64,000 bases of DNA from Marmoricola sp. URHB0036. Its GTDB lineage: Bacteria; Actinomycetota; Actinomycetes; Propionibacteriales; Nocardioidaceae. Shown one piece after another: positions 1 through 64,000 of this stretch (its first letter is position 1; each line of letters starts with the position of its first letter). The DNA is taken from the NCBI RefSeq assembly GCF_000426045.1, contig NZ_AUEP01000019.1, forward strand, positions 1-64,000. The letters are read 5' to 3'. The notes beneath the pieces were generated by a model. It ran no database searches and was not told where the DNA came from. It was given only the letters and a program-made list of their open reading frames with translations. The position numbers were made by a program, and so were the translations under genes.

Positions 1-17
1 CGCACGTGTACACCTGA
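1..17 (+). CDS. hpt: C-terminal end of hypoxanthine phosphoribosyltransferase (partial)
   Basis: Only the last four codons and the stop are visible: HVYT followed by TGA. The identification rests on the same C-terminus (PHVYT then stop) recurring 138 bp downstream within a recognisable Hpt tail, and on hpt preceding ftsH in many actinobacteria. Hpt converts hypoxanthine or guanine plus PRPP to the nucleotide in purine salvage. The rest of the gene lies outside the window, so the call cannot be proved here. Confidence 0.6.
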
Positions 18-155
<138 letters not shown>

Positions 156-209
156 GCCCGCCTGCAGGTCCATTAGGGGCAAGTTGGCCCACCTGAGAGG
201 ATTGCGCGC

Positions 210-2264
210 GTGAAGCGAATCCTGCGTAGTCCGTGGCTGTGGATCCCCGTAGCCGTGGTCCTTGTCCTCCTCGCGCTCCAGTACCTCGTGCCCAACGGCG
301 GGTACAAGGAGATCGAGACCTCGAAGATGGTCGCCGACATCCAGTCCGGGGACGTCAAGACGATCACGTTCAAGGACGCCGGGAACCAGCAGATGCTGGC
401 CACGCTCGACAACGGCGACAAGGTCATGGCGATCTGGGTCTCCGGCCAGCAGAAGTCGCTCGTCAACAAGGTCCAGGAGCAGGTCACCAAGGGCACCATC
501 GAGAACTACAAGGTGGAGAACCCCAAGCCGAACCTCCTCGGCTCGATCATCGCGACCGTGCTCCCCTTCATCTTGATCTTCGGGTTGTTCCTGTTCCTGA
601 TGAACCAGGTGCAGGGCGGCGGCGGCCGGGTGATGCAGTTCGCCAAGTCCAAGGCCAAGCTGATCAGCAAGGACATGCCGAAGACCACGTTCTCTGACGT
701 CGCGGGCTGCGAGGAGGCCATCGAGGAGCTCGGCGAGATCAAGGAGTTCCTCCAGGAGCCGGCCAAGTTCCAGGCGGTCGGCGCCAAGATCCCCAAGGGC
801 GTGCTGCTCTACGGCCAGCCCGGCACCGGCAAGACCTTGCTCGCCCGCGCGGTCGCCGGCGAGGCGGGCGTCCCCTTCTACTCGATCTCGGGTTCCGACT
901 TCGTCGAGATGTTCGTCGGCGTCGGTGCCTCCCGTGTGCGTGACCTGTTCGAGCAGGCCAAGGAGAACGCTCCCGCCATCGTGTTCATCGACGAGATCGA
1001 CGCCGTCGGCCGCCACCGCGGCGCCGGCATGGGCGGCGGTCACGACGAGCGCGAGCAGACGCTCAACCAGCTGCTCGTCGAGATGGACGGCTTCGACGTA
1101 CGCGGCGGGGTCATCCTGATCGCGGCCACCAACCGCCCCGACATCCTCGACCCGGCGCTGCTGCGCCCCGGTCGCTTCGACCGCCAGATCAGCGTCGACG
1201 CGCCTGACCTCAACGGGCGCCGGCAGATCCTCAACGTGCACGCCCGCGGCAAGCCGATGGCTCCTGACGTCGACCTCGTCTCGGTGGCCCGCCGTACGCC
1301 GGGCTTCACCGGTGCCGACCTCGCCAACGTGCTCAACGAGGCAGCGCTGCTGACCGCTCGCCAGAACGGCAAGCTGATCGACAACCTCGCCCTCGACGAG
1401 GCGATCGACCGCGTCATCGCCGGTCCGCAGAAGCGCACCCGCCTGATGAGCGAGAAGGAGAAGCTGATCACGGCCTACCACGAGGGCGGCCACGCCCTCG
1501 TCGCCGCAGCGCTCCCCGGCACCGACCCGGTGCACAAGGTGACGATCCTGCCCCGCGGCCGCGCGCTCGGCTACACGATGGTGCTGCCCGACGAGGACAA
1601 GTACTCCCAGACGCGCTCGGAGATGCTCGACAAGCTGGCCTACATGATGGGCGGCCGCGCGGCCGAGGAGATGGTCTTCCACGACCCGACCACCGGCGCC
1701 GGCAACGACATCGAGAAGGCCACGTCGCTGGCCCGGGCGATGGTGACGCAGTACGGCATGACCGAGCGGCTGGGTGCGATCAAGCTCGGTGACGAGAACG
1801 CCGAGCCGTTCCTCGGCCGCGACATGGGCCACACGCGCAACTACTCCGAGGACGTCGCCGCGATCATCGACGAGGAGACCAAGAAGTTCCTTGCCACCGC
1901 CCACCAGGAGGCGTTCGACATCCTCGAGGAGAACCGCGACGTCCTCGACTCGCTGGTGCTCGCCCTGATGGAGCGGGAGACCCTCGACAAGGCCGAGGTG
2001 GCCGAGGTCTTCGAGCCGCTGCGACGGCGACCGGTGCGCCCGGCGTGGACCGGGTCGCCCGACCGCAACCCGTCGAACATCCCGCCGGTGCGGATCCCGG
2101 AGAAGATCCGTCAGGCTGCCGCCGAGGGTGCCATCAAGGACGGCTCCGAGGGCGCCGTCGTGCTGACGCCTCCCGGTGCCGGTGGGGACGTGCACGGCGA
2201 TCCCGGTGTCGGCACCGGCTCTCCGCGCCCCCCGACGCCCGGCGGCGGGGGCTACGAGTCGTGA
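210..2264 (+). CDS. ftsH: ATP-dependent zinc metalloprotease FtsH
   Basis: Membrane-anchored AAA+ protease that degrades misassembled membrane proteins and some cytosolic regulators. The 684-residue protein has a transmembrane helix near residues 10-28, an extracytoplasmic loop, and a second helix near 110-131. The AAA module follows, with Walker A GQPGTGKT (202-209), Walker B IVFIDE (257-262) and the second region of homology near 306-325. The zinc protease motif is HEGGH (424-428). The C-terminus is a Pro/Gly-rich tail. The GTG start has a GAGAGG ribosome site 9 bases upstream. Glu-for-Pro style variation is seen in Walker A, where Gln replaces the more common Pro in GPPGTGKT. It heads the folate operon, with folE starting 10 bp after its stop. 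Confidence 0.97.
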
Positions 2265-2274
2265 GGCGCCCGCG

Positions 2275-2886
2275 GTGGCAGTGAACCGCGTCAGCGCCGA
2301 GGGGCCGACGGCGATCGCGGAGTTCGACCACGACCGGGCCGCCGCGGCTGTGCGCGAGCTGCTGATCGCCATCGGCGAGGACCCCGAACGTGAAGGGCTG
2401 CGCGACACCCCGACCCGGGTGGCGCGGGCGTACGCCGAGCTGACGATGGGCATGCACCAGCGTCCCGAGGATGTGCTCACCACCACCTTCGACATCGGGC
2501 ACGACGAGATGGTCCTCGTGCGCGACATCGAGCTGTGGTCGATGTGCGAGCACCACCTGGTGCCGTTCACCGGGGTGGCCCACGTCGGCTACATCCCCGA
2601 CGAGAACGGCAAGATCACCGGCCTGTCCAAGCTGGCCCGGCTGGTCGACGTGTTCGCCAAGCGCCCACAGGTGCAGGAGCGCCTCACCACCCAGGTCGCC
2701 GACGCGCTGGTCGAGCTGCTCGAGCCGCGCGGCGTGATCGTGGTGATCGAGGCCGAGCACCTGTGCATGACGATGCGCGGCGTCCGCAAGGCCGGCGCCC
2801 GCACGATCACCTCCGCGGTGCGCGGCATCATGCACAAGCCGGCCACCCGGGCCGAGGCGATGTCCCTGATCAACGCGGCCCGCTAG
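2275..2886 (+). CDS. folE: GTP cyclohydrolase I
   Basis: Converts GTP to 7,8-dihydroneopterin triphosphate, the first step of folate synthesis. The zinc-ligand region [10 protein letters not shown] and the later [14 protein letters not shown] contain the Cys-His-Cys ligands and the catalytic His of the family. The frame is open upstream into ftsH, so the start is a choice: GTG at 2275 has GAGG (2263-2266) at good spacing and gives 203 residues, the usual length. GTG at 2281 is an alternative. The gene lies between ftsH and folP in a tight operon. Confidence 0.95.
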
Positions 2887-2891
2887 CTCCC

Positions 2892-3737
2892 ATGTCCAGC
2901 GAGGCGTGGCGCGCCGGCCTCCCGGAGCTGCCCCGGCCCGTGGTGATGGGCGTCGTCAACGTGACGCCCGACTCGTTCTCCGACGGTGGCCGCTGGGCCA
3001 CTACCGACGCCGCGATCGCCCACGGGGCCGAGCTGCACGCCGAGGGCGCCGACATCCTCGACATCGGCGGTGAGTCCACCCGCCCCGGTGCCACCCGACC
3101 CCTCGTCGCGGAGGAGCTCGACCGCGTCGTGCCGGTGATCCGGGCACTCGCCGGCGACGGCATCGCTGTCTCCGTCGACACCATGCGTCACGAGGTGGCG
3201 GTGGCCGCGCTCGAGGCCGGTGCCGTCGTGGTCAACGACGTCTCCGGTGGCCTGGCCGACTCGCGCGTGATGCAGGTCGTGGCGGAGCACGGGGCGGCGT
3301 ACGTCGTGATGCACTGGCGGGCCCACTCCACCGAGATGCAGCAGCACGCGTCGTACGACGACGTGCTGGTCGAGGTCCGCGACGAGCTCGCCCAGCGCCT
3401 CGAGGCGGCGGTCGCCGCCGGTGTGGCCGACGACCGGCTGGTCGTGGACCCCGGGCTCGGCTTCGCCAAGACCGCCGACCACAACTGGGAGCTGCTCCAG
3501 CGCCTGCCCGAGCTCGAGACGCTCGGCGTGCCGATCCTGGTGGGCTCGAGCCGCAAGTCCTTCCTCGGCACCCTGCTCGCCGGCCCGGACGGCAGCCCGC
3601 GCCCGGTCCTGGACCGTGAGGACGCCAACGTGGCGCTCACCACCATCGCGGCCATCCAGGGTGTCTGGGGCGTGCGGGTGCACGAGGTGCGGGCCAGCCT
3701 CGACGCCATCCGGGTGGTCAGCAGATGGCTCGACTGA
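2892..3737 (+). CDS. folP: Dihydropteroate synthase
   Basis: Joins 6-hydroxymethyl-dihydropterin pyrophosphate to p-aminobenzoate, giving dihydropteroate; it is the sulfonamide target. Family signatures are clear in the 281-residue TIM barrel: MGVVNVTPDSFSDGG near the N-terminus, GGESTRPG, VNDVSGG, DPGLGFAKT and GSSRKSFLG near the C-terminus. ATG at 2892 lies 5 bp after the folE stop, and its short N-terminus fits FolP1-type proteins. Confidence 0.96.
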   Translation: MSSEAWRAGLPELPRPVVMGVVNVTPDSFSDGGRWATTDAAIAHGAELHAEGADILDIGGESTRPGATRPLVAEELDRVVPVIRALAGDGIAVSVDTMRHEVAVAALEAGAVVVNDVSGGLADSRVMQVVAEHGAAYVVMHWRAHSTEMQQHASYDDVLVEVRDELAQRLEAAVAAGVADDRLVVDPGLGFAKTADHNWELLQRLPELETLGVPILVGSSRKSFLGTLLAGPDGSPRPVLDREDANVALTTIAAIQGVWGVRVHEVRASLDAIRVVSRWLD

Positions 3738-3828
3738 ACCGGTGTATCCGCAGGTCAGCGGCCTGGGTCGGTGACGGGACGGGACGCCCGTTTCGGTCCT
3801 TCCGGGCCGCCGGTAGTGTCGGGTCACC

Positions 3829-4227
3829 ATGACCGAGCAGCTCCCCACCCTCGCTGGAGACCGCCCAGGCGACTCCTTGGCCGTGCGCGGCATCGCCGTC
3901 CACGGGCATCACGGCGTCTTCGATTTCGAGCGGCGTGAGGGCCAGGAGTTCGTGATCGACGTGGTGCTCGGTGTGGACACCCGGAGTGCCGCCCGCAGCG
4001 ACGACTTGCACGACACCCTGGACTACGGAACGCTCGTGGACCAGGTCCGGTCAGCCGTGGCGAACGATCCGGTCGACCTGATCGAGACCTTGGCACAGCG
4101 CATCGCCGACGTGTGCCTGCGCAACGACCAGGTGGCCAACGTGGAGGTCACCGTGCACAAGCCCCACGCCCCGATCCAGGCGACGTTCGAGGATGTCGCC
4201 CTGACCATCAACCGGAGCAGACTGTGA
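3829..4227 (+). CDS. folB: Dihydroneopterin aldolase
   Basis: Cleaves 7,8-dihydroneopterin to 6-hydroxymethyl-dihydropterin and glycolaldehyde. The 132-residue protein shows the family patterns VHGHHGVFDFERREGQEF, DYGTLVDQV and LIETLAQRIADVCL, including the conserved active-site Glu and Tyr regions. It is separated from folP by 91 bp holding a possible -10 hexamer (TAGTGT, 3814-3819) only 9 bases before the ATG. No Shine-Dalgarno sequence is visible, so a leaderless or nearly leaderless internal transcript is possible (inference). Its end overlaps folK. Confidence 0.95.
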   Translation: MTEQLPTLAGDRPGDSLAVRGIAVHGHHGVFDFERREGQEFVIDVVLGVDTRSAARSDDLHDTLDYGTLVDQVRSAVANDPVDLIETLAQRIADVCLRNDQVANVEVTVHKPHAPIQATFEDVALTINRSRL

Positions 4228-4793
4228 CCGAGAGTCCCAACCCGAACATCGTGGATACCGACACCATCACCGGTGAGATGCACCCCATCCGCCGCGCGGT
4301 GATCTCGATCGGCTCCAACGTCGGCGAGCGGCGCGTCAACCTCCAGGGGGCCGTCGACTCGCTCGCGGACACTCCCGAGGTCTGGGTGACCGCTGTGTCG
4401 TCGGTCTACGAGACCGCGCCGGTCGAGTCGCCGGAGGGGACCAAGGACTTCCTCAACGCGATCCTGCTGCTCGACACCACCCTCTCGGCGCGCACGCTGC
4501 TCGAGCGGGCGATGGCTGTCGAGGCGGCGTACGGCCGCGTCCGCACCGGCGAGCGCAACGAGCCGCGCACCCTCGACGTCGACCTCATCGTCGTGGGCGA
4601 CCGTCGGGCCGACGAAGACGACCTGAGCCTGCCGCACCCGCGGGCCGCCGAGCGGGCGTTCGTGCTGGTGCCGTGGCTCGAGCTCGAGCCCGAGGCCGAG
4701 ATCCCCGGCGCCGGCCCGGTCGTCGAGCTGCTCGAGAAGACCGGACGCGAGGGCGTGACCCTGCGCGAGGACATCGAGCTCGAGTTCCACTGA
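4224..4793 (+). CDS. folK: 2-amino-4-hydroxy-6-hydroxymethyldihydropteridine pyrophosphokinase
   Basis: Transfers pyrophosphate from ATP to 6-hydroxymethyl-dihydropterin, supplying the FolP substrate. HPPK signatures are present: ISIGSNVGERR, VYETAPVESPEGTKDFLNAI and RTLDVDLI, which carries the paired metal-binding aspartates. GTG at 4224 overlaps the folB stop by 4 bp (GTGA) and gives 189 residues. An extra 25-residue N-terminal extension precedes the usual HPPK start and is of unknown use. Translational coupling with folB is likely. Confidence 0.95.
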   Translation: MTESPNPNIVDTDTITGEMHPIRRAVISIGSNVGERRVNLQGAVDSLADTPEVWVTAVSSVYETAPVESPEGTKDFLNAILLLDTTLSARTLLERAMAVEAAYGRVRTGERNEPRTLDVDLIVVGDRRADEDDLSLPHPRAAERAFVLVPWLELEPEAEIPGAGPVVELLEKTGREGVTLREDIELEFH

Positions 4794-4809
4794 CCCCGAG
4801 GGCGAGCAG

Positions 4810-5304
4810 GTGACCCATCCGGACACCGACGAGGAACGGGAGCCGGACCCGCCTCAGGGCCGGATCCTCCCGACCGGTCCGGGTCCGCTCGTGGTCGCCG
4901 GCGTGATCGGGCTGGTGCTCGGCTGGTCGATCCGGCCGCTCGCGCTCCGCTTCGACTGGGCCGAGCCGAACGTCTCGTTCACCGCGATCGGGGCGCTGTT
5001 CTTCGTGGCGGCGATCATCGGCGCCACGGCGTACGGCACGCGACGGACGGTACGCCGCAACCGCCAGGACCTCGCCCCCCACCAGGCGGTGAACCGCCTC
5101 GTCCTCGGCAAGGCCTGCGCCCTGGTCGGCGCGCTGGCGCTCGGCGGCTACCTCGGCTACGCCCTGGCCCAGCTCGGCGTGGCCAACCCCGCCTCCGACA
5201 CCCGGCTGTGGCACGCGCTGCTCGCGGCCCTCGGCGCGCTCGCCGCCACGGTGGCCGCGCTGCTGCTCGAGCACGCGTGTCGTGTCCCGCGCGACGACCC
5301 CTAG
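4810..5304 (+). CDS. DUF3180 family membrane protein
   Basis: A 164-residue protein with four hydrophobic segments near residues 27-45, 55-73, 97-116 and 128-150. A basic loop TRRTVRRNRQD and the segment HQAVNRLVLGKACALVG match the actinobacterial DUF3180 family. The family regularly follows folK (the Rv3605c position in mycobacteria), but its function is unknown. The GTG start lies 16 bp after folK, so the two are probably cotranscribed. Membrane location is predicted from sequence only. Confidence 0.85.
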   Translation: MTHPDTDEEREPDPPQGRILPTGPGPLVVAGVIGLVLGWSIRPLALRFDWAEPNVSFTAIGALFFVAAIIGATAYGTRRTVRRNRQDLAPHQAVNRLVLGKACALVGALALGGYLGYALAQLGVANPASDTRLWHALLAALGALAATVAALLLEHACRVPRDDP

Positions 5305-5322
5305 CGACTTACCCTGCAAGTC

Positions 5323-5898
5323 ATGGCCCTCATGGCATCGTCTCGTACCCCCGTGCGTCGTCGGCAGCGCAGCACACGCGTCACCGTCGCGGTCAGCCTC
5401 CTGGCGGTGGCAGTTGTCGCCGTTGTCTCCTCACTTCCCTCCCAGTCGGCCCTCTGGATCGGCATCGCGTCCGTGGTGGCGCTCGGCCTCGCCTCCGGCG
5501 CACTGCGCCTGATGTGGACCGAGGTGCTCCAGTCGCGGCGCGAGAACGCCGCCGACCGCGCGGCCGCCGCCGCGGCCTACCGCAACCTGTTCTCCAAGCG
5601 CGCTGCCGAGCACGCCGAGTTCACCGCCGCGATGACCGACCGGCTCGCCCAGGCCCACCTCGCCGCGCGTGAGCTCGAGGGCCTGATCGTGCAGCACGAG
5701 ACCCGGGCCCAGCGCGCCGAGTCCAAGCTGGTCACCGAGACCGAGGCGCACGTCGAGACCAAGGAGCGGGTGCGGCAGCTCGAGCAGGCGCTGATCGCCC
5801 TCCAGGCCGACGACTCCGTGGTCGACCTGGTCGCGTGGGACGAGCAGGTGCAGAAGTCGGGCCAGAAGAAGGCGGCCCGGGCGCTCAAGCAGGCGTAG
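5323..5898 (+). CDS. Coiled-coil membrane protein of unknown function
   Basis: A 191-residue protein with a basic N-terminus, two close hydrophobic segments (about 23-38 and 44-62), and a long charged, Ala/Glu-rich helical region from about 70 to 165. The latter has heptad-like spacing and suggests a coiled coil on the cytoplasmic side. ATG codons at 5323 and 5332 are both possible; TGCAAG upstream is a weak ribosome site. It sits where mycobacteria carry the Ala/Arg-rich membrane protein Rv3604c, but no homology is claimed. It is the last gene of the fol block before the accessory region. Confidence 0.7.
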   Translation: MALMASSRTPVRRRQRSTRVTVAVSLLAVAVVAVVSSLPSQSALWIGIASVVALGLASGALRLMWTEVLQSRRENAADRAAAAAAYRNLFSKRAAEHAEFTAAMTDRLAQAHLAARELEGLIVQHETRAQRAESKLVTETEAHVETKERVRQLEQALIALQADDSVVDLVAWDEQVQKSGQKKAARALKQA

Positions 5899-5915
5899 GG
5901 GCGGCGGGCTGGGCT

Positions 5916-5933
5916 TCCCCGGACGTCCGGGGA
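5916..5933. terminator. Bidirectional hairpin between convergent genes
   Basis: A perfect 18-bp palindrome, TCCCCGGACGTCCGGGGA, lies between the end of the coiled-coil gene and the end of the convergent lyase gene. There is no T tract, as is usual in actinobacteria. A terminator role is inferred from position. Confidence 0.55.
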
Positions 5934-5958
5934 TTCCGCGGGATGGCAGGCAATGCTT

Positions 5959-5993
5959 TGCCCGCCAGCCCCGAGTACTGCCCGCCAGCCCCG
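5959..5993. repeat. Two tandem copies of a 15-bp direct repeat
   Basis: TGCCCGCCAGCCCCG occurs at 5959-5973 and again at 5979-5993, a 20-bp period, just before the 3' end of the lyase gene. No function is evident. Confidence 0.6.
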
Positions 5994-6007
5994 GCCCGTT
6001 CTGTCCC

Positions 6008-7453
6008 TCAGGGCGCTCGTTGCACCGGCCCGACGTGGGCCGGGAGCGCGTCCACGAGCTCCTCGGCCAGGAGCAGGTCCGAGGTCAGGTCGCGGTCGTG
6101 CATGTCCGGTACGCCGCCGTCGCGCTCGTCGAGGTAGGCCATCGCGGCGCTCAGCGAGGGCGGGTGCGCGCCCTGCATCCGCAGGCAGCGCAGCGAGGCG
6201 ACCAGCTCGGCGGCGAGTACGGCGCGGAACCGCGACACCGCCTCGAGGGCCTGCTGGGCCGCAAGCGTGGCGAACGAGGCGTCCTCCTCGACCCCGCGGG
6301 AGAGCGTGACGGCCTGGATCCCGGCCGGGGTCGCGAGCGCGCGCAGCTCGGCGAGCGCCGACGCCGCGCTGTACTCCACGATCATCACGCCGGACGCCGC
6401 CGGGGTGCCGTCGCCCAGGAACGGGTGCAGTCCGGTGTACGCCGGCTCGGCCAGCATGGTCAGCCGGGCCAGGCTGAGCTGTGCCGACTGGGCGACCGCC
6501 AGCACGAGGGAGTCCAGCGACTGCACGAGGTACGCCGCGTGGAAGGCGCCGTGATGGGCCACCCCGAGCCGCGGGGAGACGATCGGGTTCTCCGAGGGGC
6601 TGTTGGCCATGGTGACGACCACCTGCTCGGCGAAGGCGAGCCGGTCCATCAGCGCGCCGTGCACCTGCGGGAAGGTGCGCAGGCTGAACGGGTCCTGGAT
6701 CCGTGCCGGCACCGGGTCCGGCCCGATCAGCTCGCGCATCGTCCGGGACACCCACTGTGCTCCCGGGAACGGAGTGGCCACCTCGACGGCCGGGCTGAAC
6801 GCCTCGGCGTTGCCGCGGACGGCGGCGAAGTCCATGGCCGCGATGACCGCGGCGCTCCGGGCCAGCCGGTCCAGGTCGGCCACCGCCAGCGCCGCGTCGG
6901 CCAGCACGGCCGCGTTGCTCGACATGAAGGTCAGCGCGTCGCCCGGGCCGAACTCGGTGGTGGCGAGGAACTCCGGCGTGCTGGACCGTTCGCCGCACAG
7001 CACCAGTGCGGTGGTCGCGAGCGCCGCGAGGTCGGCGGTGCCCACGCTGCCGCCCTCGCGGACCGGGGGCAGCGCGTCGACGGACAGCATCGCTTCCAGG
7101 GCGTCGAGGACCGCGGGGCTGATCCCGTTGCCGTCGGAGGCCAGCTGGTTGAGCCGGATCAGCAGCATCGCCCGCACCCGCTGGGCCGAGCGCAGCTCGC
7201 CGGAGCTGGTCGCGTGCGACCGCAGCAGCTGCAGGGCCTGGGAGTCGGGGTCGGGCTGGACGAGCGCCTTGTTGGCGCCGACCCCCGTCGAGCGGCCGTA
7301 GATGGGCCGCTCTTCGGCGACCCCGTCGGCGAAGGTGTGCGACGCCTCGACGCGCTCGCGGGCCGACGGCTCGACGCGGACGGTGTCACCGCGACGTGCG
7401 ACAGTCACGATCTCGTCCAGCGAGAGGTGGCTGCCGTCCAGGGGCAGGGTCAA
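6008..7453 (-). CDS. Histidine/aromatic amino acid ammonia-lyase superfamily protein without the Ala-Ser-Gly triad
   Basis: A 481-residue member of the lyase superfamily that includes HutH, phenylalanine ammonia-lyase and ergothionase. Family landmarks are present: the catalytic Tyr loop IYGRSTGVGANK (Tyr52), QDPFSLRTFPQVHG (253-266), NSPSENPIV (284-292) and a VEEDASF segment near 388. The segment that normally reads GSVGASGDLAPLA and forms the MIO electrophile reads GSVGTADLAALA (135-146), so the Ala-Ser-Gly triad is missing. Known MIO-free members act on trimethylammonium substrates (ergothionase). The gene is divergent from an IclR regulator and a betaine transporter. Substrate is inferred only; a degenerate inactive lyase is the alternative. 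Confidence 0.85.
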   Translation of the reverse strand: MTLPLDGSHLSLDEIVTVARRGDTVRVEPSARERVEASHTFADGVAEERPIYGRSTGVGANKALVQPDPDSQALQLLRSHATSSGELRSAQRVRAMLLIRLNQLASDGNGISPAVLDALEAMLSVDALPPVREGGSVGTADLAALATTALVLCGERSSTPEFLATTEFGPGDALTFMSSNAAVLADAALAVADLDRLARSAAVIAAMDFAAVRGNAEAFSPAVEVATPFPGAQWVSRTMRELIGPDPVPARIQDPFSLRTFPQVHGALMDRLAFAEQVVVTMANSPSENPIVSPRLGVAHHGAFHAAYLVQSLDSLVLAVAQSAQLSLARLTMLAEPAYTGLHPFLGDGTPAASGVMIVEYSAASALAELRALATPAGIQAVTLSRGVEEDASFATLAAQQALEAVSRFRAVLAAELVASLRCLRMQGAHPPSLSAAMAYLDERDGGVPDMHDRDLTSDLLLAEELVDALPAHVGPVQRAP

Positions 7454-7534
7454 ATCGGACTCCTCGGGCGATCGCCCAGATTGGCTCCCGTGAAGCCTTC
7501 CGGATCGGCGGGGGATGGTGCAATAGTCTCAGCC

Positions 7535-7554
7535 AGCGGAAATGCGCTTCTGCA
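7535..7554. promoter_or_regulatory. Candidate IclR-family operator in the divergent promoter region
   Basis: AGCGGAAATGCGCTTCTGCA is an imperfect inverted repeat (GCGGAA, 6-base centre, TTCTGC; one mismatch) in the 164-bp gap between the lyase and iclR-type starts. IclR proteins often bind GGAA/TTCC-type palindromes. The possible -10 CAATAGTCT lies just to its left. It is proposed from position and symmetry only. Confidence 0.35.
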
Positions 7555-7617
7555 CAGTGAAACACCACGAAACCGATCGCCTATCCCAGTAGCCCGACGG
7601 CCCGTGAGGGGGCACCG

Positions 7618-8367
7618 ATGACGTCGCAGGTCGCTTCCGGCAGCCGCGAGCCCCTCGGTGCCCACGAGGTCGGCGACGCGATCGCGCGGGGGCGAGGCAG
7701 CTCGACGCGCACCGTCGAGCGCGCGCTGGCGCTGCTCTCCGAGGTCTGCACCCGTGAGGCCGTCACGCTCACCGAGTGCGCGCGCCACACCGGGCTGCCG
7801 GCCAGTACGGCGCTGCGCCTGCTGCGGACCCTGGAGAGCCGTGGGTTCATCAGCCGCGACGACGACGGTGGCAGCTTCCGTGCCGGTCCCCGGATGATCC
7901 AGCTCGGCGCGACCTCCCTCGGCCGCAACGAGCTGGCCCGGCTCGCCCGTCCAGCCCTCGACCGCATCGGGACGGCGACCCACGAGTCGGCGTACCTCTC
8001 CATCAAGGGCGTCGACGAGACGGCCATCTACATCGCCCAGGTCGAGGGCACCCACGCGGTCCGGCACAGCAGCTGGATCGGGCGCGCGGTGCCGATGAAC
8101 GGACTGGCCGTCGGGCGGGTGCTCCGGGGTGACATCCCTCCCGAGGGGTACGTCGCCGGACATGACCTGCTCGAGCCGGACGTGACGGCGATCGTCGCGC
8201 CGGTGCGCTACCCGGGCGGCATCGCCGGGGCGCTCAGCGTGCTGGGCCCGACGTACCGGATCGACCAGGACACCATGCACGCCTACGGCCGCATCGTGGC
8301 CACCGAGGCAGCCGAGCTCAGCGCCCGACTGGGCTCGGTACCCGACGAGCAGGAGACCCGAGCATGA
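7618..8367 (+). CDS. IclR-family transcriptional regulator
   Basis: A 249-residue regulator with a winged helix-turn-helix at about 28-85 (STRTVERALALLSEV, TLTECARHTGLPASTALRLL, LESRGFISRD) and a C-terminal effector-binding domain from about 100. The ATG has a GAGGGGGC ribosome site. It is divergent from the lyase and its stop overlaps the transporter ATPase start by 4 bp. It therefore probably controls both units in response to the imported substrate or a breakdown product. The ligand is not deducible. Confidence 0.92.
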   Translation: MTSQVASGSREPLGAHEVGDAIARGRGSSTRTVERALALLSEVCTREAVTLTECARHTGLPASTALRLLRTLESRGFISRDDDGGSFRAGPRMIQLGATSLGRNELARLARPALDRIGTATHESAYLSIKGVDETAIYIAQVEGTHAVRHSSWIGRAVPMNGLAVGRVLRGDIPPEGYVAGHDLLEPDVTAIVAPVRYPGGIAGALSVLGPTYRIDQDTMHAYGRIVATEAAELSARLGSVPDEQETRA

Positions 8368-9458
8368 TCCGCTTCGACCAGGCCACCAAGCGCTACCCCG
8401 ACGGCACCGTCGCCGTGGACACGCTCGAGCTGGAGGCGCCGTCCGGCAAGATCACCGTGCTGGTCGGTCCGTCCGGCTGTGGCAAGACGACCTCGCTCCG
8501 GATGATCAACCGGATGATCGAGCCGACCTCCGGCACCATCTGGCTCGACGACACCGACACCGCGAGCATGCCGGCCCACGAGCTGCGTCGTCAGATCGGC
8601 TACGTCATCCAGCACGCCGGGCTGTTCCCCCACCGCACCATCGTGGACAACATCGCCACCGTGCCCTTCCTGCTCGGCACCGACAAGAAGAAGGCCCGAG
8701 CCCGGGCGATGGAGCTCCTCGAGCGCGTGGGGCTGGACCCTGCCTTCGCCAAGCGCTACCCGGCCCAGCTCTCCGGCGGACAGCAGCAGCGCGTCGGCGT
8801 CGCACGCGCCCTCGCCGCCGACCCGCCGGTGATGCTCATGGACGAGCCGTTCTCGGCAGTCGACCCGGTCGTTCGCGACCAGCTCCAGGACGAGTTCCTG
8901 CGGCTGCAGGGCGAGCTCGGCAAGACCATCGTCTTCGTCACCCACGACATCGACGAGGCGATCAAGCTCGGCGACCAGGTGGCCGTGCTCCGTGTCGGAG
9001 GACACCTGGCCCAGCTGGCCGCTCCGGCCGAGCTGCTCTCGCGGCCCGTCGACGCGTTCGTCGCGGGCTTCGTGGGACGTGACCGCGGCTACCGCGCCCT
9101 CGGGTTCAGCAGTGCCGGCACCATCCCGACCCGTGACGAACCCACCGTCGCGATGGGCGAGTCACTCCCGACCGGCGGCGACGAGTGGCTGCTCGCGGTC
9201 GACGGGTCCGGCGCACCGCAGGGCTGGCTGCACCTCACCGACGAGCCGCACGGCGCGGTGGTGGAGGACCCCATGCTCTACCGCGGCGGCACCCTCGCCA
9301 CCCAGGGCGGCACCCTGCGCAGCGCGCTGGACGCCTGCCTGTCCTCGCCGTCCGGCCGCGGCGTGGTCATCGACGAGTCAGGCCGGCTGGTCGGGTCGAC
9401 CACGGCCCGCGAGGTGCTGGCGCTGATCGAGGCCCAGGTGGAAGGTGCGGTCACATGA
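8364..9458 (+). CDS. OpuC/ProV-type betaine ABC transporter ATP-binding protein
   Basis: Powers uptake of a quaternary amine. The 364-residue protein has Walker A GPSGCGKT (35-42), the signature LSGGQQQR (136-143) and Walker B LMDEP (158-162), all typical of the osmoprotectant/quaternary amine transporter group. Beyond about residue 245 is a C-terminal region with a weak CBS-like pattern ending GRLVGSTTAREVLALIEA. This domain senses ionic strength in some relatives, but only one degenerate unit is visible. ATGA overlaps join it to the genes on both sides. Confidence 0.92.
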   Translation: MIRFDQATKRYPDGTVAVDTLELEAPSGKITVLVGPSGCGKTTSLRMINRMIEPTSGTIWLDDTDTASMPAHELRRQIGYVIQHAGLFPHRTIVDNIATVPFLLGTDKKKARARAMELLERVGLDPAFAKRYPAQLSGGQQQRVGVARALAADPPVMLMDEPFSAVDPVVRDQLQDEFLRLQGELGKTIVFVTHDIDEAIKLGDQVAVLRVGGHLAQLAAPAELLSRPVDAFVAGFVGRDRGYRALGFSSAGTIPTRDEPTVAMGESLPTGGDEWLLAVDGSGAPQGWLHLTDEPHGAVVEDPMLYRGGTLATQGGTLRSALDACLSSPSGRGVVIDESGRLVGSTTAREVLALIEAQVEGAVT

Positions 9459-10159
9459 CGGCGCTGATCCCGCTCGCCTCGGCCAGCTCGTCGCCGTGGC
9501 ACTTCTTCGCCTACTTCATGGACAACACCAGCAAGGTCCTCGGCCTGCTCTGGGCGCACACCTGGCTCTCGGTGGTGCCCGTCGTCATTGCGCTCATCCT
9601 GGCGCTGCCGCTCGGCTGGCTGGCCCGCCGCTACCAGTGGGCCTACCCGCCGATGATGTCGCTGACCGGACTGCTCTACACGATCCCCTCGATCGCACTC
9701 TTCGTGCTGGTCCCGCCCATCCTGGGCCTGGACCCGCTGAGCCCGTTGCAGGTGCCGATCGCGCTGACGCTGTACTCGCTGGCACTGCTGGTGCGGGTGG
9801 TGGCCGACGGCCTGGCCGCCGTACCCCAGGAGACGGCGCAGGCGGCCACCGCTCTCGGCTACAAGCCCTTGGGCCTCTTCTTCCGCGTCGAGCTGCCGAT
9901 CGCCGTACCCGTGATCGCGGCCGGTCTGCGGGTCGCGGTCGTCGCCAACGTCAGCATCGTGACCGTGGCCGGGACCATCGGCTTCAAGAACCTCGGCCAG
10001 CTCTTCGACGAGGGGTTCAAGCTGTCCACGGACACGCCGTACTACCCGCCGATCGTGCTCGGCATCATCCTGTGCGTGCTGCTCGCCCTCGCCCTCGACG
10101 GGCTGGTCCTCCTGGGCAGCCGAATGCTGACCCCCTGGCGTAGGGCGGTGCGAGCATGA
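9455..10159 (+). CDS. Betaine ABC transporter permease (first)
   Basis: A 234-residue integral membrane protein with about five hydrophobic segments. Its cytoplasmic coupling loop AATALGYKPLGLFFRVELPI is the EAA motif of BPD-type permeases in OpuCB/OpuCD-like transporters. ATG at 9455 overlaps the ATPase stop (ATGA) and its end overlaps the second permease. It forms the membrane pore together with that permease. Confidence 0.92.
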   Translation: MTALIPLASASSSPWHFFAYFMDNTSKVLGLLWAHTWLSVVPVVIALILALPLGWLARRYQWAYPPMMSLTGLLYTIPSIALFVLVPPILGLDPLSPLQVPIALTLYSLALLVRVVADGLAAVPQETAQAATALGYKPLGLFFRVELPIAVPVIAAGLRVAVVANVSIVTVAGTIGFKNLGQLFDEGFKLSTDTPYYPPIVLGIILCVLLALALDGLVLLGSRMLTPWRRAVRA

Positions 10160-10929
10160 TCGGCGACGTCTTCAACTGGCTCACCGACCCGTCCCACTGG
10201 ACGAGCACCGCCTTCGACACCGGCATCTGGGACCAGCTCCTCGCGCACATCGGGTTCACCCTGATCGCGCTGGCCATCTCGCTGGTGATCGCGCTGCCGC
10301 TCGGGCTGTGGATCGGCCACACCGGCAAGGCGACCTGGATCATCAGCGTCGCCAACGCCGCCCGGGCCCTGCCGACGGTCGGTGTCCTCGTGCTGCTGGT
10401 CGTGATCATCGCGCCGCACTTCTACGGCCGCACCAACAACGGCTACCTGATCCCGACCGAGATCGTGCTCGTGCTGCTGGCCGTGCCGCCGATCCTGTCC
10501 AACACCTACGCCGGGGTGCAGAACGTCGAGCCGTCGGTACGCGACGCTGCCTTCGGCATGGGGATGACCGGGCCACAGGTGCTCTTCCGCGTCGAGCTGC
10601 CCAACTCGCTGCCACTGATCTTCTCCGGCTTCCGGTCCGCGACGCTGCAGGTGATCGCGACGGCCACCATCGCGGCGTACGTCACCCTGGGCGGCCTCGG
10701 GCGGTTCATCTACGACGGCCTCGCCCAGCAGGACTACCCGCAGATGATCAGCGGCGGACTCCTCGTGGCGGCCCTGGCCCTCATCGCCGACCTGTTGCTC
10801 GCCCTCGTCCAGCGCTACACGGTCTCCCGCGGGATCACCGGACGCACCCGCCGCCAGGACCGCGGCTCGCGCGGACCCGACTCCCGCACCGCCGTACTCA
10901 CCGAAGAACTCGTCTCGGAGGCCACCTGA
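10156..10929 (+). CDS. Betaine ABC transporter permease (second)
   Basis: A 257-residue permease with an EAA-type loop (DAAFGMGMTGPQVLFRVELP) followed by GFRSATLQVIATATIAAYV, a strongly conserved stretch of OpuCD-like permeases. The C-terminus is a basic, charged tail. ATG overlaps the preceding permease by 4 bp. The 59 bp that follow hold a ribosome site (CAGGAGAAG) for the binding protein. Confidence 0.92.
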   Translation: MIGDVFNWLTDPSHWTSTAFDTGIWDQLLAHIGFTLIALAISLVIALPLGLWIGHTGKATWIISVANAARALPTVGVLVLLVVIIAPHFYGRTNNGYLIPTEIVLVLLAVPPILSNTYAGVQNVEPSVRDAAFGMGMTGPQVLFRVELPNSLPLIFSGFRSATLQVIATATIAAYVTLGGLGRFIYDGLAQQDYPQMISGGLLVAALALIADLLLALVQRYTVSRGITGRTRRQDRGSRGPDSRTAVLTEELVSEAT

Positions 10930-10988
10930 CCCACACCGCTCGTGCTCCAGACCCCGGCACACATGTGAAAACACACCAGGAGAAGAAC

Positions 10989-11927
10989 ATGAAAACCAAG
11001 CTTGTCGCACTCGCCGCCGTCGCGACGGCCCTCACGATGGGAGTCAGCGGATGCGGGTCGAGCTCGTCGTCCTCGGGTTCCAAGGGTGATGGCACCATCG
11101 CGTCGCAGATGATCTTCGGCGGCCCGCCCGAGTTCAAGACCCGTCCCGACGGCATCCCGGGCCTGAAGAAGAACTACGACGTCTCCTTCGGCAAGTACAC
11201 CGTCACCGACGTCGGTGGACCGGTCACCGTGAACGCCCTGAAGCGGGGCCAGGTGGACGCCGCCGACCTGTTCACGACCGACCCGTCGATCGCGGCCAAC
11301 GACTTCGTCATCCTGGAGGACCCGAAGAGCAACTTCGCGGCCCAGAACGTGGTGCCGATCATCACCAAGTCCAAGGCGACCGACGGCGTCAAGCAGGTGA
11401 TCAACGGAATCCAGGGCAAGCTCACCACCGAGGTCCTCGGCGGACTGCTCGGCAAGGTCGTCAACGACAAGGCCGACCCGGCCGACGTCGCCAAGGGCTT
11501 CCTCTCCGACAACGGGCTCGACACCACGGGCACCGCAGCCAAGGGTCAGAGCCTCACGGTGGGTTCGGCCAACTTCCCGGAGAACGTGATCCTGGGCGAG
11601 ATCTACGCCCAGGCCCTCGAGGCCCAGGGCGCGACCATCAGCAAGAAGATGAACATCGGTGCCCGGCCGAAGTACTGGGAGTCACTCAAGCAGGGGTCGA
11701 TCGACCTGTTCCCCGAGTACACCGGCTCGATCCTGGTGTACATCGACAAGAACAGCACGGCGACCAGCCCCGACGACGTCTACGCCGCGCTCGGCAAGGC
11801 GCTGCCCAGCAACCTGGTGGCCCTCGACCAGGCGGACGCACAGGACAGCGACGCGATCGTGGTCACCAAGGAGACCGCGGACAAGTTCAAGCTGAAGACG
11901 ATCGCGGACCTCGCCAAGAAGGGCTGA
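10989..11927 (+). CDS. Circularly permuted OpuAC-family betaine-binding lipoprotein
   Basis: A 312-residue lipoprotein: signal peptide, lipobox VSGC (Cys22), Ser-rich linker. In the usual glycine betaine/choline-binding fold the half starting VGS.NF.E comes first and the half with GGP.F..R.DG..GL second. Here the order is reversed: GGPPEFKTRPDGIPGLKK through TTDPSIA, LEDPKSNF and KLTTEVLGGLL (about 44-178) comes first. SLTVGSANFPENVILGEI, GSIDLFPEYTG and a terminal LKTIADLAKKG (about 188-311) follow. The old N- and C-termini are joined and the protein now begins and ends at the hinge. Aromatic residues in FPEYTG could form a cation-pi cage for a trimethylammonium group. It follows the permeases and delivers their substrate. 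Confidence 0.88.
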   Translation: MKTKLVALAAVATALTMGVSGCGSSSSSSGSKGDGTIASQMIFGGPPEFKTRPDGIPGLKKNYDVSFGKYTVTDVGGPVTVNALKRGQVDAADLFTTDPSIAANDFVILEDPKSNFAAQNVVPIITKSKATDGVKQVINGIQGKLTTEVLGGLLGKVVNDKADPADVAKGFLSDNGLDTTGTAAKGQSLTVGSANFPENVILGEIYAQALEAQGATISKKMNIGARPKYWESLKQGSIDLFPEYTGSILVYIDKNSTATSPDDVYAALGKALPSNLVALDQADAQDSDAIVVTKETADKFKLKTIADLAKKG

Positions 11928-11938
11928 TCTGCGCCGCC

Positions 11939-11971
11939 GACGCGCACGGGACCTCATGGCCCGTGCGCGTC
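11939..11971. terminator. Hairpin after the permuted binding protein gene
   Basis: A perfect 12-bp stem (GACGCGCACGGG and its complement) with a 9-base loop, 12 bp after the stop. It probably ends or attenuates the transporter transcript before the second binding protein gene. A possible -10 (TAGAGT, 12004-12009) follows. Confidence 0.6.
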
Positions 11972-12071
11972 GACGCGTCCGTCGGCGCCGGACCCCTGGT
12001 CGCTAGAGTCGTCCCGGACACGGACCAGAGGCCCTCCAGGGCCTGACTCGGGACAGCGAAGGCGGGATCGG

Positions 12072-13001
12072 ATGACCTCGGTACGACGGTTTCTCGTCGC
12101 CGTGGCAATCCTCCCGCTCCTGCTCACCGCGTCTGCGTGCGGCGGCGACCCGCCCGCGGCGGAGAAGGACCAGATGGTCACCATCGTCGGCCAGAACTTC
12201 ACCGAGGCCGACATCGTCACCCAGCTCTACAAGCTGCTCCTCGACAAGCAGGGCTTCGACACCGACGTCGAGAAGCTCGGTGCCCGCGACAGCTACCTCG
12301 GCGCCCTGGAGAAGGGTCGGGTGCAGGTGGCGGGCGACCAGCTCTCCTCCCTGACCGAGACGCTCAACCGCACCGCCAACGGCAACGACGCGACTCCGGT
12401 GGCGAGCTCCGACGTGCAGGCGACCCTGGGCCACCTGAAGACCCTGGGTGCGACGTACGGCCTGACGCCGCTGCGGCCTGCGCAGGCCGAGGACGCCATC
12501 GCCTACGCGGTCACCAAGGAGTACGCCGCACAGCACGACCTGACCACGCTCAGTGACCTCGGCAAGCTCGACCAGCCGATCGCTCTCGCCGCCAACTCCG
12601 ACTGCGCCGAACGACCCGACTGCGGCAAGGGGCTGCAGAACGTCTACGGCATCACCCTCGGCAAGATCGAGCCCCTCGGCTTCGGCACGCAGGACACCAA
12701 GAACGCGCTCGTCAACGGCGAGGTGCAGCTCGGCCAGGTCAGCACGACCGACGGCAGCCTCGACCGGGCCGGGCTCGTCGTGCTCCAGGACGACAAGGAC
12801 TGGCAGAACGCCGAGAACCTCGTGCCGGTCGTCAACAGCGCCTGGTTGAAGAAGAACCCCAAGGCCGCGGACGCTCTCGACCAGCTCTCCGGCGTCCTCA
12901 CCACGGCCGACCTCACCTCCCTCAACGCGCAGGTGGACGGGCAGCGTCTCGAGGCCAGCCAGGTCGCCGAGGACTACCTGAAGGAGAAGGGGCTGATCTG
13001 A
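12072..13001 (+). CDS. OpuAC-family betaine-binding lipoprotein, usual domain order
   Basis: A 309-residue lipoprotein with lipobox ending ASAC (Cys23). The domains are in the normal order: VTIVGQNFTEADIVTQLY first, then YGLTPLRPAQAEDAIAYAV, LTTLSDLG and a second half ending VAEDYLKEKGLI. The ligand loop that usually reads DLYPEYTGT is replaced by VAGDQLSSLTETL, so its ligand may differ from that of its neighbour. Cys178 and Cys184 could form a disulfide. It follows a hairpin and a possible separate promoter, so it may be expressed independently of the transporter genes. It could serve the same permeases or be a regulator or decoy. Confidence 0.85.
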   Translation: MTSVRRFLVAVAILPLLLTASACGGDPPAAEKDQMVTIVGQNFTEADIVTQLYKLLLDKQGFDTDVEKLGARDSYLGALEKGRVQVAGDQLSSLTETLNRTANGNDATPVASSDVQATLGHLKTLGATYGLTPLRPAQAEDAIAYAVTKEYAAQHDLTTLSDLGKLDQPIALAANSDCAERPDCGKGLQNVYGITLGKIEPLGFGTQDTKNALVNGEVQLGQVSTTDGSLDRAGLVVLQDDKDWQNAENLVPVVNSAWLKKNPKAADALDQLSGVLTTADLTSLNAQVDGQRLEASQVAEDYLKEKGLI

Positions 13002-13002
13002 C

Positions 13003-15804
13003 CTGAGCGATCTCCGAGGCGCACCCCTGGCGCGACGAGTCGCGGGTCGGGCGCGCCGCATCCTCCGCGGGCCCCGCGCGCCGGAGGTTGCCTTCGTCGT
13101 CACGGTCTCGGAGACGCAGGCGCGCCATCTCGAGGAGTGCCTCTCCTCGGTACGTGCCCAGACGGGCGTCCGGCCGGAGGTCGTGCTGGTGCCGTGGGGT
13201 TCGTGGCGGAGTACGCCGCCGGACGACTCCGCGCCCCCCGAGGAGTCGCTGGCCGCCGCTCGCCGGGCCGGACTGGCGCTCAGCCGTGCGGAGTACGTCC
13301 GGTTCATCGAGGCGACCGACACCACGCCGGCCGGGGCCACCGCCGCCCTGCTCACCAGGCTTCGGCGCTCCGGCGCCCCCACCGCAGCCGGCGTCTCCGA
13401 GCGCATCGACGCGACCTGGCGAGACCGTGCCCACCGACCGGCGCCCGAGGTGGCGCTCGACCTCGGTGCTCGGCTGTTCCGGGTCGTCGACGAGGTCCTC
13501 GAGGCCCTCGACTTCGAGCCGGTCCACGGGCGCTTCGCCGACGCGATGCTGGCCGGCCTCGACGTCGCCACGATCCCGGACGTCGTGCACCACGACCACC
13601 ACCGCGAGCACGGTCTGCCGTTCGGTCACCTGCCGCGCCGGGCAGCCGAGGTCCGCGCGCTGGCTGCGGTCGTCGAGGACACGACTCGCAAGCTGGCCGA
13701 GGAGCTGGTCCCGGCCTGGGCCGCGGGACTGCTGGATCGCCGGCTGCCGTCGCTGGTCGAGGACGTGGAGTCCTTCGACGGCGAGACCTGGGACGCCCTG
13801 CGTCGTACAACGCAACGGCTGGTCGATCTCGCCGACCTCACCGCCGTACGCGTCGAGGCCCGGCTGCAGGCCTGGCTGGTGGCCGAGGGACGTCGCGACG
13901 ACCTCACGGCCCTGGTGCTGCGCCGCTGGCGCGAGCCCGACGACTTCCCCACCCACGTGGACGCCGAGGGTCGGATCACCGCCGACTTCGGGGTCGAGGC
14001 GCCGGTCGAGGTGTTGACCCTCGACGAGCGCGAGACGCCGCTCTGGGCGACCGTGCGGCATGCCGACGCCGGAGCCATCGACCTGGTCGTCATCGTCCGT
14101 GGTGTGCCGTCCGGCCCGGACGATCGCGTCACCCTGCACGCCGGCGGGCACGTGATCGAGGCGGAGCCGTCCGGCGACGAGCACGCCGACCGGATCGCCG
14201 CCGAGTCGTGGACCGACCACCGCGCCGGCGGCTGGCGGCTGCGGGTCACCGAGGCCGATCTCGCGGGCGAGCTCGAGTACCGCTCTGGCGCCGTCGTACG
14301 CCGGGGACCGCTGCCCGCCGTGCCGTCGTCGCCGAAGGCCGGCCCTCGCCTGACCGCCCTCGGCTGGGACGGCGAGTCGGCCACGCTGACCATCTCCACG
14401 CCGGGCCAGGTGACCGTGACCGGCCCGGGCGGCGAGGTCTCCGGCACGACCGACGGCGACGGAACCGTCGTGCTCCGGCTGGTCGTCGACGTGTGGGGGC
14501 TGGGGGAGCGCCCGCTGCCCCTGGGTGGTTACGAGCTCCGCCTCGACGGGCGCCCGGTCGCCGCAGATCCGCTCGAGCTCCGCGGCGGCCGACACCGCCT
14601 CACCGTGCGCGAGAGCGGCGGCACGGCCCGGCTGGTGCTCGACGACCTGCGCGGCCCTGACGAGGTGGGTCCGCATGCGCAACGTCGCCTCCAGCAGGAG
14701 TACGCCGCCGTCACCGAGCCGGTCGACCCGGGGCTCGCGTACTTCCAGTCCTACACCGGCCAGTGGCCTACCGACAGCCCGCTGGCGATCCACGAGAGCC
14801 TGCGCCGCCAGCGGCCCGACGTACGCGTCCGCTGGTGCGTCGACGACCCGGGAGTGCCCCTTCCCGACGGCGCCGAGCCGGTGCTGATCCGCAGTCGCGA
14901 GTGGTACGACACCCTCGCCCGCGCCCGCTGGATCGTCACCAACATCGAGATGGAGCGCTGGTTCCGACGTCGCCCCGAGCAGCGGCTGCTGCAGACCTGG
15001 CACGGCAACCCCGGCAAGGTGATGGGACTCGGTCTGTGGCGCGCCAACGGGCTGACCCCGGGCCGCATCGAGCAGAACCTCGACCACGGACCGCGCAACT
15101 GGACGCTGCTGATGAGCCCGAGCCCGGAGATGACCGAGCACTACCGACGTGAGTTCGCCTACGACGGGCCGGTGGTCGACCAGGGGTACGCCCGCGACGA
15201 CGCGCTCCTCGCCCCGTCGGCCCCGCACGTGCGTGCGGAATCGCGTCGCCGGCTGGGCATCGGCGACGACCAGGCGGCCGTGCTCTACGCCCCCACCTGG
15301 CGCGACACGATGGCCACCAACTACCGGGCAGCCCGGTTGCAGGACGACCTCGACCTCGCCCGGCTGGCCGACCTGCTCGGTCCGGCGTACGTCGTGCTGC
15401 TGCGTGGCCACCGGTTCCATGCCCGTCATCCCGAGCGGCCTCGTGGCGCACGGATCCTCGACGTCACGGACTACCCCGAGATCAACCACCTGATCCTGGC
15501 CGCCGACGTCGCGGTCCTCGACTACTCCTCGCTGCGCTTCGACATCGGTGTCGTCGGCACCCCGATGGTGTTCATGGTTCCCGACCTCGCGGCCTACGAG
15601 GAGGGTCGCGGGTTCCTCTACGACTTCCGGTCCTCGGCCCCGGGCCCGTTGCTGGCCACGACCGAGGACGTCGCGACCGCACTGCGCGACCTGGAGGCCC
15701 TGCGCCGCGTCCACGCGGCCGACTACGCCGCGTTCCAGGCCCGCTTCCACGCCGGCCAGGACGGCCATGCCGCTGATCGAGCCGTCTCCGCGTTCTTCGA
15801 CTGA
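13003..15804 (+). CDS. Teichoic-acid type glycerol/ribitol-phosphate transferase with a degenerate GT2-like N-terminus
   Basis: The C-terminal part (about 560-930) is a CDP-glycerol glycerophosphotransferase (TagF/TarL-type) domain: TWHGNPGKVMGLG, VLYAPTWRDT, LRGHRFH, VTDYPEIN, LDYSSLRFD. Such enzymes polymerise glycerol- or ribitol-phosphate at the membrane. The N-terminus resembles a GT2 glycosyltransferase (EVAFVVTVSETQARHLEECL) but lacks the DDGS and DXD metal motifs, so it is probably not catalytic. The only upstream in-frame start that keeps this region is CTG at 13003, 1 bp after the previous stop and 12 bases from AAGGAGAAGG. The first GTG (13183) would delete 60 residues of the GT2-like fold. 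From the CTG the protein is 933 residues. Confidence 0.8.
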   Translation: MSDLRGAPLARRVAGRARRILRGPRAPEVAFVVTVSETQARHLEECLSSVRAQTGVRPEVVLVPWGSWRSTPPDDSAPPEESLAAARRAGLALSRAEYVRFIEATDTTPAGATAALLTRLRRSGAPTAAGVSERIDATWRDRAHRPAPEVALDLGARLFRVVDEVLEALDFEPVHGRFADAMLAGLDVATIPDVVHHDHHREHGLPFGHLPRRAAEVRALAAVVEDTTRKLAEELVPAWAAGLLDRRLPSLVEDVESFDGETWDALRRTTQRLVDLADLTAVRVEARLQAWLVAEGRRDDLTALVLRRWREPDDFPTHVDAEGRITADFGVEAPVEVLTLDERETPLWATVRHADAGAIDLVVIVRGVPSGPDDRVTLHAGGHVIEAEPSGDEHADRIAAESWTDHRAGGWRLRVTEADLAGELEYRSGAVVRRGPLPAVPSSPKAGPRLTALGWDGESATLTISTPGQVTVTGPGGEVSGTTDGDGTVVLRLVVDVWGLGERPLPLGGYELRLDGRPVAADPLELRGGRHRLTVRESGGTARLVLDDLRGPDEVGPHAQRRLQQEYAAVTEPVDPGLAYFQSYTGQWPTDSPLAIHESLRRQRPDVRVRWCVDDPGVPLPDGAEPVLIRSREWYDTLARARWIVTNIEMERWFRRRPEQRLLQTWHGNPGKVMGLGLWRANGLTPGRIEQNLDHGPRNWTLLMSPSPEMTEHYRREFAYDGPVVDQGYARDDALLAPSAPHVRAESRRRLGIGDDQAAVLYAPTWRDTMATNYRAARLQDDLDLARLADLLGPAYVVLLRGHRFHARHPERPRGARILDVTDYPEINHLILAADVAVLDYSSLRFDIGVVGTPMVFMVPDLAAYEEGRGFLYDFRSSAPGPLLATTEDVATALRDLEALRRVHAADYAAFQARFHAGQDGHAADRAVSAFFD

Positions 15805-15815
15805 GGCCTCCGGAC

Positions 15816-16403
15816 TCAGAGCTCCCGGGACTGCCACGGCGGCGAGTCGGAACCGGAGGTCGACGGGGGGTAGTGGCCAAGAGGGCCGGTCGGGGCGACG
15901 GGCTGCTTCGGTGAGAGGCCGTACCTGTTTGCTCCCGGCTCGGAGTCGAGGCACAGGAACACGAGCAGGGTGACGCACGCGACGAGCGCGCACAACGCGC
16001 AGGCGATGAAGAGTGCGACCGTCGCGAGCACCGGTGCGCTGCTGATGTCGTTCGCACTGGAGACGGCACTGAACACGATGGTGAAGAGAGCTGCGAAGCC
16101 GACCACGACGGTGGCCAGCACTGGAACCACCGGTAGCACCATCCACCATCCGGTACGCCCCGTGTCGTGCAGCCGTCGCGCCGTGACGGCCAGGCTCGGC
16201 AGGAGCAACGCCAGGCTGGCGATCGTGTTGACGACGCCGACCTCGTTGTCGAAGGCATAGCGCAAGACGGAGTCGACGCCCGAGGTCGCCAGGCTCACCA
16301 GGATCGTGAACAGGTAGAACCACCAGTACTCCGAGCGCCTCGCCCGTCCGGAGAAGGTGGCGTAGTTGCCGAGCGCCGAGCGGACGGCCTGCGTGAACGT
16401 CAT
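15816..16403 (-). CDS. DUF805 family membrane protein
   Basis: A 195-residue protein beginning with the DUF805 signature FSGRARRSEYWWFYLF, followed by four predicted membrane segments, including a TARRLHDTGRTGWW loop conserved in the family. It ends in a Pro/Ser-rich cytoplasmic tail. Function is unknown. It stands alone, convergent with the polymer transferase at its 3' side (11-bp gap), and has no obvious link to the neighbours. Confidence 0.88.
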   Translation of the reverse strand: MTFTQAVRSALGNYATFSGRARRSEYWWFYLFTILVSLATSGVDSVLRYAFDNEVGVVNTIASLALLLPSLAVTARRLHDTGRTGWWMVLPVVPVLATVVVGFAALFTIVFSAVSSANDISSAPVLATVALFIACALCALVACVTLLVFLCLDSEPGANRYGLSPKQPVAPTGPLGHYPPSTSGSDSPPWQSREL

Positions 16404-16603
16404 CAGACGAAGCTCCCGGATGGGTCCTGGAGGGACTGCGCGTGGTCAGAGTGGCGAGTCGACGGTCTTTCCGCGTGCCATCGCACATTCTCGGGCCGAG
16501 GTCTCTCGCCGCGGAGCAAAACAGGCAAATCTCCAACCACCCGCGATCCCGACGGAGACCACCGGTCCGTTCCGGCCGCCCGGGGTCGGTGTGCGCGCCA
16601 TCG

Positions 16604-16656
16604 CGTTGACGCAACGTTCCACCAAGACCCGATCTTGATGGAACGTTCCGTCAACG
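16604..16656. repeat. Long 24-bp-arm hairpin element
   Basis: The arms at 16604-16627 and 16633-16656 are inverted copies differing at 2 of 24 positions, around the 5-base loop CCCGA. The right arm contains the perfect palindrome GGAACGTTCC. It lies 44 bp beyond the stop of the leftward oxidoreductase gene, in a 296-bp gap with no convincing gene. On the leftward transcript one mismatch becomes a G-U pair. Terminator, operator or repeat-element remnant are all possible. Confidence 0.65.
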
Positions 16657-16699
16657 AAAACGGGCGATACGCGCTCTCGCCGCGGACGGCACCCGGACC

Positions 16700-17641
16700 C
16701 TAGGCGCCGGGGAGGACCACGATCTTGCCCGACAGCTTCCCGGCGGCCGCGCGGGCGTGGACCGACGCGAGGTCCGGCAGTGCCACCCGCTCGGCGACGT
16801 CGACGACGAGCTCGCCGCGGTCGATGCGCGCCACGAGCTCGGAGAGCTGGTCCGCGTCGCTGCGGACGTAGAGGTCGATGCCGCGCACGCCGCGCTCCTC
16901 GTCGCTCGGGGCGGGCATCCACACGGTGGTGTTGACGATGACGCCGCCGTCGCCGACCAGGGTGCTCAGAGCGGAGAACTGCTCAGGAGTGATGGGGGCG
17001 AGGTTGAGCAGGACGTCGACCGGCTCGATCGCGGCCGTGCTCAGGTCGGTGGTGGTGTGGTCGACGACCTCGTCCGCGCCGCGGGCGACCAGGTGTCCGC
17101 GCGCTCCGACCCCGCCCGTCGCGATGACGTGAGCGCCGGCGGCCTTGGCCAGCTGCACGGCGTACCCACCCACCGCCCCGCTCGCGCCGTTGACGAGGAT
17201 GCGCTGCCCGGGCTTGAGCTCGGCGTGCTCGAACAGCGCCTGCCAGGCGGTCAGCCCGACGACGGGCAGCGCGGCCGAGTCGGCGAGCGGGATCGAGGTC
17301 GGGGCCGACGTCAGGGTCTCGGCGTCAGCGACGACGTACTCCGCCGCGGCGCCGTCGACGACGAAGGGCAGGAAGCCGATCACCTCGTCGCCGATGCGGA
17401 GGGTGCTGACCTCGTCGCCGAGCGCGTCGACGGTGCCTGAGACGTCGAGCCCGGGGGTGTGCGGCAGCGTCAGGGGCATCGGGCCCTGCATCAGTCCGGC
17501 GCGGATGTTGCCGTCGACGCCGTTGAACGTGGTCCCGGCGACGCGGATGCGCACCTGGCCGGTGCCGGGAACGGGGAGAGGGGCGTCCTCGTAGCGCAGC
17601 ACCTCGGCGTCGCCGTACTGGTGGAAACGGATGGCCTTCAT
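16700..17641 (-). CDS. Zinc-free medium-chain NADP-dependent oxidoreductase (quinone oxidoreductase type)
   Basis: A 313-residue MDR-family protein: N-terminal GroES-like fold (MKAIRFHQYGDAEVLRYED, VPGTGQVRIRV) and a Rossmann domain with VNGASGAVGGYAVQLAK. It lacks the zinc-binding Cys residues of alcohol dehydrogenases, so it probably reduces quinones or enones with NADPH. It is divergent from a MarR regulator, and three palindromes that look like MarR sites lie between them. Repression by that regulator and induction by an electrophile are likely (inference). Confidence 0.9.
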   Translation of the reverse strand: MKAIRFHQYGDAEVLRYEDAPLPVPGTGQVRIRVAGTTFNGVDGNIRAGLMQGPMPLTLPHTPGLDVSGTVDALGDEVSTLRIGDEVIGFLPFVVDGAAAEYVVADAETLTSAPTSIPLADSAALPVVGLTAWQALFEHAELKPGQRILVNGASGAVGGYAVQLAKAAGAHVIATGGVGARGHLVARGADEVVDHTTTDLSTAAIEPVDVLLNLAPITPEQFSALSTLVGDGGVIVNTTVWMPAPSDEERGVRGIDLYVRSDADQLSELVARIDRGELVVDVAERVALPDLASVHARAAAGKLSGKIVVLPGA

Positions 17642-17669
17642 GGCGGGACCTCATCTTCTGGAGTGGAGA

Positions 17670-17743
17670 TGCTTCGAACTCGAAGCACACGACGGACGAT
17701 AGCAATGCTTCGAACTCAAAGCAAATGTTTCGAAGGTGAAGCA
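17670..17743. promoter_or_regulatory. Three MarR-type operators between divergent genes
   Basis: Three 18-bp sites follow the pattern TGCTTCGAnnTCGAAGCA. Site 1 (17670-17687) has perfect 8-bp arms around AC. Site 2 (17706-17723) has one mismatch and site 3 (17726-17743) has more. Starts are 36 and 20 bp apart. They fill the 118-bp gap between the oxidoreductase and marR-type starts, where a repressor of both genes would bind. Confidence 0.75.
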
Positions 17744-17759
17744 GTTGTAGGGTGGCAGC

Positions 17760-18257
17760 ATGGCCGACTCGCCCGCCTCGCTCGACGCCGACCAGCTCGG
17801 TGCCTACTTCGCACTGATGGAGGTGGCCGGGCTGCTGCGTCATGCTGTCGAGCAGCAGCTGCGCGAGGAAGGCGACCTGAGCTACGTGCAGTTCCAGCTC
17901 CTGGCGCGCCTGGGCCTGGACTCGCCGACCGGCAGCGAGCGGATGACCGACCTCGCCGACGGGGTCGTCTACAGCCGCAGCGGGCTGACCTACCAGGCCG
18001 GTCTGCTCGAGAAGGCCGGCCTCGTCGTGCGGGCCCCGTCGGTCGACGACGAACGCAGCGTGACCGTGACGATCACCGACGCCGGGCGCTCACGGGTCGC
18101 CCAGGTGATCCCCGGCCACGTCGAGGTGCTCCGCCAGCAGCTGTTCGCTGCGCTGTCGCGTCCCCAGACCCAGGCGTTGACCGACCTCCTGACACCGGTG
18201 CGCGACCACATGCGGGCCGCCCCTCCGCGCTCGGCAGGCGCCCGTCGACGTCGCTGA
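17760..18257 (+). CDS. MarR-family transcriptional regulator
   Basis: A 165-residue winged-helix protein. It has an N-terminal dimerisation helix (DQLGAYFALMEVAGLLRHAVEQ), the recognition region ERMTDLADGVVYSRSGLTYQ and the wing VVRAPSVDDERSVTVTITD, which carries the DxR motif of the family. ATG at 17760 lies just right of three palindromic sites it probably binds. It most likely represses itself and the divergent oxidoreductase. Confidence 0.92.
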   Translation: MADSPASLDADQLGAYFALMEVAGLLRHAVEQQLREEGDLSYVQFQLLARLGLDSPTGSERMTDLADGVVYSRSGLTYQAGLLEKAGLVVRAPSVDDERSVTVTITDAGRSRVAQVIPGHVEVLRQQLFAALSRPQTQALTDLLTPVRDHMRAAPPRSAGARRRR

Positions 18258-18263
18258 CAGCGC

Positions 18264-19448
18264 CTAGGTGCGCGACCGACGCAGAGGGCGTACGACGCGG
18301 CGACCGAGCTCGCGGACCAGCTCCCGGGTCCCGACCGGTGCGGGGCCTTCCTTCGACAGCCGCTCCCGCTGGGCGGTGAGGGAGCGCCTGCGCGTCGTGG
18401 CTGCTCGCTCGGCCAGTGACCCGACCGCTGCCTCGAGCAGGTCGAGCGGCACCTCGGCGAGCTCCATCGGTCCGTCGTACGGCGTCACCCGGTCGCGGGT
18501 GCGCAGCCTGTCGGGGGAGCCGATCAGGCGGCAGCCCGAGGCGAGCAGGGCGTCGGCCTGCCGGTCGGCGAGGTCGTTGACCCGGTCGAGCGCCCACGCG
18601 GGCAGACCCGGGATGCGCGGCGCCCCTTCGGGTCGAGGCGAGTTCGTCCAGCGCTTCGCCACCCCGCGGCGCACGAGGTCGAGGTAGCGGCGGTCCGGCC
18701 ACCTCTCCTGGGCCGCCAGCCGGTTGATCCGACGCAGCGCCTCGGCCTCGGGGAAGGTGTAGGAGCGGTTGGCCACCACGTCGGGCGGGACCAGCAGGCC
18801 GGTCGGCAGGTCGAGCAGCTGCTCGAAGGCTCGGGGCAGGGCGTCGTGGTCACCTCCCTCGAGAACGATCACCGTGGTGCGCTCGGGCGGGACGAAGCGG
18901 CCCCAGCTGGCCAGCACCTGGTCGGGGAACTGGCACTCCCACATCAGCCGCCACTCCCACGTGGTCGGCTCGCCCTCGAGCACGGTGCGCAGGAAGTCCT
19001 CGAAGGACAGCGTCATCCTGGCCTTGAGCCGCTCCTGCCAGTGCGACGGCAGCAGCTGGTCGTAGCGGCGGGCGACGTACAGCAGCTGGATGTCGTCGGC
19101 GCCCACGTCGCGGACGATGCGCTCGACGACGGCGTCGCTGCCGCGGGAGAGGTCCTCGTTGCTCAGGATGCGCCGGGGCAGCGGGCTGGCGTGCAGACCC
19201 GCGATGAGGGTGTCCCAGGTCTCGATGCGCGGCTCCGGCCGGCCCAGCGGGGCGCCGTGACCGAGCACGGCCCAGCCGGCCTCGATCGGGCGGCGGTAGG
19301 GCCCGGGGTAGTACACGCCGAGCTCGGCGAGCCGCTCGCGCGCGTTGTGCAGCGACTCCTGGATCGCGGTCGACCCCGTCTTCTGCGGACCGATGTGCAG
19401 GAGCACGCTGCCCTCGGGGAGCGGGGTCGCGGCGGGACGGTCGCTCAC
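18264..19448 (-). CDS. Sulfotransferase-like protein
   Basis: A 394-residue protein with an N-terminal P-loop-like segment LLHIGPQKTGSTAIQ, the 5'-PAPS phosphosulfate-binding motif of sulfotransferases. ILSNEDLS follows, then a charged, helical C-terminus (about 270-394) with no assigned domain. The GTG start overlaps the stop of the upstream polymer transferase by 4 bp, so the two are translationally coupled. Context suggests modification of the cell-surface polymer. The actual acceptor and activity are not shown by the sequence. Confidence 0.75.
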   Translation of the reverse strand: MSDRPAATPLPEGSVLLHIGPQKTGSTAIQESLHNARERLAELGVYYPGPYRRPIEAGWAVLGHGAPLGRPEPRIETWDTLIAGLHASPLPRRILSNEDLSRGSDAVVERIVRDVGADDIQLLYVARRYDQLLPSHWQERLKARMTLSFEDFLRTVLEGEPTTWEWRLMWECQFPDQVLASWGRFVPPERTTVIVLEGGDHDALPRAFEQLLDLPTGLLVPPDVVANRSYTFPEAEALRRINRLAAQERWPDRRYLDLVRRGVAKRWTNSPRPEGAPRIPGLPAWALDRVNDLADRQADALLASGCRLIGSPDRLRTRDRVTPYDGPMELAEVPLDLLEAAVGSLAERAATTRRRSLTAQRERLSKEGPAPVGTRELVRELGRRVVRPLRRSRT

Positions 19449-22400
19449 TCGGTCTCCCGGTCGGTGAAGAACGCCGCGATCACCCGGTCGGAGGCGTTTC
19501 CGTCGTGGAGCGCGTTGAACCGCTTGTTGAACTGCTCGATCTCGTCGCTGTAGCGCAGCCGCAGGTCGCCGGTGTCGCTCAACGCGGCGGCCACCTCCTC
19601 GGTGGTGGTGGTCCACGGACCGGGCGCGGTGCCCTCGTAGGGGAACAGTGGCCGACGCAGGGCGAAGAACTCCTCACGGTCGGGCACGAAGAACACCATC
19701 GGCTTTCCGGTGATGGCCCAGTCGAAGCGCAGCGAGGAGTAGTCGAGCACGGCGACGTCGGCAGCCAGGGTGAGCTCGTTGATGTCGGGATAGTCGGTGA
19801 CGTCGACCACCTGCGCCATCCCAGTCACCCGGTCGAGCTCGCGCTGGTTGTTGTTGTGGCCGCGCACCAGCAGCGTGTGTCGCGGCCCGAGGAGGCGAGC
19901 GAGCAGCCCGAGCTCCAGAGCGTCGAAGCGTCGGGCGGCGAAGGTGCGGGTGTTCAGCTTGTCGCGGTACGTCGGGGCGTAGAGCACGACGGTCTGGCCC
20001 TCGTCGACGCGCAGGCGCGCCAGCACGGTCCGGCGTACGGCGACAGCGTCGTCGTTGACCAGCGCATCGCACCGGGGGTAGCCGGTGACCAGCACGTCGC
20101 CGGTGAACTCGTACTGGTCGCGGTAGTAGGCGACACACTCCTCGCTCGGCATCAGCAGCGTGTCCCACTCACGGTTGCGACGATCGACCTCGCGCCGTAC
20201 CTCCTCCTCGGACAAGCCCTTGCTGCGCCAGAAGTCGATGCCCATCGACTTGAACGGGTAGCCGTGGAAGGTCTGGAGGTAGCGCTGCTGCGGGCGCAGC
20301 TTGAACCAGGGACCGAAGTCGATGTTGTTGCAGACGAAGCGGGACGATGCCAGTGCGTCGTACCACTCCGAGCTGCCGATCAGCAGCGGCACCGAACCCT
20401 CGGGCACCATCGTCGAGGTGTCGGCCACTCCCCAGTAGCGGGTGAGCTCGGGTCGTTGCCTTGCCAGTGCGAGGTCGAGCGCCAGCTGGCTGTCGGTGGC
20501 GAACTCGCCGCGGTAGCAGCCGAACAGCACGCTGTCGCTAGGGGTCACCGCCTTGCTGCGGTAGGCGTCGCGCAGGCGTCGCTTGTTCGCCGGCCCGAGC
20601 GCGTCGGGCGGGAGAGCCGGCTCCAGGTAGACGCCGAACCGGCCGTTGCGCCACTGGGTGACCCGCAGGTTGGTGAGCCGTCCGAACAGGCGCTCCGGCA
20701 TCCGGCCGGCGTACGACGGAGCGACCATGGCGTGGCTGGGTCCACCCGGGACGTCGAGGGTCAGCTCGTAGCGGGCACTCGGTGCGGGGTGTGGCTCCCG
20801 GTCGAAGTCGCTGACGTAGAGCCCGAACGTCAGCTGCCAGTCGCCGTCGTGGTTGGTGACGCCCAGCAGCGGCAGCGTGGTGCGGGGGTTGGCAAGCGTG
20901 GTCGCCGAGATCTGCTCCTCGGCAGCCTCGGGAGCATGCACGGTCACGGTGATGCTCTCGTCGTCGAGCCGGACGCCGGTGACCTCCAGGGTCGGCACCG
21001 CCGGGACCACCGACGGCCCACCGTCGGGAGACCGCTTCCAGCGGGCTCTTGCGCGTGAGGGAAGCTCCAGGTCGTCGGGCCACAGCGGGGTCTTCCGACG
21101 GGACCCGGTCTGCACGGTCAGGTGCCAGAGGTCGGGGTCACCGGGGAGCGGCCAGGGGACGCCGAAGTCCACCCCACTCGCGGTCGGGGTGGTGGCGACG
21201 TCGATCGGCGCAGCATCGGGAGCCTCGAGCCGAACGCTCGTGATGGCTCCGCCCGTAGGGGCGCGCAGGCTGCCGGTCAGCCCGTCGGGCCGGGCGTCGA
21301 GCGCGGTGACGACGACCGGGTCCGTGTCGACGTCCAGGCACAGTCCGGCGTCCCCGTGCCAACGCGCGCGCACCGTGGCGCTCGTGCCGTCCCAGGTGTG
21401 CGCCACCCCGGACTCGCGGGCCCCGGCCGACTCGCGGACCTGGTTGTGGATGGCGCCCCGCGTGCTGATGCCGTCGTACGTCGTCTCCACCTCGAGGTGC
21501 CACGACGCGGTGCGCGCCGGCAATGAGTCGAGGTCGACGATGGCGCGGAACCCACCCCCGTCGTACGGCGCGTACTGCTGGCTGCCCCACACGTTCGCCT
21601 GGGGGAAGACGTGGCCGTTGACCGGGATCTCGCGCTCCTCGCCGGCCTCGTCGACCAACCAGGCTCGGACCTCGGCCGTGCGACCGGTGATGCCCAGTGC
21701 CCGCAGCACCGCCCAGCCGCTGATCTCCACCCGACCCTCGGCGGCGGACCACACGATGTGCTCGATCACGCCCTCGAAGTGGCACTCCAGCGGCGACAGC
21801 CGCAGCACCCGCTCGGGGTGGCCGCGGAGGAAGGAGAGCTCGGGGTCGTCGGGTACGACGGCGACCACCCGCCCGTCGCGCACCTCGGCCTTCGGCACGT
21901 AGCCGATGTCCTCGAAGTAGGCGTCGGCCGCGGACATCTCGTCCCAGCGTCCCTGCGCGACCAGCTGGGCGCGCACCTTCTGCCGCACCGTGACCAGGTC
22001 GAGCGCTCGGTCGGTGGCGCGACCCAGGTAGGTCTGGAAGGTGGCGGTCAGCAGGTTGCGGTAGCTGCCCGGTGCCCGGACGGCGTGCACGATGAACGGC
22101 GGGAAGTCGACCTCGAGGGTGCGTCCGACCCAGGTGTCGTAGACGAAGTCGGACGCCTCGGCCCTGAGCAGCTCGTGCGCCTCCTCCTTGACGGCGATCC
22201 GGTCGAGGAGGTTCTGCAGGCGAGCCTTCTGCTGCCCGGTCGAGGTGAGGTTCTCGCGGATCCGCCAGTTGTAGGTGACCTTGCGGAGGATGTCGAACTT
22301 CTCGGCGCGGACGTACGCCGTGAGCATCGGCACGTGGTCCTCGTAGGCGATGTGTCCCCGGAAGTCGCCCACCTCGTCGCGCCAGAACGCGGTCCGGAAC

Positions 22401-23008
22401 ATGCGGTTGCAGGCGATGATGTCCTGCATCGCGTAGGGGAACTCCTCGATCGTGGTCCCCAGCCGGTCCGAGGTGTGCACCGTCCGGGCCCACACGGTGC
22501 GCGTGTACTCGTTGTTCTTGAACCGCCGCACGCTGCCGACGCAGAAGTCCGAGCCCGACCGGCGCAGCACGGCGACCATGTGCGCGAACGACTGCGGCGG
22601 GACCGTGTCGTCGGAGTCGACGAAGGTGAGGAACTCGCCGCGGGCGTGGCTGACCCCGAGGTTGCGCGCGATGCCCTGGCCCGAGTTGGCCTGGCTGAAG
22701 ACGCGCACGCGGGGGTCGCGCCGCTCGTAGTCGCGCAGGATGTCCATCGAGCCGTCGGTCGAGCCGTCGTCGACGGCGATCAGCTCGAGGTTGTGCAGGC
22801 TCTGGGTGAGCACGCTGTCCATGGCCTCGGCGAGGTACTCGCGGATGTTGTAGACCGGCATCACCACGCTCAGCTCGGGCGTCAGCCCGCGCCGCTCGAA
22901 GGCCACCAGCGGTCGGCCGCCGGCGCGGCGTACGGCCGCCTTGACCCGGGGTGAGGCCAGTTTGCGCGCGACCCCCAGCACCGACTGGCGCACGGGCGTG
23001 GCGGGCAT
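19445..23008 (-). CDS. Bifunctional GT2 glycosyltransferase / TagF-type polyol-phosphate transferase
   Basis: A 1187-residue fusion. Residues about 46-260 form a GT2 domain with intact motifs: LSVVMPVYN, VDDGSTDGS, QANSGQGIARN and the metal site VDSDDT. A long beta-rich middle part of unknown role (about 370-800) follows. The last 350 residues are a CDP-polyol phosphotransferase domain (LQTFHGYPFKSMGID, VLYAPTYRDK, VRGHNNN, VTDYPDIN, LDYSSLRFDW). It probably adds sugar and polyol-phosphate units to a teichoic-acid-like chain at the inner membrane face. It has a 66-bp gap from the upstream cytidylyltransferase gene and couples to the sulfotransferase gene downstream. Confidence 0.88.
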   Translation of the reverse strand: MPATPVRQSVLGVARKLASPRVKAAVRRAGGRPLVAFERRGLTPELSVVMPVYNIREYLAEAMDSVLTQSLHNLELIAVDDGSTDGSMDILRDYERRDPRVRVFSQANSGQGIARNLGVSHARGEFLTFVDSDDTVPPQSFAHMVAVLRRSGSDFCVGSVRRFKNNEYTRTVWARTVHTSDRLGTTIEEFPYAMQDIIACNRMFRTAFWRDEVGDFRGHIAYEDHVPMLTAYVRAEKFDILRKVTYNWRIRENLTSTGQQKARLQNLLDRIAVKEEAHELLRAEASDFVYDTWVGRTLEVDFPPFIVHAVRAPGSYRNLLTATFQTYLGRATDRALDLVTVRQKVRAQLVAQGRWDEMSAADAYFEDIGYVPKAEVRDGRVVAVVPDDPELSFLRGHPERVLRLSPLECHFEGVIEHIVWSAAEGRVEISGWAVLRALGITGRTAEVRAWLVDEAGEEREIPVNGHVFPQANVWGSQQYAPYDGGGFRAIVDLDSLPARTASWHLEVETTYDGISTRGAIHNQVRESAGARESGVAHTWDGTSATVRARWHGDAGLCLDVDTDPVVVTALDARPDGLTGSLRAPTGGAITSVRLEAPDAAPIDVATTPTASGVDFGVPWPLPGDPDLWHLTVQTGSRRKTPLWPDDLELPSRARARWKRSPDGGPSVVPAVPTLEVTGVRLDDESITVTVHAPEAAEEQISATTLANPRTTLPLLGVTNHDGDWQLTFGLYVSDFDREPHPAPSARYELTLDVPGGPSHAMVAPSYAGRMPERLFGRLTNLRVTQWRNGRFGVYLEPALPPDALGPANKRRLRDAYRSKAVTPSDSVLFGCYRGEFATDSQLALDLALARQRPELTRYWGVADTSTMVPEGSVPLLIGSSEWYDALASSRFVCNNIDFGPWFKLRPQQRYLQTFHGYPFKSMGIDFWRSKGLSEEEVRREVDRRNREWDTLLMPSEECVAYYRDQYEFTGDVLVTGYPRCDALVNDDAVAVRRTVLARLRVDEGQTVVLYAPTYRDKLNTRTFAARRFDALELGLLARLLGPRHTLLVRGHNNNQRELDRVTGMAQVVDVTDYPDINELTLAADVAVLDYSSLRFDWAITGKPMVFFVPDREEFFALRRPLFPYEGTAPGPWTTTTEEVAAALSDTGDLRLRYSDEIEQFNKRFNALHDGNASDRVIAAFFTDRETE

Positions 23009-23074
23009 GTCGGACTCAGCTCGTCTCGGGATCGGGGCCGGGAACCCTCGCAGTCTAGGAGGGCGCCGAGCAAT

Positions 23075-24508
23075 CTAGGTGTCGGCCGGGCCGTCGTCGA
23101 GCTCGTCGACCTCCAGCGCTGCCTTGGGTGACAAGGGGTCGTCCCGGCGGATGTCGATGATCAGGCCGGTCTCCCCGCTGACCAGGACGTCGAGGGACCG
23201 GCGCGCCACCTCGGTCGACTCCAGCAGTGATCCGGCCGGCTCGAGGCCGAACGCCTTGGTGCGCATCGGGGTGCCGGTGCGCTCGGGGTTGATGCAGTTC
23301 ACCGAGATGCCGTCGCCCGACCACTCGTCGGCGAGGGCCTGGGTCAGGTTCACCACCGCCGCCTTGGCCGAGGAGTAGAGGCTGTAGCCGCTGCGGCCGC
23401 GGGTGTAGGAGCTGGAGGTGAAGTAGAGCAGGCCGCCGCCCGTGGCCAGCAGGTGCGGGTAGAACTCCTGGGCGATGATCACCGGAGCGACGTAGTTGAT
23501 CTCGGTGGCCGCCCAGACCGTCTCCTCGCTGGTCTCGGTGAGCAGCCCGCGCGGCAGGACGGCCGCGGTGTTGACGACGTAGTCGACGCGCCCGGTGGCC
23601 GCCAGCACGTCGGCCACTGCTGCGCGGATGTCCTCGCGGCGCTCCACCTGCGTGTTGGTGGAGGAGCGGCTGAAGGTGAAGACGTCGGCGCCGTGAGCAC
23701 GAGCGACGTCGGCGATGTCGGCCCCGATGCCGTAGCTGCCGCCGAAGACGACCATCGTCTTGCCGGTGAGCGCCTCCTGGTAGGCCTCCTCGCCGAGCGT
23801 GGCCGGCAGGCCGTCGGAGGTGAGCTGGAAGAGCTTGTCGGCGAGGTAGACGTCGATCGGGTCGGTCACCTTCATGTTGCGTTCCTCGCCGGACACCACC
23901 CAGATCGGCACCTCGGGGGTGTAGCGCAGCACCACCGAGCAGTCGTCGGTGGCCGCGAAGTCGGGGTCCTGCGCGGCCGCGGCGTACGCCCGTCGGAGGG
24001 TGCGCACCCGGAACGCCTGCGGGGTCTGGCCGCGGCGCAGGTTGGCGCGGGGCGGGATCGCGGCGATGACGTTGCGCTCGTCGACCTCGATGATCGTGTC
24101 GGCCGAGGGGATCGCGACGTCCACGGCGTCGTAGGTCTCCAGCGCCTCGAAGCACTCGGAGACGATGCGGGCGCTGACGAGCGGCCGCACCGCGTCGTGG
24201 AGCAGCACGATGTCGTCGTCCTCCACGACCTCGAGTGCCTTGCGGGTGGTCCCGTTGCGGGTCTCGGCCCCCTCGAGCACGTGCCGGACCTTGGTGTAGC
24301 CGCCGTTGCGGATGATGGCGTGCACGGCGTCGAGGTGACCCTGGGCCATCATCACCACGACGTCGTCGACGGCCGGGTGGGAGTCGAGCCGCGCCAGGGT
24401 GTGCTCGAGGATCGTGTGGCCGGCGATCTTGATCAGTTGCTTGGGGATCTCCAGGCCGACCCGAGCCCCGACGCCACCGGCCAGGATCACTGCGACGTTT
24501 CGGCTCAT
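23075..24508 (-). CDS. Fused CDP-ribitol synthase: IspD-like cytidylyltransferase plus SDR reductase
   Basis: A 477-residue fusion. The N-terminal half is an IspD/TarI-type cytidylyltransferase (VILAGGVGARVG, IPKQLIKIAG, LLHDAVRPLVS, GQTPQAFR). The C-terminal half is a short-chain dehydrogenase with GGSYGIG in the cofactor loop and the catalytic pair YSLYSSAKA. The arrangement matches Bcs1/Acs1-type enzymes that reduce ribulose 5-phosphate to ribitol 5-phosphate and activate it as CDP-ribitol. This makes ribitol phosphate the likely unit of the polymer built by the neighbouring transferases. ATG at 24508 overlaps the upstream gene's stop by 4 bp. Confidence 0.88.
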   Translation of the reverse strand: MSRNVAVILAGGVGARVGLEIPKQLIKIAGHTILEHTLARLDSHPAVDDVVVMMAQGHLDAVHAIIRNGGYTKVRHVLEGAETRNGTTRKALEVVEDDDIVLLHDAVRPLVSARIVSECFEALETYDAVDVAIPSADTIIEVDERNVIAAIPPRANLRRGQTPQAFRVRTLRRAYAAAAQDPDFAATDDCSVVLRYTPEVPIWVVSGEERNMKVTDPIDVYLADKLFQLTSDGLPATLGEEAYQEALTGKTMVVFGGSYGIGADIADVARAHGADVFTFSRSSTNTQVERREDIRAAVADVLAATGRVDYVVNTAAVLPRGLLTETSEETVWAATEINYVAPVIIAQEFYPHLLATGGGLLYFTSSSYTRGRSGYSLYSSAKAAVVNLTQALADEWSGDGISVNCINPERTGTPMRTKAFGLEPAGSLLESTEVARRSLDVLVSGETGLIIDIRRDDPLSPKAALEVDELDDGPADT

Positions 24509-25542
24509 GCCAACGTATCTTCCTCGTTGGTCGCCCTGCGGGCGCGCAACCGCTGCCCGATGGCGAACTTGACCGCTCGGCCCGGGCCCAGCGACTCCAG
24601 GTACTCGATCCGCGCCCGCTGCTCGGCCACGATCTCCCCGCGACTGTCGGCCAGCGCCTGGGCGTGCCGCCAGCGCCGGTCGCCGGACTCGCGGACCGCG
24701 TCCTCGATCTCCTGCATCCGGTCCTGCACGTCGGCGTCGAGCGAGGAGTGGCGCAGGTGGACCTTGTGCAGCTCGGCCAGGAAGCGGTGGTAGTACTCCG
24801 GCTCGTAGTGCACCCAGAAGATGCCCCACGGGTGCTCGGGGTACGACGTGAACTGCTCGTCACGCAGGTCGATCGACTCCCAGCCGAACCGGTCGATGCA
24901 GTAGTCGTCGAGGACGGCCCACAGCTCGTTGCCGCGCTTGACGTCGAAGGGTCGCATGGGCTTGTAACGCCGCATCCGCATCGGTTCGGGCCGGTCCTTG
25001 ACCCGGACCAGGTTGGTGTTCCAGCCGCGGTGCACGACCACGGTCGTGTCGGGACAGTGCTCGGCGACGTACGCCGCGAACCGCTCGATCGCCTCGCGCC
25101 AGAGGGAGAGGTACTCCTCGGTGTCGCGCTGGAGGGACAGCGGCGTCAGTGTGCCGAGCGCGTGCTGCTCCTCGAACCAGTCGGTCTTCTGGATCTTCCA
25201 CCGGTTGTTGGTGACGAACGTCCCGTCCGGCAGGCGTACGACGCCGAAGTGCACGTCGGCGAAGAAGTCGACGACGAGGTACGCCGGCCTCAGCTCGGCC
25301 AGCAACGGTAGGAACTCGCGGCTGAGGTCGCTGTTGATGTTCCAGACGTCGTAGTCGTTCATCGGCTTCAACGGGTTCCAGGTGATCTCCACCGGAGGAG
25401 ACATCTGCGCGACCATCGAGGTCTGGTTGGTGGCCAGGTCGCAGGAGAACCAGCGCTTGTAGTCCGGGTTGAAGCGGGAGTTGAAGTTGTCGCGGGTCGG
25501 GCAGCTGCCGGCGATCGCCACCACCGACGCCGGGGAGGTCAT
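24505..25542 (-). CDS. DUF6270 family protein of a surface polysaccharide cluster
   Basis: A 345-residue protein beginning VVAIAGSCPTRDNFNSRF, the GSC.tR..f pattern of DUF6270. That family occurs in capsule and teichoic acid loci and may have an SGNH-hydrolase-like or transferase fold. YLVVDFFADVHFG and VVVHRGWNTN are other conserved spots. The last 80 residues are charged and helical. It overlaps both neighbours by 4 bp (ATGA), so it belongs to the polymer operon. Its biochemical role is not known. Confidence 0.75.
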   Translation of the reverse strand: MTSPASVVAIAGSCPTRDNFNSRFNPDYKRWFSCDLATNQTSMVAQMSPPVEITWNPLKPMNDYDVWNINSDLSREFLPLLAELRPAYLVVDFFADVHFGVVRLPDGTFVTNNRWKIQKTDWFEEQHALGTLTPLSLQRDTEEYLSLWREAIERFAAYVAEHCPDTTVVVHRGWNTNLVRVKDRPEPMRMRRYKPMRPFDVKRGNELWAVLDDYCIDRFGWESIDLRDEQFTSYPEHPWGIFWVHYEPEYYHRFLAELHKVHLRHSSLDADVQDRMQEIEDAVRESGDRRWRHAQALADSRGEIVAEQRARIEYLESLGPGRAVKFAIGQRLRARRATNEEDTLA

Positions 25543-28178
25543 GTCTCGGTGTCCAGTGCCGGGACGACCGAGCGCAGGACGGGAGTCGGCACCGGAGCGT
25601 CCTTGGTGCGGTTGCGCATCGTTCGGCGCACGGCCTGGTAGACACGTTCGCTGCACTGGCCGTCGCGCGGTGGGAAGGTGCCGCGGATGCGTGCGGCGTA
25701 CGGCTCCATCGGCGTGGGCCCGTGCTCCAGTGCCGCCAGGGTGGCGTCGACCGCCTCGGGTGCCGTCATGGTCACCGGACCGAAGCCGTCGCGCCGGTAG
25801 TCGAAGTAGCCGGCTCGGCCGACGTGACCACCGCCGAGGACCTTGTCCTCGTCGAACTGGTAGTAGACGACCGGTCGCTCGAGGTAGGCCTCGTTGAACG
25901 CCACCGAGGAGAAGTCGGTGACGAAGGCGCGGGCCCGGGCGAAGTACTCCTGCACGTCGGCTCCGTCGTAGGACAGCAGCTCGACGTGTGCCGGGAGGCC
26001 CAGCTCGGTGAGCACCGGTTGCAGGTTGGGGTGCGGCAGGAAAGCGACGCGGACACCGTGGCGGTCGGCTGCCGCGCGCAGCCGCTCGTCGCCGAGGTAC
26101 TCCCGCCAGCACTGCATGAACTCCGAGCCGGCGATGGCCGCGGCGTCGAGGGTCCGGCGCTGCGAGCCGGGTTCGGGCTGGGGGACCAGCTCGTTGCGCC
26201 ACGTGGGCGCGACGAGCACGAGGTCGCGCTGGTCGGGCCCGAAGCGCTGGCCGACCTCGTGCAGCCGGTCGAAGCGCGGCATGCCGGTCAGCTTCACCTC
26301 GCGGGTGGAGAAGACGTACGTCGAGTCGCCCGCGATCGAGGCGAGCTCCTGCTCGGTGCTGGTCACGAACGTCTCGATCGGCTTGCGGTTCAGCCAGGCC
26401 GAGAGGTCGTCCTTGATCACGCCGTGGTTGAGGAAGTGGTACTTCCACGCGGGGTGGGTGAACTCCGTGATGGCCGGCGGGTTGGTGATCGCCTCGTCGG
26501 CGTGGGAGGAGATCAGGTGCAGCGCGTTGGCCATCAGCAAGCGCCAGGCCATCGAGCCGTGGGCGACCAGCCGGTCGGCGTACCCCTCGGAGCGCAGCCG
26601 CTTCCAGTCCGAGGTGTCCTCCTCGACCACGAACCAGGCGTTGACGTCGCTGTGGTGCTCGCGCAGGTGCCTGAAGAGGATCTCGGCGGAGTCGGCGGCG
26701 TCGTGGATGCGATCCATCAGCACCCAGGCGTGGTGGTACTTGCGCTGGATGCGCGGACGCGACCAGAGGCGCTGCGCCCGGCGGCCCTCCTTGGTCTCGG
26801 GCTCGGGGTCGATCAGGGCGGCCGACTCGCGGCGCACGCGGCCGGAGTGCTCCCCGATCTGCCAGCGCATGGCACCCGGCGTGGCCACCTTCACCTCGAA
26901 CGGCGGGAGCTGGAAGACGACGTTCATCTCCTCGCCGTCGAGACGGACCGTGGTCTTCCGATTGGCGGCCACCCAGAGCACCCGGCGCCGGAGCAGCACC
27001 CGGCCGGCGTACGCGAACTCGACGGTCTTGGCGTGGTGGGGCTGCACGACCTCTCCGTCGGCGACGATCTCCTCGACCGGTTGGTCGCCGGTGAAGAAGT
27101 ACGTCGCCTGGACGAGCACCTCACGACGGTCGAGCTCGGTGAACAGCACGAACGGCTCGTGCCAGCGGCGACCGGCGTAGCCGTGCTGGATGACGTAGCG
27201 AGGGGCGCGCTGGATGGGGACCAACGTCTGCGGCACGTAGATGTCCACGTCGAGGTGCCGGATGACCTCGGCGATGAGCTCGTGCATGCGCTCCGCTGCC
27301 GGTCCGCTGGTCGGTGCACCGGCGGGTGCCTGTGCGTCGGTCAGGGTGAAGTACCAGGACAGGTCGTAGACGAGGTGCGACTGCAGCCAGCTGGGCACCC
27401 CGCCGTGTCGCTCGAGCGCCACCCGCACGACGTCGAGCAGACCCAGCTCGAGCATCTGGGCGTAACGGCCCGGGTGGGCCCTGGAGGTCTGCAGCGTCGA
27501 GCTGCCGTCGCTCCGCTTGCGGTAGTGGTACTGCGCCGACTGCAGGAAGCCCGCCATCGGCCGGTCGAAGGAGAGCAGGTAGCGGATGGTGAAGTGGGCG
27601 TCCTCGAACGCCGGCTTGATCCGGTCATCGAACCGGATGCCCTCGGCCTCCAACCGATCGCGCCGGAAGAACGCGGCGGGAGCGCTGCCCTGGAAGTGGT
27701 GGCGGTCGGCGACCAGGTCGACCAGCCGGTCGCGGCGGAACATGTGCCGCAGGGGGTGGGTGTTGGTGGGGTCGCCGGCCTCGTCGTCCCAGATCCAGCG
27801 GTTGGTCGCGACCAGGTCGACCTCGGCGTGCTCGGTGATGAACCGGTCGACGTTCTCGAGGTAGCCCTCGGAGACCACGTCGTCCGGGTCCGGGAAGGTC
27901 ACCCACTCGCCGGTGGCGTGCTGCATGCCGACGTTGCGGGCGGCACCCTGGCCGGCGTTCTCCTGCGTGACCAGGGTGACCAGCTCGGGGCGGCGCTCGG
28001 CCCAGCGCTGGAGGATGGCCAGCGAGCCGTCGACCGAGCCGTCGTCGACCATCACGACCTGGACGCGGTCGAGTGGGAAGGTCTGCCTGTCGATCGAGCT
28101 GATGAAGTCCTCGAGATACCCGGCGACGCCGTACACCGCGCTGACGATGCTGAAGCGGGGCGAGGGGAGGCTGCTCAT
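25539..28178 (-). CDS. Bifunctional GT2 glycosyltransferase / polyol-phosphate transferase
   Basis: An 879-residue fusion and the first gene of the leftward polymer operon. The GT2 domain (about 10-240) has FSIVSAVYGVAGYLEDF, VDDGSVDGS, NAGQGAARNVG and FPDPDDV. The C-terminal TagF-like domain (about 560-860) shows LNHGVIKDDLSAWLN, TGMPRFDRL, LVAPTWRN, LPHPNLQ and VTDFSSVAFNEAYL. The DFSSVAF variant separates it from the two other transferases of the window, which have LDYSSLRFD, so it may act on another acceptor or linkage. The ATG at 28178 has the ribosome site AGGAAGG. Confidence 0.87.
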   Translation of the reverse strand: MSSLPSPRFSIVSAVYGVAGYLEDFISSIDRQTFPLDRVQVVMVDDGSVDGSLAILQRWAERRPELVTLVTQENAGQGAARNVGMQHATGEWVTFPDPDDVVSEGYLENVDRFITEHAEVDLVATNRWIWDDEAGDPTNTHPLRHMFRRDRLVDLVADRHHFQGSAPAAFFRRDRLEAEGIRFDDRIKPAFEDAHFTIRYLLSFDRPMAGFLQSAQYHYRKRSDGSSTLQTSRAHPGRYAQMLELGLLDVVRVALERHGGVPSWLQSHLVYDLSWYFTLTDAQAPAGAPTSGPAAERMHELIAEVIRHLDVDIYVPQTLVPIQRAPRYVIQHGYAGRRWHEPFVLFTELDRREVLVQATYFFTGDQPVEEIVADGEVVQPHHAKTVEFAYAGRVLLRRRVLWVAANRKTTVRLDGEEMNVVFQLPPFEVKVATPGAMRWQIGEHSGRVRRESAALIDPEPETKEGRRAQRLWSRPRIQRKYHHAWVLMDRIHDAADSAEILFRHLREHHSDVNAWFVVEEDTSDWKRLRSEGYADRLVAHGSMAWRLLMANALHLISSHADEAITNPPAITEFTHPAWKYHFLNHGVIKDDLSAWLNRKPIETFVTSTEQELASIAGDSTYVFSTREVKLTGMPRFDRLHEVGQRFGPDQRDLVLVAPTWRNELVPQPEPGSQRRTLDAAAIAGSEFMQCWREYLGDERLRAAADRHGVRVAFLPHPNLQPVLTELGLPAHVELLSYDGADVQEYFARARAFVTDFSSVAFNEAYLERPVVYYQFDEDKVLGGGHVGRAGYFDYRRDGFGPVTMTAPEAVDATLAALEHGPTPMEPYAARIRGTFPPRDGQCSERVYQAVRRTMRNRTKDAPVPTPVLRSVVPALDTET

Positions 28179-28384
28179 CGGTCCTTCCTGGGGCAGTCCG
28201 GCACGGGTGGGGTCATCGTGCCACGGGCTCGGTGGCCCGACGGTCGCGCCGATCCGGAGCCTGTGAGATAGCACACCTCGCGTTCCCCTGCCGTGACTCG
28301 ACGGCTCGCCGTACCGTTGTAGTGCACGAGTCATTGAGTAGTCCGGTACCCGCTCGGGACTGGAACGAAAGGCGATGAGTTCTG

Positions 28385-29311
28385 ATGGCCCACATCGGGG
28401 TTGTCGGCGCCGGCCGTGTCGGCGCCGTACTTGCTGCGGCACTCCGCAGCGCTGGTCACGACGTCGTGGCCGCTGCGGGTGACTCCGCGGCATCGCTGCA
28501 CCGCATCGAGACCCTGCTACCCCGTGTGCGGCACGCCAAGCCCACCGACGTGGCGCGGGCCTGCGACCTGCTGCTACTCACCGTGCCCGACGACATGCTC
28601 GAGAACGTCGTCACCCAGCTCGTCGGCGCCGGCGCCATCCGCGAGGGGCAGGTGGTCTGCCACACCTCGGGTCGCCACGGCCTCGCCGTGCTCGCCTCCG
28701 CCATCGAGATCGGTGCCCGTCCGATCGCGATGCACCCGGCCATGACCTTCACCGGCACCGAGCGTGACCTCGACCGGCTCAGCGGCTGTGTCTTCGGCAT
28801 GACCGCCGGCGACGCGGAGCGGGAGTACGCCGAAGGCCTGGTCGCCGACCTGCACGGCATCCCGCTCTGGGTGCCGGAGAGCAAGCGCACGCTCTACCAC
28901 GCCGGTCTCGCCCACGGGGCCAACCACCTCGTCACCCTGGTCAGCCAGGCCATGGAGCTGCTCGCTGCCTCCGGAGCCGAGGACCCCGCCGCCACCCTGC
29001 GGCCGCTACTCTCCGCTGCGCTCGACAACGCGCTCGAGCAGGGCGACGCCGCCCTGACCGGTCCGATCGTGCGCGGCGACGTGAAGACGGTCCAGGCCCA
29101 CCTGCACGACATCGCCGAGAACGCCCCGGCCACCATCCCGTCGTACGTCGCGATGGCGAAGGCGACCGCCGACCGGGCCGTGCTCGACGGTCGTCTGCTG
29201 CCGATCCGTGCCGCGCGCATCGTGCAGCTCCTCGACGAGGCGCTCGTCCGGGTCGGTGAGACCGGGCCTGTATCCGGCGCCCGTCGTACCTCCCGGAGCG
29301 ACCTGCGATGA
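28385..29311 (+). CDS. Rossmann-fold DUF2520 protein
   Basis: A 308-residue protein with an N-terminal dinucleotide-binding loop (IGVVGAGRVGAVLAAAL) and a C-terminal DUF2520 domain (MHPAMTFTGTE, AHGANHLVTLVSQA). It resembles ketopantoate reductase-like enzymes and is linked to panC in many actinobacteria (the Rv3603c position). A role in pantothenate synthesis is suggested by the ATGA overlap with panC but is unproven. The 206-bp gap upstream carries the divergent promoters towards the polymer operon. Confidence 0.88.
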   Translation: MAHIGVVGAGRVGAVLAAALRSAGHDVVAAAGDSAASLHRIETLLPRVRHAKPTDVARACDLLLLTVPDDMLENVVTQLVGAGAIREGQVVCHTSGRHGLAVLASAIEIGARPIAMHPAMTFTGTERDLDRLSGCVFGMTAGDAEREYAEGLVADLHGIPLWVPESKRTLYHAGLAHGANHLVTLVSQAMELLAASGAEDPAATLRPLLSAALDNALEQGDAALTGPIVRGDVKTVQAHLHDIAENAPATIPSYVAMAKATADRAVLDGRLLPIRAARIVQLLDEALVRVGETGPVSGARRTSRSDLR

Positions 29312-30165
29312 CCACCTCGCCCCTCCTCGCGAACACTCGCGAGGAGCTGGCGGACGCCTTGCGTGGTCTTGAGGGGCCAGTCGGCTTCGTGCCCACCATG
29401 GGCGCCCTGCACGCCGGCCACGCGTCCCTGATGGAGCGGGCTCGCAAGGAGATCGGTGCGGACGCTCCGGTCGTGGTGTCGATCTTCGTCAACCCGATGC
29501 AGTTCGCCGCGGGGGAGGACCTCGACCGCTACCCGCGCACCTTCGAGACGGATCTCGAGGTGTGTGCAGCGGAAGGTGTGGACGTCGTCTTCGCGCCGTC
29601 GGTCGACGAGGTCTACCCGGGCGGCGACCCCCAGGTGACCGTCGACCCCGGTCCGATCGCGAGGGTGCTCGAGGGCTCGACCCGACCCACCCACTTCCGC
29701 GGCGTCCTGACCGTCGTCGCGAAGCTGCTCGGCCTGGTGCGGCCCGACGTGGCGGTGTTCGGCGAGAAGGACTACCAGCAGCTGGTGCTGATCCGTCGGA
29801 TGGTCTCCGACCTTTGCATGGGCGTGGACGTCATCGGTGGCGCGATCGTCCGGGAGGACGACGGACTGGCCCTGTCCAGCCGCAACCGCTACCTCGACGA
29901 GGGACAGCGCAGGAGGGCGGTCGTGCTCTCCCGGGCGCTGTTCGCCGCCCGCGAGGCTGGCCCGCGCGGCGCGGCAGCGGTCCTCGAGGCCGCGCACCAG
30001 GAGCTCGGACGGGTCGACGGCGTCGACCTGGACTACCTCGAGCTGACCGACCCGGACCTCGGGCCGGTGCCCGACTCCGGTCCGGCTCGCCTCCTGGTCG
30101 CGGCCCGTCTGGGCAGCACCCGACTGATCGACAACGTGGCTCTCACGCTGAACGGAGACAACTGA
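29308..30165 (+). CDS. panC: Pantothenate synthetase
   Basis: Condenses pantoate and beta-alanine with ATP to give pantothenate. The 285-residue protein has the nucleotide-binding [35 protein letters not shown] and the KMSKS-like SSRNRYL. It starts inside the end of the DUF2520 gene (ATGA) and its stop shares one base with the panD start, so the three genes form one coupled unit. Confidence 0.96.
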
Positions 30166-30608
30166 TGGTGCGCACCATGATGAAGAGCAAGATCCATCGT
30201 GCGACGGTCACCCAGGCCGACCTGCACTACGTCGGCTCGGTCACGGTCGACGAGGACCTCCTCGAGGCGGCCGACCTGCTGCCCGGCGAGCTGGTGCACA
30301 TCGTCGACGTCACCAACGGCGCCCGCCTCGAGACCTACACGATCGCGGGGGAGCGCGGCTCCGGCGTACTCGGCATCAACGGCGCCGCCGCCCACCTCGT
30401 CCACCCGGGCGACGTGGTCATCCTGATCGCCTACGGGCAGATGGAGACCGCCGAGGCGAAGGAGTTCCAGCCGAGCGTGGTCTTCGTCGACCAGGACAAC
30501 AAGGTCGTCGCCACAGGAACCGACCCGGCCGAGGCGTTGCCGGGCAGCGAGCTCGTGCGCGGCGACCTGCACAGCTTCGCGCCCAGCGATCTCGTGGCGG
30601 GTCGGTGA
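30165..30608 (+). CDS. panD: Aspartate 1-decarboxylase
   Basis: Makes beta-alanine from aspartate for pantothenate. The proenzyme is 147 residues: [20 protein letters not shown], where cleavage between the Gly and Ser generates the pyruvoyl group, then NGARLETY and [14 protein letters not shown]. The ATG overlaps the panC stop (TGATG). A C-terminal extension of about 25 residues beyond the catalytic core is common in actinobacteria. Confidence 0.95.
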
Positions 30609-30616
30609 GGTGGTGA

Positions 30617-30706
30617 CGGTTTGGCCGGGCGCCCGGCCAGGTCGTCACTGGAGGGCCGAAATTTCACCCCTCCACTCGCAGTTCGGCCGGGCACCCGGCC
30701 AAACCG
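30617..30706. terminator. Nested inverted repeat after panD
   Basis: Two 22-bp arms (30617-30638 and 30685-30706) are inverted copies with one mismatch. Each arm contains its own palindrome (TGGCCGGGCGCCCGGCCA in the left arm, GGCCGGGCACCCGGCC in the right). Between them TGGAGGG and CCCTCCA can form a third small stem. It fills most of the 141-bp panD-nadB gap. Termination of the pan operon is the simplest role. Confidence 0.6.
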
Positions 30707-30749
30707 CAGGCCGGATGACGGCTCGGGACCACCCCGATAGCCTGCCCCG

Positions 30750-32432
30750 ATGACCTCCCCGGTGCCCGGCCGACTGTCTGCCGGTGAACCCGGCTGGACC
30801 ACCGACGCGGACGTCGTCGTGGTCGGCTCCGGGATCGCCGGTCTCACCGTCGCGCTGCGGCTCCGGCACCAGGTCGGCAAGATCCTGGTCGTCACCAAGG
30901 ACGTGCTGTCGGCGGGCTCCACCCAGTGGGCCCAGGGCGGGATCGCCGCCGCGCTCGGGCCGGGGGACAGCCCCGACCAGCACGAGCGCGACACCTTGGT
31001 GGCCGGTGCTGGTGCCTGCAACCCGGCCGCTGTGCGGGTGCTGGTCAACGAGGGTCCCGAGGCGGTGCGGGAGCTGATCGCGCTCGGTGCCAACTTCGAC
31101 CACTCACCCGACGGCGTGCTGTCGCTGACCCGTGAGGGTGGCCACCATCGCGACCGGATCGCGCACGCCGGAGGCGACGCCACCGGCGCCGAGATCCAGC
31201 GTGCGCTGGTCGCGGCCATCCAAGCCGCCCCCGACATCGAGGTGGTGGAGCACGCCCTGGCCCTCGACCTCCTCCCGGCAGCGGACGGTGGCGTTGCCGG
31301 GATCACCCTGCACGTGATGGGCGAGGGCCAGCGTGACGGCGTCGGGGCGGTGCGCTGCCGGGCCGTCGTACTCGCCTCGGGCGGGCTCGGCCAGGTGTTC
31401 TCGCAGACCACCAACCCCGGTGTGTCGACCGGCGACGGCATGGCGCTGGCGCTGCGTGCCGGGGCGCTGCTGCGCGACCTCGAGTTCGTGCAGTTCCACC
31501 CGACGGTGATGTACCTCGGCCCTGACTCTCGCGGCCAGCAGCCACTGATCAGCGAGGCGGTCCGCGGCGAGGGCGCGTTCCTCGTCGACTTCGAGGGCGT
31601 GCGTTTCATGCAGGGGCAGCACGAGCTCGCCGACCTCGCGCCACGCGACGTCGTCGCCAAGGCGATCACCCGGCGGATGCACGAGACCGGTCACCCGCAC
31701 ATGTGGCTCGACGCCACTCGCATATTCGTTGATCGAGCAGCGAGCGAAGCGAGCGATCAGTCGAGATTCTGGGAGAAGCGTTTCCCGACGATCCTGGCCA
31801 CCTGCCGCGAGCACGGCGTCGACCCCGTGACCGAGCTGATCCCGGTCGCGCCGGCGTGCCACTACGCCTCGGGCGGGGTGGCCACGGACCTGTGGGGCCG
31901 GTCCGGCGTACCCGGCCTGTACGCCACCGGCGAGGTCGCCTGCTCCGGCGTACACGGCGCCAACCGGCTCGCCTCCAACTCGCTGCTGGAAGGCCTTGTC
32001 TTCTCTCGCCGGATCGCGCAGGTGCTGCCCGACGAGCTGCGGCCGTACGCCGATCCGGTCACCGACGAGCGCCGACCCGGACTGGTCGCGGCCGACGTCC
32101 GCGCCGCCCTCCAGGCGGTGATGACCGAGCAGGTCGGCGTGCTGCGCTCGGCGACCGGCCTCACCCATGCCCTCGACGAGCTGGCTGCGCTCGCGGGAAA
32201 GGTCGGCGAGGTGGGGACGCGCGCCTGGGAGGCGACCAACCTGGTGACGATCAGCACGGCTATGGCCGACTCCGCCCGCCTGCGCGAGGAGACCCGCGGC
32301 TCGCACTGGCGCGAGGACTTCCCGGAGCGGGACGACGAGCACTGGTCGGGCCACTTCGACGTGCGCCTCGCAGACTCCGGGCTCTCCGTCGAGTTCACGG
32401 CCGCGCCACCGTCGGACGGAGCGGTCGCGTGA
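30750..32432 (+). CDS. nadB: L-aspartate oxidase
   Basis: Oxidises aspartate to iminoaspartate, the first step of NAD synthesis, with FAD. Motifs in the 560-residue protein: VVVGSGIAGLTVALRLR (FAD loop), GSTQWAQGGIAAAL, HAGGDATGAEI, the active-site region FVQFHPT and CHYASGGV. The segment between WLDA and FWEKRFPTI holds about 12 extra residues encoded by a palindromic DNA element. The frame stays open, so the enzyme is presumably intact. The stop overlaps the nadC start. No nadA is nearby, so quinolinate synthase must be encoded elsewhere. Confidence 0.94.
   Translation: MTSPVPGRLSAGEPGWTTDADVVVVGSGIAGLTVALRLRHQVGKILVVTKDVLSAGSTQWAQGGIAAALGPGDSPDQHERDTLVAGAGACNPAAVRVLVNEGPEAVRELIALGANFDHSPDGVLSLTREGGHHRDRIAHAGGDATGAEIQRALVAAIQAAPDIEVVEHALALDLLPAADGGVAGITLHVMGEGQRDGVGAVRCRAVVLASGGLGQVFSQTTNPGVSTGDGMALALRAGALLRDLEFVQFHPTVMYLGPDSRGQQPLISEAVRGEGAFLVDFEGVRFMQGQHELADLAPRDVVAKAITRRMHETGHPHMWLDATRIFVDRAASEASDQSRFWEKRFPTILATCREHGVDPVTELIPVAPACHYASGGVATDLWGRSGVPGLYATGEVACSGVHGANRLASNSLLEGLVFSRRIAQVLPDELRPYADPVTDERRPGLVAADVRAALQAVMTEQVGVLRSATGLTHALDELAALAGKVGEVGTRAWEATNLVTISTAMADSARLREETRGSHWREDFPERDDEHWSGHFDVRLADSGLSVEFTAAPPSDGAVA
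31724..31767 (+). repeat. In-frame palindromic element inside nadB
   Basis: TTGATCGAGCAGCGAGCGAA followed by GCGAGCGATCAGTCGAGA is rich in GCGAGCGAAGCGAGC and has TGATCG/CGATCA arms. It resembles the dispersed GAGCGAAGCGAG-type palindromes common between genes in Nocardioidaceae-like genomes (recollection, not searched). It adds about 12 codons to nadB without breaking the frame. Confidence 0.6.
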
Positions 32433-33328
32433 AGCCGACGCCGTACGACGCCCTGCCGCGCGATCTGCTCGACGAGCTGACCGAGGCGGGACTCGACCCA
32501 CGAGGGGTGTACGACGACATCGTCGGTGCCCTCGAGGAGGACCTGCCCGGTGGCACGGACGACGTCACCAGCACGGCGACGATCTCGTCCGAGGCGCGCG
32601 GGACCGCTGACTTCGCCGCCCGTGAAGCCGGCGTGGTCGCCGGGCTCGGCATCGCCGCCCTGGTCTTCGCCGTCGTGGTCGGCGACGAGGTCGCTGTCAC
32701 CGACCGGGTGGCCGACGGCTCCCGCGTGGCTGCCGGCGACCCGGTGATGCGGGTCTCCGGACCCACGCGCGGACTCCTCACCGCCGAGCGGACCGCCCTC
32801 AACTTCGCCTCCCACCTCTCCGGCGTCGCCACCGCGACCGCGCGCTGGGTGGAGGCGCTCGAGGGCACCGAGGCGCGCGTGCTCGACACCCGCAAGACGC
32901 TGCCCAACTGGCGCGCCCTGCAGAAGTACGCCGTGCGCTGCGGTGGCGGCGTCAACCACCGCTTCGGCCTCAGTGACATGGCGATGGTCAAGGACAACCA
33001 CGTGCTGGCGGCCGGCGGGGTGGTTCCCGCCTTCGAGGCCGTGCGCACGGCGTACCCGGACATCCCTGTCGAGGTCGAGGTGACCGATCTCGACCAGCTG
33101 CGCGAGCTGCTCGACGTCGGCTGTGAGGGGATCCTGCTCGACAACATGAGCGACGAGATGATGGCGGAAGCCGTTGCCGTCACAGCTGGTCACGCGACGT
33201 TGGAGGCGTCCGGCGGTCTCACGCTGGACCGCGCCCGTGCCGTCGCCGAGACGGGCGTCGACTTCATCTCGGTCGGCGCGCTGACCCACTCGGTGATCGT
33301 CTTCGACATCGGGATGGACCTGACATGA
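32429..33328 (+). CDS. nadC: Nicotinate-nucleotide pyrophosphorylase (carboxylating)
   Basis: Converts quinolinate and PRPP to nicotinate mononucleotide. The 299-residue protein has GLLTAERTALNF, DTRKTLPNWRALQKYAVRCG, GGVNHRFGLSDMAMVKDNH and EVEVTDLDQL, and ends FISVGALTHS. Most relatives read TRKTTPGLR; the NWR here is unusual but basic Arg residues for substrate binding remain. The GTG overlaps the nadB stop (GTGA). Confidence 0.95.
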   Translation: MKPTPYDALPRDLLDELTEAGLDPRGVYDDIVGALEEDLPGGTDDVTSTATISSEARGTADFAAREAGVVAGLGIAALVFAVVVGDEVAVTDRVADGSRVAAGDPVMRVSGPTRGLLTAERTALNFASHLSGVATATARWVEALEGTEARVLDTRKTLPNWRALQKYAVRCGGGVNHRFGLSDMAMVKDNHVLAAGGVVPAFEAVRTAYPDIPVEVEVTDLDQLRELLDVGCEGILLDNMSDEMMAEAVAVTAGHATLEASGGLTLDRARAVAETGVDFISVGALTHSVIVFDIGMDLT

Positions 33329-34104
33329 CCCTGCTCTGCGCCGACATCGGCAACTCCCACACGGTCATCGGTCTCGTCCATGACGGTGGAGTGCTCGACC
33401 ACTGGCGGGTGGCGACCGACGAGCGTCGTACGGCGGACGAGTGGGCGGTGCTGCTCAAGGGACTGCTCCGCGAGAGCAACGTCTCCGACAGCGTCCAGGG
33501 GATCTCGGTGTGCGCGACGGTGCCGGCCGTGCTGCACGAGTGGCGCGACATGTTGGTCCGCCACTACGGCACCCTGCCCAACGTGGTCGTCGAGCCGGGT
33601 GTGCGGACCGGCGTACCCGTGCTGATGGACAACCCGCGCGAGGTCGGTGCCGACCGGGTGATCAACGCCCTCGCCGCGGCCACCCTGTACGACGGACCGG
33701 CGATCGTCGTCGACTTCGGCACCGCCACGACCTTCGACGTGGTCAGCCCGCGAGGGGAGTACATCGGCGGCGCCATCGCTCCCGGCATCGACATCTCGCT
33801 CGAGGCCCTCGGTCGTCGCGGCGCCCAGCTGCGCAAGGTCGAGCTGCTTCGCCCGCGCACCGTGATCGCCAAGAACACCGTCGAAGCGCTCCAGTCGGGC
33901 ATGGTCTTCGGCTTCGCCAGCCAGGTCGACGGCATCGTCGACCGGATGATCACCGAGCTCGGCGTACCCCCCGAGACCGTGAACGTGATCGCCACCGGCG
34001 GCCTCGCCCCGATCGTGGTCGAGGAGTGCCGCTCCTTCACCGCCCACCAACCCTGGCTCACCCTCCTCGGCCTCGAGCTGGTCTTCGGGCGTAATACCGG
34101 ATAG
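33325..34104 (+). CDS. coaX: Type III pantothenate kinase
   Basis: Phosphorylates pantothenate, the first step of CoA synthesis. Family motifs in 259 residues: LLCADIGNSHTVIGL (phosphate loop with the catalytic Asp), GADRVINALAA, IVVDFGTATTFDVV and GGAIAPGIDISLEAL. The ATG overlaps the nadC stop. The last Gly codon and TAG stop lie inside a 69-bp palindromic repeat, so the repeat supplies the natural end of the gene. Confidence 0.95.
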   Translation: MTLLCADIGNSHTVIGLVHDGGVLDHWRVATDERRTADEWAVLLKGLLRESNVSDSVQGISVCATVPAVLHEWRDMLVRHYGTLPNVVVEPGVRTGVPVLMDNPREVGADRVINALAAATLYDGPAIVVDFGTATTFDVVSPRGEYIGGAIAPGIDISLEALGRRGAQLRKVELLRPRTVIAKNTVEALQSGMVFGFASQVDGIVDRMITELGVPPETVNVIATGGLAPIVVEECRSFTAHQPWLTLLGLELVFGRNTG

Positions 34105-34165
34105 TCCAGAACGAAGAGCCGCTCGGGAAGGCGGATGCAGCGGCAAGGCGTTCTGGACTATCCGG
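34097..34165. repeat. 69-bp palindromic element, copy 1
   Basis: Perfect 17-bp arms, CCGGATAGTCCAGAACG and its complement, enclose a smaller GCCGCT/AGCGGC stem. It ends 2 bp before the stop of the convergent dehydrogenase gene and contains the coaX stop. Copies 2 and 3 (56500-56568, 56931-56999) have the same length and the same ends. Confidence 0.8.
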
Positions 34166-34167
34166 TC

Positions 34168-35328
34168 CTACAGAGTCGTCACGTCGCTCACGGGATCGAT
34201 CAGGATCTTGGCGTGCTTCTCGGGATCACCGAGTACGTCGAAGGCGGTGGCCACGCCGTCGAGGCCGACCGTGCCGGTGATGAGCGGGGTCGGGTCGACC
34301 TTGCCGTCGGCGATGAGGTGGAGGGTCTCGCGGAACTCGTGCGGCTGGTAGGCGAACACGAACCTCAGGTCGACCTCCTTGTTGATCGCCATCGCCGGCT
34401 GGAAGCTGTCCTGCTCCATGCACACGCCGACCACGACGACGCGCGAGGCCAGCGGCGACTCGTTGATGATCTGGTCGATGATGCCGGGCACGCCGACGCA
34501 CTCGAAGACCACCGGCCCGTGCGGAGTCGCTCCGGCCGCCTCGGCGGCGCGCAGCACCTGCCACCACGGCAGCTTCGGGACCCTACGGAGCTTGCCCATC
34601 GTGTCGAGGGCGAGGTCGAACAGCTCGTTGGCGTCGGTGATGTAGCTGCTCTCCTCGAAGCCGGTCCACGGACCCTCGACGGCCGGATCGACCACGACGT
34701 CGGCGCCGCACCGAGCCGCGAGCGCGCGACGCCCGGGCGAGAAGTCGCTCGCCACCACCTTCTTCACCCCCCGCGCCTTGAGCATCAGGATCACGGCCAG
34801 GCCGATCGGCCCGCAGCCGATGACGACCGCCGTCTCCTTCTTGCGTACGCCGCTGCGGCGTACGGCGTGCCAGGCGACCGCCATCGGTTCGGTGAGCGCA
34901 GCCGTCTCGGGCGGGAGGCCGTTGGGCACGTCCATGGTGAGCGACTCCTGGACGAGCACCCGCTCGGCGTACGCACCCGGCGCCTTGGCCGACAGACCGG
35001 TCATCTGCACCTTCTCGCCCATCCGGATCATCGGCAGCGAGACCACCGGCGTACCGGTCGCCCAGGCCTGGCGCGTGCCCGGTCCGTACTCCAGTACCCG
35101 GCCGCTGAACTCGTGGCCCATCACCACCTGCTCGTCGGGGCGCATCACGTCGGGATAGCCGATCGCCGCGGCCAGGTCGGCGAGCTGGTCGGCATGCCGA
35201 CGGGCGTGCAGGTCCGATCCGCAGATGCCACCGCGGACCACCTCGAGCAGCACCTGACCCGGCCCCGGGACCGGGTCCGGGACGTCGGCGACCTCGAGCT
35301 TCGTCTCGTGACAGACCACTGCCTTCAT
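34168..35328 (-). CDS. Zinc-dependent alcohol dehydrogenase (MDR family)
   Basis: A 386-residue medium-chain dehydrogenase. It has MKAVVCHETKLEVADVPDP at the start, the zinc region GGICGSDLHARR and MGHEFSGRV, and the Rossmann motif VIGCGPIGLAVILMLKARG. A third zinc-ligand region and a long C-terminal substrate part follow. The structural Cys cluster of many ADHs is not evident. The substrate cannot be named; sorbitol- or butanediol-type alcohols are common for the group. It is divergent from lysS with 52 bp between, and convergent with coaX. Confidence 0.88.
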   Translation of the reverse strand: MKAVVCHETKLEVADVPDPVPGPGQVLLEVVRGGICGSDLHARRHADQLADLAAAIGYPDVMRPDEQVVMGHEFSGRVLEYGPGTRQAWATGTPVVSLPMIRMGEKVQMTGLSAKAPGAYAERVLVQESLTMDVPNGLPPETAALTEPMAVAWHAVRRSGVRKKETAVVIGCGPIGLAVILMLKARGVKKVVASDFSPGRRALAARCGADVVVDPAVEGPWTGFEESSYITDANELFDLALDTMGKLRRVPKLPWWQVLRAAEAAGATPHGPVVFECVGVPGIIDQIINESPLASRVVVVGVCMEQDSFQPAMAINKEVDLRFVFAYQPHEFRETLHLIADGKVDPTPLITGTVGLDGVATAFDVLGDPEKHAKILIDPVSDVTTL

Positions 35329-35380
35329 CGCCGTACTCCTCCAGTCGGACGCCGGGTGGCAGCAAAGTAGCCTGTGCGCC

Positions 35381-36895
35381 ATGAACGACCAGCCCGAGGC
35401 CCGTCCGGAGACCCCGGGTGACGACGTACCCGAGCAGATGCAGGTACGCCGCGACAAGCGGCAACGGCTCCTCGACTCCGGCCGCGAGGCCTACCCGGTC
35501 ACCGTCGAGCGGACCCACACCATCCGCCAGATCAGGGAGACCTACGACGGGCAGGAGCTCGAGCCCGACACCCGCACCGGCGAGCAGGTCGCGATCACCG
35601 GCCGGGTGATCTTCCAGCGCAACACCGGCAAGCTCTGCTTCGCCCGCCTGCGCGAGGGCGACGGGTCGGAGATCCAGGTGATGCTCAGCCTCGCGGAGGT
35701 GGGCGAGGAGTCCCTGGCCGACTACAAGGCCCTCGTCGACATCGGCGACCTGCTCGCCGTCCGCGGTGAGGTGATCACCAGCCGTCGGGGCGAGCTGTCC
35801 ATCGCTGCGACCGAGTGGGAGATCGCCGCCAAGACGTTGCGGCCGCTGCCCAACGAGCACAAGCCCCTCTCCGACGAGGCCCGCATCCGGCTGCGCTACG
35901 TCGACATGATGATCCGCCCCGAGGCCCGCGAGATGGTGCGCACCAAGGCGACGGTGCTGAAGAGTCTGCGGCGCACCCTCGACGAGCGTGGCTACGTCGA
36001 GGTCGAGACGCCGATCCTCCAGCTGACCAACGGAGGTGCGGCAGCTCGCCCCTTCCAGACGCACCTCAACGCGCTCGACCAGGACATGCTGCTCCGCATC
36101 GCGCTCGAGCTCGACCTCAAGCGGGCGATGATCGGCGGCGTCGACAAGGTCTACGAGATCGGCCGCACTTTCCGCAACGAAGGCCTCGACTCCACCCATG
36201 CCGCGGAGTTCTCGATGCTCGAGGCCTACGAGGCCTACGGCGACCAGTTCACGATGATGGAGCTGGTCAAGTCGCTCGTGGTCGATGCCGCCAAGGCGGT
36301 CGGCCGCACCGTCGTACCCGCGCGCAACGGTGGTGAGATCGACCTCGAGGGCGAGTGGCGGCAGGCCTCGATCCTCGACCTCGTCTCCGAGGCCGTGGGC
36401 GAGGAAGTCAGCGTCGAAACGTCGGAGGAAACGCTGCGAAAGTACGCCGCCACCCACGACGTCGAGCTGCAGCCGAAATGGGGAGCACCGGAAATAGTTG
36501 TCGAGCTCTACGAGCAGCTCGTCGAGGACGATCTGATCAATCCCACTTTCGTGATGGATTACCCGTCCGCGGTCAAGCCGCTGGCGAAGGCGCATCGCTC
36601 CCAGGCCGGCGTCAACGAGGCCTGGGACCTGATCATCAACGGGGTCGAGCTGGCTCCGGCCTATTCGGAGCTGAACGACCCGATCGTGCAACGCCAGCGG
36701 CTCGAACAGCAGTCTTTGCTGGCCGCGCAGGGAAACCCCGAGGCGATGGAGCTCGACGAGGTGTTCCTCAAGGCGATGGAGTACGGCATGCCGCCCGCGG
36801 GAGGCATGGGAATGGGTGTCGACCGGCTCGTCATGCTGCTCACTGGAGCGGGTATTCGGGAGACCATTCTTTTTCCGCTGCTGCGGCCCGAGTGA
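35381..36895 (+). CDS. lysS: Lysyl-tRNA synthetase (class II)
   Basis: Charges tRNA-Lys. The 504-residue protein has the OB-fold anticodon domain (about 55-160, ITGRVIFQRNTGKLCFARLR). The class II catalytic core follows: motif 2 RTFRNEGLDSTHAAEFSMLE and motif 3 GMGMGVDRLVMLLTG. From about 36405 to the end, codon use shifts to GAA, AAA, ATA and TTT, which are rare in the first two thirds. This may mark a recombined tract. It is followed by lsr2, a conserved actinobacterial order. Confidence 0.96.
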   Translation: MNDQPEARPETPGDDVPEQMQVRRDKRQRLLDSGREAYPVTVERTHTIRQIRETYDGQELEPDTRTGEQVAITGRVIFQRNTGKLCFARLREGDGSEIQVMLSLAEVGEESLADYKALVDIGDLLAVRGEVITSRRGELSIAATEWEIAAKTLRPLPNEHKPLSDEARIRLRYVDMMIRPEAREMVRTKATVLKSLRRTLDERGYVEVETPILQLTNGGAAARPFQTHLNALDQDMLLRIALELDLKRAMIGGVDKVYEIGRTFRNEGLDSTHAAEFSMLEAYEAYGDQFTMMELVKSLVVDAAKAVGRTVVPARNGGEIDLEGEWRQASILDLVSEAVGEEVSVETSEETLRKYAATHDVELQPKWGAPEIVVELYEQLVEDDLINPTFVMDYPSAVKPLAKAHRSQAGVNEAWDLIINGVELAPAYSELNDPIVQRQRLEQQSLLAAQGNPEAMELDEVFLKAMEYGMPPAGGMGMGVDRLVMLLTGAGIRETILFPLLRPE

Positions 36896-36976
36896 CCTTT
36901 GGGTCTCAGATAGTGGTCTGTTAGTGTCGCGGTGGGAAATACCCGAAATCCGCATTTTCGAAGGACGGCAGACCTG

Positions 36977-37294
36977 ATGGCTCAGAAGGTGCACATCGTG
37001 CTCATCGACGACATCGACCAGAGCGATGCCGAGGAGACGGTGACATTCGGGCTCGATGGCAAGGAGTTCGCCATCGACCTGAACAAGAAGAATGCGCGGT
37101 CGTTGCGCGACGCGCTGGCGCCGTATGTCGCCCACGCCCGGCCGGTCAGCCGCGGCCGTCGCAGCACGAGCAAGGCCGCCGGCGGCGCAGCCCCCTCCGA
37201 GATCCGTGCCTGGGCGCGCGAGAACGGCTTCGACGTACCCGAGCGCGGCCGGGTGGCCGCCGAGGTGCGCGAGGCGTACGCCGCCGCTCACTGA
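36977..37294 (+). CDS. lsr2: Lsr2-type nucleoid-associated protein
   Basis: An H-NS-like protein that coats AT-rich, often foreign DNA and silences it. At 105 residues it has the N-terminal dimerisation domain (MAQKVHIVLIDDIDQSDA, VTFGLDGKEFAIDLN) and a C-terminal DNA-binding domain IRAWARENGFDV with the minor-groove Arg-Gly-Arg hook in PERGRVAAEV. The ATG at 36977 is chosen because the family starts MAQKV; an upstream in-frame codon would add 15 atypical residues. A strong double hairpin follows. Confidence 0.96.
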   Translation: MAQKVHIVLIDDIDQSDAEETVTFGLDGKEFAIDLNKKNARSLRDALAPYVAHARPVSRGRRSTSKAAGGAAPSEIRAWARENGFDVPERGRVAAEVREAYAAAH

Positions 37295-37304
37295 CGCGTC
37301 CGCG

Positions 37305-37371
37305 GTTTCACAACTCGTGTGGTGAAACTGGCACGGTGCGACTGAAACTTCGGTCGCATCGTGCCAGTTTC
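37305..37371 (+). terminator. Overlapping hairpins after lsr2
   Basis: GTTTCAC (37305-37311) pairs with GTGAAAC (37322-37328). The latter overlaps the left arm of a longer 19-bp stem (37324-37342 with 37353-37371) that is complete on the + transcript with one G-U pair. The two stems cannot form together. Probable lsr2 terminator, with possible alternative folding. Confidence 0.6.
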
Positions 37372-37401
37372 TGTGTGTCGGAGACCCTCTAGCCTGACCC
37401 C

Positions 37402-38010
37402 ATGCCAGCCCACCGCACCGTCTTCGACCCGGACGACCCCGACGTCAACCCCTACCGGCTGCTGACCGGTCTGGTGGTGCCGCGGCCGATCGCGTGGGTC
37501 TCCACGCTGGACGGGGAGGGCCACGGCAACCTCGCGCCGCACTCGTTCTTCACCGTGGCGAGCGGCCGGCCACCGGTCGTCCTGTTCAGCTCGCTGGGCC
37601 GCAAGGACACCGTGCGCAACATCGAGGAGACCGGCGAGTTCGTGGTCAGCTTCTCCTCGGAGAAGCTTCTCGAGCACATCAACAACAGCAGTGCCCCCTT
37701 CGAGCACGGCGACGACGAGGCCGTCGAGCTCGGGATCGCGACCGAGCCCTCCCAGACCGTCGCTCCGCCACGTGTGGCCGAGTCGCCGGCCTCGATCGAG
37801 TGCCGGCTGCACCAGATCCTCGAGGTCGGGCACGCGTTCGTCGTCTTCGGGCGGGTCACCGCGATCACCGTGGTGGACGACGTGCTCGTGGACGGCCTGC
37901 CCTCCTTCGACCTGCTGCGACCCGTCTCGCGTCTCGGTGGACCGGAGTGGGGTCGGCCGCCGGAGATGTTCCGCCTCGACCGCCCGATGAGCGTCGACGA
38001 CGTCCGCTGA
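37402..38010 (+). CDS. Flavin reductase-like FMN-binding split-barrel protein
   Basis: A 202-residue protein of the flavin-reductase-like superfamily: YRLLTGLVVPRPIAWVST, NLAPHSFFTVASGRPPVVLF, the phosphate-binding RKDTVRNIEETGEFVVSF and ECRLHQILEVG. It may bind FMN and support an oxygenase or act as an oxidoreductase; the partner is unknown. It stands alone between the lsr2 terminator and the two-component genes. Confidence 0.87.
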   Translation: MPAHRTVFDPDDPDVNPYRLLTGLVVPRPIAWVSTLDGEGHGNLAPHSFFTVASGRPPVVLFSSLGRKDTVRNIEETGEFVVSFSSEKLLEHINNSSAPFEHGDDEAVELGIATEPSQTVAPPRVAESPASIECRLHQILEVGHAFVVFGRVTAITVVDDVLVDGLPSFDLLRPVSRLGGPEWGRPPEMFRLDRPMSVDDVR

Positions 38011-38042
38011 CGCGACGACTCACCCGACGCGACGACTCACCC
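38009..38042. repeat. Tandem 17-bp direct repeat upstream of the sensor kinase
   Basis: GACGCGACGACTCACCC is repeated exactly at 38009-38025 and 38026-38042, followed by GTCGGGTCACCC. Direct repeats of this kind before a sensor/regulator pair could be binding sites for the response regulator, but no test is possible here. Confidence 0.45.
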
Positions 38043-38123
38043 GTCGGGTCACCCACGCGGGGGACCGATGATTCCCCCGCCCGGGGGTGGTGGCGGCGCC
38101 TCGCTGGAGCAGAGGATTCGAGC

Positions 38124-39383
38124 ATGGACAACAGCGGGAAAGCGACCTGGGTGCCGGAGGACGAGCCGGTGCCCAGTGCCTACCGGACGGCGGCCCTCGT
38201 CGGTGGCTTCGTGGTGCTGGTCTGCTTCGCGACCACGCACTGGGTGCCGAGTCTCGTCGGTGAGTGGGCGGCGTCGATCGTGCCGTACCCGTCCCTCGTC
38301 GGGCCTGGTCTGTTCCTGGTCGCCGGCAGCCTGCTCGGCCTCGTCGTGGCCTCCGCTGCCTGGGTGGCACTGACCGAGCCCTGGATCGGGATCGGGCTCG
38401 CCCTGCTGCCACTGCTCGGCTCGCTGGCGGGCATCGATGCTCCGCTGCACTTCGGAGTGATCGCCGGGCTCTGCGCAGTGGCCGTCTCGGCGGGGTGGAG
38501 ACGGCCACTGGCGTCGGTGGTCGCGATCGCACTGGCCGAGGCGGTCGTCGTGGGGTGGCTGCTCCGCCCCCATCTCGAGATGGCGGCGCCGTTCGGTGCC
38601 GTGATCGACCACGACCTGTGGTCGTCCGCTCACGCGGTGGAGACCGCTCTCGCCTACACCCTCGGGCTGGGGATCGTCCTCGGTGCCGCGTTCGGACTGC
38701 GCGCCGTGACCCGGAGCGAGCGCGAGCGCCGGCTGCTGGCGGGCCGCGCGGGTCAGGTCGAGCAGCACGCCGGTGTCGTGGCCGAGCGGGCCCGGCTCGC
38801 CCGCGACCTGCACGACGTCGTCGCGCACCATGTCTCGCTCATCGCGGTACGCGCGGAGACCGCGCCGTACACGCATCCCGGCCTGGCCGACGACGCCCGT
38901 GCCCTGCTCACGGACATCGCGGCCGACGCCCGGCTCGCGCTCGACGAGCTGCGCGGCGTGCTGGGGATCCTCGGACGTGCCGGCGACGACACCGGACGCG
39001 CACCCCAGCCGGAGTGGCGCGACATCAGCGCCCTGGTGGAGCGCTCACGTGCGGCTGGGCTCGACGTGGGTCTCCAGGGGTCCGTCGATGCCCCGGTGAG
39101 CCCGTCGTCGGGGTACGTCGCCTACCGCGTCGTGCAGGAGGCGCTCACCAACGCCCGCAAGCACGCGCCTCGGTCCCCGGCCACGGTCTGGCTCGAGGTG
39201 GTCCCCGGGCTGGTGGTCGTGCGCGTCACCTCGCGGTTGGCACAGCCGGGGACCACCGCCGGCCCGGGTCACGGCTTGGCCGGCATGCGCGAGCGGGTCG
39301 AGGCGCTCGGGGGACGGTTGGTGGCCGGCGTGGCAGGAGAAGAGTTCATCGTCGAGGCGACGCTGCCCAGAGGTCTCGCGTGA
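38124..39383 (+). CDS. Sensor histidine kinase (HisKA_3 type)
   Basis: A 419-residue kinase with five to six N-terminal membrane helices (about 22-205). The dimerisation/phosphoacceptor motif is ARLARDLHDVVAHHVSLI, with His at the first LHD. The ATP-binding domain has QEALTNARKHAP (N box) and GHGLAGMRERVEALGG. The usual D-x-G box between them is weak. ATG at 38124 has the ribosome site GGAGCAGAGG. The GTGA overlap with the response regulator marks them as partners. The signal is unknown; such actinobacterial kinases often sense membrane or envelope state. Confidence 0.9.
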   Translation: MDNSGKATWVPEDEPVPSAYRTAALVGGFVVLVCFATTHWVPSLVGEWAASIVPYPSLVGPGLFLVAGSLLGLVVASAAWVALTEPWIGIGLALLPLLGSLAGIDAPLHFGVIAGLCAVAVSAGWRRPLASVVAIALAEAVVVGWLLRPHLEMAAPFGAVIDHDLWSSAHAVETALAYTLGLGIVLGAAFGLRAVTRSERERRLLAGRAGQVEQHAGVVAERARLARDLHDVVAHHVSLIAVRAETAPYTHPGLADDARALLTDIAADARLALDELRGVLGILGRAGDDTGRAPQPEWRDISALVERSRAAGLDVGLQGSVDAPVSPSSGYVAYRVVQEALTNARKHAPRSPATVWLEVVPGLVVVRVTSRLAQPGTTAGPGHGLAGMRERVEALGGRLVAGVAGEEFIVEATLPRGLA

Positions 39384-40036
39384 TCAGGGTCGTCGTGGCC
39401 GACGACCAACCGGTGATCTGCGCAGGGTTCGCGGCCCTGGTCGACGCCCAGCCCGACATGACCGTGGTCGGCACCGCCCACGACGGGCGCGAGCTCGTCG
39501 CCCTGGTCTCCGCTGAGCAGCCCGACGTCGCCCTGGTGGACGTGCGGATGCCGGAGCTCGACGGGATCGAGGCGACTCGGCTCATTTGTCGCGACACCGA
39601 CCGGACCCGCGTGCTGGTGCTGACCACGTTCGACCTCGACGCCTATGTGTACGACGCCATCCGGGCCGGAGCGAGCGGCTTCCTGCTCAAGGACGTCACC
39701 GCGGACCGTCTGGTTGACGGGATCCGGCTGATCGCCGACGGGTCGATGCTCCTCGGTCCGGCCGTCAGCAGACGGCTGGTGGCCGACTTCGCCGCCGGCC
39801 ACGGTCCGCGGTCGCTCGAGCCGCCGGCGCTGGCCACACTCAGTCCGCGCGAGCGAGAGGTGCTGCTCGAGCTCTCGAAGGGGCACTCGAACGCCGAGAT
39901 CGCCGCGAGCCTGACCATCTCGGCCGAGACGGTGAAGTCCCACGTCGCAGAGGTGCTGCGCAAGCTCGGCCTGCGCGACCGCATCCAGGCCGTCGTGTGG
40001 GCCTACGAGCACGGCCTTGCGGCGCCGGGGTCCTGA
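39380..40036 (+). CDS. NarL/LuxR-type response regulator
   Basis: A 218-residue partner of the kinase just upstream. The receiver domain has VVVADDQPVICAGF, the phosphoacceptor Asp in VALVDVRMPELDG, and LVLTTFD and GFLLKDVTADRL. The LuxR-type helix-turn-helix is LSPREREVLLELSKGHSNAE and ETVKSHVAEVLRKLGLRDR. The start GTG overlaps the kinase stop. Confidence 0.94.
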   Translation: MIRVVVADDQPVICAGFAALVDAQPDMTVVGTAHDGRELVALVSAEQPDVALVDVRMPELDGIEATRLICRDTDRTRVLVLTTFDLDAYVYDAIRAGASGFLLKDVTADRLVDGIRLIADGSMLLGPAVSRRLVADFAAGHGPRSLEPPALATLSPREREVLLELSKGHSNAEIAASLTISAETVKSHVAEVLRKLGLRDRIQAVVWAYEHGLAAPGS

Positions 40037-40037
40037 C

Positions 40038-40568
40038 GTGGGAGGTGTGCTGGGACGCCTGGGCGTGGCGGCCCTGGTCGCGTCGGCGGTCGGTGGGGCG
40101 ACGTCGTACCTCCAGACCGTGCTGCCGTACGGCGTGGCGCCGCTGGCCAACTCTGCCGGTCCGTGGTGCCTGGTCGCGTTCGCACTGGCCTGGCGGAGCA
40201 AGCGGGTCGCCGAGGGGGCGGTGACCGGCGCGATGGCGCTCGGGCTGCTGGTCGCGGGCTACTACCTCGTCGCGGCCCTGCGCGGGTTCGGCGTGAGCTC
40301 CTCGTCGGTCACCTTCTGGTGCCTCGCCGCCGTGACGGTGGGGCCGGTCCTCGGCGCGGCCGCGGTCGTCGTACGACGAGGGCGCGGCTGGACCTCCGTG
40401 CTGGCGGCCCTCGTGCTGCCGCTGCTGCTGGTCGCCGAGGGACTCCGGTCGCTGGAGCAGATCGCGGCCACCACCTCCACGGCGTACTGGGTCGCCGAGA
40501 TCGCGCTGGGCTCCGCCCTGGTGCTCCCGGCAGTGCTGATCGTGCGGCGGAGCCGGTCTGTTCGCTGA
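40038..40568 (+). CDS. DUF6518-like membrane protein
   Basis: A 176-residue protein with six predicted membrane segments and few charged loops, similar in pattern to small DUF6518 proteins. GTG at 40038, 1 bp after the regulator stop, is preferred; an upstream TTG overlapping the regulator is possible. It may be a target or accessory of the two-component pair through cotranscription. Function is unknown. Its stop lies inside a ClgR-type operator. Confidence 0.7.
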   Translation: MGGVLGRLGVAALVASAVGGATSYLQTVLPYGVAPLANSAGPWCLVAFALAWRSKRVAEGAVTGAMALGLLVAGYYLVAALRGFGVSSSSVTFWCLAAVTVGPVLGAAAVVVRRGRGWTSVLAALVLPLLLVAEGLRSLEQIAATTSTAYWVAEIALGSALVLPAVLIVRRSRSVR

Positions 40569-40576
40569 GAGCGAAG
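40559..40576. promoter_or_regulatory. ClgR box upstream of clpC
   Basis: TGTTCGCTGAGAGCGAAG fits the corynebacterial ClgR consensus WNNWCGCYNANRGCGWWS at all 18 positions. It lies 96 bp before the clpC start, with a possible -10 TAGGCT at 40598-40603. ClgR activates Clp protease genes in corynebacteria, mycobacteria and streptomycetes. Confidence 0.7.
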
Positions 40577-40671
40577 CGGCGCTCACCCCGGAACACGTAG
40601 GCTGTCAGCAGGGTTAATCAGGCCGTGTGGGACGCGCGTGCCGACCCCGCAGATTTTGAGGAGAGACGCCC

Positions 40672-43206
40672 ATGTTCGAGCGGTTCACCGACCGAGCCCG
40701 ACGAGTCGTCGTGCTGGCCCAGGAAGAGGCCCGCATGCTCTCGCACAACTACATCGGGACCGAGCACATCCTGCTCGGCCTCATCCACGAGGGCGACGGC
40801 ATCGCCGCCAAGGCCCTGGAGAGCCTCGGGGTGTCCCTGGAGGCCGTCCGCGCCCAGGTCGAGGAGATCATCGGCCAGGGGCAGCAGGCGCCCAGCGGCC
40901 ACATCCCCTTCACCCCCCGCGCCAAGAAGGTGCTCGAGCTGTCCCTGCGCGAGGCGCTGCAGCTCGGCCACAACTACATCGGCACCGAGCACATCCTGCT
41001 CGGCCTGATCCGCGAGGGCGAGGGCGTGGCCGCCCAGGTGCTGCACAAGCTCGGCGCCGACCTCAACCGGGTCCGCCAGCAGGTCATCCAGCTGCTCTCC
41101 GGCTACCAGGGCAAGGAGCAGCAGACGGCCGGTACGGCGCCCGAGGCCGCCCCGTCGAGCTCGCTCGTGCTCGACCAGTTCGGCCGCAACCTGACCCAGG
41201 CCGCCAAGGAGGGCAAGCTCGACCCGGTCATCGGCCGGGAGCAGGAGATCGAGCGGGTCATGCAGATCCTGTCGCGGCGTACGAAGAACAACCCGGTGCT
41301 CATCGGCGAGCCCGGCGTCGGCAAGACCACGATCGTGGAGGGCCTCGCCCAGGACATCGTCCGCGGCGACGTGCCCGAGACGCTCAAGGACAAGCAGATC
41401 TACACCCTCGACCTCGGTGCTCTCGTTGCCGGGTCGCGCTATCGCGGTGACTTCGAGGAGCGCCTGAAGAAGGTGCTCAAGGAGATCCGCACCCGCGGCG
41501 ACATCGTGCTGTTCATCGACGAGATCCACACCCTCGTCGGGGCCGGTGCCGCCGAGGGCGCCATCGACGCCGCCAGCATCCTCAAGCCGATGCTGGCCCG
41601 TGGTGAGCTGCAGACCATCGGCGCGACCACGCTCGACGAGTACCGCAAGCACCTCGAGAAGGACGCCGCGCTGGAGCGCCGCTTCCAGCCGATCCAGGTC
41701 AACGAGCCCTCGATCGCGCACACCATCGAGATGCTCAAGGGCCTGCGCGACCGCTACGAGGCCCACCACCGCGTGACGATCACCGACGAGGCGCTCGTCT
41801 CGGCGGCGACGCTGGCCGACCGCTACATCTCCGACCGGTTCCTGCCCGACAAGGCCATCGACCTGATCGACGAGGCCGGTTCACGGTTGCGCATCCGCCG
41901 GATGACCGCACCGCCGGACCTGCGCGAGTTCGACGACAAGATCGGTGACGTACGCCGCCGCAAGGAGGGCGCCATCGACGGCCAGGACTTCGAGGCGGCT
42001 GCTCGTCTGCGCGACGAGGAGAAGCAGCTCATCCTGGCCAAGGGCGAGCGCGAGAAGCAGTGGCGCGCCGGCGACATGGACGTCGTCGCCGAGGTCGACG
42101 AGGAGCTGATCGCCGAGGTGCTCGCCGTGGCGACCGGCATCCCGATCGTGAAGCTGTCCGAGGAGGAGTCCACCCGCCTGCTCAAGATGGAGGACGAGCT
42201 GCACAAGCGCGTCATCGGCCAGGAAGAGGCCGTCAAGGCGCTCAGCCGGGCGATCCGCCGCACGCGTGCGGGCCTGAAGGACCCGAAGCGTCCGGGTGGT
42301 TCGTTCATCTTCGCCGGCCCCTCGGGTGTCGGTAAGACCTGGCTGTCCAAGACGCTCGCGGAGTTCCTCTTCGGCGACGAGGACGCACTCATCCAGCTCG
42401 ACATGTCGGAGTTCAGCGAGAAGCACACCGTCTCGCGGCTCTTCGGCTCGCCTCCCGGCTACGTCGGCTACGAGGAGGGCGGCCAGCTCACCGAGAAGGT
42501 GCGCCGCAAGCCGTTCTCCGTGGTGCTCTTCGACGAGGTCGAGAAGGCCCACCCCGACATCTTCAACAGCCTGTTGCAGATCCTGGAGGAAGGTCGCCTG
42601 ACCGACAGCCAGGGCCGGGTCGTGGACTTCAAGAACACCGTGATCATCATGACCACCAACCTCGGCACCCGCGACATCTCCAAGGGTGTGAGCCTGGGCT
42701 TCAACCAGGCCGGCGAGGCCGGCGACTACGACCGGATGAAGAACAAGGTCACCGAGGAGCTCAAGCAGCACTTCCGGCCCGAGTTCCTCAACCGTGTCGA
42801 CGAGATCATCGTGTTCCCGCCGCTGACCAAGGACCAGATCATCTCCATGGTCGACAACATGATCGCCTCGGTCGAGCTGCGCATGAAGGACCGCGACATG
42901 TCGCTCGAGCTGACCCAGGACGCCAAGGACCTGCTGGCCACGCGGGGGTTCGATCCCGTGCTCGGCGCCAGGCCGTTGCGTCGTACGGTCCAGCGCGAGA
43001 TCGAGGACGTGCTGGCCGAGAAGATGCTCTACGGCGAGGTCGGCCCCGGCCAGATCGTGCTCGTGGGGGTCGAGGGCGAGGGCGCCGAGGCGAAGTTCAC
43101 CTTCGAGGGCAGCCACAAGGGCAGCCTCCCGGACTCCCCGCCGCTGGAGCCCGTCGGTGGTCCCGACGACAGCGACGGACCGGTCGACATCCAGAAGAAC
43201 GACTGA
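40672..43206 (+). CDS. clpC: ATP-dependent Clp protease ATP-binding subunit ClpC
   Basis: An AAA+ unfoldase that feeds substrates to ClpP. The 844-residue protein has the double N-domain ([20 protein letters not shown], two [13 protein letters not shown] repeats), first Walker [26 protein letters not shown], a UVR segment ([18 protein letters not shown]), and second Walker [30 protein letters not shown] and a ClpP-docking hydrophobic loop follow. It is essential in mycobacteria (clpC1). A ClgR box stands upstream. It is convergent with mutY, with 1 bp between stops. Confidence 0.97.
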
Positions 43207-43207
43207 G

Positions 43208-44083
43208 TCAACCCGGTAGGGCGTACCGATCGCCGGCGGTCTCCACGAGGAGACCGTCGGCGATCAGGCTTTTCAGGGCACGTTCGCGCTGCACCGGCTC
43301 GCTCCAGGCCGCCTCCAGCCGGTCGCGGGAGACCGAGCCTTCTGCGTCCCGGAGCACGGCCATCAGCCGTCCCCGGACCATCCGGTCGGTGCCGGCCCAG
43401 GCCTGGCCGCGCCGGGGCGGTCCGTCGTACGCCGGTCGACCGGACGTGTTCCAGGCGCACTGGTCCTGGATCGGGCACTGCGGACAGGACGGGTTGGCGG
43501 CAGTGCACACGAGGGCGCCGAGCTCCATCACCGCGACCGCCCAGGTGGCCGGTTGCTCCTCGGGCACGAGCGACTCGGCGAGGACCCGCTCGGCCTTCGT
43601 GACCGCTGGGGCGGGGAACTCCCCGCCGGCGACGGCACGAGCGAAGACGCGGCGGACGTTGGTGTCCAGCACCGCGTGACGGCCCCCGAACGCGAACGAG
43701 GCGATGGCGCTCGCCGTGTAGTCGCCGACCCCGGGCAGTGCGATCAGGTCGTCGTACGACGCCGGCACCTCGCCGGCGTGCCGCTCGACGATCGCCAGTG
43801 CGGCAGCGTGCAGTCGGAGTGCCCGCCGCGGGTACCCGAGCCTTCCCCACGCGCGCACCGCCTCGCCGCTCGGCGACCCGGCCAGCGCGGCCGGCGTCGG
43901 CCAGGTCGACATCCAGCTCTCGAAGACGGGCAGCACCCGTGCGACCGGGGTCTGCTGGAGCATGAACTCCGAGACCATCACCGCCCACGGCGTGGCCCCG
44001 GGACCCCGCCAGGGAAGGTCGCGGGCGTGCTCGTCGTACCACCGCAGGATCGGCTCGTGCAGGTCGCTCATGTCGTCGCCCAT
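43208..44083 (-). CDS. mutY: A/G-specific adenine glycosylase
   Basis: Removes adenine opposite 8-oxoguanine. The HhH-GPD fold is clear: VMVSEFMLQQTPVARVLP, ALPGVGDYTASAIASFAF with the catalytic Asp in VLDTNVRRVFAR. The 4Fe-4S loop has Cys-6-Cys-2-Cys-5-Cys spacing in the CTAANPSCPQCPIQDQC segment. At 291 residues it lacks the C-terminal NUDIX-like 8-oxoG recognition domain of long MutY proteins and ends in a short winged-helix-like part. ATG at 44083 or 44071 are both possible starts. Confidence 0.92.
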   Translation of the reverse strand: MGDDMSDLHEPILRWYDEHARDLPWRGPGATPWAVMVSEFMLQQTPVARVLPVFESWMSTWPTPAALAGSPSGEAVRAWGRLGYPRRALRLHAAALAIVERHAGEVPASYDDLIALPGVGDYTASAIASFAFGGRHAVLDTNVRRVFARAVAGGEFPAPAVTKAERVLAESLVPEEQPATWAVAVMELGALVCTAANPSCPQCPIQDQCAWNTSGRPAYDGPPRRGQAWAGTDRMVRGRLMAVLRDAEGSVSRDRLEAAWSEPVQRERALKSLIADGLLVETAGDRYALPG

Positions 44084-44161
44084 CAAACATGACCGGGTGA
44101 GGCAGGGTGCGCCCGGCGTTGCACCACCGATCGGCACCGATGCCTCACTACCGTGGCGCGC

Positions 44162-44977
44162 ATGGGCTCTGTACGGCATCCGCGTGGTCGGCTGCCCCAG
44201 CGCGTCTACTGGGTCCGCCGAGGTCTCGTGCTCGGCGTCGCGCTCCTGCTGGTCTTCGGGATCGGCAAGCTGTTGGGCGGAAACGGTCAGGATCCCGCCG
44301 GCTCCGGCGTCGAGGCCAGCACCGCTGCCCAGCAGGGCCAGCCCTCGTCGTCTGCGCCCACGGTCGGCCCGGTGGCGCCCTCGACCAGTCCGGGCACCAC
44401 CAAGGCCTCCAAGGGACCGCTGCTGCCGCCGAGCGGTGAGTGCCAGGACGACGAGGTGAGCGTGCTGCCGTCCGTCCCGCGGGCATGGGGAGCGGGCGAC
44501 ATCACCATCCGGCTGGGCCTGCAGGGGATCCAGCCGGCCTGCACCTTCAAGGTCTCGCCGGAGAGCGTGGTCGTGAAGATCACCAGTGGCAGCGACCGGA
44601 TCTGGTCGAGCCAGGACTGCCCCGACTCCATCAAGCCGGCCGACGTGGTGGTGCGCAACGGCGTCCCGACGTACGTCAACGTCGTGTGGAACGGACGACG
44701 CTCCGACGACACCTGCAGCCGGACCGCCCCCTGGGCCAACGCCGGCTACTACCACGCCTTCGCGGCGGTGCTCGGCTCGACGCCGACCGACACCCAGTTC
44801 GAGGTGACCCGGGCGCCGACGCACGTCATCACCAAGACGGCCAAGCCGAAGCCGAGCCGGTCGCCCTCGGCCAACACCTCGTCGGCGCCGAAGTCGAAGG
44901 CCACGTCCACGCCGAGCTCAACCGTCGCCGGCAAGGGCTCGAAGTGTGGCGGCGACAATGCCGCCGGGAGCTGCTAG
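44162..44977 (+). CDS. Membrane-anchored secreted protein of unknown function
   Basis: A 271-residue protein with a basic N-terminus, one hydrophobic segment (about 20-37) acting as signal anchor, a Ser/Thr/Pro-rich linker and a compact extracellular domain (about 95-215). That domain contains four cysteines, suggesting disulfides ([27 protein letters not shown]). A Lys/Ser/Pro-rich, low-complexity tail follows. An in-frame GTG three codons earlier is an alternative start. Its stop overlaps the end of convergent disA. Proteins of this design occur across Nocardioides; no activity is known. Confidence 0.75.
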
Positions 44978-46053
44978 ACGTAGCGCTCGAGGATGCTGGA
45001 CTCGGCGAGGCGGGAGAGTCCTTCGCGGACGCTGCGGGCGCGCAGCTCCCCGACGCCGTCGACCATCTGGAGGTCCTCGACGCTCGCCGACAGCAGCTTC
45101 TGGAGGGTCTCGAAGTGGTCCACCAGGCGGTCGACGACGGCCGTCGGCAGCCGGGGGACCTTCGCCAGCAGGCGGTAGCCGCGGGGCGTGACCGCGCCGT
45201 CGAGGTGTTCGCCCTGGCCCAGGCCGAGGGCGCGGGCGACGCAGGCGATGTCGACGAGGTCGGCGGGCGAGAGTGCCTCGAGCTCGGCGAGGACCTCCTC
45301 GGCCGGTTTCGTACGACGGCCACCGGACTGGTAGTCGCGCACCACCAGGCTCCGCTCGGCCTCGACCCCGGTGACCAGCTCCTCGAGCTGGAGGGAGAGC
45401 AGGCGACCGTCGGAGCCGAGCTCGTTGACGTAGTCGTCGATCTCGCGGGCGATCCGGCTGACCATCTCCAGGCGCTGGGCCACCACAGCGACGTCGCGGA
45501 CGGTGACGAGGTCCTCGATCTCGAGGGCCGACAGGGTGCTGGAGACCTCGTCGAGGCGCACCTTGTAGCGCTCGAGCGTCGCCAGGGCCTGGTTGGCTCG
45601 GGCCAGGATGGATCCGGAGTCCTCGAGGACGTAGCGGATCCCGCCGACGTAGATCGCGATGATCTGCATCGACTGCGACACCGAGATGACCGGCGCACCG
45701 GTCTGCTTGGCCACCCGATCGGCCGTGCGGTGACGGGTGCCTGTCTCCTCCGAGGGGATGGTGTGGTCGGGCATCAGGTGCACGTTGGCCCGGTGGATGC
45801 GGGAGATGTCGCGGTCGAGGACGAGGGCGCCGTCCATCTTGGCCAGCTCGCGCAGCGCGGTGGGCGTGAAGGGGACGTCGAGGGTGAAGCCGCCGGTGAG
45901 GATTCCTTCGACGGCGGCGTCGTGGCCCAGCACGATCAGGGCGCCGGTGCGGCCGCGGAGGATGCGTTCGAGCCCGTCACGCAGCGAGGTGCCGGGGGCG
46001 ATGACGGCCAGTGTCGCCCGGAGGCGGGTTGCGTCGTCGTCGGGGGAAGCCAC
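44974..46053 (-). CDS. disA: DNA integrity scanning protein, diadenylate cyclase
   Basis: Makes c-di-AMP from two ATP and scans DNA for damage. In 359 residues the DAC domain has the DGA motif (74-76, KMDGALVLD) and the RHR motif (107-109, GTRHRTADR). An interdomain spine and a C-terminal helix-hairpin-helix DNA-binding domain ([16 protein letters not shown]) follow. It lies 9 bp downstream of radA on the same strand. RadA is a known inhibitor of DisA activity in Bacillus and mycobacteria. Confidence 0.96.
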
Positions 46054-46062
46054 GTGCAGAGT

Positions 46063-47472
46063 CTAGGGGAGTGCCTCGGTCGCACTGTCACCCTTTTCCA
46101 ACCCCAGCAGGCTCAGTGCTCGCGCGATGTTGTCCACGTCGACCACCCGCATGCCGTCGAGCACCCTGCTGTTGCCGGCGCTCTCGGGGGTGACCGCGGG
46201 CACCAGGGCCGACCGGAAGCCCATCCGTCCGGCCTCGGCCAGCCGCACGCCCATGTCGCGGGCGCGGCGGAGCTCACCGGACAGCCCGAGCTCGCCGACC
46301 GCGACCACGTTGCGGGCCAACGGCCGCCCCAGCCACGCCGAGGCGATGGCCAGCGCGATGGCGACGTCGTTGCTCGGCTCGGTCAGCCGGGCGCCGCCGA
46401 CGCTGGAGACGAACACGTCGAAGCTGTGCAGCCGGATGCCGGCGTGCTGCTGGAGCACGGCCAGGATCATCGCCACGCGCGCCGAGTCGACACCCGACGT
46501 CGTACGCCGCGGTCGCTCGCCGGCGCTGTGGGTGACCAGCGCCTGCACCTCGCTGAGCAGGGGCCGACGACCCTCGAGGGCGACGGCCACGCAGGTGCCG
46601 GGGACCGGCCCGTGGCGGGTGTCGAGGAACAGGCCCGTCGGGTCGGTGATCGCCTCGATGCCCTCGGCCGAGAGGTCGAAGCAGCCGACCTCGTCGACCG
46701 GGCCGTAGCGGTTCTTCATGGCGCGCACCATGCGCAGCCGGGAGGTGCGTTCGCCCTCGAAGTGGAGGACGACGTCGACGAGGTGCTCGAGCACGCGCGG
46801 GCCCGCGATGGTGCCGTCCTTGGTGACGTGGCCGATGATCACGAGCGTGATGTTGCGCAGCTTGGCCATCCGGATCAGGGCTGCGGAGACCTCCTTGACC
46901 TGGGTGACCCCGCCGGGGACCCCGTCGACGTCGCCGGCGCTGATCGTCTGCACCGAGTCGATGACGAGCAAGGTGGGCTTGACCTCCTCGACGTGACCGA
47001 GGACGGCCCCGAGGTCGGTCTCGGCGGCGAGGTAGAGCTCGTCCTGGATGCCGCCGGTGCGGTCGGCGCGCATCCGCACCTGGGCGGCGGACTCCTCGCC
47101 CGTCACGTAGAGCACCCGGTGGCGCAGCCGGGCGGTCTGCGCGGCCACCTCGAGCAGCAGCGTGGACTTGCCGACCCCGGGCTCGCCGGCGATGAGGATG
47201 GCAGCGCCCGGGACGAGGCCTCCGCCGAGCACCCGGTCGAGCTCGGGCACACCGCTGGTGCGGGCCAGGGAGTCCTCGATCGGCACCTCGCCGATCGGGC
47301 GTGCCGGCGCGGTGACCGGGCCGGCCTGCACCCGGCTCTTCGCGGCCGCACGCTCGACGACCGTGCCCCAGGACTGGCACTCGCCGCAGCGCCCGACCCA
47401 CTTGCCGGTCTCCCAGCCGCACTCGCTGCAGTGATAGCTGGGTCGGGGAGCCTTCGCGGTCGCTTTCGCCAT
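46063..47472 (-). CDS. radA: DNA repair protein RadA (Sms)
   Basis: A RecA-like branch-migration helicase for recombinational repair. The 469-residue protein has an N-terminal four-Cys zinc finger (CSECG and CGEC, Cys15/18/29/32), Walker A GEPGVGKST, the RadA-specific KNRYG motif and a C-terminal Lon-like domain. In that domain the protease catalytic residues are not conserved. It is the first gene of the leftward radA-disA unit and divergent from a LacI gene (103-bp gap). Confidence 0.96.
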   Translation of the reverse strand: MAKATAKAPRPSYHCSECGWETGKWVGRCGECQSWGTVVERAAAKSRVQAGPVTAPARPIGEVPIEDSLARTSGVPELDRVLGGGLVPGAAILIAGEPGVGKSTLLLEVAAQTARLRHRVLYVTGEESAAQVRMRADRTGGIQDELYLAAETDLGAVLGHVEEVKPTLLVIDSVQTISAGDVDGVPGGVTQVKEVSAALIRMAKLRNITLVIIGHVTKDGTIAGPRVLEHLVDVVLHFEGERTSRLRMVRAMKNRYGPVDEVGCFDLSAEGIEAITDPTGLFLDTRHGPVPGTCVAVALEGRRPLLSEVQALVTHSAGERPRRTTSGVDSARVAMILAVLQQHAGIRLHSFDVFVSSVGGARLTEPSNDVAIALAIASAWLGRPLARNVVAVGELGLSGELRRARDMGVRLAEAGRMGFRSALVPAVTPESAGNSRVLDGMRVVDVDNIARALSLLGLEKGDSATEALP

Positions 47473-47575
47473 GGCCGCACGCTAGGCGAGTGGACCGACA
47501 CTTCCGGGGTACGACGTGCCTGCGGGAACCGCTCCCGTCTAGGATTGGAACGATCAAGAGCCCTGGGGGAGACGC

Positions 47576-48658
47576 ATGACCCAGCCGACGAGCCGCCCGG
47601 AGAGTCGGACGGAGGCACCGCGCGGACGCCACCTGTCCGCGCCGCCGACGCCGCCGACCCTCGCGACGGTGGCCGACGAGGCCGGTGTCTCCCGACAGAC
47701 CGTCTCCAACGCCCTGAACAACCCCGAGCTGCTGCGGCCGGAGACGTTGGTCCGCGTGCAGTCGGTCATCGAACGCCTCGGCTACTCGCCCAACCGGGCT
47801 GCCCGGCAGCTGCGCACCCGCTCGTCCCACCTGATCGGGCTGCGCTTCGAGCCGGCGCAGGAGGGCACCAGCAACGCGCTGATGGACCGGTTCCTGCACA
47901 GCCTCACCGAGGCGGCCTCACGCACCGGACACCACGTGCTGCTGTTCTCGGGGGACTCCAAGGACCCGCTCGACGGGTACGACGACCTGCTGCGCTCCAC
48001 CGCCGTGGACGCCTTCGTTGTCACCGACACCTACGCCGGCACACCGCAGGCCGGCTTCCTGCGCGAGCGGGGTGCTCCCTTCGTGGCCTTCGGACGGCCC
48101 TGGGACGAGCCCGGCGCCGACCACGCCTGGACCGACGTCGACGGCGCCCACGGTGCCCGGCTCGCCACCGAGCACCTCCTCGAGCAGGGTCACCGACGGA
48201 TCGCCTGGCTGGGCTGGGAGAAGACCTCGCGCATCGGTGAAGACCGGCGCAGCGGCTGGCAGGGCGGGATGCAGGCCGCCGGTCAGGACACGCGCGGTCT
48301 CGGCGTACGCATCACCGACAACGTCGACGCCGCGCGGCTCGCCGCTCACGAGCTGCTGGAGGACCCGTCGGTCACCGGTTTTGCCTGCGCGAGCGACACG
48401 CTCGCGATCGGCGTGCTCCACGCCTGTGCGGAGCGCGGGCTGCGTCCCGGTCGTGACATCGGCGTCGTCGGCTTCGACGACTCGCTGGCCGCTCAGGTCA
48501 CCTGGCCGGGGCTCTCCTCGGTGCGTCAGCCGCTCGAGGAGGTCGCGGTCGAGCTGGTGCGCATCCTGCACCTCGTGCTCGCCCACAAGCCGATAGGCGA
48601 CAAGGGCCGGATGCTGCGACCGTCGCTCGTCGTACGCCCCTCGAGCCTCAGGTCGTAG
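47576..48658 (+). CDS. LacI-family transcriptional regulator
   Basis: A 360-residue regulator: helix-turn-helix TLATVADEAGVSRQTVSNAL with the hinge helix (NRAARQLRTR), then a periplasmic-binding-protein-like effector domain (LIGLRFEPA, GFACASDTLAIGVLHAC, VVGFDDSLAA). Such proteins respond to sugars, but no sugar operon adjoins it. It may act on genes elsewhere, or only on itself. A possible -10 TAGGAT lies at 47540-47545 and GGGGGAGA is the ribosome site. Confidence 0.92.
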   Translation: MTQPTSRPESRTEAPRGRHLSAPPTPPTLATVADEAGVSRQTVSNALNNPELLRPETLVRVQSVIERLGYSPNRAARQLRTRSSHLIGLRFEPAQEGTSNALMDRFLHSLTEAASRTGHHVLLFSGDSKDPLDGYDDLLRSTAVDAFVVTDTYAGTPQAGFLRERGAPFVAFGRPWDEPGADHAWTDVDGAHGARLATEHLLEQGHRRIAWLGWEKTSRIGEDRRSGWQGGMQAAGQDTRGLGVRITDNVDAARLAAHELLEDPSVTGFACASDTLAIGVLHACAERGLRPGRDIGVVGFDDSLAAQVTWPGLSSVRQPLEEVAVELVRILHLVLAHKPIGDKGRMLRPSLVVRPSSLRS

Positions 48659-49363
48659 TCACCACACCCGGGTCCACACGTTGACCGCGTAGTCGACCGA
48701 GGTGCCCTCGTGGCCAGCGAGGATCTCCTCGGCCACGGCCTCCGCGAACTCGATGCGTACGACGGACTCGAGATCCTCGCGCGAGTCGAAGGTCCACGCC
48801 ATGTCGACGCCGTGCCGCTCCCATCCCTGGTCGGCCCAGAACGCCGCCGTCTCGACGTAGTCGACCTGGGGATAGCCCAGCCGGAACCACTGGCCGAACG
48901 TCGACCGGCTCGGGTCGTTGTCGATCACGAAGCCGCGCGAGCCCGGACGCATCACCCGGTCGAGCTCGGCCAGGCCAGGCTCGCACCCCGGTCCGAAGAA
49001 GTAGGCCCAGCGCGCGTGCATCACGTCCACCGACTCGTCGGGGAGCGGCAGGGCCTCGGCCGAGCCGTGCACGACGGTGGCGTTGGGCACCCGGCGGATC
49101 CGACGCCTGGCGATCGCGGCCAGGTCGCCGTGCGGTTCGATCCCGATGACAGTGCCGGCCCTAGCCGCGAAGGCGGGGAGGTGGAAGCCGGTGCCGCAGC
49201 CGATGTCGAGCAGGTCGCGACCCTCCCACGGTGCGAGGCGCTGCATCAGCGAGGTGATCGCACCTGCGCGGTCGACGGCGCGGTTCTCGACCTCGTAGAC
49301 CTGCGGGTGGTTCCAGATGTTCGGGCTCGGGATGGCTCCCGGAGCCAGGTCGGGGTCGGCCAC
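48659..49363 (-). CDS. Class I SAM-dependent methyltransferase
   Basis: A 234-residue protein with motif I LLDIGCGTGFHLPAFA, the acidic motif II VIGIEPHGD and the later motif SAEALPLPDESVDVMHARWA. The fold fits small-molecule C- or O-methyltransferases (Methyltransf_11 type). The GTG start lies 6 bp after the VOC-type gene, so the two are likely cotranscribed. The substrate is unknown. Confidence 0.88.
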   Translation of the reverse strand: MADPDLAPGAIPSPNIWNHPQVYEVENRAVDRAGAITSLMQRLAPWEGRDLLDIGCGTGFHLPAFAARAGTVIGIEPHGDLAAIARRRIRRVPNATVVHGSAEALPLPDESVDVMHARWAYFFGPGCEPGLAELDRVMRPGSRGFVIDNDPSRSTFGQWFRLGYPQVDYVETAAFWADQGWERHGVDMAWTFDSREDLESVVRIEFAEAVAEEILAGHEGTSVDYAVNVWTRVW

Positions 49364-49369
49364 CCCGGA

Positions 49370-50008
49370 TCAGATGCGGACGAGCCCGTTGGGGGTCTGG
49401 AACTGGGCGGCCACGATCCCGGGGGTGCCGTTGGGGGCGACCCACTCGACCTTCACGGCCTCGAGGGGCGCGTCGACCGACTGGCCGAGCCACTCCGAGA
49501 CGCGGGCGGGGTCGCCGGCGATCTCGAGGCACTCCAACGACACGCTGCCGGTGGCGCCGGTGCTCGGGTGCAACGACGCATCGACGTCCCACTCGATGAA
49601 GAACGGCAGCTGCGGGTCGGCCTGGAGTCCCCGCACTCCCAGCTGCTTCCAGAGCAGCTCGGTGCCGTCGGGCCGGTGCCGGTTGCCGTTCACGGCCTCG
49701 CGGCCGAGCCGGGCCTCGTGGGGCCGGATGTCGTCGACAGCCACGGCCCAGCCCAGCCAACCGCCGCCGAGCTCGGAGCGAGCGCGGACGGCCTGGCCGA
49801 AGGGCGCCTTGTCGGACGCGGGGTGGTCGAGGACCTCGACGACCTCGAAGTAGGTGTTGTCAGTCAGCGGGAGAATGGCGTTGCGGGTGCCGAACCGTGG
49901 GTGGATGCCTCCGGTCACGAACTGCTCGCCGAGCAGTGGCGCGAGTCGGGAGGTCGTACCCACCAGCCCTCCGGGCCCGGCCGCAAACACGATGTGGTCG
50001 AGACGCAT
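49370..50008 (-). CDS. VOC/glyoxalase-like domain protein
   Basis: A 212-residue protein with two beta-alpha-beta-beta-beta repeats of the vicinal oxygen chelate type (MRLDHIVFAAGPGGL, FGTRNAILPLTDNTYFEVVE). The first has His4 and Glu near 57 as possible metal ligands. The second repeat is less clear. It could be a dioxygenase, a glyoxalase or a binding protein; context (a downstream methyltransferase) does not decide. Confidence 0.82.
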   Translation of the reverse strand: MRLDHIVFAAGPGGLVGTTSRLAPLLGEQFVTGGIHPRFGTRNAILPLTDNTYFEVVEVLDHPASDKAPFGQAVRARSELGGGWLGWAVAVDDIRPHEARLGREAVNGNRHRPDGTELLWKQLGVRGLQADPQLPFFIEWDVDASLHPSTGATGSVSLECLEIAGDPARVSEWLGQSVDAPLEAVKVEWVAPNGTPGIVAAQFQTPNGLVRI

Positions 50009-50051
50009 GGTTGATTCTCACCCGGCGCGGATATGCGTCGGACACCGGGGG

Positions 50052-50819
50052 TCAGGACGTCGTCGACGCGGGGTGCAGCGCGAGGGCCGAACGCGAGCGC
50101 AGATGGGCCTCGCACCGGGCGGCCAGTACGTCGTACCCGGCCTGTCCCATCAGCGCGATCAGCTCGGTGGCGCTGGACTGGTAGACGGGCTCGGCGCCGA
50201 CGTGCGCCTCGGTGTTGCCCGAGCAGTACCAGTCGAGGTCGTGCCCGCCGGGACCCCAGCCACGACGGTCGTACTCGCCGATCGAGACCTCGGTGTAGGT
50301 GGTCCCGTCCGGGCGCTCGACGTCGCGGAAGGTACGACGCAGCGGGAGCTGCCAGCACACGTCCGGCTTGGTCTCGACGAAGTGCACGCCCTCGCGCAGG
50401 GCCAGCCCGTGCAGGGCGCACCCGTACCCGCCAGGGAACTCACGCGAGTTGTGGAAGATGCAGGCTCCCTTGACGACCCGGGTCTTGCGCTCGCCCTCGT
50501 CGTCGGTCTCGGTCCAGCCCTTGCGGGTCACCTTGCCGCGCTTGCCGATGGCCGCGGGGCGGTTCTCCCAGCCCTCGTCGTCGAGGCGGTCGACCCACTC
50601 GGCGACCCGCTCCTCGTCGTCCTTGTCGGAGAAGTGCGCGCCGAGGGTGCAGCAGCCGGCCTCCGGTGCGTCGGCGTAGATGCCGGGGCAGCCGTTGCCG
50701 AAGATGCACGTCCAGTTGGAGGTCAGCCAGGTCAGGTCGCAGCGGAACACCTGATCGGAGTCAGCTGGGTCCTGGAACTCGATCCAGGCACGGGGAAAGA
50801 CGAGATCGACCTCTGGCAC
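50052..50819 (-). CDS. Cysteine-rich DUF3109-like protein
   Basis: A 255-residue protein with a Cys-rich pattern: [44 protein letters not shown] and [10 protein letters not shown]. The spacing suggests an iron-sulfur or zinc site as proposed for DUF3109 proteins. The GTG start at 50819 follows from where conservation begins; upstream codons overlap the promoter of ppx. It is divergent from ppx. Function is unknown. Confidence 0.72.
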
Positions 50820-50871
50820 GACGGGAACCCTATCCCCGGCAGGGAAACGATCGGCCCGATACCGTGGGGGC

Positions 50872-51807
50872 ATGCGCCTCGGTGTGCTCGACATCGGCTC
50901 CAACACGGGGCATCTGCTCGTGGTGGACGCCTACCGAGGCGCGGCCCCCCTGCCGGCCTCCTCCTACAAGGAGGAGCTGCGCCTGGCCGAGCACCTCGAG
51001 AAGGACGGCGACGTCAGTCAGCGCGGCATCGACGCGCTCACCGAGTTCGTGGGCAACGCCCTCGACCTGGCCGAGGACAAGGGCTGCGAGGAGATCTACT
51101 CCTTCGCCACCTCTGCGGTCCGCGACGCCGGCAACTGCGACGAGGTGCTCGCCCACGTGGAGGAGCGCACCGGTGTCCAGATCAAGGTGCTGCCCGGCGA
51201 GGACGAGGCGCGCCTGACCTTCCTCGCCGTACGCCGCTGGTTCGGCTGGTCCTCGGGACGGCTGGCCGTCTTCGACATCGGCGGTGGCTCCCTCGAGGTC
51301 GCCGGCGGCAGCGCCGAGTCGCCGGACGTCGCCTGGTCTCTGCCCCTGGGCGCCGGGAGGCTGACGCGCGAGCACTTCGCCGACGGGCCGCTCGGTGAGA
51401 AGCAGATGCGCAAGCTGCGCAAGCAGATCCGCACCGAGATCGCCCACGACGCCGGCACCCTGCTGCGTGGCGGCGCTCCCGACCACGCAGTGGCGACCTC
51501 GAAGACCTTCCGTTCGCTGGCCCGGATCTGCGGAGCCGCGCCTTCCAGCGAGGGACTGTTCGTACGCCGCATCCTGACTGCCGCCGACCTCGGGGAGTGG
51601 ATCCCCAAGCTCGTCGAGATGAGCCGCGAGGAGATCGGTGAGCTGCCCGGGGTCTCGGCCGGTCGGGCCCACCAGGTCGTCGCCGGGGCGCTCGTCGCGG
51701 CCGCCGTGATGGATGTCTTCGACCTGCCGGAACTCGAGATCTGCCCGTGGGCGCTGCGCGAAGGCGTGATCCTCGACCGCCTCGACCAGCTCAGCGCGCA
51801 CGGCTGA
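50872..51807 (+). CDS. ppx: Exopolyphosphatase / guanosine pentaphosphatase family protein
   Basis: A 311-residue member of the Ppx/GppA family, matching the length of mycobacterial Ppx1 (Rv0496). Motifs are [14 protein letters not shown] (phosphate 1), [25 protein letters not shown] and [13 protein letters not shown]. It removes terminal phosphates from polyphosphate. It is followed by a sugar isomerase gene, as in mycobacteria (Rv0496-Rv0498). Confidence 0.92.
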
Positions 51808-51821
51808 GGGGGCGGTCCTCG

Positions 51822-52613
51822 GTGGCTCCCCAGTTCGCGTTGTCGACCGCCTCGGTCTACCCCGAGACCACCACGCACGCCTTCGACTACGCCGAGCGGC
51901 TCGGCTACGACGCGGTCGAGGTGATGGTCAGCATCGACGTGGTCAGCCAGAGCGTCGAGAAGGTGCGCGCGCTGCGCGACTACCACCAGGTGCCGGTCTG
52001 CGCCGTGCACGCGCCCTGCCTGCTGATCACCCAGCGGGTGTGGGGCACCGACCCGTGGGTGAAGCTCGAGCGGAGCGCCGAGATGGCCAAGGAGCTCGAC
52101 GCCGATGTCGTGGTGGTGCACCCGCCGTTCCGGTGGCAGCGCGACTACGCGACCGGATTCGTCGAGGGGATCGCCGACCTCGAGCGTCGTACGGGCATCG
52201 CCTTCGCGGTCGAGAACATGTATCCCTGGCGAGCGACCTCGCGCCGCGAGATGAAGGTCTACCAACCCGGGTGGGACCCGTCCCAGGAGCAGTACGCCAA
52301 CACCACCATCGACCTGTCCCACGCCGCCACCGCGAAGTCCGACCCGATCGCCATGGCCGAGCGGCTCGGTGACCGGCTGCGACACGTGCACATGACCGAC
52401 GGCAGTGGCTCGCCGAAGGATGAGCACCTCGTGCCCGGCCATGGCAACCAGCCGTGTGGCCGGTTCCTCGAGCTGCTCGCCGGCCGTGGCTTCGAGGGCC
52501 ACATCGTCGTGGAGATCAACACGCGCAAGGCCGGTGACCGCGAGACGCGCGAGGCCGACCTGCTGGAGTCGCTCGCCTTCAGCCGGCTGCACTTCGCCGC
52601 GGCTGGTGCATGA
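51822..52613 (+). CDS. Xylose isomerase-like TIM-barrel sugar phosphate isomerase/epimerase
   Basis: A 263-residue AP_endonuc_2-type TIM barrel: [54 protein letters not shown] and VVEINTR, which supply the His/Glu metal ligands of the family. It corresponds in place to mycobacterial Rv0498. The substrate is unknown. The GTG start is 15 bp after ppx and the stop overlaps the TetR start by 4 bp. Confidence 0.88.
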
Positions 52614-53200
52614 GCCGGGGGCGCAGGCCGGGTGCTCCGGACACCCGGGCCGAGATCCTGGCGGCGGCGAGGGCGCTCTTCGCCGCGCGGGGCTTCGGCA
52701 ACACCTCGATCCGCGCCATCGCCGCCGACGCCGGCGTCGACTCGTCCCTCGTCCATCACTACTTCGGTACCAAGGACGACCTGTTCATGGCGGCACTGCA
52801 GCTGCCCGTCGACCCGCGCGAGCTGTTGGCCCCGGTGCTGGCGAATGGCCCCGAGGGCGCTGCCGAGGCCATGCTGCGCATCTTCCTCAGCGTCTGGGAC
52901 GACCCCGAGAACCAGCTGGCGTTCCTGGGTCTGTTCCGCAGCGTGCTGGACCCACCCGGGGAGCGGCTGCTCAGCGAGGGCTTCGTCCCGGTCGTGCTCG
53001 GCCCGGTGGGAGTAGCACTCGGCATCGACCACCCCGAGGTGCGCCTGCCCCTGGTGGCGAGCCAGATGATCGGCCTGATCATGTGCCGCTACGTGCTCCG
53101 GATCGAGCCGCTGGCGTCGATGGAGCAGGGGACGCTGGTGGCGGCGTACGGCCCGACGATCCAGCGCTACCTGACCGGAGAGCTGCCGCTCGACCCTTGA
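52610..53200 (+). CDS. TetR-family transcriptional regulator
   Basis: A 196-residue repressor with the helix-turn-helix [40 protein letters not shown] and [12 protein letters not shown], and an all-helical ligand domain. The start is coupled to the isomerase stop (ATGA). It ends 32 bp before the ABC transporter ATPase, whose start codon lies in a palindrome it probably binds. It is likely a local repressor of an exporter responding to the exported compound. Confidence 0.93.
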
Positions 53201-53223
53201 CGGGCACCGTTCCGGGTCGTTTA

Positions 53224-53241
53224 ATTCATCACATGATGAAT
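53224..53241. promoter_or_regulatory. TetR-type operator over the ABC gene start
   Basis: ATTCATCACATGATGAAT: perfect 8-bp arms around CA, AT-rich in a GC-rich background. It covers the ATG codons at 53233 and 53236. Confidence 0.65.
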
Positions 53242-53955
53242 AACGCCGTGTCCGTGCGCAGCCTCCGCGTCGCCCGCGGGGGCAACGAGGTCCTCCGCGA
53301 CCTCGACGTCTTCGTCAAGTCGGGACAGGTCACCGGCCTGCTCGGGCCGTCCGGGTGCGGGAAGACCACGCTGATGCGCGCGATCGTCGGCGTGCAGCGG
53401 ATCACGGGGGGTGACGTCGAGGTGTTCGGCTCCCCGGCCGGGAGCGCGTCGCTGCGCGACAGGATCGGCTACGTCACCCAGCAGCCGAGCGTGTACGACG
53501 ACCTCACCGTCACCGAGAACCTCCGCTTCTTCGCGCGGATCCTCGGAGTGGCCCCGGGCCGGGTGGACGAGTGCGTCGACCTCGTCAAGCTCGGCGACAA
53601 CCGCGCCAGCATCGTCAGTCGTCTCTCCGGGGGGCAGCGGTCGCGGGTCTCCCTGGCGGTCGCCCTGCTCGGCGAGCCGGCGCTGCTGGTGCTCGACGAG
53701 CCGACTGTCGGGCTCGACCCGGTGCTCCGCGTCGAGCTGTGGGAGACCTTTCACCGGCTGGCCGACGCGGGTGCCGGCGTACTCGTCTCCAGCCACGTCA
53801 TGGACGAGGCCTCCCGCTGCGACCGGTTGTTGCTGATGCGCGAGGGCCGGCTGATCGCCGACGACACCCCGGAGGGACTGCTCGCCTCCACCTCCACCGA
53901 GGACATCGAGCAGGCATTCCTCTCCATCGTCCGGCACGAGGAGGCAGCGGCATGA
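53233..53955 (+). CDS. ABC exporter ATP-binding protein
   Basis: A 240-residue ATPase of the drug/antibiotic exporter (DrrA-like) group: Walker A GPSGCGKTT, RLSGGQRSRV signature, Walker B LLVLDEPTVGLDP and the His loop SSHVMDEASRC. Starts at ATG 53233, ATG 53236 or GTG 53248 are possible, since the first two lie inside the proposed operator and lack a ribosome site. It works with the permease that follows by 4-bp overlap. The export substrate is unknown. Confidence 0.92.
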   Translation: MMNNAVSVRSLRVARGGNEVLRDLDVFVKSGQVTGLLGPSGCGKTTLMRAIVGVQRITGGDVEVFGSPAGSASLRDRIGYVTQQPSVYDDLTVTENLRFFARILGVAPGRVDECVDLVKLGDNRASIVSRLSGGQRSRVSLAVALLGEPALLVLDEPTVGLDPVLRVELWETFHRLADAGAGVLVSSHVMDEASRCDRLLLMREGRLIADDTPEGLLASTSTEDIEQAFLSIVRHEEAAA

Positions 53956-54725
53956 AATCACCCCACGACATGAGCACCACCAGCGCCCTGAGCGTCCGGT
54001 CGACCGGCGCCGTCACCACCCGCGTCCTGACGCAGCTGCGGCGCGACCACCGCACCCTGGCGATGCTGCTCGTGCTGCCGTGCGCGCTGATGACGCTGCT
54101 GTGGTGGATGTTCGACGGCCTTCCGGGCAACGGCTTCTCCAGCCTCGGGCCAGCCCTGCTGGCACTCATCCCGTTCATCATCATGTTCCTGGTCACCTCG
54201 GTGACGACGCTGCGCGAGCGCACGTCCGGCACCCTCGAACGGCTGCTGGCGATGCCGATGGGCAAGCTCGACTTCCTGCTCGGCTACGCGATCGCCTTCG
54301 GTGTCGTGGCTGCGGTGCAGTCCGCGCTGGCGGTGGGACTGTGCGTGTGGGTGCTCGACCTGACGATCATCGGGTCGACCTGGATGCTGATGGTGGTCGC
54401 GGTCGTCGACGCGGTGCTGGGTACGGCGATGGGCCTGTTCGTCTCGGCCTTCGCGCGCACCGAGTTCCAGGCCGTGCAGTTCATGCCAGCGGTGGTGATC
54501 CCGCAGCTGCTGCTCTGCGGGCTGTTCGTCCCGCGCGACCAGCTGCCCCGGACGCTCGAGGTGATCTCCGACGTGCTGCCCCTGTCCTACGCCGTCGACG
54601 CGATGCAGAAGGTCGCCTCCTCGACCGAGACCGGTGAGGTGTGGGGCGACATCGCGATCATCTCGGCGTACGTCGTGGCCGCGCTCGCCCTGGGTGCGTT
54701 GACGTTGCGGCGGCAGTCGGCGTGA
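53952..54725 (+). CDS. ABC-2 type exporter permease
   Basis: A 257-residue membrane protein with about six helices. It has the ABC-2 motif LRERTSGTLERLLAMPMGKLDFLLGY after helix 2 (shown here to 20-residue limit as LRERTSGTLERLLAMPMGKL) and the late LFVPRDQLPRTLEVISDVLP, typical of DrrB/NodJ-like permeases. It forms an efflux pump with the ATPase upstream under likely TetR control. Confidence 0.91.
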   Translation: MKSPHDMSTTSALSVRSTGAVTTRVLTQLRRDHRTLAMLLVLPCALMTLLWWMFDGLPGNGFSSLGPALLALIPFIIMFLVTSVTTLRERTSGTLERLLAMPMGKLDFLLGYAIAFGVVAAVQSALAVGLCVWVLDLTIIGSTWMLMVVAVVDAVLGTAMGLFVSAFARTEFQAVQFMPAVVIPQLLLCGLFVPRDQLPRTLEVISDVLPLSYAVDAMQKVASSTETGEVWGDIAIISAYVVAALALGALTLRRQSA

Positions 54726-54742
54726 GGCTCAGGAGTTGACAA

Positions 54743-54827
54743 GTTTCCCCGGGCGCCCGGGGAAACCGACCTCGTGTCACGTGAGGGCGCTCCCGTACGA
54801 CGATCGACAGCCCTGGTGTGACACGAG
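54743..54827. terminator. Two hairpins between convergent genes
   Basis: A perfect 24-bp palindrome occupies 54743-54766, with half-site GTTTCCCCGGGC. It is followed by a 10-bp stem CTCGTGTCAC (54771-54780) with its complement at 54818-54827. The position between the exporter and a convergent methyltransferase gene fits a bidirectional terminator. Confidence 0.6.
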
Positions 54828-54833
54828 CGAAGG

Positions 54834-55607
54834 TCAGCCGCGCTTGCGGGCGATCCACACCTCTTCACTCGGCCAGCGCTGGGCCCACTGGGGGCTGACG
54901 AACATGGCGTTCGAGGTCGCATCACCCGGTGCCTGCAGCTCGATCAGGTCCTCGACCTCGAACCCGTTCGCGCGCAGCACCCGGACCCAGTCGCCGTGGG
55001 CGAGGTGGAACTCGACCGACGGGTCGTCCGGCCACTCGAACCGGTGCATCCCGAACGACGAGCGCAGCAGCCGGTCGGTGGCCGGCTCGTCCTCGTCGTC
55101 GGGTGCGCACAGCATCAGCAGGTAGCCGTTGGTGAGGAAGACGAGACGTCCGCCGGGCCGCAGCAGTCGAGCGGCCTCCGCCACCCAGACGTACGGGTCG
55201 GCCCACAGGCAAGCGCCGTACTCGGAGATGGCGAAGTCGAAGGACGCGTCCGGGTAGGGCACGTGCTCGGCATTGCCCAGCAGCAGTGGGAACTCCAGCC
55301 CGTGCGCGTGCTGGAGTCGCCTGGCCGTGTCGAGCTGGTTGGGGGAGTTGTCGATGCCGACCGGACGGGCGCCGCGTCGTGCGAGCCAGGCCGAGACGTA
55401 CGCCGTCCCGCACCCCAGCTCGATCGCATCCAGCCCCTCCACCCCGTCGAGCAGGTGCAGCTCGGACTCGGGGATGTTCCAGATGCCCCACGACGCCTCG
55501 GTCGCTCCCCACTGCCGCTCGCCCGCCGACACGTACCCGGCCGCCATCTCGTCCCAGTGCTCCCGGTTGCGCGCCGCGTGCTCGGGGAGCTCGTGCTCGT
55601 CGCTCAT
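54834..55607 (-). CDS. Class I SAM-dependent methyltransferase
   Basis: A 257-residue protein: NREHWDEMAAGYVSAGERQW start, motif I AIELGCGTAYVSAWLARRGA, PVGIDNSPNQL and NAEHVPYPDASFDFAISEYG. It is the Methyltransf_11/25 type acting on small molecules, and unlike the methyltransferase at 48.7 kb in sequence. The ATG overlaps the stop of the upstream SCO6745-type gene by 4 bp, so they form a two-gene operon. The substrate is unknown. Confidence 0.9.
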   Translation of the reverse strand: MSDEHELPEHAARNREHWDEMAAGYVSAGERQWGATEASWGIWNIPESELHLLDGVEGLDAIELGCGTAYVSAWLARRGARPVGIDNSPNQLDTARRLQHAHGLEFPLLLGNAEHVPYPDASFDFAISEYGACLWADPYVWVAEAARLLRPGGRLVFLTNGYLLMLCAPDDEDEPATDRLLRSSFGMHRFEWPDDPSVEFHLAHGDWVRVLRANGFEVEDLIELQAPGDATSNAMFVSPQWAQRWPSEEVWIARKRG

Positions 55608-56482
55608 GAGTTCGGAGAGTAGTCACGCAGGTCGAGGCCCATCGGCGAGTCCAGCGGGAGGTCTCCGGCGCGTACGACGGCCGCAGCCACGGGGCGCAGC
55701 AGCTCGAGCAGCTCGGCGCGTTCGTCGGCGCTCAACACGTCGTACGCCGGTGCGGCCAGTCGGTCGGTCGTGTCCTCGATCTGCGCGTGGAGATCCCGCC
55801 CCTGCTCGGTGAGGGCGTCGCCGTCGACCAGTCCCCGCTCGCGCAGAGCCGTGAGCCGGCGGTCCCACTCCTGTTCGGTGAAGTCGCGGGCCAGCGTGTA
55901 CACCTCGCTCGGCGTACCGACCGCCACGGCGTGGAACACGTGGGCCTCCCGGCCCGTGATGCCGGCTGCCAGCAACGCCGCCACGTGTCCGTCTCCCCGG
56001 TGCTCGCGCAACAGGGTGGCGGCGTGCCACAACCGCTCGAGCGGCTCCTCGGGCACCGGCAGCGCGTGGTTGGCGGCGAAGAGCGTGCGACCTTCCAGTG
56101 GCGCGGCGACTGCGGCTCGGGTGGCGAGCTCGGCGGCCCTGGCCACCGCCGGCTCGTCGGCGAGGTCGGCGAGGGCTCGACGCAGCGCCGCCACCGACCC
56201 GTCGGCGCGGGCGCTCAGGGCAGCGGGTGGGGGAGCGAACTCCCACGCCGCCGGCAGCGCCCGGGCCACCCGCTCCCAGCCGAAGTTGTAGAACAGCGCG
56301 TGCACCACCTGCGGCCCCACCGGCCCCAGCGGCGCCGCCCGGTTGGCGAAGTACCCCATCCAGAACCCCCGGTACCCCGCCTCCCGCAACGCGGCCAGCG
56401 GCTCGGGCGCGAAGTACACCACCGCATGGATCGGCTCCAGCACCCGCCAGAACTCTCGTACGTCGTCCCCTGCCTCGGTCAT
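55604..56482 (-). CDS. SCO6745-type protein with a C-terminal winged-helix-like half
   Basis: A 292-residue protein of an actinobacterial family of unknown function: VLEPIHAVVYFAPEPLAALR, YRGFWMGYFANRAAPLGPVG and VVHALFYNFGWERVARALPA are its hallmarks. The C-terminal part (TALRERGLVDGDALTEQGRD) resembles a MarR-like winged helix. ATG at 56482 is preferred over an upstream TTG (56494). It is coupled to the methyltransferase gene downstream. Confidence 0.78.
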   Translation of the reverse strand: MTEAGDDVREFWRVLEPIHAVVYFAPEPLAALREAGYRGFWMGYFANRAAPLGPVGPQVVHALFYNFGWERVARALPAAWEFAPPPAALSARADGSVAALRRALADLADEPAVARAAELATRAAVAAPLEGRTLFAANHALPVPEEPLERLWHAATLLREHRGDGHVAALLAAGITGREAHVFHAVAVGTPSEVYTLARDFTEQEWDRRLTALRERGLVDGDALTEQGRDLHAQIEDTTDRLAAPAYDVLSADERAELLELLRPVAAAVVRAGDLPLDSPMGLDLRDYSPNS

Positions 56483-56499
56483 GGGCCCAGTCAACCCTC

Positions 56500-56568
56500 C
56501 CCGATAGTCCCGAGCGATCGGCCCTCCAAACGGGCCTCAAGAGGGGCCATTCGTTCGGGACTACCGGG
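56500..56568. repeat. 69-bp palindromic element, copy 2
   Basis: The left end CCCGATAGTCCCGAGCGATC and right end GTTCGGGACTACCGGG are inverted copies; internal GGCCC/GGGGCC also pair. It lies between two co-directional leftward genes, 2 bp after the stop of the small gene. It is in the same orientation as copy 3. Confidence 0.8.
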
Positions 56569-56570
56569 AA

Positions 56571-56906
56571 CTAGGACTGGGCCACGACGGACTCGCTCAA
56601 CGGGCTGAACACGAGCAGTCCCAGCTTGGGCGCCTCCGCTGCCAGGAAGTCCTCGACCTCCTGGTAGCCGTCCGATCCGATGGTCAGGTAGACGAACTCG
56701 CCGTCGAGGGAGTCGCGGAGGTCCTCCCACGGGGGATCCGGGAAGGCAGCCTCCAGCAGGTCCGCGAGACGGGTCAGTTCCGCCACCGGCTCGCGGTAGT
56801 TCGGGAAACGGGGGTCGCTGTCCTCGAAGCGGCGCTCGAACTCGGCGTACGCCGCCGCGTCCGACAGCCTCCCGCCCTGCTTCCAGATCGCGATGTCGAT
56901 GGTCAC
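56571..56906 (-). CDS. Small acidic protein of unknown function
   Basis: A 111-residue, strongly acidic protein (many Glu/Asp, for example FERRFEDSDPRF and EAAFPDPPWEDLRDSLDG) with a final beta segment LGLLVFSP. No family is recognised. A TAGGCT hexamer (leftward, 56914-56919) lies 7 bases before the GTG with no ribosome site, which fits a leaderless transcript. The gene stands between copies 2 and 3 of the 69-bp element. Confidence 0.6.
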   Translation of the reverse strand: MTIDIAIWKQGGRLSDAAAYAEFERRFEDSDPRFPNYREPVAELTRLADLLEAAFPDPPWEDLRDSLDGEFVYLTIGSDGYQEVEDFLAAEAPKLGLLVFSPLSESVVAQS

Positions 56907-56930
56907 GCGAGGAGCCTAGGTGCGACCAAG

Positions 56931-56999
56931 CCGGATAGTCCCGAGCGATCGGCCCCTGAAACAGGCCTCGGGAGGGGCCATTCGTTCGGGACTATCCGG
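56931..56999. repeat. 69-bp palindromic element, copy 3
   Basis: The left end CCGGATAGTCCCGAGCGATC and right end TTCGTTCGGGACTATCCGG pair over about 25 bp with few mismatches. It sits in the divergent gap between the small acidic gene and proline dehydrogenase, so it is not a terminator of convergent genes. Confidence 0.8.
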
Positions 57000-57082
57000 T
57001 CCGTCTGATCCCCCAGCGATTTCGGGACGAACAACCCCCGGCGGTACCGTGGCGAGAACCCCAGATCCCTTGGAGGACCTAC

Positions 57083-58012
57083 GTGCTGCGACAAGCACTC
57101 CTGATGCTGGCCCGGAGCCACCAGGTCAAGGACATCGTCACGCGGATGCCGGTGAGCAGCGGCATCGTGAACCGCTACGTGCCCGGTGAGCACACCGACG
57201 ACGCCGTACGCGCGACGCATGACCTGATCGACGAGGGACTGCACGTCACCCTCGACTTCCTCGGCGAGGACACCCTCGACGAGGCGCAGGCCGAGTACAC
57301 CGTGCAGGCCTACCTCGATCTCCTCGAAGGGCTCAGCCACGCCGGGCTCGCGCGCAACGCCGAGGTGAGCGTGAAGCTCTCGGCCATCGGCCAGGCGCTG
57401 CCGGACGTCGGTCCCAAGCTCGCGACGGAGAACGGCCGGCGGATCTGCCAGGCCGCGCGCCATGCGGGTACGACGGTCACCCTCGACATGGAGGACCACA
57501 CCACCACCGACCTCACCCTCGGGACGCTGCGCGAGCTGCGCAAGGACTACCCCGAGACCGGCGCGGTGCTCCAGGCCTACCTGCACCGCACCGAGCAGGA
57601 CTGCCGCGCGCTCGCCTACGAGGGCAGCCGGGTGCGGCTGTGCAAGGGCGCCTACAACGAGCCCGAGGACGTGGCCTGGCAGGACCGGCACGACGTCGAC
57701 AAGTCCTACGTCCGCTGCCTGAAGGTGCTGATGGCCGGCGAGGGCTACCCGATGGTCGCCACCCACGACCCACGCCTGGTCAAGATCGCCTCGGCGCTCG
57801 CCACCCGCAACGGTCGGATGCCCGGGACCTACGAGTTCCAGATGCTGTTCGGCATCCGCGGCGACGAGCAGAAGCGCCTGGCCAGTGCCGGCGAGAAGGT
57901 GCGCGTCTACCTGCCGTACGGCGAGGAGTGGTACGGCTACCTGATGAGAAGGCTCGCCGAGCGTCCCTCCAACCTGACATTCTTCCTGCGTTCGCTGATC
58001 TCGCAGAAGTAG
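57083..58012 (+). CDS. Proline dehydrogenase
   Basis: FAD enzyme oxidising proline to pyrroline-5-carboxylate. The 309-residue monofunctional TIM barrel has VSVKLSAIGQAL, TVTLDMEDHTTTDLTL, AVLQAYLHRTEQDC, RLCKGAYNEPEDVAWQ, VATHDPRLV and the C-terminal EFQMLFGIR/RVYLPYG/YLMRRLAERPSN signatures. The GTG has ribosome site TTGGAGGAC. proC follows 16 bp later, so the pair encodes opposite steps of proline metabolism in one unit. No P5C dehydrogenase gene adjoins. Confidence 0.95.
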   Translation: MLRQALLMLARSHQVKDIVTRMPVSSGIVNRYVPGEHTDDAVRATHDLIDEGLHVTLDFLGEDTLDEAQAEYTVQAYLDLLEGLSHAGLARNAEVSVKLSAIGQALPDVGPKLATENGRRICQAARHAGTTVTLDMEDHTTTDLTLGTLRELRKDYPETGAVLQAYLHRTEQDCRALAYEGSRVRLCKGAYNEPEDVAWQDRHDVDKSYVRCLKVLMAGEGYPMVATHDPRLVKIASALATRNGRMPGTYEFQMLFGIRGDEQKRLASAGEKVRVYLPYGEEWYGYLMRRLAERPSNLTFFLRSLISQK

Positions 58013-58028
58013 CCGAAGAAGGAGCCCC

Positions 58029-58832
58029 ATGACCGTCGCGATCATCGGTGCCGGCGTGATGGGCGAGACCCTGCTCTCCGGCCTCCTCCGCGGCGGCCAC
58101 GACGCCGCCGACCTGATGGTCGGAGAGAAGCGTGAGGAGCGCGCCGTCGAGCTCCGGGCGAAGTACGCCGTGCGCGTGGTCTCCGACCTCGCCGAGGTCG
58201 CCCGCGCCGATACCGTCGCGCTGGTCGTCAAGCCGCAGGACATGGGCGACGTGCTCAGCGAGATCGCCCCCCACCTGCACACCGGACAGCTGTTGATCAG
58301 CCTGGCCGCCGGCATCACGACCGAGTACATCGAGAAGCACATCCCCGACGGCATCGCGGTCGTCCGCGTCATGCCCAACACTCCCGCGCTGGTCGACGAG
58401 GGGATGGCCGCGATCTCGCCCGGCACGCACTGCGACGAGGAGCATCTCGCGCGGGCCGAGGGGATGCTCAGGGTCACCGGTCGGGTCGTCCGCGTTCCCG
58501 AGAAGCAGCAGGACGCGGTGACCGCGATCTCCGGCTCCGGTCCGGCGTACCTCTTCTTCGTGGTCGAGGCGATGATCGAGGCCGGCGTACACCTCGGGCT
58601 GCCGCGCAGCACCTCGACCGAGCTGGTCGTGCAGACGGTGGTCGGTTCGGCCAAGCTGCTCCGCGAGACCGGCACCCACCCGACCGTGCTGCGCGAACAG
58701 GTGACCTCGCCGGGTGGCACCACCGCCGCGGCCATCCGCGAGCTCGAGGACCACAAGGTGCGGGCAGCGTTCATCACGGCCATGGAGGCCGCACGCGACC
58801 GGTCGGTCGCCCTCGCTGCCACCGATGACTGA
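58029..58832 (+). CDS. proC: Pyrroline-5-carboxylate reductase
   Basis: Reduces P5C to proline with NAD(P)H. The 267-residue protein has VAIIGAGVMGETLLSGLL, LVVKPQDMGDVL, VRVMPNTPALVDEGM, AISGSGPAYLFFVVEAM and the C-terminal REQVTSPGGTTAAAIRELED signature. It has ribosome site GAAGGAG. Its place before bldC and the 33-residue gene matches mycobacterial Rv0500-Rv0500A-Rv0500B. Confidence 0.96.
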   Translation: MTVAIIGAGVMGETLLSGLLRGGHDAADLMVGEKREERAVELRAKYAVRVVSDLAEVARADTVALVVKPQDMGDVLSEIAPHLHTGQLLISLAAGITTEYIEKHIPDGIAVVRVMPNTPALVDEGMAAISPGTHCDEEHLARAEGMLRVTGRVVRVPEKQQDAVTAISGSGPAYLFFVVEAMIEAGVHLGLPRSTSTELVVQTVVGSAKLLRETGTHPTVLREQVTSPGGTTAAAIRELEDHKVRAAFITAMEAARDRSVALAATDD

Positions 58833-58841
58833 CCAGCACTG

Positions 58842-60233
58842 ATGACTGCACCTGCAGTGGCCGACCGCACGGTCGGCCGTCGACCCGACCGCACCCCGGC
58901 CTGGCAGGTGACGTTGGCGTTCGTCGTGCTGGCCACGCTGTACGCCGCGATCTCCATCCAGCAGTACCGCCGGATGGACTCCTACATCTTCGACCTCGGC
59001 TTCTTCGAGTCGGTCATCCGCGACTACGCCCACGGCCACCTGCCCCACGTGCCGGTCACCGACACGACCTCCGCCACCCTGCACTTCAGCCCTGTCCTGG
59101 CGCTGCTCGCGCCCGTGGTGCTGGTCTGGCCGTCCCCGATCGCGGTGCTGACCAGCCAGGCGGTGCTCGTCGCGATCGGGGTGGTGCCGCTGATGCGGGT
59201 CGCCGTGCGCGGCTGGATGGCCTGGGCGGTCGCGGTGAGCTACGGCCTGGCGCCCGGCGTCAGCGCGCTGATCGGCTTCGACTTCCACGAGGTGGCGTTC
59301 GCCGTACCCCTGCTCGCGTTCAGCATGGCCGCCATGGTGCGCGGCCACCATCGCTCAGCGGTGCTCTGGGCGCTGCCGCTCGTCCTGGTCAAGGAGGATC
59401 TCGGGCTCACCGTCGCGGCGCTCGGGCTGGTGGTGTTCCTGCGCGGGTCGAGGCGCCTCGGGACGTTCGCGATGGCGTTCGGGGTGGTCGCGTTCGCGGT
59501 GCTGGCGCTGTGGCTGCCCCACGCCGTCGGGAGCGGCGGCTTCACCGAGGGCGTCGCTCCACACAGCCTCGGTGACGTCTGGCGCAACCTCGGCGAGGGC
59601 TGGCACAACAAGGGGCGCACCGTGGTGTTCCTGCTGCTGCCGACCGGGCTGCTGGCGCTGCGCTCGCCGATGCTCCTGCTGGTGGCGGTGCCGACCTACG
59701 CCTGGCGGTTCCTCTCCGCCCGCTACACCTACTGGGATCCCTGGTACCAGTACGACGTCGTGCTGGTGCCGATCGCGGTCGCCGCCATGATCGAGGGTGC
59801 GGTGCTGCTGCACGGGCGGGTTCGTCAGCTCGGACTGGTCGCCGCGGTGGTCGGCACGCTGGCGTTGCTCCCGCAGCAGTACCTCGCGTTCAAGCAGGTG
59901 TGGGACCCCGACTTCTGGCAGACGCCCGCCCGCACGGCCGCGGTCGATCGGGTGCTCGCCAAGATCCCGGACGGCAGCCGGGTCGCTGCCTCCGACGACC
60001 TCGGCAGCCGGATCGCGCTGCGCACCGACCTCTACATGGTCGGCGACACCATCGGTCCCGACGGACCTCCCTCGCCGCCCTCGGACTTCGACGAGGTCGA
60101 GTGGATCGCGCTCGACACCGAGATCGCTCCAGCACCGGTGCCGGCCTGGCGAGGGTTCGCCGCATTGCTCCAGAGCGGCGAGTTCGAGGTGGTCGCCCAG
60201 GCCGACGGAGTGGTCGTCGCCCGCCGTAAGTGA
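58842..60233 (+). CDS. DUF2079 multi-pass membrane protein
   Basis: A 463-residue protein with about 10 hydrophobic segments. The N-terminal loop reads YRRMDSYIFDLGFFESVIRD and the motif FDFHEVAFAVPLLAFSM follows, both typical of DUF2079, a relative of GT-C glycosyltransferases and mannosyltransferases. It may therefore move sugars from lipid donors, but activity is unknown. It starts 9 bp after proC. Confidence 0.85.
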   Translation: MTAPAVADRTVGRRPDRTPAWQVTLAFVVLATLYAAISIQQYRRMDSYIFDLGFFESVIRDYAHGHLPHVPVTDTTSATLHFSPVLALLAPVVLVWPSPIAVLTSQAVLVAIGVVPLMRVAVRGWMAWAVAVSYGLAPGVSALIGFDFHEVAFAVPLLAFSMAAMVRGHHRSAVLWALPLVLVKEDLGLTVAALGLVVFLRGSRRLGTFAMAFGVVAFAVLALWLPHAVGSGGFTEGVAPHSLGDVWRNLGEGWHNKGRTVVFLLLPTGLLALRSPMLLLVAVPTYAWRFLSARYTYWDPWYQYDVVLVPIAVAAMIEGAVLLHGRVRQLGLVAAVVGTLALLPQQYLAFKQVWDPDFWQTPARTAAVDRVLAKIPDGSRVAASDDLGSRIALRTDLYMVGDTIGPDGPPSPPSDFDEVEWIALDTEIAPAPVPAWRGFAALLQSGEFEVVAQADGVVVARRK

Positions 60234-60302
60234 TCGCGCGGACAGGGCGAAGGCCGGCTGGGCGCCGTCCGATCACTGATCCGGGCGAGTAGCGTCCGCG
60301 CC

Positions 60303-61484
60303 ATGGAGCCGACCTGCCGCGCCTGCCTGGTGTACGACGAGTCGCTCACCGCCTACGACTTCGGTCCGACCCACCCGATGAACCCGATCCGCGTCGACCT
60401 GACCGTCGCGCTGGCCGAGGGGCTCGGCGTACTCCACCACCTGCCGCGGGTCGCAGCGCCCGATGCCACCGAGGACGACCTGGCCACCGTCCACGAACCG
60501 GCCCTGATCGAGGCGGTGATGGCGGCCGGGGCCGACCCGACCCGGCACGACCTCAGCCGCGGACTCGGCACCGACGACGACCCCACCTTCCCCCGGATGC
60601 ACGAGGCCTCGCGCCATGTCGTCGGCGCCAGCATCGAGGCGGCGCGACAGGTGTGGACCGGGGCTGTCGACCACGCCGCCAACATCGCCGGCGGCCTGCA
60701 CCACGCGATGCCCGACCGGGCCAGCGGGTTCTGCGTCTACAACGACGTGGCCGTGGCCATCAAGTGGCTGCTCGACAACGGCGCCGAGAAGGTGGCCTAC
60801 GTCGACGTCGACGTCCACCACGGCGACGGCGTCGAGGCGATCTTCTACGACGACCCGCGTGTGCTCACCATCTCCCTGCACGAGACCGGCCAGATGCTCT
60901 TCCCCGGCACCGGCTTCCCGGCCGACTCCGGCGGACCGGACGCCCTGGGCTCGGCGGTCAACGTCGCGCTGCCACCGGGCACGGCCGACGCCGGCTGGCT
61001 GCGCGCGTTCCACGCCGTGGTGCCGCCGCTGGTCAGGGAGTTCGCTCCGGACGTGCTGGTCACCCAGCAGGGCTGCGACAGCCATCGGGACGACCCGCTC
61101 GCCCACCTCGCGCTCAGCGTCGACGGGCAGCGGGCCAGCTACCTGGCACTGCACGACCTGGCCCACGAGGCGGCACACGGACGCTGGGTGGCGTTCGGCG
61201 GCGGAGGCTACGCCGTCGTCGAGGTCGTGCCGCGGGCGTGGACGCACCTGCTCTCGGTGGTCTCGGGCCGGCCGCTGGACGTGGACCTGGCGACACCCGA
61301 GGCTTGGCGCAGCGAAGTCAGCAGTCAGCTCGGCGTACGCCCTCCCTCGCGGATGACCGACGGACGCACGCCCGCTTTCCGCGACTGGCGCGAGGGCTAC
61401 GATCCCGACACCTGGCTGGACCGGGCGGTGCAGGCCACCCGCGACTCCGTGTTCCCCTGGAACGGCCTCGACCCGCAGCTGTGA
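60303..61484 (+). CDS. acuC: Histone deacetylase-like acetoin utilisation protein
   Basis: A 393-residue class I/II deacetylase fold: GGLHHAMPDRASGFCVYNDV, VDVDVHHGDGVEAIFYDD (zinc ligands Asp/His), LHETGQMLFPGTG, TQQGCDSHRDDPLAH and the catalytic-loop GGGGYAVVEV. It probably deacetylates lysines, for example on acetyl-CoA synthetase. Its normal partner acuA is not in the window. It is transcribed from its own 69-bp upstream gap. Confidence 0.9.
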   Translation: MEPTCRACLVYDESLTAYDFGPTHPMNPIRVDLTVALAEGLGVLHHLPRVAAPDATEDDLATVHEPALIEAVMAAGADPTRHDLSRGLGTDDDPTFPRMHEASRHVVGASIEAARQVWTGAVDHAANIAGGLHHAMPDRASGFCVYNDVAVAIKWLLDNGAEKVAYVDVDVHHGDGVEAIFYDDPRVLTISLHETGQMLFPGTGFPADSGGPDALGSAVNVALPPGTADAGWLRAFHAVVPPLVREFAPDVLVTQQGCDSHRDDPLAHLALSVDGQRASYLALHDLAHEAAHGRWVAFGGGGYAVVEVVPRAWTHLLSVVSGRPLDVDLATPEAWRSEVSSQLGVRPPSRMTDGRTPAFRDWREGYDPDTWLDRAVQATRDSVFPWNGLDPQL

Positions 61485-61650
61485 GAGCCTGAACCGGTTC
61501 CGGCGCAAGCGGACACGCCGACGTCTCACTGGCCACTTTGGGGAATCTCTGGCACATTGGCCACATCTGGCCCTATATTTCTCCTCAGACCGCACGTGTG
61601 GTCCACAGTGGGGAAGCTGTGGGACGTGCGACAAGAAAGCACGGTGCGCC
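61485..61650 (+). promoter_or_regulatory. Upstream region of bldC
   Basis: A 166-bp gap that is more AT-rich than its surroundings, with TGGCCAC-type repeats (ATTGGCCACATCTGGCC), a TATATTT stretch usable as a -10 near 61574, and CACGTGTGGTCCACAGTGGGG downstream. A promoter is expected here; exact elements are not fixed by the sequence. Confidence 0.4.
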
Positions 61651-61857
61651 ATGCCCACGAACATTCCCGGAGACATCTCCGACGTGAAGTTCCTGACCGT
61701 TGCCGAGGTGGCGGCCGTCATGCGCGTCTCGAAGATGACCGTCTACCGACTGGTCCACAACGGTGAGCTGCCCGCGGTCCGCGTCGGTCGCTCGTTCCGC
61801 GTCAGCGAGGACGACGTCAACGAGTACCTCAAGAGCAGCTTCTTCGACGCCGGCTGA
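61651..61857 (+). CDS. bldC: BldC-type MerR-like DNA-binding protein
   Basis: A 68-residue single winged-helix protein: [40 protein letters not shown] and [13 protein letters not shown]. The match to Streptomyces BldC, a developmental regulator that polymerises on direct repeats, is close in length and motif. Although often labelled excisionase, there is no phage context. It lies in the conserved order proC-bldC-33-residue gene-galE-like-acyltransferase. Confidence 0.93.
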
Positions 61858-61988
61858 GCCCGCACCCGACCGCTGACCGAGAGCACCCGGACCGATTCGG
61901 CCCCACCCCCGGTGGGCGGATAGGCTGTGCCCTTCGAACAGGGACGCGTCACGTCCCTGCCTGGGCACATCGAACGGATTGGTTAAAC

Positions 61989-62090
61989 GTGGGTTCTGTC
62001 ATCAAGAAGCGTCGCAAGCGCATGGCGAAGAAGAAGCACCGCAAGCTGCTGAAGAAGACGCGCGTGCAGCGTCGCCGTCTCGGCAAGTAG
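61989..62090 (+). CDS. Small basic ribosomal protein, AURKAIP1/COX24 type (bS22-like)
   Basis: A 33-residue, extremely basic peptide: [20 protein letters not shown] then [13 protein letters not shown]. It corresponds to the actinobacterial 30S-associated protein called bS22 in mycobacterial ribosomes. The start is GTG at 61989. A hairpin CAGGGACG/CGTCCCTG and a possible -10 TAGGCT (61921-61926) lie upstream. Its AAG-rich coding differs from the neighbours only because of composition. Confidence 0.9.
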
Positions 62091-62113
62091 GCACCACCTC
62101 CGAGAGACCAGTC

Positions 62114-63145
62114 ATGGGTCAGGTTGTCCTCGTCACCGGCGTTGCCGGCGATCTCGGGCGTCGCTTCGCGGCGCAGCTGTCGAAGTCGCCGGTGGTCGAT
62201 CGGGTCATCGGCATCGACACGGTGCCGCCTCGTGGCGACCTCGGACGAGCCGACTTCGTGCGGGCCGACATCCGCAACCCCGTGATCGCGAAGGTGATCG
62301 TGCGCGAGCGCGTCGACACCGTCGTGCACACCAGCGTCGCCGCGACACCGGCCGCCTCCGGTGGTCGCACCTCGATGAAGGAGCTCAACGTCATCGGGAC
62401 GATGCAGCTGCTCGCGGCGTGCCAGCAGGCTCCCGACGTACGCAAGCTGGTGCTGAAGTCCAGCGCCGCGGTGTACGGCGCCTCCAACCGCGACCCGGCC
62501 ATGTTCACCGAGGGCATGAACGCCAAGCGTCTCGCGACCAGCGGCTTCGCCAAGGACATCACCGAGGTCGAGTCCTACACCCGCGGCTTCGGCCGTCGGC
62601 GTCCCGACGTCGCGGTGACGACGCTCCGGATCGCCAACGTGATCGGCCCCCGCATCACCTCGGCGATGACCGGCTACTTCCGGCTCCCGGTGATCCCGAC
62701 CGTGCTCGGCTTCAACCCGCGGCTGCAGTTCCTGCACGAGCAGGACGCCCTCGACGTGCTCGAGCACGCCACCGTGACTGACGTGACCGGCACCTTCAAC
62801 GTGGCCGGTGACGGCATCCTCACCCTCGCCCAGGCCGTGCGCCGCCTCGGCCGGCCCTCGCTGCCGCTGCCGGGGTTCGCCGTCCCGACCTTCGGCTCGG
62901 CCATCCGGCAGACCCGGCGCGCGGACTTCTCCCCGGAGCAGGTGGCCTTCCTGACCTTCGGTCGTGGTCTGGACACCACCCGGATGCGTTCCATGCTCGG
63001 CTTCGAGCCCAGCTTCACCACCGCCGAGGCCTTCGCCGACTTCGCCAGCTCGGTGACGCCCGGTATCTTCGGCCCCGAGCGCGTCCTGGCCACCGAGTCC
63101 GCGCTGGTGGGCGCGCTCACCTCCGGAAGGGGCAGCCGTGGGTGA
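62114..63145 (+). CDS. NAD-dependent epimerase/dehydratase (GalE-like SDR)
   Basis: A 343-residue extended SDR: VVLVTGVAGDLGRRFAAQL (NAD loop), FVRADIRNPVIA, VVHTSVAATPA, LVLKSSAAVYGASNRDPAMF and a late LQFLHEQDALDVLEHA. The catalytic Tyr-x3-Lys is not obvious at the usual place, so catalysis is uncertain. It corresponds to mycobacterial galE2 (Rv0501) by position. It overlaps the acyltransferase gene by 8 bp. Confidence 0.88.
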   Translation: MGQVVLVTGVAGDLGRRFAAQLSKSPVVDRVIGIDTVPPRGDLGRADFVRADIRNPVIAKVIVRERVDTVVHTSVAATPAASGGRTSMKELNVIGTMQLLAACQQAPDVRKLVLKSSAAVYGASNRDPAMFTEGMNAKRLATSGFAKDITEVESYTRGFGRRRPDVAVTTLRIANVIGPRITSAMTGYFRLPVIPTVLGFNPRLQFLHEQDALDVLEHATVTDVTGTFNVAGDGILTLAQAVRRLGRPSLPLPGFAVPTFGSAIRQTRRADFSPEQVAFLTFGRGLDTTRMRSMLGFEPSFTTAEAFADFASSVTPGIFGPERVLATESALVGALTSGRGSRG

Positions 63146-64000
63146 TGCCGAGATCATCCCGATCGGCACGCGCGGCAAGCCCGGGCGCGGCACCGGTGAC
63201 GAGAAGCCGTCCTCCAACAGCCGCAGTCTTGCTGCCAAGGCGCCCGCCCGACGTCCGGCCGCCCGACAGCCGAGCCCTGCCGTCTCCGAGCCCGGCCCCG
63301 ACGACGTGCGGGTGCCGGCACAGCAGGTGCAGCCGAAGCAGGCCAGGAAGACCGCCCCGGCCGCGCTGCCGCAGACGGGCTCGACCACCGCGGACGACCA
63401 CGACACATCGCTGCCGGATCGTGCGCCGGTGACCGCCGACCACCGCCACCCCGCCCCCGGCATCCCGCCGCTGGAGTGGCTGGCGGCGCTCACCTCGGCC
63501 TCCAAGGAGCTGTTCGGGGACAACTGGGAGCCCCGGCTGGCCCACTTCCTCGCCTTCCTGCGGCGTCGGCTCACCGGTGACTACACCGTCGACGACTACG
63601 GCTTCGACCAGGAGATCACCGAGCGCTTCATGCTGGCCGCGCTGCGCCCGATCGCGCAGAAGTGGTTCCGGGTCGAGGTCCGTGGCGCGGAGAACATCCC
63701 CGCCACCGGCGGTGCACTCGTCGTCTCCAACCACTCCGGCACGGTCCCGGTCGACGGGCTGATGACCGCGGTCAGCATCCGCGACCACACCGGCCGGTTC
63801 CTGCGCCCGCTCGGCGCCGACCTCGTCTTCCGGCTGCCGTTCGTCGGTGACCTGGCGCGCAAGGGTGGCGCGACCCTGGCCAGCAACGACGACGCCGAGC
63901 GGATGCTCCGCGGGGGCGAGCTCGTCGGCGTCTGGCCCGAGGGGTTCAAGGGCATCGGCAAGCCGTTCAGCGAGCGCTACAAGCTGCAGCGGTTCGGGCG
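63138..64000 (+). CDS. PlsC-like acyltransferase (partial, runs off the end)
   Basis: The 287 visible residues begin with an Ala/Pro/Arg-rich, probably disordered stretch of about 95, then LEWLAALTSASKELFG and the acyltransferase domain. The catalytic block is SNHSGTVPVD (His and Asp six residues apart, as in Rv0502-type proteins) and the acceptor block is VWPEGFKGIGKPF. It likely transfers acyl chains in phospholipid or glycolipid synthesis. GTG at 63138 overlaps the epimerase stop. The C-terminus is outside the window. Confidence 0.87.
   Translation, partial: MGDAEIIPIGTRGKPGRGTGDEKPSSNSRSLAAKAPARRPAARQPSPAVSEPGPDDVRVPAQQVQPKQARKTAPAALPQTGSTTADDHDTSLPDRAPVTADHRHPAPGIPPLEWLAALTSASKELFGDNWEPRLAHFLAFLRRRLTGDYTVDDYGFDQEITERFMLAALRPIAQKWFRVEVRGAENIPATGGALVVSNHSGTVPVDGLMTAVSIRDHTGRFLRPLGADLVFRLPFVGDLARKGGATLASNDDAERMLRGGELVGVWPEGFKGIGKPFSERYKLQRFG

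Follow-up and report, generated by a model that had tools for sequence, protein, structure and literature searches.

It is fairly likely that a lyase without the MIO triad, encoded in Marmoricola sp. URHB0036, catalyzes the final dedicated reaction in the aerobic breakdown of ergothioneine, and that the importer encoded divergently from it brings in ergothioneine or hercynine. As read from sequence and gene context, the lyase probably cuts trimethylamine off the sulfur-free remnant of this antioxidant, the rest passing into histidine degradation. More tentatively, we regard it as quite possible that the large actinobacterial lyase family (at least 559 members) is a new N-alpha-trimethylhistidine trimethylamine-lyase, a MIO-less clade apart from ergothionase that would complete the path from ergothioneine to glutamate in ergothioneine-making bacteria, and that one branch of the importer uses a permuted type II binding protein with its lipid anchor on the other lobe. 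The sequence features, gene linkage and co-occurrence described below were observed in the window, a 64,000-nucleotide stretch of DNA, and in relatives of its genes.

The earlier note on this DNA had described a MIO-less lyase, an IclR regulator and an importer with two binding proteins as one divergent unit, and all seven genes were indeed found there. The lyase gene (6008..7453, minus strand) encodes 481 amino acids from a TTG start as called; all other genes of the unit lie on the plus strand. The divergent intergenic region (7454..7617) is a possible operator and contains the blocks GGTGCAATAGT and CTGCACAGTGAAAC, which two close relatives also have; the search for an IclR operator found no palindrome common to the 12 intergenic regions compared, only blocks that three close relatives share. 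The IclR-family gene (7618..8367) encodes the HTH_IclR and IclR_C domains, the latter matched only at profile positions 2-71 of 174. It is followed by the gene of a ProV/OpuCA-type ATPase (8364..9458; PF00005; best NCBIfam match TIGR01186, 297 bits, below the cut-off of 326.6) and those of permease 1 (9455..10159) and permease 2 (10156..10929), both PF00528. Because these four neighbors overlap by 4 nt at each junction, they appear to form a single transcript. The genes of binding lipoprotein 1 (10989..11927) and binding lipoprotein 2 (12072..13001), with PF04069 scores of 169 and 150 bits (cut-off 21.2), are separated by a hairpin (11938..11972, plus strand), a possible terminator without a T-run. 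Its folding energy was -40 kcal/mol for 11935-11995 (z -3.6), and 0 of 200 shuffles were equally good; because of this strong hairpin, the gene of binding protein 2 may lie outside the transcript.

The neighborhoods of 80 of the at least 559 lyase relatives confirmed in the scan were then compared. The same ATPase was found in 53/80 loci (34/55 when only loci with full flanks were counted, the flanks being shortened or the lyase not called in the other 25), and it was divergent from the lyase in all 51 loci that could be measured. These counts support the linkage between MIO-less lyases and OpuC-type operons, whose absence would have refuted the earlier note. At least three egt-type genes were present in 22/80 loci, a thiol dioxygenase in 35/80, an amidohydrolase in 21/80 and a urocanase in 18/80. 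A HAL label was also assigned in 18 loci, among them L174, where the lyase with this label is itself MIO-less. The labels are BLAST clusters, checked against NCBIfam/Pfam in examples only, and the counts, which depend on our own gene calls and score limits, are lower bounds: in L108, L161 and L173 the lyase went uncalled, as did at least one ATPase, that of L117. No such ATPase was counted in 27 loci, including L117, which has permeases and a binding protein, and 15 Lentzea loci in which no labelled partner occurs at all. In Thermomonospora (L157), a single row carries hutF, M20, hutU, HAL, IclR, importer, lyase, LacI, amidohydrolase, dioxygenase and egtDCBA. The egt linkage reflects few independent events, because it occurs mostly in Actinomadura and its kin. 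Across genomes, the amidohydrolase was present in 16/21 with the lyase versus 2/9 without it (P = 0.013, kinship ignored); G300, one of the five lyase genomes in which it was missing, is a fragmented assembly. Absence of urocanase and absence of a second, lower-scoring PF00221 lyase coincided (12/21 versus 0/4 in 25 genomes), but with P = 0.096; for G295, G303 and G306 only the score told the lyase type, and G234, among the four, has a weak PF00221 match.

Binding protein 1 has a feature that the earlier note had overlooked. OpuAC was matched in two stretches whose order is swapped relative to canonical relatives: residues 37-177 (11097..11519) correspond to the canonical C-terminal half and align to residues 148-288 of 7s7w, and residues 188-310 (11550..11918) correspond to the N-terminal half and align to residues 7-134 of EgtUC (9egh). 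By this half-domain order the protein is a natural circular permutant, and the permutation apparently arose once. The swapped order was found in 15 genomes, namely the host and the gene calls of 14 others. It was present in 9 of the 24 same-genus genomes examined (the host counted) and in five more distant lineages, which rules out an assembly error. The AlphaFold model of the permuted protein, built from 9 sequences, was of low confidence (mean pLDDT 53.3), and the permutation is therefore read from the sequence. The lyase adjoins the permuted importer in 8 of the 10 family genomes that have it; in the other two (G122 and G307), lyase, HAL and urocanase were not found, and importer, dioxygenase and amidohydrolase are kept. 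Literature searches by title and abstract, with subscription papers mostly out of reach, returned no description of a permuted OpuAC protein or of the lyase family.

The ligand pocket was compared with that of EgtUC. The cage residues F293, N339, Y341, Y419 and Y443 of EgtUC are Y, D, D, F and Q in all 15 permuted binding proteins, and among 50 canonical ones D replaces N339 in 45 and Y341 in 48, and Q replaces Y443 in 46; at the five positions the Rhizobium relative (L100) reads Y, N, Y, F and Y. The positions of E375 and R379 are kept. As aligned, the aromatic cage for quaternary amines (EgtU/ProX) is missing in binding protein 1, and with two Asp in place of EgtUC Asn and Tyr, the pocket would accommodate an ordinary amino acid no less well than a betaine. 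The binding domain is not fused to a permease, both binding proteins being separate lipoprotein ORFs, and at the quaternary-amine site binding protein 1 does not resemble EgtU. Binding protein 2, in canonical order, is a much diverged copy with a diverged pocket and would have little claim to the ligand of binding protein 1. The binding-protein tree omits rows L103-L105, which duplicate L079, L081 and L039.

This pocket, with Asp-x-Asp, Arg and Glu and no cage, would also fit an importer of the Hut pathway for histidine or another imidazole amino acid, the lyase then using only internally made hercynine or ergothioneine and betaine uptake having no part. In G004 (L086), genes of canonical HAL, HutU and an M20 hydrolase follow directly downstream of the same importer type, and in G008, G011 and G015 a CSG-type HAL lies a few kb away from it; in these four genomes, searches for the lyase at E 1e-60 and for the amidohydrolase at 1e-20 found neither. 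However, the permuted importer, the dioxygenase and the amidohydrolase persist in G122 and G307, where neither HAL nor urocanase was found, and the divergent pairing of importer and lyase held at every measured locus. A histidine importer is the less likely reading, though of appreciable probability. The earlier proposal that betaine import with trimethylamine elimination explains every gene stands in part: linkage and context agree with it, but the pocket, binding protein 2 and the importers beside plain HAL do not.

The lyase itself scored 336 bits against PF00221 (cut-off 27.3), and its 265 bits against NCBIfam hutH were below the cut-off of 539. As the earlier note had it, the MIO triad is missing: the lyase reads GSVG-TADL where HAL reads GSVGASGDL, with one residue lost as in ergothionase. 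The triad was likewise missing in all 80 relatives examined, which rules out an ordinary HAL with a sequencing error. At the QK position of ergothionase the lyase has E360-Y361, and this EY pattern occurs in 78/80 relatives; the lysine of QK has a catalytic role in ergothionase. Across 29 aligned rows, that of the window lyase among them, H80 and E389 do not vary. By HAL chemistry these are imidazole-type residues, and their invariance suggests an imidazole substrate. In the lyase tree (56 of 100 rows kept after thinning near copies), the 45 window-type rows fell on one side with support 100 (SH-aLRT, quick search), and ergothionase 6s7j, which has a long branch, grouped with two other rows (support 92). 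The window type grouped with HAL at a support of only 60, too low to place it nearer to HAL than to ergothionase or to tell a single loss of MIO from repeated ones. By tree and alignment, the lyase falls outside the ergothionase clade and lacks the ergothionase lysine.

The host has egtABCD (over cut-off), one canonical urocanase and, on contig C5, a thiol dioxygenase gene (G000:C5 60865) adjoined by the amidohydrolase gene (61431). With the linkage of egt-type and dioxygenase genes in the relatives, this supports ergothioneine or hercynine as the choice of substrate. The host dioxygenase reached 223 bits with PDB 8qfr and 24 bits with 4ubg, a cysteine dioxygenase of type 1. Structures 8qfl-8qfr are reportedly of the ergothioneine dioxygenase (Nalivaiko, Vasseur and Seebeck 2024), and we presume for the host enzyme the role of its close relative 8qfl in the ergothioneine route. 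We infer the whole route, from the chemistry of each enzyme to the ligand and to substrate sensing by IclR. In it, the dioxygenase and the amidohydrolase-type protein would convert ergothioneine to N-alpha-trimethylhistidine (hercynine) and sulfite, the amidohydrolase acting as desulfinase because its gene adjoins that of the dioxygenase. The IclR-controlled importer would take up the substrate, most likely ergothioneine or hercynine. The lyase would then convert N-alpha-trimethylhistidine to urocanate and trimethylamine by simple acid-base elimination, in which Y52 would likely act as the base that takes the beta-proton and H80/E389 would hold the imidazole; trimethylamine is a good leaving group on its own, so MIO would not be required. 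Urocanate would enter the ordinary HutU pathway. Seven urocanases of the lyase loci were checked together with that of the host; all eight were canonical hutU (841-931 bits, cut-off 375) and below the thiourocanate-hydratase cut-off, so the sulfur should leave before the urocanase step.

The last result also bears on a lyase acting as a direct ergothionase, which would form trimethylamine and thiourocanate from ergothioneine. This is improbable, as thiourocanate hydratases would be expected in place of those urocanases, the dioxygenase and amidohydrolase would be needless, and the separate clade and the missing lysine speak against it. Another aromatic betaine as substrate (hypaphorine, tyrosine betaine), or no substrate, is very improbable: a good leaving group is all that MIO-less chemistry needs, but H80 and E389 are presumably of the imidazole type and the lyase is linked to egt-type, hut and thiol dioxygenase genes. 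Least credible is an importer for osmoprotection (glycine betaine, choline, carnitine) beside an unrelated lyase, since, for all its PF04069 and ProV-type ATPase, the aromatic cage is missing and the divergent pairing is conserved.

If hercynine cleavage by the lyase is true, ergothioneine producers own a full oxygen-dependent breakdown for sulfur, nitrogen and carbon, and ergothioneine turnover is joined to histidine catabolism. Several hundred lyase relatives would gain a testable new function, a new source of trimethylamine would be named, and a further branch of the HAL fold would work without the MIO group. The permutation offers a natural test of how an ABC binding protein can alter its anchor and lobe order although its partner permeases remain.

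Among known systems, HutH shares the fold and the proposed product, urocanate. Equivalents of HutH Y53, H83, R283 and E414 (HAL numbering) are present in the window lyase, but where HAL has tyrosine 280 it has F256, and because the MIO triad is lacking, ammonia elimination is not expected of it. Ergothionase of Treponema denticola (6s7j/6s7q) shares the PF00221 fold, the absence of MIO with the one-residue loss and, as proposed here, trimethylamine elimination from a histidine betaine; it differs by its clade, with 23% identity in the structural alignment, by QK in place of E360-Y361, and by the window lyase's proposed sulfur-free substrate, followed by a canonical urocanase. The actinobacterial ergothioneine dioxygenase (reportedly 8qfl-8qfr) has close relatives that are linked to the lyase and also occur in the host, beside an amidohydrolase in the cases seen. 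That dioxygenase/desulfinase route reportedly ends at trimethylhistidine, and the window lyase would continue it past this point. A passage of PMC11818489 names an ergothioneine dioxygenase in one sentence, with no detail. EgtU of Firmicutes, according to PMC9732360, has a similar OpuAC-type substrate domain, with the E375 and R379 positions kept in the window, but that domain is fused; the window lipoproteins are separate, the cage is replaced and the first protein is permuted. TpMglB-2, described as a circularly permuted glucose-binding protein in PMC4990184, is likewise a natural permutation of an ABC binding lipoprotein, but it has a sugar-binding type I fold, whereas the window protein is a type II OpuAC protein cut elsewhere.

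The lyase, IclR regulator, ATPase, permeases and two lipoproteins that the earlier note had recognized were all found at 6008-13001. The lyase gene, which encodes a PF00221 protein without the MIO triad, lies on the minus strand (7453-6008), and the divergent operon encodes the IclR regulator, an ABC ATPase, two permeases and two binding lipoproteins, with 4-nt overlaps joining the IclR, ATPase and permease genes. Directly downstream of the operon, 13183-15804 encodes a large protein that includes a CDP-glycerol glycerophosphotransferase domain. The host genome is 4.83 Mb in size, the G+C content of the window is 70%, and among the matches listed the closest named relatives of the lyase came from Marmoricola and Nocardioides. 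The Pfam effector-domain match of the IclR regulator (7618-8367) was restricted to positions 2-71 of 174, and four relatives (L106, L107, L114 and L080) showed about the same best effector-domain stretch together with a second short one; these partial matches point to a regulator type with an altered second half.

A lyase match at E 1e-60 was present in 49 of 293 genomes sampled from the order. A scan of named genomes confirmed at least 559 relatives, and 80 of these were examined for neighbours, which were labelled from BLAST clusters. In 53 of the 80, the fetched stretch included the importer's ProV-type ATPase, and the lyase-ATPase distance, measurable in 51 loci, was below 1 kb in 46; the two genes were on opposite strands in all 51. 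The predicted linkage of lyase and importer was borne out. By the same count no such ATPase was seen at 27 of the 80 loci, 15 of them from Lentzea. A CDO-type dioxygenase was near the lyase in 35/80, an amidohydrolase in 21/80 and both together in 19/80; LacI was nearby in 40/80 and window-type IclR in 11/80; the counts for a HAL-type lyase and for a urocanase were both 18/80. At least three of egtA-D were near the lyase at 22 of the 80 loci, mainly in Actinomadura, Actinoallomurus and Thermomonospora, and this linkage therefore counts as few events. The gene order in Thermomonospora, where NCBIfam equivalog matches bore out the egt labels, was hutF, M20, hutU, HAL, IclR, importer, lyase, LacI, amidohydrolase, dioxygenase and egtDCBA, while an Arthrobacter plasmid carried IclR, importer, urocanase and lyase consecutively.

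In the host genome, egtA, egtB, egtC and egtD scored above their cut-offs and an EgtE-like protein under its own. A single urocanase adjoins a normal CSG-type HAL, and the dioxygenase and amidohydrolase genes are adjacent on a contig other than the window's. The host dioxygenase matched PDB 8qfr (labelled cysteine dioxygenase) with 223 bits, in comparison with 24 bits for cysteine dioxygenase type 1 (4ubg), and the Thermomonospora dioxygenase matched 8qfr with 279 bits. We take the 8qfr entry series to be the ergothioneine dioxygenase of a thermophilic actinobacterium, the study of which reportedly also described a metal-dependent desulfinase yielding trimethylhistidine and sulfur dioxide. The amidohydrolase showed only weak likeness to ACMSD.

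The best reading, in which we infer all of the biochemistry, is that the lyase is a putative trimethylamine lyase acting on hercynine. Sulfur would leave first, the lyase would convert hercynine to urocanate, and HutU would take up the product. The ergothioneine- or hercynine-like substrate of the earlier note is thus kept, but the lyase step is assigned to hercynine rather than ergothioneine. If sulfur is removed first, the lyase product should be plain urocanate; all eight urocanases checked, one from the host and seven from lyase loci, proved to be canonical hutU (841-931 bits), and none of the eight reached the thiourocanate-hydratase cut-off. Among 30 genomes, the amidohydrolase was present in 16 of 21 with the lyase vs 2 of 9 without it (P = 0.013, kinship ignored). 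These two genomes, G122 and G307, keep the importer, dioxygenase and amidohydrolase, and HAL and urocanase were looked for in both and neither was found. They could take the sulfur and then stop at hercynine, and such a joint absence of lyase, HAL and urocanase is what one would predict if HutU receives the lyase product.

Binding protein 1 (10989-11927) is, as judged from alignment, a natural circular permutant of an OpuAC lipoprotein, apparently with one origin. Residues 37-177 align to the C-terminal half and residues 188-310 to the N-terminal half of solved relatives; about 10 residues join the old ends, while the new termini fall within the loop preceding the GGPPEF-bearing strand. The permuted form was found in 9 of the 24 genomes examined from the genus and in 10 of the 149 from the family, and also in Catenulispora, Pseudofrankia, one Pseudonocardiales MAG and two Actinomycetota MAGs, giving 15 distinct genomes including the window vs 50 canonical gene calls. 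In the tree the permuted proteins formed one group (support 86), which fits a single event, with the canonical L129 protein as neighbour (95). A literature search found no published permuted OpuAC protein.

Both binding proteins of the proposed quaternary-amine transporter fall into OpuAC. At EgtUC positions F293, N339, Y341, Y419 and Y443 (reference positions, with E375 and R379, from PMC9732360), the residues are Y, D, D, F and Q in all 15 permuted proteins and, in the same order, in 50, 45, 48, 48 and 46 of the 50 canonical proteins. E375 and R379 were each retained in 15/15 permuted proteins, and in 49/50 and 50/50 canonical ones. Judged by these residues, the importer pocket does not resemble a betaine cage. 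An Asp with an Arg in the pocket would be expected if the ligand were an ordinary amino acid. Canonical HAL, HutU and an M20 hydrolase follow directly downstream of the importer in G004 (L086), whereas in G008, G011 and G015 (L087-L089) a few kb separate it from a HAL of the CSG type; window-type lyase and amidohydrolase were not detected in these four genomes. Because of this pocket and this placement, histidine stays a serious candidate as ligand of the importer family. That G122 and G307 keep the importer argues for ergothioneine in the window's branch, and we consider the odds between the two ligands about even. In L087, a YedE/TsuA-like transporter of sulfur compounds (126 bits, under its cut-off) is encoded between the binding protein and HAL.

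Binding protein 2 (12072-13001) is strongly diverged, differs at most pocket positions and forms its own branch in the tree with a single relative, L082. Ahead of its gene, between the two binding-protein genes, is a very stable hairpin without a T-run (11938-11972). In three genomes, relatives were located on the opposite side of the lyase.

Other MIO-less lyases were also seen. Loci L051, L052 and L093, which also contain the importer, hold a second clade of GSGAAGEI type that has a lysine where ergothionase does and is paired with a gene of the ornithine-cyclodeaminase family. A Rhizobium plasmid region (L100, 670-9497) encodes an OpuC-type importer with the aromatic cage retained, two flavin monooxygenases and a relative of ornithine cyclodeaminase. 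It also encodes a MIO-less lyase that is annotated as hutH and, among solved structures, matched ergothionase best (277 bits). Deletion of hutH in Vibrio natriegens is reported to slow ergothioneine loss (PMC13276445), which hints at a role of HAL-fold enzymes in ergothioneine breakdown elsewhere too.

Circular permutation of a binding lipoprotein is known from TpMglB-2 (PMC4990184), which is sugar-binding, whereas the protein in the window is OpuAC. Ergothionase, like the activity proposed here, is a MIO-less trimethylamine lyase; the window lyase, however, belongs to another clade, is proposed to act on another substrate and is accompanied by an unusual importer.
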